Source of the DNA: a virus
Virus record (IMG/VR): IMGVR_UViG_3300044464_000115
Coordinates: 1-21,045 of that record
DNA length: 21,045 bases
Strand: one strand, 5' to 3'
Made by a program: the position numbers and the translations under genes. Shown one piece after another: positions 1 to 21,045 of this stretch. The notes beneath the pieces were generated by a model. The model was given only the letters and a program-made list of their open reading frames with translations, did no database searches and was not told the origin of the DNA. The first letter of the stretch is position 1, and every line of letters starts with the position of its first letter.

Positions 1-2
1 CT

Positions 3-908
3 GCGCGGCAACCGATTGGTCTTCCCCTCATAGGGCTCGTAGTACTCGTATTGCGCCGCCCACTCCTCTTGTTCCATCGGGGGGTTGCCGGGCTTGCGGT
101 ACCCGTAGCAGAACACGCTGTTCTGACGGATGTAGCTGTCCCGCTTCCCGCTCTCGCTGTTGTAGTCCCCCTCGCGCTTCCCCTTGATCAGCCCGTGGAT
201 GTAAATGCTCTGCACCTGCCGCTGCAGCCGGCGCTCCGCGTCGAGGGTGGCGGCGAACATCTGGATCATGACCTCCCACTTGTCGCGGAAGGTGATCGAG
301 TCCATCGAGGTGGTCTTGAACTCGTGGTACTCCAGCTCCTGGGTCAACCGCGTGAGCGCGAGGAAGTCCGGCCGGCACATCAGCCCCTTCCCCTGGCAGT
401 CCCGCGCCTCATGGTCGGCCTTGGTCCCGATCCCGTCCCCGAGGCCGCAGGTGCAGTCGAATACGTAGGTATCGTCCACCTCGACTTCGAGAATCTGCGC
501 CCGCTGGAGGATCTCCGGGAGGACCTCTATGCACCACGCCCAGATCATCCCTGAGATCAGGTAGTTCTGCTCGCGGGTGACCGCCTGGACGTCTTCGTTG
601 TCGCTGAGGTAGGCGAACCCCCGGACCTCGACGGTCTTCCAGTACTTCTGCTGGGCCTCATGAATAGCCGCGCGAATGATTGCGTCGGGGGGAATCGTAA
701 TATGCGTCGGGTGCTGCCGGCACCATTCCAGGATGGGGGCCAGCCCGTCGTGCCCGGCAATCCCGGTCATCAAGGGGAGCTTGGTCGCCTTCATGGTGAT
801 CCCGTACCCGTTGGGACCGATGTGATAGCCGAGGAGGCGCGCACGCTGACAGAAGCCACGACCGTCGACCACGCGGGAGCGGTCGAGCAGCCAGATGGTG
901 GAACTCAC
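3..908 (-). CDS. PD-(D/E)XK nuclease, RecB/Cas4-like exonuclease (partial)
   Basis: The frame is open from a GTG at 908-906 to the left edge, so at least 302 residues are present and the C-terminus is missing. The GTG overlaps the upstream gene's stop (GTGA), which fixes the start; no ATG lies near it. The likely catalytic core is D181 in RPDFLAL and E196-x-K198 in YHEFKTTS, the D...ExK signature of the PD-(D/E)XK superfamily. A conserved-looking helix (KWEVMIQMFAATLDAERR) follows, as in RecB/Cas4-type phage exonucleases. Several Cys (FDCTCG, RDCQG, LMCRPD) precede the core and could bind metal. It is the last visible gene of a three-gene minus-strand operon. Likely role: DNA end processing in recombination, replication or host DNA breakdown; this is inferred from the fold only. 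Confidence 0.72.
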   Translation of the reverse strand, partial: MSSTIWLLDRSRVVDGRGFCQRARLLGYHIGPNGYGITMKATKLPLMTGIAGHDGLAPILEWCRQHPTHITIPPDAIIRAAIHEAQQKYWKTVEVRGFAYLSDNEDVQAVTREQNYLISGMIWAWCIEVLPEILQRAQILEVEVDDTYVFDCTCGLGDGIGTKADHEARDCQGKGLMCRPDFLALTRLTQELEYHEFKTTSMDSITFRDKWEVMIQMFAATLDAERRLQRQVQSIYIHGLIKGKREGDYNSESGKRDSYIRQNSVFCYGYRKPGNPPMEQEEWAAQYEYYEPYEGKTNRLPR

Positions 909-1099
909 GCCTTCCTCCACGGGGGGCCAATCGGACCGAAGTAGACCTCGGTGTCCACGCCCCGTGCAGTGGTCTCCTCATCCAGGACCTGAGCCTGGAA
1001 GTCCTGTACATCCCCGCCCGGGATGTCCAGCTCACGCACCTGGTACCGCATCTCCCCATCCCGTGGGTCGACGGTCCACACCGAGGCACGTAGTTTCAT
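905..1099 (-). CDS. small hypothetical protein (64 aa)
   Basis: Starts MKLRASVWTVDPRDG. The ATG overlaps the upstream gene's TGA by 4 nt (ATGA) and its own TGA overlaps the GTG of the nuclease gene, so it sits in a translationally coupled operon. A longer in-frame start at 1168 would run deep into the upstream gene and is not preferred. The sequence is acidic with beta-like N-terminal segments (RYQVRELDIPG) and no Cys motif or membrane segment. No family is recognised. Its position directly before a PD-(D/E)XK nuclease suggests, but does not show, an accessory role in the same process. Confidence 0.62.
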   Translation of the reverse strand: MKLRASVWTVDPRDGEMRYQVRELDIPGGDVQDFQAQVLDEETTARGVDTEVYFGPIGPPWRKA

Positions 1100-1419
1100 G
1101 GCGTCACCTCCGCTGCCAGCTTCTTGATCACCGCGTCGCTCCCCTCCGAGGCAATCGCCACGATGCACGCCCCCAGGGTGGCAATGAGTTTCTCAATCGT
1201 TTCAGGGGTGGTCAGCTCAGAGGGCAGCTGCAGGTTCCAGACGGCATCCCGCAGAAACACGTAGCCACGTGTGTCAGCGGTGTCGTACAGGCTGAAGGGA
1301 ATCCGCACGCGTACCAGATTGCCCGTCGCTTGTGCGCGGGCCAGCACTTCCTCAATCTGCTGTCGCTGGGTCTGCCGATCGGGGTTGACGAGCGAAATCT
1401 GTGGTTCAGGTTCGGGCAT
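1096..1419 (-). CDS. hypothetical protein (107 aa), first gene of left minus operon
   Basis: ATG at 1419 begins MPEPEPQISLVNPDRQTQ. A purine-rich stretch (GAGAGGCGAGA) lies just upstream on the minus strand as a weak ribosome site. The predicted protein has a Pro/Glu N-terminus, a helix rich in Q/E (QQIEEVLARAQATG), a beta-rich middle (NLVRVRIPFSLYDTAD) and a C-terminal helix. No catalytic motif is visible and no family is recognised. It is the first gene after a near-consensus promoter at 1476-1504 and overlaps the next gene by ATGA. Confidence 0.65.
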   Translation of the reverse strand: MPEPEPQISLVNPDRQTQRQQIEEVLARAQATGNLVRVRIPFSLYDTADTRGYVFLRDAVWNLQLPSELTTPETIEKLIATLGACIVAIASEGSDAVIKKLAAEVTP

Positions 1420-1475
1420 TACAACATCTCGCCTCTCGCAGTCCGCGTGCTAACATACCGCAATCAAGGATGCCG

Positions 1476-1504
1476 AGTGTATGCGCGACGCGGCTAAGAG
1501 TCAA
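1476..1504 (-). promoter_or_regulatory. sigma70-like promoter for the left minus operon
   Basis: On the minus strand there is TTGACT (1504-1499), a 17-bp spacer, and TACACT (1481-1476). The -35 matches 5 of 6 consensus bases, the -10 matches 4 of 6, and the spacing is ideal. The expected transcript start is near 1469, about 50 nt before the ATG at 1419. Read from sequence only. Confidence 0.6.
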
Positions 1505-1548
1505 ATAGAAAAACACTGCGAAATGTAGGGGGTGAATCGAGGAGGGTT

Positions 1549-1565
1549 CCTACAGGTTGTGTAGG
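1549..1565. repeat. short inverted repeat, possible operator
   Basis: CCTACA-GGTTG-TGTAGG is a perfect 6-bp dyad with a 5-nt centre, placed between two divergent operons. An additional TGTAGG lies at 1524-1529. No poly-T follows, so it is not an intrinsic terminator. An operator or mRNA hairpin is possible; the binding protein is unknown. Confidence 0.35.
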
Positions 1566-1669
1566 CTTGCTAAATAGCGCAGGGGTGGGATAGGGTGCGC
1601 GTTTCTGCAAGCGGCGACGCCCGAGTGTGACGCTCGAGCGCCGCCTTAACCGCAGTCAGGAGACACCTC

Positions 1670-1687
1670 ATGGCGGAGGCAATGTGA
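1670..1687 (+). CDS. five-codon minicistron (MAEAM) coupled to the ATPase start
   Basis: ATG GCG GAG GCA ATG TGA is preceded by AGGAG at about 1659-1663, a good ribosome site with 6-7 nt spacing. Its TGA (1685-1687) overlaps the GTG start of the ATPase gene as GTGA. It may couple translation of the ATPase gene, or mark a recent frameshift near an older ATG start. It is very short, so it could be chance. Confidence 0.25.
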   Translation: MAEAM

Positions 1688-2619
1688 CAGTAGCAAATTC
1701 TGCTACTCGCAGTCAAGCATTCCCAGACCCAATCCCTGGGATCATCACCTTCGGCAGCCTCAACCTCTTGGCCGGCGCGTCTGGCGTGGGCAAAACCTGT
1801 CTCATGGCGTGGGTGCTCAAGCGGCTCAGGGACGGGCTTCCCATCTTCGATCGCGAGACCAATGCTCCCGCGAAGCTCGGCTTCATCTGTGCGGACCGAG
1901 GGGAGCTGACCGCGCGGTATTGGCTGGACAAGGCCGACTATCAAGACATCGCGTTTTACTCCCTCGCCGACGATGATGCGTTCAACACGAGTCGGCTGCG
2001 GAGCAAGGTCACCCTGATTAAGATCCTGGGGGAGTGTTTCGACAAGCTGCAACTACCCCCCGGGTCCCTTGCAGTGGTGGATCCTCTTGCGCTGTTCATG
2101 GGGGGCAACCTCAACGACTACACGAACTGTGCGGTGGCGTGTCTTGAGATGCGGCGGGAATGTCGGCGCCGGCAGATTACCCTCATCGGAACCGCGCATG
2201 CCTCGAAGCAGAAATCCGATCGGAAGGAACGGTACGAGCGACTACAGGATCGCATCCTGGGGTCGACAGCACAATTGGGGTACGGTGATACCCAGTTGTA
2301 CCTCGCCTCCCCCGAGGAGACAGGTGAGCGGTTCTATACGTTCCTCTGGCACTCCCACACCGCCCCTGCCGAGGTCTTCCCCCTGGGGCGGAATAAGGAA
2401 GGACTTTTTGTCCCTTGGGCAGAAAGCGCACAGTCAGACGGGGAGAAGAAGATCCTCAGCGTGATCACGACTAACGAGGAGGGTACCGCCTTTGCCGACA
2501 TCCTGATCGCGTCGGAGATCCCGAAGACCACGGTATTTCGCACGCTCCAGGATCTGATCAAAGACGGACGTCTCCTGAAGGTGGGACATGGACGCTACCG
2601 AAAACCCGCGCTCAACTGA
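1684..2619 (+). CDS. RepA-like / AAA_25-type RecA-fold ATPase (replicative helicase candidate) with C-terminal winged helix
   Basis: The protein is 311 aa from GTG 1684. That start is preferred because GGAGG lies at 1675-1679; an upstream GTG at 1627 adds 19 residues but has no ribosome site. Walker A is GASGVGKT (residues 31-38). Walker B is SLAVVDPLALF (Asp about 133), followed by a sensor-like TLIGTAHASKQ, the order seen in RepA/GspA-like hexameric helicases and RecA-like AAA_25 proteins. Residues about 255-311 (EKKILSVITTNEEGTAFADI to RTLQDLIKDGRLLKVG) look like a winged helix-turn-helix that could bind DNA or load the ATPase. It opens a plus-strand block and is followed about 200 bp later by an array of GTTCCA repeats, which fits a replication initiator/helicase beside its origin. 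A recombination or regulatory ATPase is the alternative. Confidence 0.8.
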   Translation: MTVANSATRSQAFPDPIPGIITFGSLNLLAGASGVGKTCLMAWVLKRLRDGLPIFDRETNAPAKLGFICADRGELTARYWLDKADYQDIAFYSLADDDAFNTSRLRSKVTLIKILGECFDKLQLPPGSLAVVDPLALFMGGNLNDYTNCAVACLEMRRECRRRQITLIGTAHASKQKSDRKERYERLQDRILGSTAQLGYGDTQLYLASPEETGERFYTFLWHSHTAPAEVFPLGRNKEGLFVPWAESAQSDGEKKILSVITTNEEGTAFADILIASEIPKTTVFRTLQDLIKDGRLLKVGHGRYRKPALN

Positions 2620-2791
2620 GCCCCCAACGGTCGAGCGGCTCCGGCGTGAGGGGGTGCGCCTGTATTACGTCGGCGGTCGCAGTGTCTCGGTGTGGATGCT
2701 CCCAGACCGTTCCAGCTGGATTCTGTCCCGCTCCACTGCCGGGGGATTTTCGCACTGGATCGTCCGCCCGCGTGATACCTGGGAGGACTGA
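2588..2791 (+). CDS. small hypothetical protein (67 aa)
   Basis: Starts MDATENPRSTEPPTVERLRR and overlaps the end of the ATPase gene by 32 nt in another frame. The protein has a charged N-terminal helix followed by beta-like segments (VRLYYVGGRSVSVWMLPD, SSWILSRST, SHWIVRPRD), rich in Trp and Ser. No family is recognised. The real-gene call rests on its ordinary composition, its position filling the gap before the repeat array, and the absence of a competing frame. The ribosome site is weak (GGTGGGA), so translational coupling to the ATPase gene is likely. Confidence 0.5.
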   Translation: MDATENPRSTEPPTVERLRREGVRLYYVGGRSVSVWMLPDRSSWILSRSTAGGFSHWIVRPRDTWED

Positions 2792-2825
2792 TGAGCTGGG
2801 CACCCCCGTCATAGGGGGAGGGTAT

Positions 2826-2997
2826 GTGGAACTATGGTGGTTAAGTCCTCTGTGTACTAGAGATTATAAAGTTCCAACTCATCCGTGGAATGTGGAACTT
2901 TGGAATATGATAGTTCCAATAGTTCCACTCAGCCATATCCAAAGTTCCACGCACTTATAGCTTATGGTACATAGAGTTAGGTGCCAAAGTTCCACGC
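2826..2997. repeat. array of eight GTTCCA-type boxes in both orientations
   Basis: The box AGTTCCA(C/A), or its complement, occurs at 2826-2833 (inverted), 2870-2877, 2892-2899 (inverted), 2912-2919, 2921-2928, 2943-2950 and 2989-2994, with a shorter GTGGAAT at 2885-2891. The core extends to a 13-bp perfect inverted pair: GTGGAACTTTGGA at 2892-2904 and TCCAAAGTTCCAC at 2938-2950. A third copy, CCAAAGTTCCACGC at 2984-2997, is in direct orientation to the second, 46 bp further on. This is far denser than chance in a GC-rich genome. Iterons bound by a Rep protein or a multi-operator cluster are the plausible readings. Confidence 0.7.
2841..2870 (+). promoter_or_regulatory. possible promoter inside the repeat array
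   Basis: TTAAGT (2841-2846), an 18-bp spacer and TATAAA (2865-2870) could form a promoter reading into the genes at 3106-4907. The -10 matches 5 of 6 consensus bases; the -35 is weak. The last base of the -10 is also the first base of an AGTTCCAA box, so a protein bound there would block transcription. Confidence 0.35.
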
Positions 2998-3105
2998 TCG
3001 CGCACGTATGTGGGTGATCTGTTTTGCGGGCATTCACCCTAGCGTTACCTGGTCGTCGTAGGGGGCTTGCCGGCCTCGATCGTGCGTGCTACCGTCCACA
3101 CGCGC

Positions 3106-3501
3106 ATGAAAATTGAAGTCAGTCACCACATCACCCTCAACCTGTGCCACCTGCCTGACCCTGAGACGCTCGAGGCGATTCAGGCTGTCGCGCGGGCGGT
3201 GGCTGCACAAGGAGATTCGCTTATGGCACTCTCAGCGGCCGTCCAGGCCAAGATCGCAGAAATCGAAGCGGCCCTCGCGGGGATCACGACCCAGATCACC
3301 ACGGGCGTCGCCGGCATTCAGACCGACATTCAGGACCTGAAGGACAAGATCACCGCGGGCGGGATGAGCGAGGCGGAGATTCTCGCCGCCCTCACCGAGC
3401 TCCAGACCAGCGCGGCGAGCGTGGGGACCGCGGCGCAGGCGGTCACGGATCTCGACCTGGCGAACCCTGGGGTTCCGTCGGCTCCTCCGGACGAGGTATA
3501 A
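3106..3501 (+). CDS. phage coiled-coil protein (131 aa)
   Basis: Starts MKIEVSHHITLNLCHLPDPE. A TTG at 3067 would add 13 residues and an ATG at 3223 with a good AAGGAG site would give a shorter form of 92 aa; 3106 is chosen because the MKIEV-H-H-L opening resembles a recurrent class of small phage proteins. The middle (about residues 20-105) is Ala/Ile/Gln-rich with a heptad-like pattern (AAVQAKIAEIEAALAGI, IQTDIQDLKDKITAGG), and the tail is Pro-rich (GVPSAPPDEV). No enzymatic motif is visible. It lies immediately before a secreted protein, with one base between the stop and the next ATG. Confidence 0.6.
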   Translation: MKIEVSHHITLNLCHLPDPETLEAIQAVARAVAAQGDSLMALSAAVQAKIAEIEAALAGITTQITTGVAGIQTDIQDLKDKITAGGMSEAEILAALTELQTSAASVGTAAQAVTDLDLANPGVPSAPPDEV

Positions 3502-3502
3502 C

Positions 3503-4453
3503 ATGCGGAGGCTGACCTTGCTGCTCGCGGCGTTCCTTACGCTGGTCGCAGGGTCAGTCTCTGCGCAATGTCTGCCTCCGGCCTGTGTAAACAACATCGT
3601 GGGGAAGATCCTGATGCTCGAGTCAGGCCCCCCTGGACTGCAACTGCGCGCGGAGGTAGCGGTGGACGGTACGATCGATCCTGCTACCGCGAGTCTCCAC
3701 TGGAATTTCGACCCAGACTATCTGTTCGAAGACGCGACGCAAGCCCCTGGGACGCCCCCCATTCCGTTTACCCCGAACGCGGCGGCAGCGGCTGCCATGA
3801 CGTATCGGATCTCCACCGAACTCGGAGCGTCGGTCATTTCACGGACCGTGATTCTGCCCGCGAATGTAACGTGCAGTCAGGCGCTACTTGAGTGTTGGAC
3901 CGGACCGCTCATCAATAGCATCCCGAATCTCAACACCGGTGGTACCTTCACCCTGCGGCTCAGCTGGGAACATCTGCCACAGTTCCACGAAAGCACATGG
4001 AGCGACCCGGTAACCTTCACGGTGACCGGTGGGGTACCTGTGCCCGTGCCGGTCAATTGCGTACTGTCTGACTGGATAGCGTGGGGGCCGTGGCTCCCAC
4101 GCGATCCGCAGGTGATTCCCCCAGAGCTCGCACGCATCCGTACACGTGAGATCCTCACCCCGGCCTCGAATGGGGGGACGTGTCTTGGTGCGCTCATCGA
4201 GATGGAGACGATGCCCCTGGTCCCTGTTCCTATTCCCACGTTCTGCCGCTATGTAAAGTCGGGGAGTACCGTGGTGCAGACCGTAGCAGCGGGTACACTG
4301 ATCCAGGGCACTAATCAGCTCGCGACACAGGGGACACGTTTGGCCATCTTGGTGAGTTGGGGCTTCGAGCTCAATGCGACCAAGTGCCTCGCGGCTGTGA
4401 ACGGGCTCTGTCAGACCGTCCATGTCGAAGCGACCTGTCGCGGGCTCCCCTGA
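3503..4453 (+). CDS. secreted protein with thrombospondin type-1-like motif (316 aa)
   Basis: The N-terminus is a classical signal peptide: MRRL, a hydrophobic stretch (TLLLAAFLTLVAG) and SVSA|Q with predicted cleavage after residue 21. The exported part is about 295 aa, beta-rich, with ten or so Cys residues that could form disulfides. Residues 186-233 have CVLSDWIAWGPW, then RIRTREI, then NGGTCLGALIE. This spacing recalls thrombospondin type-1 repeats (CxxSxW..W, R.R, GGxxC), although one of the usual Cys is replaced by Trp. It may act at the cell envelope or outside the cell, for example in superinfection exclusion, adhesion or virion decoration. The signal peptide is clear; the TSP1 resemblance is by eye only. 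Confidence 0.65.
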   Translation: MRRLTLLLAAFLTLVAGSVSAQCLPPACVNNIVGKILMLESGPPGLQLRAEVAVDGTIDPATASLHWNFDPDYLFEDATQAPGTPPIPFTPNAAAAAAMTYRISTELGASVISRTVILPANVTCSQALLECWTGPLINSIPNLNTGGTFTLRLSWEHLPQFHESTWSDPVTFTVTGGVPVPVPVNCVLSDWIAWGPWLPRDPQVIPPELARIRTREILTPASNGGTCLGALIEMETMPLVPVPIPTFCRYVKSGSTVVQTVAAGTLIQGTNQLATQGTRLAILVSWGFELNATKCLAAVNGLCQTVHVEATCRGLP

Positions 4454-4907
4454 GACGCCCCCGGGGACGCGATCCCCGACCGGCCGACGGACCCGCTCGG
4501 ACAAAAAACCGCGTCTTCCCTGTGCCATCTGTGCCGATCCCGTCAAGCGCGTGGACGCGGAAACCTGCTCGCGCCGTTGCCGTAGTATTCTTCAACAGCA
4601 CCGTCGAGGCGTGATGCGCCGTCGGCAGATCTCCGCTGCGGGGGTGGCCGCACGGCAGGCCCGTCATCCGGCACAGCTCGTGGTATGGCTCGCGCGACTG
4701 GTGCGGGTCCCGGACGTGGGCTTTACGCACGATCAGCTTGTCGCCTGCGCCAAGATTGCGTACCAGGCATACACCCGCGGGCGGCAGGTCACCCGCAATA
4801 CGCTGCGGATCCGCGAGCGCCGGGTTAGCGAAGCGGGTTCGGCGGGCGGGTACGGAGAGGGCGGGTGTACGGTTGCTGATCCGGGGGGGAGGACGCCCAG
4901 CGGGTGA
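4422..4907 (+). CDS. zinc-finger protein (161 aa)
   Basis: The N-terminus is basic and Pro/Thr-rich, followed at about residues 33-52 by CAICADPVKRVDAETCSRRC, a CxxC...CxxxC treble-clef-like knuckle also common in HNH nucleases and small phage DNA-binding proteins. No HNH catalytic residues follow. The middle is helical and Arg/Ala-rich (VVWLARLVRVPDVGFTHDQ), compatible with nucleic acid binding. The start at 4422 overlaps the preceding gene by 32 nt; no later in-frame ATG lies before the finger. The Gly-rich tail overlaps a minus-strand gene (4825-5046), so its last 28 codons may be less constrained. Confidence 0.55.
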   Translation: MSKRPVAGSPETPPGTRSPTGRRTRSDKKPRLPCAICADPVKRVDAETCSRRCRSILQQHRRGVMRRRQISAAGVAARQARHPAQLVVWLARLVRVPDVGFTHDQLVACAKIAYQAYTRGRQVTRNTLRIRERRVSEAGSAGGYGEGGCTVADPGGRTPSG

Positions 4908-5046
4908 CGTACCAGCCACAGCCCCCGAGCAGGCAGAGGTAGAGGACGATCACCAAGAGGAGGCGATAGGGGTGCGTACCCTGTACTGGTGTACTAGGTG
5001 TACTAGTGCGTACCACTCGCGAGGGGCGGTCACGCATCCTCATCAT
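4825..5046 (-). CDS. small membrane or lipoprotein, proline-rich tail (73 aa)
   Basis: A basic N-terminus (MRDRPSRVVR) is followed by a hydrophobic segment, YRLLLVIVLYLCLLGG, ending in C-G-W-Y. L-G-G-C resembles a lipobox, and the tail is Pro/Arg-rich (SSPPDQQPYTRPLRTRPP). Small proline-rich lipoproteins are typical of outer-membrane spanins (Rz1), so that is one option; a single-pass inner-membrane protein is the other. It is the last gene of the minus-strand chain and overlaps the zinc-ribbon gene upstream by 17 nt (an ATG at 5037 would reduce this to 8 nt). It converges on and overlaps the plus-strand gene ending at 4907. Confidence 0.45.
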   Translation of the reverse strand: MMRMRDRPSRVVRTSTPSTPVQGTHPYRLLLVIVLYLCLLGGCGWYVTRWASSPPDQQPYTRPLRTRPPNPLR

Positions 5047-5452
5047 CCGGTCGATTCTCTTCGGTCGTGAGATTGGTTTCCTTGGGCCGGGGGTACCGTT
5101 GCCCCTCCTCCTCCGGCAGCCACCAACCGCCCCCTTCCTTGCGCAGCTGGGCGAGCTGGCGCGGGCCGGGGACCTGATCCTCGGGGGTCGCGGTGGCGAC
5201 GCGCGGCGCAGCCACGATCGGCCACGCGAGGATCCCCAGGACGTAGTGCCGGCCGCAATCCTTGTTCGTACAGGTGAAGCGGCCGGTGGTGGAGTCCCAG
5301 GCGTCGGACTTCGCCCCGGCCTTGCGGGACGCCCCCTGGCGGATCACGTAGACATCGCCACACGCGGGACACTCCAGGCTGAAGCTCTCCAGCCGTGCGA
5401 AGAACCGTTGCGCCTTCGCGATGCGCTGGCGGGTGTCTGGGGTGTAGCTCAT
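5030..5452 (-). CDS. zinc-ribbon protein (140 aa)
   Basis: The start ATGA overlaps the stop of the upstream gene. After a basic helical N-terminus (RQRIAKAQRFFARLE) come CPACG at about residue 34 and CTNKDC at about residue 71, two Cys pairs spaced as in a zinc ribbon. A hydrophobic stretch (VLGILAWPIVAAP) follows, then a charged tail (KETNLTTEENRPDDEDA). Likely a nucleic-acid- or protein-binding accessory phage protein. No enzymatic motif was seen. Confidence 0.65.
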   Translation of the reverse strand: MSYTPDTRQRIAKAQRFFARLESFSLECPACGDVYVIRQGASRKAGAKSDAWDSTTGRFTCTNKDCGRHYVLGILAWPIVAAPRVATATPEDQVPGPRQLAQLRKEGGGWWLPEEEGQRYPRPKETNLTTEENRPDDEDA

Positions 5453-5730
5453 ACCACCCCTCCGCGTACCTCTTGGAGCAGCTTCATGGCCGCCCCTGCC
5501 GGGCCGTGGTCGGGTACCTTGCAGTCGGCCTCACAATCGGCGGCGTAGAATTTGACCATCGCGTACAGCGCCGCCCACATCTCAGGCGCCTTGACCATCA
5601 GCTGGAGGGCCTCTTGCCGCTCCTCCTCCGACACGCGCATGGAGCAGGGCTTGATCGGGCCGTAGCGGGCGGAGGCGAGCTTGTGCCCCTCGGCGTTGCG
5701 GATCTCTGTCCCGTCGAGTGTCCATGTCAT
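5449..5730 (-). CDS. hypothetical phage protein (93 aa)
   Basis: The start is ATG 5730, overlapping the upstream stop (ATGA), with GAGGAAG as ribosome site; an ATG seven codons earlier is less likely. The protein opens MTWTLDGTEIRNAEGHKLAS, beta-rich, followed by helices (EERQEALQLMVKAPEMWAAL, YAMVKFYAAD) and a pair CEADC. The segment ALQLMVKAPEMWAALYAMV resembles a helix recurrent in small phage proteins of unknown function. No catalytic motif is visible. Confidence 0.62.
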   Translation of the reverse strand: MTWTLDGTEIRNAEGHKLASARYGPIKPCSMRVSEEERQEALQLMVKAPEMWAALYAMVKFYAADCEADCKVPDHGPAGAAMKLLQEVRGGVV

Positions 5731-5918
5731 AGGGGCTTCCTCGCTTCCCATTCGAGCGTACGTTGCCGGTTGATCGCGTTATCCTCCCAATCCGCACGTG
5801 GACATTCCAACCGACACTGCCGGCAAGGTAGGGGGCAGGGCGTCCCGTGTGCAGGGTTGAAGCAGTACCGCGTCAGGGTGCCGGCGAGTCGGGGGCCTAG
5901 CAGGTGGGGCTCAGCCAT
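5727..5918 (-). CDS. small Cys-rich protein (63 aa)
   Basis: Opens MAEPHLLGPRLAGTLTRYCF. Five Cys lie in YCFNPAHGTPCPLPCRQCRL and one more in ECPRADW, so one metal site is likely. The C-terminus is charged and helical (NAINRQRTLEWEARKPL). It shares one base with the preceding gene (TGATG) and four with the following gene. It is one of several metal-binding small proteins in this operon; no family is recognised. Confidence 0.6.
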   Translation of the reverse strand: MAEPHLLGPRLAGTLTRYCFNPAHGTPCPLPCRQCRLECPRADWEDNAINRQRTLEWEARKPL

Positions 5919-6430
5919 CAGTCCTCCTCCTCCGGTACTCCCATCGCTTGCCGAATCGCCTTGTGGCCGTCCAGCTTCAAGGTCGTCTGGTACTCCTCGT
6001 ACTGCTTCTTAGCAGCTTCCTTCGCCTGCCAGTACCCTTGCAGGGTGGTGACCTCCTCCTCTGTGAGGCGGCGACACAGGCGCGCGTCGTCATGCCAGCC
6101 GCTCAGGCTGTCGGCGTCCCCCTTGCTATCGCGATAGAGCACCTTGTTGTGTGACTGATGGATCCCCGTGAGGGTGATGTGCTCCACCGTCAGCTCCTCC
6201 ACGTCGTGCCCATCCCGCCAATTATCGGAGCCCGTGATCAGGGTCGCGGGGATCGACGCACGCTTCCTGCGTACGATCGTCTTGATCTTGTCCTCCAACT
6301 GTTTCAGCGTCGGCGCCTTGGGTTCGTCCTCCCGGTCGTTGAGGCTGGCCCAGAACTGGCCTGTGCTGGTCACGAAGATGTCGACGGTACGCCCATCGAC
6401 GGTGATCGCTTTCACTTTGGTGTCACTCAT
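5918..6430 (-). CDS. hypothetical protein (170 aa)
   Basis: The start is MSDTKVKAITVDGRTVDIFV at 6430, sharing one base with the upstream stop (TGATG); a longer frame from 6496 lies entirely inside the upstream gene. The N-terminal about 40 residues are beta-like (ITVDGRTVDIFVTSTGQFWA). The middle holds a basic helix (LEDKIKTIVRRKRASIPATL) and a beta-rich section (VEHITLTGIHQSHNKVLYR). The last third is a charged helix (WQAKEAAKKQYEEYQTTLK) that may form a coiled coil. No known domain is recognised. Confidence 0.65.
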   Translation of the reverse strand: MSDTKVKAITVDGRTVDIFVTSTGQFWASLNDREDEPKAPTLKQLEDKIKTIVRRKRASIPATLITGSDNWRDGHDVEELTVEHITLTGIHQSHNKVLYRDSKGDADSLSGWHDDARLCRRLTEEEVTTLQGYWQAKEAAKKQYEEYQTTLKLDGHKAIRQAMGVPEEED

Positions 6431-6657
6431 CAGATGATCTCCACTTCTTCTCGCGCGAGCAGCTCCTCGATCCCGTACACCTCGGGGGCCTGACACACGG
6501 GACAGAGGTACTTCCTCGCGTCGGGTTCGCAGCTCTCCCGCTCCTCTCCGCAGGCGCGGCAGATTCCTATCATGTCATTCTCCAGGCGGAGGTACTGGGC
6601 GCGGGTCAGCTGCAGCGGCTGGCCAGTACGCTTGATCGAGTGTGCAGGCTTGGTCAC
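6430..6657 (-). CDS. zinc-ribbon protein (75 aa)
   Basis: GTG start at 6657 overlaps the upstream stop as GTGA. A basic N-terminus (MTKPAHSIKRTGQPLQLT) leads into CRACGEERESC and CPVCQAPEVYG, that is CxxC...CxxC with about 18 residues between, a compact zinc ribbon. The tail is acidic (IEELLAREEVEII). Likely a small nucleic-acid- or protein-binding phage factor; its target cannot be told from sequence. Confidence 0.65.
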   Translation of the reverse strand: MTKPAHSIKRTGQPLQLTRAQYLRLENDMIGICRACGEERESCEPDARKYLCPVCQAPEVYGIEELLAREEVEII

Positions 6658-6797
6658 TTGAGGATCCTCTCTCTATACGGCTTGATGCACAGAGCGCAGA
6701 CGGTGTACTTCATCCCGTTGACCCAGAAGATGATCGTAGTGACGCGCTTGGTCCAGCCGCAGTCCTGACACTTCCCTAGTGCGTACTTGCGTCTCAT
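6654..6797 (-). CDS. very small zinc-ribbon protein (47 aa)
   Basis: The start is ATG 6797, overlapping the upstream stop (ATGA); a longer frame from 6923 lies inside the upstream gene. The 47 residues hold CQDC (about residues 9-12) and CALC (about residues 34-37), joined by a beta-rich section (WTKRVTTIIFWVNGMKYTV), a minimal zinc ribbon. The C-terminus is basic (KPYRERILK). No family name can be given. Confidence 0.6.
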   Translation of the reverse strand: MRRKYALGKCQDCGWTKRVTTIIFWVNGMKYTVCALCIKPYRERILK

Positions 6798-7003
6798 GCC
6801 GGCCTTTCCATCCGCTCCACCTTGTAGACCGTGAACCAGCGCCCCGCCACGATGTACCCGATGTGCAGGGTAGCTCCCCCCTTCGTGTCGATGTACATCT
6901 TCGCAGCCGACTTCCGCCCGCACGCCTTCAGCAGATCGCGGCGTGGACGGGTCAGCCCGTGGATGGTTTCCCCGTACTGGTCAATCGCCATGTATCGCGT
7001 CAT
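6794..7003 (-). CDS. small basic hypothetical protein (69 aa)
   Basis: Starts MTRYMAIDQYGETIHGLTRP with a clear GGAGG ribosome site and an ATGA overlap with the upstream gene. It contains a basic helix (RRDLLKACGRKSAAKMY) followed by beta segments (GATLHIGYIVAGRWFTVYKV). The pattern is that of a small alpha/beta phage protein; no motif is recognised. Confidence 0.62.
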   Translation of the reverse strand: MTRYMAIDQYGETIHGLTRPRRDLLKACGRKSAAKMYIDTKGGATLHIGYIVAGRWFTVYKVERMERPA

Positions 7004-7353
7004 GTGTGATCCTCCACGCGCCAGGGCTGCGCCGGAAAGTTATACTGCTCCCCCTCGGTCGCGTCCTTCCAGGTCAGGGTGAGGGTGTACGGCAGGATGG
7101 CCACATCCAACGCCCCCCGGTCGTAGGGGCGGATGATCTGGGCCTGTGCGCTCTCGGGGATCACGTAGCACCCACCGTATTCGCCCAGCACCGGGGCGAG
7201 AAACGATCCGCAATGCCACGCATTGAAGTGCGCGGGGTGCGTCCGGGCGAGCGCGGCGGCGAGGGGGCAGTACGCTTGCTGCCGGCGGCGCGCGGTCCAG
7301 TAGTCGTCTGGGGTGACGGTGATCAGCAGGTCGGGCGTCAGGGGGCAGCTCAT
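7000..7353 (-). CDS. hypothetical protein (117 aa)
   Basis: The start is MSCPLTPDLLITVTPDDYWT at 7353 (ATGA overlap). The 55-residue upstream extension of this frame runs through the preceding gene and is rich in Arg/Gly/His, as a shadow frame would be. The protein has a helix (TARRRQQAYCPLAAALARTH) and a beta-rich half (GGCYVIPESAQAQIIRPYD, LDVAILPYTLTLTWKD). No domain is recognised. Confidence 0.62.
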   Translation of the reverse strand: MSCPLTPDLLITVTPDDYWTARRRQQAYCPLAAALARTHPAHFNAWHCGSFLAPVLGEYGGCYVIPESAQAQIIRPYDRGALDVAILPYTLTLTWKDATEGEQYNFPAQPWRVEDHT

Positions 7354-7610
7354 GCCCGCATCCCCCCGTCTGCCGTCGCGCAGGCCATCAGGGCCACGGC
7401 GAGCAGGCGCCCGCCTTCCGTGATGTGGGTGATCCCCTGCTCCGCCTCCAGCATCTTCGCGTAGGGGAACATGCCGAAGCGTACGAGCGATTTCTCGTCC
7501 GTCGTGAAGCCGGCCCACAGTGCAGCGGCGAGCTGGGCCACTTCGGCGCGCTCCAGCTGACGCCCCTCCCGGTGCCGGCGGGTGCTCTCTAGTTCATGTA
7601 GGTCAGTCAT
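7350..7610 (-). CDS. hypothetical helical protein (86 aa)
   Basis: Starts MTDLHELESTRRHREGRQLE at 7610 with a strong GAGGAGGG ribosome site and ATGA overlap with the upstream gene. It is mostly helical and charged (RAEVAQLAAALWAGFTTDEK, YAKMLEAEQGITHITEGGRL). No Cys motif or membrane segment is present and no family is recognised. Confidence 0.62.
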   Translation of the reverse strand: MTDLHELESTRRHREGRQLERAEVAQLAAALWAGFTTDEKSLVRFGMFPYAKMLEAEQGITHITEGGRLLAVALMACATADGGMRA

Positions 7611-7810
7611 CCGCGTACCCTCCTCAGAAATCGCCGGGCAGGCTTCGCGTACTCGATGCCCATACATCCCGGCTCGTGTGGCGTGTTGCAAGTACAGGCC
7701 GACGCTTCAACGTGGCCGGCCATTGTCGCGAGTAGATCGCACGCGCGAGACAGGTACCGCGCCAGCTGATCCCGGTCACGTCCTAGTCGGAGCTGTTCAA
7801 CCTTGTTCAT
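7607..7810 (-). CDS. small helical protein with CxC pair (67 aa)
   Basis: Starts MNKVEQLRLGRDRDQLARYL at 7810 (ATGA overlap, GGGAGGGG ribosome site). A helical first half (ARYLSRACDLLATMAGHVEA) is followed by ACTCNTPHEPGC, which has CxC and a third Cys beside His, a possible metal site. The tail is basic (KPARRFLRRVRG). Unknown family; the context suggests an accessory early phage protein. Confidence 0.6.
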   Translation of the reverse strand: MNKVEQLRLGRDRDQLARYLSRACDLLATMAGHVEASACTCNTPHEPGCMGIEYAKPARRFLRRVRG

Positions 7811-8022
7811 GGCCCCTCCCCTCGTCGTCTCGCGGATTCCTGCCGTGCGGCGATCAGGGCGCGGGTGCGCTCCCCAATCTCCGCGTCGGTCGTGCCGTGC
7901 GCGGGGTGCCACGACGTACGCGGGCAGTCGGTGTACGTCTGCGGGCAGTACTCACACTCGCAGAGAGGGCAGCGCGTGTACGCATGCGTACCCCCGTGCG
8001 ACTTGCACCGATGGATCTTCAT
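7807..8022 (-). CDS. small Cys/His-rich protein (71 aa)
   Basis: Starts MKIHRCKSHGGTHAYTR and continues CPLCECEYCPQTYTDC, with six Cys and several His in about 35 residues, enough for one or two zinc sites. The C-terminal half is an Arg/Ala-rich helix (ALIAARQESARRRGEGP). It overlaps both neighbours by four bases. Probably a small zinc-binding nucleic acid or protein adaptor; function unknown. Confidence 0.6.
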   Translation of the reverse strand: MKIHRCKSHGGTHAYTRCPLCECEYCPQTYTDCPRTSWHPAHGTTDAEIGERTRALIAARQESARRRGEGP

Positions 8023-8276
8023 GATCCCCCCTCCCCGTCCAGGGCAGAAAGTGCGTTGTAGCAGCCCGTCTGAATATCACTCTTTCCCCAACCCCCATCG
8101 TCGACGCTCGTCCCCTGCAGACTGTGGCCGGCGCGGATGCGAGCGGCCCGTTGCTTCAGGTGCTTGGCGGCGGTTTCCAGGGCCTGAGCGGAGCCGATCA
8201 GGCGGTCGGCGAGCTGGGCCTGGGCGGGAGACAGGCGGGCGGCCTGTCCCCCTCGGCGGTTAGAAGCGGATGCCAT
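8019..8276 (-). CDS. hypothetical helical protein (85 aa)
   Basis: Starts MASASNRRGGQAARLSPAQA and overlaps the upstream gene by 17 nt. The middle is a long Ala/Gln/Arg helix (ADRLIGSAQALETAAKHLKQ) that may form a coiled coil; the tail is Gly/Asp-rich. It has no recognised domain. Codon composition and position in the chain support a real gene. Confidence 0.55.
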   Translation of the reverse strand: MASASNRRGGQAARLSPAQAQLADRLIGSAQALETAAKHLKQRAARIRAGHSLQGTSVDDGGWGKSDIQTGCYNALSALDGEGGS

Positions 8277-8748
8277 CGGCGGGCCTCCTGTCCTGGCGGA
8301 GCTGGTCGTACTGGTTGGGCAGGCTGGGCAGCTGCAGGGCGTCCGGGCTGCCCGGGTGGCTGGGTGGCGGCGGGTGCAGCGGTGCAGGTCGGCCGCCTTG
8401 CGTCCCGGGCTGGGGATGGCTCGTGCGGGCGGCTGGCTGGTCGCCCTGGGCGCGGCGCGCGTCGTCCTGGCGTCTCCAGGTCAGTACCAGGTCGATGCTC
8501 CTCCTGGCGGCGCTGAGCGTCTCCACGGTGTGCAGCTGGGCGGGGTCGAGGCGCGAGGCGCGGCCCTCGTCGTCTCTGAGCTGGGCGGCGGCGAGTTGGG
8601 CGGCCGTGTCGGCCTGGCTCAGCTGCTCGTCGGTAAGGGTGGCGGTGCAATCGGTGGCTAGAAGATGCCGAAGTACGCGCGCGGCGTACTCCGGCATGGT
8701 CTCGCCTGCCTGCCGATCGTCGCATGTCGGGAGTGCAGGGTATCGCAT
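8260..8748 (-). CDS. hypothetical protein with proline-rich tail (162 aa)
   Basis: Starts MRYPALPTCDDRQAGETMPE, three bases after the stop of the DUF932-type gene. The first about 95 residues are helical and Ala/Asp/Gln-rich (YAARVLRHLLATDCTATLTD, EQLSQADTAAQLAAAQLRDD). The last about 60 are Pro-rich and probably disordered (APLHPPPPSHPGSPDALQLP). No known domain is recognised. Other frames across this GC-rich stretch are also open; this one is chosen for its tight spacing to both neighbours and mixed composition. Confidence 0.55.
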   Translation of the reverse strand: MRYPALPTCDDRQAGETMPEYAARVLRHLLATDCTATLTDEQLSQADTAAQLAAAQLRDDEGRASRLDPAQLHTVETLSAARRSIDLVLTWRRQDDARRAQGDQPAARTSHPQPGTQGGRPAPLHPPPPSHPGSPDALQLPSLPNQYDQLRQDRRPADGIRF

Positions 8749-8751
8749 GGC

Positions 8752-9930
8752 TTAGACCGTGACCAGGGCGGCGCCACGTTTAAGGACCAGCGCGGCGAGC
8801 TGATCCAGGACGAGGCGATCGTCCTGGTACCCGCTCTCCTGGCTGTTCCGCGTCAGCCCTTGCGCGATGCCCCAGAAGCTGCGCGGGCTGGCGGCCTCTT
8901 TCTGCTCGGTCGTCGCGTACGCCTCCTCCGCCTGCTGTTTGGTTGCGCCCATCTTCTTGAGTTCATCGATCACGGCCTCGCGGGTGTGCGCGATTTCGTG
9001 GTCGATAAGCCCGCGCACGATCGCCTCGTCACTGGCGGCCGTGCGGTTAGTAAACTTCCACGCCAGATCCTGCAGTTCGCGCATTGTGTCGCGGGTGATC
9101 TTGGTGCCGACGTGGCGGCGCCTGAACTGGCGATCCATGATCGCCCCCCAGAGCATGTGATTGCCGCAGATGTAGCGAAACAGAATGCTTTCGATCGTGA
9201 TGCTGCAGTGCCCCACTTCGGAGTTGCGGAGCATCAAGCCGCGGAACATGCCATCCGTCGGCCCGGTGGTGTCGGTGGGCTGTCTGAGTCCTGCACCTGA
9301 TCCGGGTCGGTTGCTGAGGCTCGGATCCGTCACGATCGATCCGCCGTTCACCACGATCACAAACGAATCCCGATCGCCACGGTACGCGCCGGCTGGCGTG
9401 CCGTCCCACGTGGGCGGGGTGATCCAGCGGCTGTCTGTGTCCATGAAGCGGCGCGCAAGCTCACCATAGAGGCTCGCGTCCCAGACTCGGCCGTAGGTGT
9501 CGGAGGTGGCTGCGCGGATGATCGGGGTTCCGCCGTTCGCCTTGACCAGCAGGTTCGCCGCGGTGCCGGCGGGGCTCTCCTGTAGCCCGTGATTGATATT
9601 CCTGGCGGCGAGCTCCGGCGGGAGGGTGCGGAGGTAGCTGGCGGGTGCGCCGATGGTCCGGGCAAGCTGACCGAAGGCGTAGTGGGTGAGCTGGGCGCGG
9701 CCGTTGGGCGACTCGAGGCGGAGTACGTCGCGTGTGGTGTTACCGCTGAAGCTGGGCTGCTCGATCGTCTCGGTCACTGCGCGGAGATCCTTGAGGTTGT
9801 ACGTCCGCTCGGCGCTGTGGTCCTTGTCGTACTGGGCCGCTGCGACCAGGGCGGCGACTGAGGCGAAGCGTTCGTCTGCAGGGCGCTTGTAGTACTCGGA
9901 TTGTGCGGTTGCGATGTTGGTCTCTCTCAT
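8752..9930 (-). CDS. DUF932-type phage/plasmid protein (392 aa)
   Basis: The start is ATG 9930, overlapping the upstream stop (ATGA), with AGGAG as ribosome site. Residues about 85-115 (YAFGQLARTIGAPASYLRTL, ELAARNINHGL) and 135-160 (IIRAATSDTYGRVWDASLY) match the pattern of DUF932 proteins common in phages and plasmids. The middle has beta-rich FVIVVNGGSIV and RGLMLRNSEVGHCSITIESI; the C-terminal third is helical (EAVIDELKKMGATKQQAEEA). The family's biochemical role is not established. It is by far the largest gene in this operon. Confidence 0.78.
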   Translation of the reverse strand: MRETNIATAQSEYYKRPADERFASVAALVAAAQYDKDHSAERTYNLKDLRAVTETIEQPSFSGNTTRDVLRLESPNGRAQLTHYAFGQLARTIGAPASYLRTLPPELAARNINHGLQESPAGTAANLLVKANGGTPIIRAATSDTYGRVWDASLYGELARRFMDTDSRWITPPTWDGTPAGAYRGDRDSFVIVVNGGSIVTDPSLSNRPGSGAGLRQPTDTTGPTDGMFRGLMLRNSEVGHCSITIESILFRYICGNHMLWGAIMDRQFRRRHVGTKITRDTMRELQDLAWKFTNRTAASDEAIVRGLIDHEIAHTREAVIDELKKMGATKQQAEEAYATTEQKEAASPRSFWGIAQGLTRNSQESGYQDDRLVLDQLAALVLKRGAALVTV

Positions 9931-10097
9931 TGGTCTGTCTCCTGCCGGGCCTCGGTGGTCTCATCTGGTCGAGGTGTGCCGGCGTCGGTCGGCGTGGGTG
10001 TACTGGTCGACGGTGCCGGGCCGTAGACCGCTCGGATAATCGCGGCGCTGAGCAGGGCGGCGATCCGTTCCTGCTCGCGCGTGGTGTCAGTAATCAT
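9927..10097 (-). CDS. small protein with Thr/Pro-rich tail (56 aa)
   Basis: A frame running from ATG 10097 to TGA 9927 reads MITDTTREQERIAALLSAAI, then IRAVYGPAPS and a Thr/Pro/Asp-rich tail ending RQETDQ. It overlaps the upstream gene by 11 nt, and its stop overlaps the ATG of the DUF932-type gene (ATGA). These junctions and the absence of another gene in the gap support it. The N-terminal half is a short helix; the tail is probably disordered. Function unknown. Confidence 0.55.
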   Translation of the reverse strand: MITDTTREQERIAALLSAAIIRAVYGPAPSTSTPTPTDAGTPRPDETTEARQETDQ

Positions 10098-10308
10098 CAC
10101 TGCTCATCGGTCGGCCGCTCTCGAAGTCGTCCCAGTACTGGCGGGCGATGCGGTTGCGGCGTGGGTTCCTGCTGGTCGTCCAGTCGAGCATCACCGCGGG
10201 CGTGGTGCGCTCGGTGCCGGCTCGCGTGGCGCCTTGGGCGGTGCGTCGAGCTGCTTCGCGCGTGCATCGCGTACAGGTGCATTCGGGGCGGTAGGCGTGT
10301 CTGCTCAT
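10087..10308 (-). CDS. small basic protein with CxCxxC motif (73 aa), first gene of the long minus operon
   Basis: The start is MSRHAYRPECTCTRCTREAA at 10308, preceded by GGAGG at a good distance. A longer frame from 10428 would begin inside the promoter's -10 and is rejected. CTCTRC could bind a metal; the rest is Arg/Thr-rich, consistent with nucleic acid binding (RRTAQGATRAGTERTT, RNPRRNRIARQYWDDF). It follows a leader of about 110 nt from the promoter at 10427-10455. Confidence 0.58.
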   Translation of the reverse strand: MSRHAYRPECTCTRCTREAARRTAQGATRAGTERTTPAVMLDWTTSRNPRRNRIARQYWDDFESGRPMSSDDY

Positions 10309-10426
10309 TGCGTGCCTCCGGAGGATAGGTGCGAGCGCGTACAGCTGCTGACCGTACACGCGATCGGTGCGGTCTACTATGTTGATACGAGGCGTGTCAG
10401 CGTGTCGCGGTCGCATAGCAACCAGC

Positions 10427-10455
10427 ACTATGCACTATCGCGATACAGCTGTCAA
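10427..10455 (-). promoter_or_regulatory. sigma70-like promoter for the 17-gene minus operon
   Basis: On the minus strand there is a perfect TTGACA (10455-10450), a 17-bp spacer and CATAGT (10432-10427; 4 of 6 matches). The expected transcript start is near 10420. The spacer contains the palindrome TATCGCGATA (10436-10445), so a bound dimer would sit between -35 and -10, a classic repression arrangement. Confidence 0.6.
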
Positions 10456-10490
10456 CTCATCGCGTGACTGCTGCTCGCGATATCGCGATA
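10436..10490. promoter_or_regulatory. paired palindromic operator candidates
   Basis: TATCGCGATA is an exact 10-bp palindrome found at 10436-10445 (inside the promoter spacer) and again at 10481-10490, 45 bp apart. The second is overlapped by the 14-bp palindrome TCGCGATATCGCGA (10475-10488). Two identical palindromes, one in a promoter spacer and one just upstream, suggest cooperative binding of a dimeric repressor about four helical turns apart. The repressor is not identified in this window. Confidence 0.5.
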
Positions 10491-10539
10491 CCTTGTAATG
10501 CGCAACCTACTCACTCGCGTACTCCCGCCCTCCGCGCAC

Positions 10540-10553
10540 GAATCGCGCGATTC
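10540..10553. repeat. 14-bp perfect palindrome
   Basis: GAATCGCGCGATTC is fully self-complementary and shares the ATCGCG half with the operator candidates at 10436-10490. It lies about 225 bp upstream of the glycosyltransferase start and may be a third, diverged binding site. Confidence 0.35.
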
Positions 10554-10777
10554 CCTTGCATTCCCTGTCGGGTGTGTGCTAGGCGGCCAATTGTCCGCGC
10601 GGATGGCCCGCCATACCACCCTCCGTGCGCGCTTGACTTCGCATAAACTTTTTCAGTCAATTTTTCCAGGCTCGCGCATCTCGTCGACCGCTCTATCGCG
10701 CGTACGCGGTACAACATCCTCTATGTACTCAGTACCCTCCGCACCCGAACCGCCTCAGTCGTGTATGCTGTCTCGCG

Positions 10778-11482
10778 ATGCAACAACCTGCACCAGCTCC
10801 ACTCCCCGGCTTCCAGCGGACCTACGCGGTCGTCATGGGGACCTGTGCGCGGCCAGGCGCGAGTTACATCGAACCAACCCTCGCGAACCTTCGGCGGTCA
10901 GGGTGGCCGGGTGCGCAGCGCATCCTGGTCATCGACAGCATGGAGCGTACGCGCAACCAGACCGGCATTGCGTGCCTGGAGGCGGGCCTCGCCACCGGGG
11001 CGGAGTGGATACTGTTTCTGGAGGATGACATCCAGGTGTGCGACGACTTCCTGGGGTCGGTGGATCGGTGGATCGCGGAGCGGCCTGAGCCTGCGGCGCC
11101 CACCCTGTATACCTTCTATTGTCCGTTCGGACGCGCCTTTCATGAGGGGCGAGACGGCGCGTGGAACTATCCCCTCCAGTTGTTCAATGGGTGTCAGGCG
11201 TTTGCGCTCCGCTCAGCCGATGTCAGCGGAGCCCTCACATGCCTGCGGCGCCTGCTACCGACCTGGGGCTCCCCCGGGGGCTTCGATCGCTTGCTGAGCG
11301 CGTGGCTCCTGGCCTGTGGCGGGCAGATTCTCGCCTCGGTGCCGAGCTTCGTGCAGCATGTGGGCTATCAGACCGCGATGGGCTACCCCCACTGGCATCA
11401 GTCACCGACCTTCCCTGGGACCGACTGGCAATATCCGTCCGGGCGCCTCGAGGACTTGACCACGAGCCGCCGGCAGGCATAG
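10778..11482 (+). CDS. glycosyltransferase, GT-A-like (234 aa)
   Basis: Starts MQQPAPAPLPGFQRTYAVVM. The order is that of a GT-A fold: an N-terminal strand YAVVMGTCARP, the stretch RILVIDSMERTRNQTGIACL, then LATGAEWILFLEDDIQVCDD at about residues 70-90, where EDD fits the DxD-type metal/nucleotide-sugar site. A later acceptor-side segment ends VPSFVQHVGYQTAMG, as in family-25-like and other phage glycosyltransferases. It may modify phage DNA, virion protein or host surface sugars; the substrate cannot be told. No ribosome site precedes the ATG, and translation may be leaderless. It opens the packaging/virion operon. Confidence 0.7.
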   Translation: MQQPAPAPLPGFQRTYAVVMGTCARPGASYIEPTLANLRRSGWPGAQRILVIDSMERTRNQTGIACLEAGLATGAEWILFLEDDIQVCDDFLGSVDRWIAERPEPAAPTLYTFYCPFGRAFHEGRDGAWNYPLQLFNGCQAFALRSADVSGALTCLRRLLPTWGSPGGFDRLLSAWLLACGGQILASVPSFVQHVGYQTAMGYPHWHQSPTFPGTDWQYPSGRLEDLTTSRRQA

Positions 11483-11492
11483 AGTCACGCGC

Positions 11493-11633
11493 ATGGATAT
11501 GCCTGTGACGCCTATCGCGCAATTCGTCAATCAGGAAGGCGGTACCCCACTGGCGCGCTGGACGGTCTGGCAGCTCCTCACGCGCGGTCCTGGCTGGTGG
11601 TGGACGACCGTGGGACTGCAGAGCTTCTCATGA
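11493..11633 (+). CDS. very small Trp-rich protein (46 aa)
   Basis: The frame from ATG 11493 reads MDMPVTPIAQFVNQEGGTPL, then ARWTVWQLLTRGPGWWWTTV and ends GLQSFS. Its stop overlaps the next start (ATGA), and it fills the gap between the glycosyltransferase and the next gene. The Trp-rich second half could associate with membrane or protein. No family is recognised, and no strong ribosome site is present. Confidence 0.45.
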   Translation: MDMPVTPIAQFVNQEGGTPLARWTVWQLLTRGPGWWWTTVGLQSFS

Positions 11634-11947
11634 TCAGCCTGCGGCGCCTCGCCAGTGTGGGCCTCCTCCTCAGAGAGGTGCGGAGCCTCAGAAAGGCTGC
11701 GGAGCGCATTGCCACCGCGCTCGAACTCTCCAACGCGCATCAATACCCACAGGTCATCCCCGCGCCCGATCAGCGCGAGACCGAGGTCACCTACGTCGAC
11801 GCGCAGCACCAGGCCACCCTGATGGAGATCGAGATGCGCCTCACCGCCGCGAAGGGCATTCCACCCACGGAAGACGAGATCCTGGCGATGTGGGAGATCG
11901 AGCACCAGCAGCCTCCGGCGGATCAGGAGGAGGTCCCCCGTGCCTAA
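11630..11947 (+). CDS. hypothetical helical protein (105 aa)
   Basis: Starts MISLRRLASVGLLLREVRSL at 11630 (ATGA overlap); the 11 extra residues from 11597 lie within the preceding gene. The N-terminal 40 residues form an amphipathic, basic helix (RKAAERIATALELSNAHQYP) that may be a coiled coil. The C-terminal half is acidic (AKGIPPTEDEILAMWEIEHQ). Position just before the small terminase candidate suggests a head or packaging accessory; no motif supports a specific role. Confidence 0.6.
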   Translation: MISLRRLASVGLLLREVRSLRKAAERIATALELSNAHQYPQVIPAPDQRETEVTYVDAQHQATLMEIEMRLTAAKGIPPTEDEILAMWEIEHQQPPADQEEVPRA

Positions 11948-12638
11948 GCCGGCGGCGCTCGAGAAGAAAGCCTCCTTCTACACCCCGCTGGTGGTCCGTG
12001 AGCTGGCCACCATTGAGGCGGATCTCGGTGGACGTGCAGAACTCGTAGGCATGCTCACCCTGGCGCCCCTTACCCCCGACCTGCGGTACGTCCTCGGCAT
12101 GCTTGGCGACCCGAACCAGCGGACCGCCTCCCTCGCCGAGATCTGTGCGCGGGGCAACATCCTGCCGGGCGATCTCCTCCGCCACCTCGCCTCCGCGGTG
12201 ATGCTGAAGGGGAAGCTCAAGGCGAGCCAGAAGATCGCGGCGGGCATCGCGGCCGTGACTGAGGATGTCATGCGCAGGGCGGCACCCTACGAAGCGCCGT
12301 GTAATGGGGGGTGCCAAGGCACAGGGACGATCACCCCCGACCCCACGCCTGCGGCGCCCAATCCGAGCCCGGGCCCCTGCGAGCTCTGTCAGGGGACGGG
12401 CAGGCTTGTTTATAGTCCTGATCTCGAGCGGCAGAAGCTGGCGATCGACATGGCGCAGCTCCTCCCCAAGGGGGGCATCCAGATCGGCCTCAATCAGGTC
12501 AATAATAATAATAACAATTCTGGTGGCGGCGGGGCGTTTGAGAAATTTCAGGAGGCGACCGATCGCGTGCTCTACGGATCCGGCACGGCGCCCGTCGATG
12601 GAGAGCTGAGCGAGGAGACTCCGGATGTTACTGAGTGA
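11940..12638 (+). CDS. candidate terminase small subunit with CxxCxGxG zinc motif (232 aa)
   Basis: GTG start at 11940 with AGGAGGAGG just upstream; it overlaps the preceding stop by 8 nt. Residues about 50-85 contain helices compatible with a helix-turn-helix (TASLAEICARGNILPGDLLR). Residues about 120-158 hold CNGGCQGTGT and CELCQGTGRL, a pair of DnaJ-type CxxCxGxG-like half sites that would bind one zinc. A helix (LERQKLAIDMAQLLPKGG) is followed by a six-Asn run and a Gly4 linker. Position two genes upstream of the large terminase suggests DNA recognition for packaging, but the assignment is positional; a zinc-finger scaffold or regulator is possible. Confidence 0.5.
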   Translation: MPKPAALEKKASFYTPLVVRELATIEADLGGRAELVGMLTLAPLTPDLRYVLGMLGDPNQRTASLAEICARGNILPGDLLRHLASAVMLKGKLKASQKIAAGIAAVTEDVMRRAAPYEAPCNGGCQGTGTITPDPTPAAPNPSPGPCELCQGTGRLVYSPDLERQKLAIDMAQLLPKGGIQIGLNQVNNNNNNSGGGGAFEKFQEATDRVLYGSGTAPVDGELSEETPDVTE

Positions 12639-12954
12639 GGTGTCTATTCCGGTGCTAACCGTGATCATCGCCGGTGTCGTGACCATCATCAGTGCCGTCT
12701 CTGCTGCGGTGGTCGTCGTGATCAAGGCCCTGCGGGAGCGGGATACCGTCTTGCAAACCGTCTCGACGTCCGTCGCCAAGATCGAAGGGCACGTCAACAG
12801 TGAGAAGACCGCGGCGACCGAGCAGGCGCGGGCGAAGGATCGCGAAATCGAGTTGCTGCGGGAGATGTTGGCGCAGCAGAAGCAGACGGCGGCCTTGCTG
12901 GCACAGTCCACCGCGGCGCACACCCGCGGGGTCCCCCTCCCCGAGACGTCCTGA
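12625..12954 (+). CDS. membrane-anchored coiled-coil protein (109 aa), holin or inner-membrane-spanin-like
   Basis: Residues 8-34 (IPVLTVIIAGVVTIISAVSA, then AVVVVIK) form one clear membrane segment. It is followed by a charged helix of about 65 residues with heptad-like spacing (LRERDTVLQTVSTSVAKIEG, AKDREIELLREMLAQQKQTA). An N-terminal anchor plus coiled coil is the layout of Rz-type i-spanins and some small holins, but no endolysin is seen nearby, so neither can be claimed. The start overlaps the preceding gene by 14 nt, and the large terminase starts 6 nt after its stop. Confidence 0.6.
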   Translation: MLLSEVSIPVLTVIIAGVVTIISAVSAAVVVVIKALRERDTVLQTVSTSVAKIEGHVNSEKTAATEQARAKDREIELLREMLAQQKQTAALLAQSTAAHTRGVPLPETS

Positions 12955-12960
12955 GTCCCG

Positions 12961-15162
12961 ATGTACCACCCGGTCATCGTGGCGGCGCAACAGGAGCGGC
13001 TCGAAGCCCAATTCGGCCTCCAGCTGCAGCGATTGCCTGCGGCGCACTGCCACGCGATGCGGACGAGCCTCGACACGATCTATGACGTCGAGACCCGCGA
13101 GCCCACCCGCGCCTTCTCCCAGGACGAGGAAGCCTTCATCCTGAACGAACAGTTGCTGGTCAAGATCGACTACCGGTACGCGGCAGAGCGCTACATCTGG
13201 ATCAACTACGCCGGCCAGAGCCTGCGCCCCATGTACCCCCTCTGGGAAAGCCAGGAACTCATCCTGGCGGAACTTGCCCGCGTCGAGTACGACCACTGGA
13301 CCAGCGGCCACCCCGATGGTTTATTGTTTAACATCTTGAAAGGACGACAATTAGGTGCATGTGTCGAAGGAAATACGAAAGTCCTGACCGCCGACTTGCG
13401 CTGGGTTACTGTTGAGGAATTGGCGGTTGGGACGGAAGTCATCGCGACGGATGAGGAATCGCCTGGGGGGCGGGGCGCTTCTCGAAAGCTGCGTACTGCA
13501 GTCGTCGAGGCGAAGTGGGATGTGTTAGAACCCGCGTTTGAGGTAGTGCTGGCGTCTGGTACATCTATCGTGTGCTCTGCCACTCATCGATGGCTGTACC
13601 GGACACGTACGCAGACGACGGTCGCGTGGCGTGCGGTAGCGGACATGAAAATCGGGGGGTACATCAGGCGGATTACCGAACCGTGGGGTAGTTCTACCCT
13701 TGAGGATTACTGGATGGGTGGGATGCTCGATGGGGAGGGGAGCGGGGGGGCGAAGGGGTCGGGGGGTGTTGAGTTCTGCGTCTCCCAGGTGTACGGACCG
13801 GTCTATGACAGGGCCGCCCGGTACTTCCGTGAGCGGGGGTACGCCTCATTCCACCAGGACCCTCCAGACCTCCGGACCCCTGAGACCTCCTCGAAGTTCG
13901 GCCGAAAGCCCGTCGGTAAGATGAGCGTTGCGCGAATGAGCGAGATCTTCCGGCTGATCGGGCTAACCCGGCCTACCAGATTCCTCGGGCGGCGGTGGTG
14001 GGAGGGGAAGGAGCTTCCTGGGAAGCGTACTGGGGGGTACGGGTGGGATCGTGTTATGGTGGTGCGCCCACTTGGTCGGCGCCGGCTGTTCGACCTCCAG
14101 ACCTCCACCAAGACCTTCATTGCGGAGGGGCTTGTTTCGCACAACTCCACCCTCGTGCAGAGCCTCCTGGCGCACCGGGTGCTGACGCATGGGCAGGTCC
14201 GCACGCTGGTGGCGAGCGATGTCCCCCAGAACAGCGGATCGGAAGGCCTCTTCGGGATGCTCGAATTGGTCGTCGAGAAGTGGCCCTGGTGGCTCAAGCC
14301 CAAGGAGCTCTACCACACCAAGAATCGCCATATCATGTGGAAGAACGGCTCCCGGGTGATCGTGGAGTCAGGCAAATCGATGAAGGGGGGCCTGCAGGAA
14401 GAGGGGGGCGAGAAAGGCCAGCTCGGTCGCTCGAAGACCTACTCCGCCGTTCACCTCTCCGAGATCACCACCTGGGAGCGCCCTGAGCAGATCAACAGCT
14501 CCCTCCTACCGGCGGTGCCGATTACCCCCCGGACCCTCATGGGGCGCGAATCCACCGCGATGGGCAGGAATAATTATTGGCACCAGGAATGGAAGAAGGC
14601 CGGTGCGGGGATCGACCCCCGATTTTTCAACATCTTCATCCCCTTCTACGCGGAGAAGACGAAATACTGGCTCCCCTGCCCACCCGGGTGGAGCCCCAGC
14701 GATGACACCCTCGCGTTCGCGCGGCGGGCCACCGAACAAGGTCCTCAGTACATGCACCGGGCCGTCCAGCTCACGCGCGAGCAGCTCTATTGGTACGAGG
14801 TGATGAAGGCTGCCGCAGTCCACGACGACGAGCTCTACCGGTTCCTGAGTGAGTACCCTTCAGAGCCGGAGGAGGCCTTCCAGAACTCGGGGCGCAGCAT
14901 CTTCTCGGTCGCGACGATGGACCGCTTGGAGAAGCAGGGCCGTCCCCTCATCGACCTCTGGACGGTCGCGCCGCGGGCTGAGCTGATTGCCGATCGGGAG
15001 GCGTCCCTGGCGGAGTACAAGGAATCGCAGGCCCAGCTGGTCGCGCTGGGAGCCAAGCAGCGGCTGCGCCACGCCTCGACGACCCTGGACACCAACGACC
15101 CGATCACCCTGCGGGAAGAGACCGTCGCCACGACCGAGATCGAACCGGAGCCGGCGGCATGA
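12961..15162 (+). CDS. terL: terminase large subunit, ATPase domain, interrupted by an intein
   Basis: The ORF encodes 733 aa, of which 134-395 are an intein; the spliced ATPase would be 471 aa. Across the splice junction the extein reads GRQLGA-STLVQS, an Arg-containing deviant Walker A common in TerL proteins. Walker B is AVHLSE (496-501, catalytic Glu 501) and the coupling motif is ESTAMG (530-535). The LSEYPSEPEEAFQNSGRSIF segment is the usual end of a TerL ATPase domain. The RNase H-fold nuclease is absent and appears as a separate ORF at 15389. Role: ATP-driven DNA packaging through the portal. Residues 660-733 form a charged helical tail. Codon use just upstream of the intein is unusually AT-rich. 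Confidence 0.88.
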   Translation: MYHPVIVAAQQERLEAQFGLQLQRLPAAHCHAMRTSLDTIYDVETREPTRAFSQDEEAFILNEQLLVKIDYRYAAERYIWINYAGQSLRPMYPLWESQELILAELARVEYDHWTSGHPDGLLFNILKGRQLGACVEGNTKVLTADLRWVTVEELAVGTEVIATDEESPGGRGASRKLRTAVVEAKWDVLEPAFEVVLASGTSIVCSATHRWLYRTRTQTTVAWRAVADMKIGGYIRRITEPWGSSTLEDYWMGGMLDGEGSGGAKGSGGVEFCVSQVYGPVYDRAARYFRERGYASFHQDPPDLRTPETSSKFGRKPVGKMSVARMSEIFRLIGLTRPTRFLGRRWWEGKELPGKRTGGYGWDRVMVVRPLGRRRLFDLQTSTKTFIAEGLVSHNSTLVQSLLAHRVLTHGQVRTLVASDVPQNSGSEGLFGMLELVVEKWPWWLKPKELYHTKNRHIMWKNGSRVIVESGKSMKGGLQEEGGEKGQLGRSKTYSAVHLSEITTWERPEQINSSLLPAVPITPRTLMGRESTAMGRNNYWHQEWKKAGAGIDPRFFNIFIPFYAEKTKYWLPCPPGWSPSDDTLAFARRATEQGPQYMHRAVQLTREQLYWYEVMKAAAVHDDELYRFLSEYPSEPEEAFQNSGRSIFSVATMDRLEKQGRPLIDLWTVAPRAELIADREASLAEYKESQAQLVALGAKQRLRHASTTLDTNDPITLREETVATTEIEPEPAA
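13318..13359 (+). other. AT-rich extein tract next to the intein (possible co-conversion tract)
   Basis: These 42 bp encode GLLFNILKGRQLGA, the extein directly upstream of the intein. Only 15 of 42 bases are G or C, and codons such as TTA, TTG, TTT, AAA, GGA and CGA are used, in contrast to the GC-ending codons before it and after the intein. The pattern fits a stretch of donor extein copied along with the intein during homing. Confidence 0.5.
13360..14145 (+). mobile_element. intein (262 aa) with one LAGLIDADG-like motif in TerL Walker A
   Basis: It begins with Cys1 (CVEGNTKVLTADLRW, splicing block A) and ends LVSHN before Ser +1, the canonical N- and C-terminal splicing residues. Block B is GTSIVCSATHRWL (T75, H76). 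Block F is RRLFDLQTSTKTFIAEG (243-257), with Lys where many inteins have His. DYWMGGMLDGEGS at about 116-128 matches the LAGLIDADG endonuclease motif; no second copy is visible, so the endonuclease may be single-motif or decayed. It is inserted between Ala and Ser of the deviant P-loop, so splicing is needed for a working ATPase. The frame is intact throughout. Confidence 0.88.
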
Positions 15163-15392
15163 CGGATCGCAAAATGAAGGTCGAGGTGAAGTCCTCCATC
15201 ACTCCTCCGCCGGAGGAATGGGTGGTGCCCGATCACCTGAAGGGCCGCTCCTGTGTCCTGTGCGGCTTCCCCTTCCAGGACGGCGACACGCACGGGGAGA
15301 TGCAGGATGACGGGATGACCCTGATCTGCCACACGCGGATCCAGGTCAAGGAACCCCGTCAGTGTAAAGTGATCGAGGGGATAACCGAGTGA
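15159..15392 (+). CDS. small Cys/His protein between the two terminase halves (77 aa)
   Basis: Starts MTDRKMKVEVKSSITPPPEE, with ATGA overlap to the ATPase gene; its stop overlaps the GTG of the nuclease gene. It contains CVLCGFPF (about residues 32-39), a His in GDTHGEM, CHTRI (about residue 57) and a later Cys, so one zinc site is plausible. No endonuclease motif is present. Its position exactly between the ATPase and nuclease parts of the large terminase makes a packaging-related role possible. No family is recognised. Confidence 0.65.
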   Translation: MTDRKMKVEVKSSITPPPEEWVVPDHLKGRSCVLCGFPFQDGDTHGEMQDDGMTLICHTRIQVKEPRQCKVIEGITE

Positions 15393-16348
15393 TCCTCCAG
15401 TTCCCCGAAGCCCGCCCCCACTACGCGATTCCCCCGGGGTTCGGCTTCCACAGATTGACCGTCAGGGAGCTCGGTGAGCGCGGCGGGGATCGCGCCCTGT
15501 TCAACTGTCTCCAGATGTGGCAGCACCCCCGGAAGGGACACCGCTATGTCATGGGGGTGGATGTCGGCGATGGTCTCGGCCTCGATCGCTCCGTCGTCGA
15601 TGTCATGCGCATGGGGACGATCGACGAATGTGAGGAGCAGGTCGCCCAATTCATCTCTGACACCACGGCCCCCAGGGCGCTCGCCGGGATCATCGACGCG
15701 GTGGGTCACCTCTACAAGTGGCCCGACGGGCGCGAGGCGATGGCCGCGATCGAGTGTAACAACCACGGCCTCTCGACCCAGGACACCCTGCAGCTCCATC
15801 TCGGCTACCGGCACTTCTTCATCTGGGAAGTCCTCGATCAGGCCGACCCGAACAAGCGCTGGACGACCAAGATGGGCTGGGTCACCACGAACCGCACCCG
15901 GCCTATCCTCCTGGATCAGTTCTACACCGGGGTCACCACGATTGACCCGATTACCGGCTATAGTGACTGCCGCATCAACTCACAGTTTACCCTGGATGAG
16001 ATGCGGGACTTCCAGACGGATGGCAGCTTGTGGGAGGCCGAAGCCGCGAAGGGCGCCTTCGATGACTGCATCATCGCCGGGGGGATCGCGCACTATGTGT
16101 GCTGGCGCCTCCAGGGCGGGGAGACCGAGCCCCTGGCGGATCGACGACGGCGGCGTGCGGAGGAACAGCGCAGGCGATTGCGAGCTGGGGACCACAAGCA
16201 CCTGGACTACCGGAATAGCGATATGACCGCCCAGGACCAACGTCAACAGGAGGGGCTCAGCCCCGAGGAGCGGCAGGAGATCGATGATGACACCGACGGA
16301 CTCTTCTACGACCCCGACTCTCGAGGGAGCGGCGGGACCCTCTATTGA
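15389..16348 (+). CDS. terminase large subunit, RNase H-fold nuclease domain as separate ORF (319 aa)
   Basis: GTG start at 15389 overlaps the upstream stop (GTGA). YVMGVDVGDGLGLDRSVVDV supplies the first catalytic Asp (D58, with D61 and D66 near). AAIECNNHGLSTQDTL gives E121, and AKGAFDDCIIAGGIAHY gives D224/D225, the acidic triad of TerL nuclease domains. The segment WTTKMGWVTTNRTRPILLDQ is also typical of TerL. It would cut concatemeric DNA at the start and end of packaging. No ATPase motif is present. The Arg/Glu-rich tail (DRRRRRAEEQRRRLRAGDHK) may contact DNA or partners. Whether it joins with the ATPase in trans is not known. Confidence 0.85.
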   Translation: MILQFPEARPHYAIPPGFGFHRLTVRELGERGGDRALFNCLQMWQHPRKGHRYVMGVDVGDGLGLDRSVVDVMRMGTIDECEEQVAQFISDTTAPRALAGIIDAVGHLYKWPDGREAMAAIECNNHGLSTQDTLQLHLGYRHFFIWEVLDQADPNKRWTTKMGWVTTNRTRPILLDQFYTGVTTIDPITGYSDCRINSQFTLDEMRDFQTDGSLWEAEAAKGAFDDCIIAGGIAHYVCWRLQGGETEPLADRRRRRAEEQRRRLRAGDHKHLDYRNSDMTAQDQRQQEGLSPEERQEIDDDTDGLFYDPDSRGSGGTLY

Positions 16349-16616
16349 GGCGATCAAGGTAGGCGACACGGTGCTGGTCTGGGTGGATCTCACTCTCGTC
16401 CGGCCGATGATCGTGACCAGCCTCCAGCCAGAGAAGCGCATCTCAGGAACCCTCTTCTGTGAACCGGACGATCACACCCGACCGGTCTTCCGTGGCGCCA
16501 TCGACCGCCGCAACGACCCCGCACGGATTGAGGGGCGGCCCTCGGCCAACTACCCTGTGGGGTATGGCAAGTCTCTCCAGGAAGGTACCGGCCTGGGGAA
16601 CTGGAGCCGCCGATGA
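16284..16616 (+). CDS. hypothetical protein (110 aa)
   Basis: ATG ATG at 16284/16287 follows CAGGAG; the second ATG has better spacing. It overlaps the nuclease gene end by 65 nt in another frame. After a Thr/Pro N-terminus comes a beta-rich core (IEAIKVGDTVLVWVDLTLVR, PMIVTSLQPEKRISGTLFCE) like a small barrel, then HTRPVFRGAIDRRNDPARIE. No catalytic motif is seen. The next gene overlaps by ATGA. It may be a head-associated accessory protein; this is positional only. Confidence 0.62.
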   Translation: MMTPTDSSTTPTLEGAAGPSIEAIKVGDTVLVWVDLTLVRPMIVTSLQPEKRISGTLFCEPDDHTRPVFRGAIDRRNDPARIEGRPSANYPVGYGKSLQEGTGLGNWSRR

Positions 16617-17017
16617 ACACGATTCGCGTGGTGGTGGATGACGACACTCTGGCCGGGCTGCAGCGCATCGCGGACGACACCCGCAAGGACATCGAGGAGG
16701 TCGCGCGGGTGAAGCTGAAGGCGGGGGTGAGCCTCCTGCCACCGGGCCGCGTCGTGGTGGTCGGGGGTGAGATCCTGGAGGTCCTGGAGACGATCCTCGG
16801 TGGGGGCTCCCTGCTGAACGCGCCCGATCTGCGGAAGAAGGTCGAGCGCCTGGCGGGGATCTCATTCCTCCACGTGCGGCTGCCGTTCACCCCGAATCAG
16901 CTCGAGGCGCTGAAGGAGAAGGCCGAGCGCAACTCGCTGACGGTCGAGCAGCTTGTTAATCGGACGGCCCCGCGGATCTATGAGCAGTTCTTCGACCTTG
17001 TTGAGCGGTCGCGGTGA
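16613..17017 (+). CDS. hypothetical protein with two ribbon-helix-helix-like halves (134 aa)
   Basis: Starts MNTIRVVVDDDTLAGLQRIA (ATGA overlap). Residues 3-38 (strand IRVVV, then two helices LAGLQRIADDTRKDIEEVAR) and about 88-128 (strand HVRLPF, then PNQLEALKEKAERNSLTVEQ) each have the strand-helix-helix order of MetJ/Arc-type DNA-binding folds. A middle segment (PGRVVVVGGEILEVLETILG) links them. A DNA-binding regulator or packaging cofactor is possible. This is a pattern reading; no specific family is recognised. Confidence 0.58.
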   Translation: MNTIRVVVDDDTLAGLQRIADDTRKDIEEVARVKLKAGVSLLPPGRVVVVGGEILEVLETILGGGSLLNAPDLRKKVERLAGISFLHVRLPFTPNQLEALKEKAERNSLTVEQLVNRTAPRIYEQFFDLVERSR

Positions 17018-17190
17018 TGGTTGTACAGATCTCCCCCACAGAGATTCTTCGCGTACGCCTTGAACGGCTGGAGCAGCTATTGAAGCGGTACCTCGACAAC
17101 CACTGTGCTAACGCGGACGCCGAAGGGATGTCGGCCCTGTGCGAATGCAGGCTCTGCCTCGACACGCGCGAGGCGATCGGGATCCGCTGA
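17017..17190 (+). CDS. small Cys-containing protein (57 aa)
   Basis: The frame from ATG 17017 reads MVVQISPTEILRVRLERLEQ, continues with LLKRYLDNHCANADAEG and CECRLCLDTREAIGIR. It shares one base with the gene on each side (TGATG at both junctions), strong support for a real coupled gene. A Leu/Arg-rich helix is followed by CxCxxC. No family is recognised. Confidence 0.6.
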   Translation: MVVQISPTEILRVRLERLEQLLKRYLDNHCANADAEGMSALCECRLCLDTREAIGIR

Positions 17191-17732
17191 TGCCGTCCAA
17201 CTATTACCGGTGCCCGACCTGCGGTACCCTCCACCTGGTGACCTACCGGTTGCGCGATGTCGGTGGGGACGGGTGGCCGCCGATCTGTGGGGCGGTGCCG
17301 TCTGCCGAGGCGACGTACTGGGGGCTCTGCCGCGGCATCTTGGAGATCGCCCCCCAGCCCGGCGACTTCGCGATGGACGCCCGCAGCGACGGCGGCACCG
17401 GGAAGGGGTTCCAGAAGTTCTCGGTCGACGTGGACGGTCATCCGGTGGAGATCGACTCCCTCCACAAGCTCAGGACGATCGAGCGCGAATCCGAGCAGCG
17501 GTACCGCAACGGCGAAGGCGAGCCCCTCCGCTTCCGCGCCTGGACCCAGGAGGCCTCCAACATGGGGGTCTCCGCCTTCGGGGACCGTGGCAAGATCGGT
17601 GACCAGGTGTACGACTCCGGCACCCCACACACCAAATCCGAGAAAGTCTCGGTGCGCCGGCATGGCGAGAAGAAACCCTCCATCCCCCTCGGCCCCGGAA
17701 TGCGCCGAGCGAAGACCGCCCTGAAAGGGTAA
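17190..17732 (+). CDS. zinc-ribbon phage head-module protein (180 aa)
   Basis: The start is MPSNYYRCPTCGTLHLVTYR at 17190 (TGATG junction); the 17 earlier codons overlap the previous gene and are rejected. CPTCG (residues 8-12) with later Cys at about 34 and 47 suggests a zinc site. The middle (FSVDVDGHPVEIDSLHKLRT, ERESEQRYRNGEGEPLRFRA) and ASNMGVSAFG resemble a protein often encoded beside phage portal genes. The C-terminus is basic (KVSVRRHGEKKPSIPLGPGM). It ends four bases before the portal start. Likely virion-associated or a packaging accessory. Confidence 0.65.
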   Translation: MPSNYYRCPTCGTLHLVTYRLRDVGGDGWPPICGAVPSAEATYWGLCRGILEIAPQPGDFAMDARSDGGTGKGFQKFSVDVDGHPVEIDSLHKLRTIERESEQRYRNGEGEPLRFRAWTQEASNMGVSAFGDRGKIGDQVYDSGTPHTKSEKVSVRRHGEKKPSIPLGPGMRRAKTALKG

Positions 17733-17736
17733 TCCG

Positions 17737-19872
17737 ATGCCTGACTTCTCGCCTTCTGGCCTCTACGGGCTGCCGCCGATTACCGCCGACGGCCTCCGTC
17801 TCGGCGGTGACCCCCGGGTGCTGGGGTGGATCACCGAGGCAGTCCAGGAGGGGGACCTGATCAACCGCCAGGATCCCGCCTTCGAGATGGCCGACAAGGG
17901 GATGCGCTACATCATTGGAGAACAGCGCGACAACGCGCAGCTGACCCTCCAATATATTCCGTTCGCGGTGATCAACAAATCCCGCAAGGCGACCCAGGCC
18001 CATGTGTCGGCGCTGACCGATATCAAGCCGGTCTTCGGCTACCGGGCGACCGACCCGAATTTCAGCTTCCACGGCGACCTCCTCAACCGCCTGACGGTGG
18101 CCTGGTGGCTCGAGGCGATGGCCGATCTCACCCTCGGCGATTGTATCAAGTACGCCCTCGCAGGGGGCACCGGGGATCTGGCCATCGAATGGGACACCTC
18201 GGCTTCCTTCGGGACCGGCGATCACAAGATCATCGCGAAGGACTTCCGGGACACCCTCGCGATTCGTCCCAGCTCAGATCCGTCGCCGCAGCTCTGGCAG
18301 GGGGTCATCTTCCGGGAGGCGCATTCGATCAACGCCATGCGCTCGAAATACAAAGAGTTCGAATCGGCCTTCCGCCCGGCGCCAGACAACCTTCTCACCA
18401 CGATCATGAGCCGCTTCCGCCATATTGTCGCGCGTATCCAGACCCCCGCGGCCGACACCCTCTCAGGCCTCGCCTCCATTCCCGCCGCGCGCCCGGTCCG
18501 CCCGGGGGATGTCGTGCTCTACCGCACCTACTTGAATGACCTCACGCGCAACCTGACCAACAAGCCGATCGTCATGGGGGACCCCACGGCCAACTGGTCC
18601 TACGTCGTCGAGCCCGGCGGCCCCCTCTACCCGCAGAAGCGCCTCATCGTCTCCACCCCGGAACTGATCCTGTACGATGGCCCGAACCCCTTCTGGCACT
18701 CGATGTACCCCTTCAGCCGTCTCAAGCTCTGGTCGGTGCCCTGGTGCTTCCTGGGCCTCTCGCTCCTCCACGACACGATCCCCATCCAGGACGCGATTAA
18801 TGACTCGATGAAGGACCTCAGACTGGGTATTAAGCAATGGACCAACGCCGACACGCAATTCGACAAGCAGTCCGTCAGTCGCGCGTTCCAGCAGGCGTTC
18901 GACCCGCAGCGCCCAGGCAAGAAGATCGGCATCTCCATGCTCGGATCCCCCTCCAGGGAGCCCTACAAGAAACTCGACGGCCCGAACCCCCAAGTATTGA
19001 GTCTCCTCCTGGAAGTCTACCGGCAGCTCTGTACCGAGCACGACGAACAAACGGGCGTCGCCAACCTCCAGCAGCTCATGCAACTCCGCCAGATGCCTGG
19101 GGCCGACACCATTCAGAAGTACTACGAAGCCCTCACCCCGGAGCTCAGACAAGAGGGGCGCAACGTGGAAGCCTTCCTCCGCGACGTCGCGCAGATGCAC
19201 AAGTTCAACATCTTCCAGTTCCAGACCTCCAGCCGCCGCATGAACATCTTGGGCGACGCCGGGCTGGCACTCGAGGACTTCGATTTCGACGCCGACTCCC
19301 TGGTCCCCGCGATGGAGGCGCAAACGATGACCCCCGACCCGATGACGGGAGTCCCGACCCCACAGGCGACCCCTGGCTATAAGCCTGAGCTGGATCGCTC
19401 GAAAGCGCGTAGCGTGCGTGCCAAGGCCTTCGCCAAGATGTTCATCTTCACCGTGGCCCCCAACTCGATCCTGGCCATGTCGTCGCAGGAAAAGAAGATG
19501 ATGAATTTCCAGCTGGCGCGCATGGGCTACCTGGACTTCTGGACGCTCCACGAATCCCTGGAAACCCCGAACATCGGGACCCCACCCCCGATCCCGCTCC
19601 CGCCGCTCCAGATGCCCGACGACCCGGCAGTCCTGCTCATGGGCCTCCAGGCCGGCAAGTTCCTTCCGGACCCGCAGCGCCCGGGCCAGTTCCTGGAGAT
19701 CCGCACCCCGATTACGGTGACCGAGCGGCTTATAGCACAACAGCTTCTTGGCATTGGAATGACAGAGAACCCGGCCGGGCGGAAATCTTCAGGACAGCAA
19801 GCCCCAAAATCAGAGGAAAAGAAGGATGAAACTGGCGCACCACGACAGACTATCACGGAAAGTCCTAAGTAG
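17737..19872 (+). CDS. portal protein (711 aa)
   Basis: The large size, position after the terminase, and sequence support a portal: the ring at the capsid vertex through which TerL pumps DNA. An N-terminal part contains GMRYIIGEQRDNAQLTLQYI and HVSALTDIKPVFGYRATDPN. The central core has YPFSRLKLWSVPWCFLGLSL followed by IPIQDAINDSMKDLRLG, the wing/stem-like arrangement of portals. Helices follow with LTPELRQEGRNVEAFLRDVA. The region about 525-560 is Pro-rich. The last 40 residues are Ser/Lys/Glu-rich (GRKSSGQQAPKSEEKKDETG) and encoded by less GC-rich DNA. The stop overlaps the stop of the opposing HNH gene by 8 bp. Confidence 0.8.
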   Translation: MPDFSPSGLYGLPPITADGLRLGGDPRVLGWITEAVQEGDLINRQDPAFEMADKGMRYIIGEQRDNAQLTLQYIPFAVINKSRKATQAHVSALTDIKPVFGYRATDPNFSFHGDLLNRLTVAWWLEAMADLTLGDCIKYALAGGTGDLAIEWDTSASFGTGDHKIIAKDFRDTLAIRPSSDPSPQLWQGVIFREAHSINAMRSKYKEFESAFRPAPDNLLTTIMSRFRHIVARIQTPAADTLSGLASIPAARPVRPGDVVLYRTYLNDLTRNLTNKPIVMGDPTANWSYVVEPGGPLYPQKRLIVSTPELILYDGPNPFWHSMYPFSRLKLWSVPWCFLGLSLLHDTIPIQDAINDSMKDLRLGIKQWTNADTQFDKQSVSRAFQQAFDPQRPGKKIGISMLGSPSREPYKKLDGPNPQVLSLLLEVYRQLCTEHDEQTGVANLQQLMQLRQMPGADTIQKYYEALTPELRQEGRNVEAFLRDVAQMHKFNIFQFQTSSRRMNILGDAGLALEDFDFDADSLVPAMEAQTMTPDPMTGVPTPQATPGYKPELDRSKARSVRAKAFAKMFIFTVAPNSILAMSSQEKKMMNFQLARMGYLDFWTLHESLETPNIGTPPPIPLPPLQMPDDPAVLLMGLQAGKFLPDPQRPGQFLEIRTPITVTERLIAQQLLGIGMTENPAGRKSSGQQAPKSEEKKDETGAPRQTITESPK

Positions 19873-20521
19873 TCAATTGTCGCTTGGGACTCCAACGTCT
19901 TCCACGACTGGGAGTTGTCAGTGCGACAGCAACGGGCCATCCGGCTTGTCGGATGCGGTAATACAACGCAGATTCAGGAATGCTAGTCTTTTCCGCCCAT
20001 TCCCCCAGTGTCAGAGCCTGTCCGTCGTAGACTACGCGAAAGTTCTTCCGTGTGTTTCGACCTTGCTCCAGTCGAGTCGCCCACCGACAATTCGTCGAGC
20101 TGTACGGACCGTTGTTGTCGCGCCGATCCAGGGTTGCACCGATCGGGCGTGGCCCCATGTCTGTGGCGAACTGTTCAAAGCTCGCCTGCCACGTTTGACA
20201 CACGGTGATTCCACGTCCACCGTACCATTGGTACTTCGCATCGGAGGGATTCAAACAACGCCCCTTCATGACCGACCAGATCCGGTAGAGGGGCGATCGT
20301 GCCTGTCCGTGCGTACGCCGCGCCGTCTTCACCGTCTCGGCATGCAGACAGCCGCAGCTCTTGGTCTCCCCCTTCCGCAGGGTATTCGCGCGCGTGGTGA
20401 TCTCGTTCCCACAGTCGCAGCGACAGCGCCAACGCGCCTTGCCAAAGCGATCGTTCTCGGCGCGATCGATCACGATCAGCCGTCCAAAGCGTTGCCCATC
20501 GAGGGGAGTGGGTGCAACCAC
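19865..20521 (-). CDS. HNH-family homing endonuclease (218 aa)
   Basis: The protein opens with RFGRLIVIDRAENDRFGKAR and a Cys cluster, CRCDCG (33-38) with SCGC (55-58), a zinc-binding module. It continues with LYRIWSVMKGRCLNP (78-92), WYGGRGITVC (99-108) and TLDRRDNNGPYSSTNCRWAT (130-149), the signature of the phage YGGRGI...DRxDNNGPYSPxNCRWAT HNH family. The C-terminus (about 165-205: LTLGEWAEKTSIPESALYYR, GWPVAVALT) is the usual helix-turn-helix DNA-binding repeat. It appears full length. The start is GTG 20521; TGCTACACT at 20529-20537 on the minus strand looks like an extended -10 placed so that mRNA would begin near the start codon. It lies between portal and the next virion gene, opposite in strand. 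Confidence 0.85.
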   Translation of the reverse strand: MVAPTPLDGQRFGRLIVIDRAENDRFGKARWRCRCDCGNEITTRANTLRKGETKSCGCLHAETVKTARRTHGQARSPLYRIWSVMKGRCLNPSDAKYQWYGGRGITVCQTWQASFEQFATDMGPRPIGATLDRRDNNGPYSSTNCRWATRLEQGRNTRKNFRVVYDGQALTLGEWAEKTSIPESALYYRIRQAGWPVAVALTTPSRGRRWSPKRQLTT

Positions 20522-20535
20522 CCGCTCAGTGTAGC

Positions 20536-20772
20536 ATGACCTTGGATCAGCGTATCGCCGAGCTGCTCGCTCATCTGCCGCCGGCCGAGCAGCTGGAGTT
20601 CGCCGCGCTCCAGGAGGCGATCTACCGCGTACGCTTCACCGGCCCGGTCACGATCGATTTTCTCAACGGGGTCCCCCGTCAGATCTCGCTCGGCCAGCCG
20701 GTCAAACTGGCCATCTGTCATGGGCAGCCGGCCGGCGGCCTTGACAAGCCGAAACGATCTGGTACACCCTAG
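20536..20772 (+). CDS. small hypothetical protein (78 aa)
   Basis: The start is MTLDQRIAELLAHLPPAEQL at 20536; an alternative start at 20512 reaches into the HNH gene. The first 35 residues are helical; the middle is beta-like (YRVRFTGPVTIDFLNGVPRQ) and weakly recalls small bacterial proteins of the DUF2292 type. It is the first plus-strand gene after the HNH insertion and is followed by an intrinsic terminator, so it probably belonged directly after the portal before the HNH gene arrived. Function unknown. Confidence 0.55.
   Translation: MTLDQRIAELLAHLPPAEQLEFAALQEAIYRVRFTGPVTIDFLNGVPRQISLGQPVKLAICHGQPAGGLDKPKRSGTP
20741..20768 (+). promoter_or_regulatory. possible promoter upstream of the terminator
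   Basis: There is a perfect TTGACA (20741-20746), a 16-bp spacer and TACACC (20763-20768; 3 of 6 matches). Transcription would start near 20775 and meet the terminator at 20825-20856, giving an RNA of about 80 nt, or a leader for the gene at 20875 if read through. Confidence 0.4.
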
Positions 20773-20824
20773 CCGCGCATCACGCGCCCACGACGTCTGC
20801 TGGCTGGTCCTGGCGAGACGTGCG

Positions 20825-20856
20825 AGGCCGATTCCTTCGGGGGGTCGGCCTTTTTT
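20825..20856 (+). terminator. strong intrinsic terminator
   Basis: AGGCCGA pairs with TCGGCCT (7 bp). The inner part can extend through T-G wobbles to CC/GG around a TTCG tetraloop with one bulged G. Six T residues follow directly (20851-20856). It ends the plus-strand transcription unit that carries the portal and the gene at 20536. Confidence 0.85.
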
Positions 20857-20874
20857 CGCGTACAGAGGTCGTCC

Positions 20875-21045
20875 ATGCCGCTTGAGGGTGCGCGCTACCG
20901 CTACAAGACAGGCACCGACACGCGACTGGCGTTCAAGGGCGGCCAGGTCGTCGAGGCTAAGAATATGAAGACCGGCGCGACGCACACCCCCCAGGAGTTT
21001 GCGCGCGACCGCAAGGCCAAGCGGACCACGGGGCGATCGATGCGA
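20875..21045 (+). CDS. partial basic protein (first 57 aa), runs off the right edge
   Basis: ATG 20875 follows AGAGG at a good distance and reads MPLEGARYRYKTGTDTRLAF, then KGGQVVEAKNMKTGATHTPQ and EFARDRKAKRTTGRSMR, still open at the window end. It is strongly basic and starts 18 bases after the terminator's T run, so it begins a new unit or depends on readthrough. By position downstream of the portal it may be a head or scaffold-related gene, but no motif supports this. Confidence 0.55.
   Translation, partial: MPLEGARYRYKTGTDTRLAFKGGQVVEAKNMKTGATHTPQEFARDRKAKRTTGRSMR

Follow-up and report, generated by a model that had tools for sequence, protein, structure and literature searches.

A predicted class 1 intein in the P-loop of a viral terminase ATPase and its relatives at the same site

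Background

Inteins in the P-loop of terminases have hitherto been catalogued mainly in mycobacteriophages. In these phages Kelley et al. (2016; PMC5050341) reported inteins at seven sites within terminases, of which two lie in the P-loop; five were demonstrated to splice and two to cut. They argued that splicing must come before assembly of the motor, observed that the terminase inteins tested spliced readily, and considered inteins as possible sensors. One of these inteins, TerL1-a, sits between the Lys and Thr of the Walker A motif (PMC5050341).

We analysed a 21,045-nucleotide stretch of viral DNA (positions 1 to 21,045 of IMG/VR record IMGVR_UViG_3300044464_000115; hereafter the window), in which a terminase ATPase gene carries an intein. 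Like TerL1-a and TerL1-b (PMC5050341), this intein lies in the Walker A motif of a terminase ATPase domain, combines a Hint domain with an endonuclease, is distributed sporadically and has intein-free siblings; it differs from them in belonging to a different terminase family. A tblastn search of 50,697 phage records with the window's intein (E 1e-3) gave no match to TerL1-a or TerL1-b; inteins diverge quickly. The closest annotated element is the Pham3880-g intein of cluster C1 mycobacteriophages (e.g. LRRHood gp245), which is 31% identical over its full length (pairwise E 3e-34) and shares the DGEG motif and the TSTKT...HN end, but is inserted after YLASSPY, where there is no P-loop, in another, terminase-like protein; its ScottMcG version has been shown to splice (PMC5050341). 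Terminase P-loop inteins are already known (Kelley et al. 2016), and the window's intein is a well-supported addition to a known type of selfish element rather than biology of a novel kind.

Results and discussion

An intein between the two parts of the P-loop

The terminase ATPase ORF (12961-15162, plus strand, 733 aa) contains an in-frame insert of 262 aa at 13360-14145 which has no stops, corresponds to ORF residues 134-395, begins with Cys1 and ends with Asn262; the next residue is Ser+1. The insertion point falls between Ala133 and Ser134 of the ATPase P-loop (KGRQLGA/ST; here and below a slash marks the insertion point), which, going by alignment to the T4 gp17 motif SRQLGKTT, is presumably the position of TerL1-a. 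The first part of the P-loop, GRQLGA, is encoded at 13342-13359, and ST at 14146-14151 would complete it after splicing. The N-extein (12961-13359, residues 1-133) ends in NILKGRQLGA, and the C-extein extends from Ser+1 through the stop codon (14146-15162), all on the plus strand; the exteins rejoin to GRQLGAST with a joined length of 471 aa, as the earlier note on this DNA had stated.

That note had read the insert as an intein within the terminase P-loop and proposed an intein HMM search, and the HMM matches, a precise empty site in a relative (see below) and a model of the Hint fold all agree with it. Intein residues 1-101 match NF038136, an intein-containing family of NCBIfam (E 1.1e-19); of the profiles searched, this one fits the N-terminal splicing region best, and it represents the Rv2578c-family radical SAM intein, although the latter resides in a bacterial host protein unrelated to terminase. 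Residues 16-262 match PF14890 Intein_splicing (E 1.9e-4) with 21.7 bits, under the Pfam cut-off of 35.8 bits, so that an automatic annotator would overlook the window's intein; such genes are easily mistaken for odd 700-aa terminases. We assign 13360-14145 (plus strand) as a class 1 intein, a putative splicing element in the terminase P-loop.

The residues expected of class 1 form a complete set (Cys1, His76, Asp245, His261-Asn262 and Ser+1), and C1, H76, D245, H261 and N262 are invariant in all 37 TerL inteins compared. With every class 1 residue present, the unusual splicing chemistry that had been suggested for this element is not supported, and a class 3 intein is ruled out by the presence of Cys1 together with Asp245 in block F. 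Block B (13576-13587, plus strand), previously given as TxxH, in fact reads SATH (S73-H76); Thr is the commoner first residue among TerL inteins (24 Thr, 12 Ser, 1 Gly; n = 37). The C-terminal splicing region (14035-14145, plus strand) comprises block F, with D245, and block G (GLVSHN). The Lys in place of a usual His, also taken as an oddity, is K251, a variable position among TerL inteins (24 Gly, 9 Lys, 2 Arg, 1 Gln and 1 Ser).

In an AlphaFold2 model of the intein (pLDDT 93.4), a single H-E-E-H-E-E-H module splits the Hint domain. By VIA-align the model scores Z 19.1 to the DnaB mini-inteins 6frg and 1mi8 (rmsd 1.7 over 132 residues), and the Hint fold is also that of the solved structures of Ssp DnaB, Mtu RecA and gp41-1 (Z 18-19, 122-135 residues aligned), although these mini-inteins or splicing domains come from other genes and share about 20% identity with it. 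The VIA-align matches are taken up by the splicing domain, which is why LAGLIDADG structures do not prevail among them; Foldseek places PI-PfuI and PI-SceI high.

The host protein is one half of a two-gene terminase

The model of an intein-free ortholog, L014 (pLDDT 71.7), has a well-predicted core consisting of a strand (residues 121-127), a loop and a helix (133-147), and the insertion lies at the loop-helix boundary of the P-loop. R129, Q130, G132, S134 and T135 are invariant in 14 relatives. As the insertion splits the P-loop, splicing has to precede ATPase function, a point that Kelley et al. (2016) had made for mycobacteriophage TerL.

The best Foldseek match of the L014 model is the T4 gp17 ATPase (E 5.7e-11), and tblastn of the ATPase to annotated TerL gave E 7e-19. 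Pfam searches with the ATPase and its relatives gave no terminase family match, and a sequence search of the PDB with the terminase profile gave no match; DUF1554 matched two of the 14 relatives (E down to 2.6e-4), which we took as chance. The terminase ATPase identity is based on predicted fold and weak tblastn matches. The terminase profile found no relative in a scan of 84,980 genomes (prophage/host).

The terminase nuclease domain has its own gene (15389-16348, plus strand; phrog_38407, E 2e-14; phrog_24361, terminase, E 9e-6), whose product matches the C-terminal part of the fused TerL of Tunturi_1 and ctuNt529. In these cultured or complete relatives the ATPase and nuclease halves are fused, whereas the window and each of the 21 related loci (including L014, L015 and L017-L032) encode them in separate ORFs, the nuclease gene often overlapping the ATPase stop by 4 nt (ATGA). 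With the nuclease half a separate gene, the packaging motor is a two-gene terminase; our search of the literature on split ATPase and nuclease terminase genes found nothing specific. In the window and L016, its sibling, a 77-aa ORF with a CxxC...C pattern (15159-15392 in the window) stands between the ATPase and nuclease genes; it is absent from L014 and L015, and L008 and L022 have other extra ORFs or gaps there.

Empty, occupied and differently occupied sites among relatives

The ATPase of L014 (the same contig as L002) lacks exactly the residues of the insert: KGRQLGASTLVQ. It is an uninterrupted protein of 471 aa reading NILKGRQLGA/STLVQ at the site, and is 93% identical to the window in the N-extein and 99% in the C-extein. 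The site is empty in 14 distinct relatives and occupied in the window and its sibling L016, in L015 and in L026. Alignment of intein-free relatives across residues 134-395 had been named by the earlier note as evidence that would speak against an intein; the 14 distinct intein-free relatives lack these residues, which favours one. Overall, an intein is present at three of 17 distinct loci in the window's terminase clade and at three of 74 in a second family.

We found that similarity of the inteins does not follow that of their hosts. The window and L015 have exteins that are 96% and 97% identical, yet their inteins are just 56% identical, whereas the window and L026 (the same contig as L012) have inteins that are 65% identical within exteins of 51% and 58% identity. 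In the intein tree the window pairs with L012 (support 100/95), and an approximately unbiased (AU) test rejects the inteins of the window and L015 (the same contig as L035) as a single clade (P = 0.011). A 56% identical intein in a near-identical phage, together with this rejection, implies that the element moves or is replaced, and the sequences indicate that inteins at the P-loop site have been replaced or separately acquired. Phages whose terminase proteins are 93-99% identical provide a natural series of three states (empty, one intein, and a second, divergent intein), ready material for tests of homing and splicing.

A clade of inteins specific to the terminase P-loop

A scan with the intein alignment found 80 loci, the junctions of which were then read. 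Among the inteins analysed, 35 occupy the same terminase P-loop position (typically [AG]RQxGx/[ST]), three are in terminases just ahead of the P-loop, and 28 related inteins are in other genes. The 38 TerL inteins group together (99% SH-aLRT) to the exclusion of their relatives in other genes, so that a single clade holds the same P-loop site across many uncultivated and very different phages. The three inteins outside the P-loop position (L037 3001-3774, L060 124-972 and L068 3001-3855) are sister inteins located a few residues before the motif, with Cys+1, and have their own supported branch; an adjacent site is in this way occupied by the same lineage. Outside terminases, a related intein in L086 (3001-3801) splits an apparent RecA-type P-loop (GPE/SAGKT).

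Across 666 pairs, the inteins have a median identity of 49% and the C-exteins (first 280 aa) one of 28%; in 653 pairs the inteins resemble each other more closely than the exteins do, although a few of the extein comparisons cover very short alignments and cannot be relied on. A single ancient insertion followed by vertical descent would leave exteins at least as well conserved as inteins; the opposite is observed, which agrees with repeated movement of the intein among unrelated phages.

The element is very probably a class 1 intein with an endonuclease, placed between residues 133 and 134 of the ATPase, that excises itself and homes and belongs to a lineage specialised on terminase P-loop coding DNA. 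For splicing, an acyl shift at Cys1, transfer to Ser+1 and cyclisation of Asn262 aided by His261 would release the intein and restore GRQLGAST. For homing, the LAGLIDADG domain with its one motif, probably in dimeric form, would cut intein-free terminase genes near the P-loop, and repair would copy the intein plus some of the upstream flank.

Foreign-looking codons upstream of the intein

The last 14 codons of the N-extein (13318-13359, plus strand) are foreign-looking in their synonymous codons. Between the window and L014, synonymous differences affect 11 of the 14 upstream codons and 122 of 405 elsewhere (P = 0.0003), and the window differs from both of its close relatives at 10-11 of the 14, against about a third elsewhere; downstream of the insertion, five of 14 codons differ from L014, which is no excess. 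Compared with the codon use of its gene, the last 39 nt of the window's N-extein have a GC3 deficit of 0.56, which exceeds that of all 85 empty alleles.

This one-sidedness extends to other members. With the window left out and empty alleles matched for GC3, the same upstream deficit (39 nt) amounts to 0.145 for 14 intein alleles, against 0.010 for 58 empty ones (P = 6e-5), whereas in the downstream flank the two groups do not differ (P = 0.74); these tests treat related sequences as independent, which makes the P values optimistic. TTR leucine and TTT phenylalanine account for much of the upstream signature. In tests of single pairs, upstream significance is clear in the window's pairs only; of the other pairs, L015 with L014 gives P = 0.08 upstream (but P = 0.007 downstream), L026 with L030 P = 0.25, and L036 with L113 P = 0.27.

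The likeliest source of the signature is one-sided co-conversion from lower-GC donors during homing. The main alternative, which concerns this signature only and which we consider possible though less probable, is that the endonuclease prefers alleles already AT-rich at the P-loop DNA, the flank not being carried. TTR Leu, TTT Phe and CAA Gln do recur upstream of the intein in two matched terminase families, and some empty alleles (e.g. L008) have CAA TTA, as such a preference would have it. In the window, however, the codons differ from those of both close relatives, which points to change at or after invasion, and in all 35 cases examined GC3 is lower in the intein than in its extein, which would be expected had flank and intein arrived together. 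A degenerate pattern scan for a donor of the upstream flank returned only the window's sibling and an unrelated, low-GC terminase without an intein.

Co-conversion would extend the account given above: one viral intein lineage would home to terminase P-loop DNA in proteins of less than 30% identity and bring about 40 nt of upstream DNA with it, a reading of the whole that we put forward tentatively and at somewhat short of even confidence. If it is true, unrelated phages swap a piece of the motor's ATP-binding loop together with the intein. The one-sided signature also makes a testable prediction on the position of the cut and the direction of repair.

The endonuclease domain is conserved

The LAGLIDADG-type homing endonuclease domain spans approximately residues 108-225 (13681-14034, plus strand), with one motif, WMGGMLDGEG (13711-13740, plus strand), that includes D124 and E126. 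The earlier note saw a single LAGLIDADG motif, as we do, and took it to suggest a decaying endonuclease. Such an element would retain splicing, carry a relic endonuclease and be inherited vertically, and the absence of a significant LAGLIDADG match for the window's intein in a Pfam search would be in keeping with this. One motif is, however, the state of the whole family, in which PF14528 LAGLIDADG_3 is matched by four of 52 members; with one motif per chain, the endonuclease probably works as a dimer. D124 and E126 are invariant in all 37 TerL inteins and across the 52-row intein alignment, the alpha-beta-beta-alpha-beta-beta-alpha module is complete in the model at high pLDDT with the LAGLIDADG helix ending in the catalytic acid, and dN/dS of the domain is 0.06-0.21 (pairs with finite, unsaturated dS only), which indicates purifying selection. 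Vertical inheritance is opposed by the divergent inteins in near-identical hosts, the rejected grouping and the presence or absence of the intein among close relatives. We consider decay very improbable; as judged from these comparisons, the intein is probably still mobile.

Equally improbable is a conditional splicing switch selected to time DNA packaging, for which it can be said that an unspliced ATPase with a split P-loop should be inactive and that inteins have been discussed as possible sensors (PMC5050341), but which is opposed by the sporadic presence of the intein (hence not needed), standard catalytic residues, a sequence in which we noticed no sensor feature, and the ready splicing of mycobacteriophage TerL inteins in tests (PMC5050341). 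We found no evidence of redox or other control of splicing, and packaging control by splicing is speculation.

Other genes in the window

An HNH endonuclease gene at 19865-20521 (minus strand; phrog_374, E 9e-67) overlaps the end of a large ORF on the opposite strand (17737-19872) and is a probable second homing gene. Pfam matches identify an AAA_25 ATPase, DnaB/RecA-like, at 1627-2619 (plus strand) and a DUF932 protein at 8752-9930 (minus strand). Adjoining the packaging genes, the ORF at 10778-11482 (plus strand) has a weak glycosyltransferase match (phrog_854, E 1e-5).
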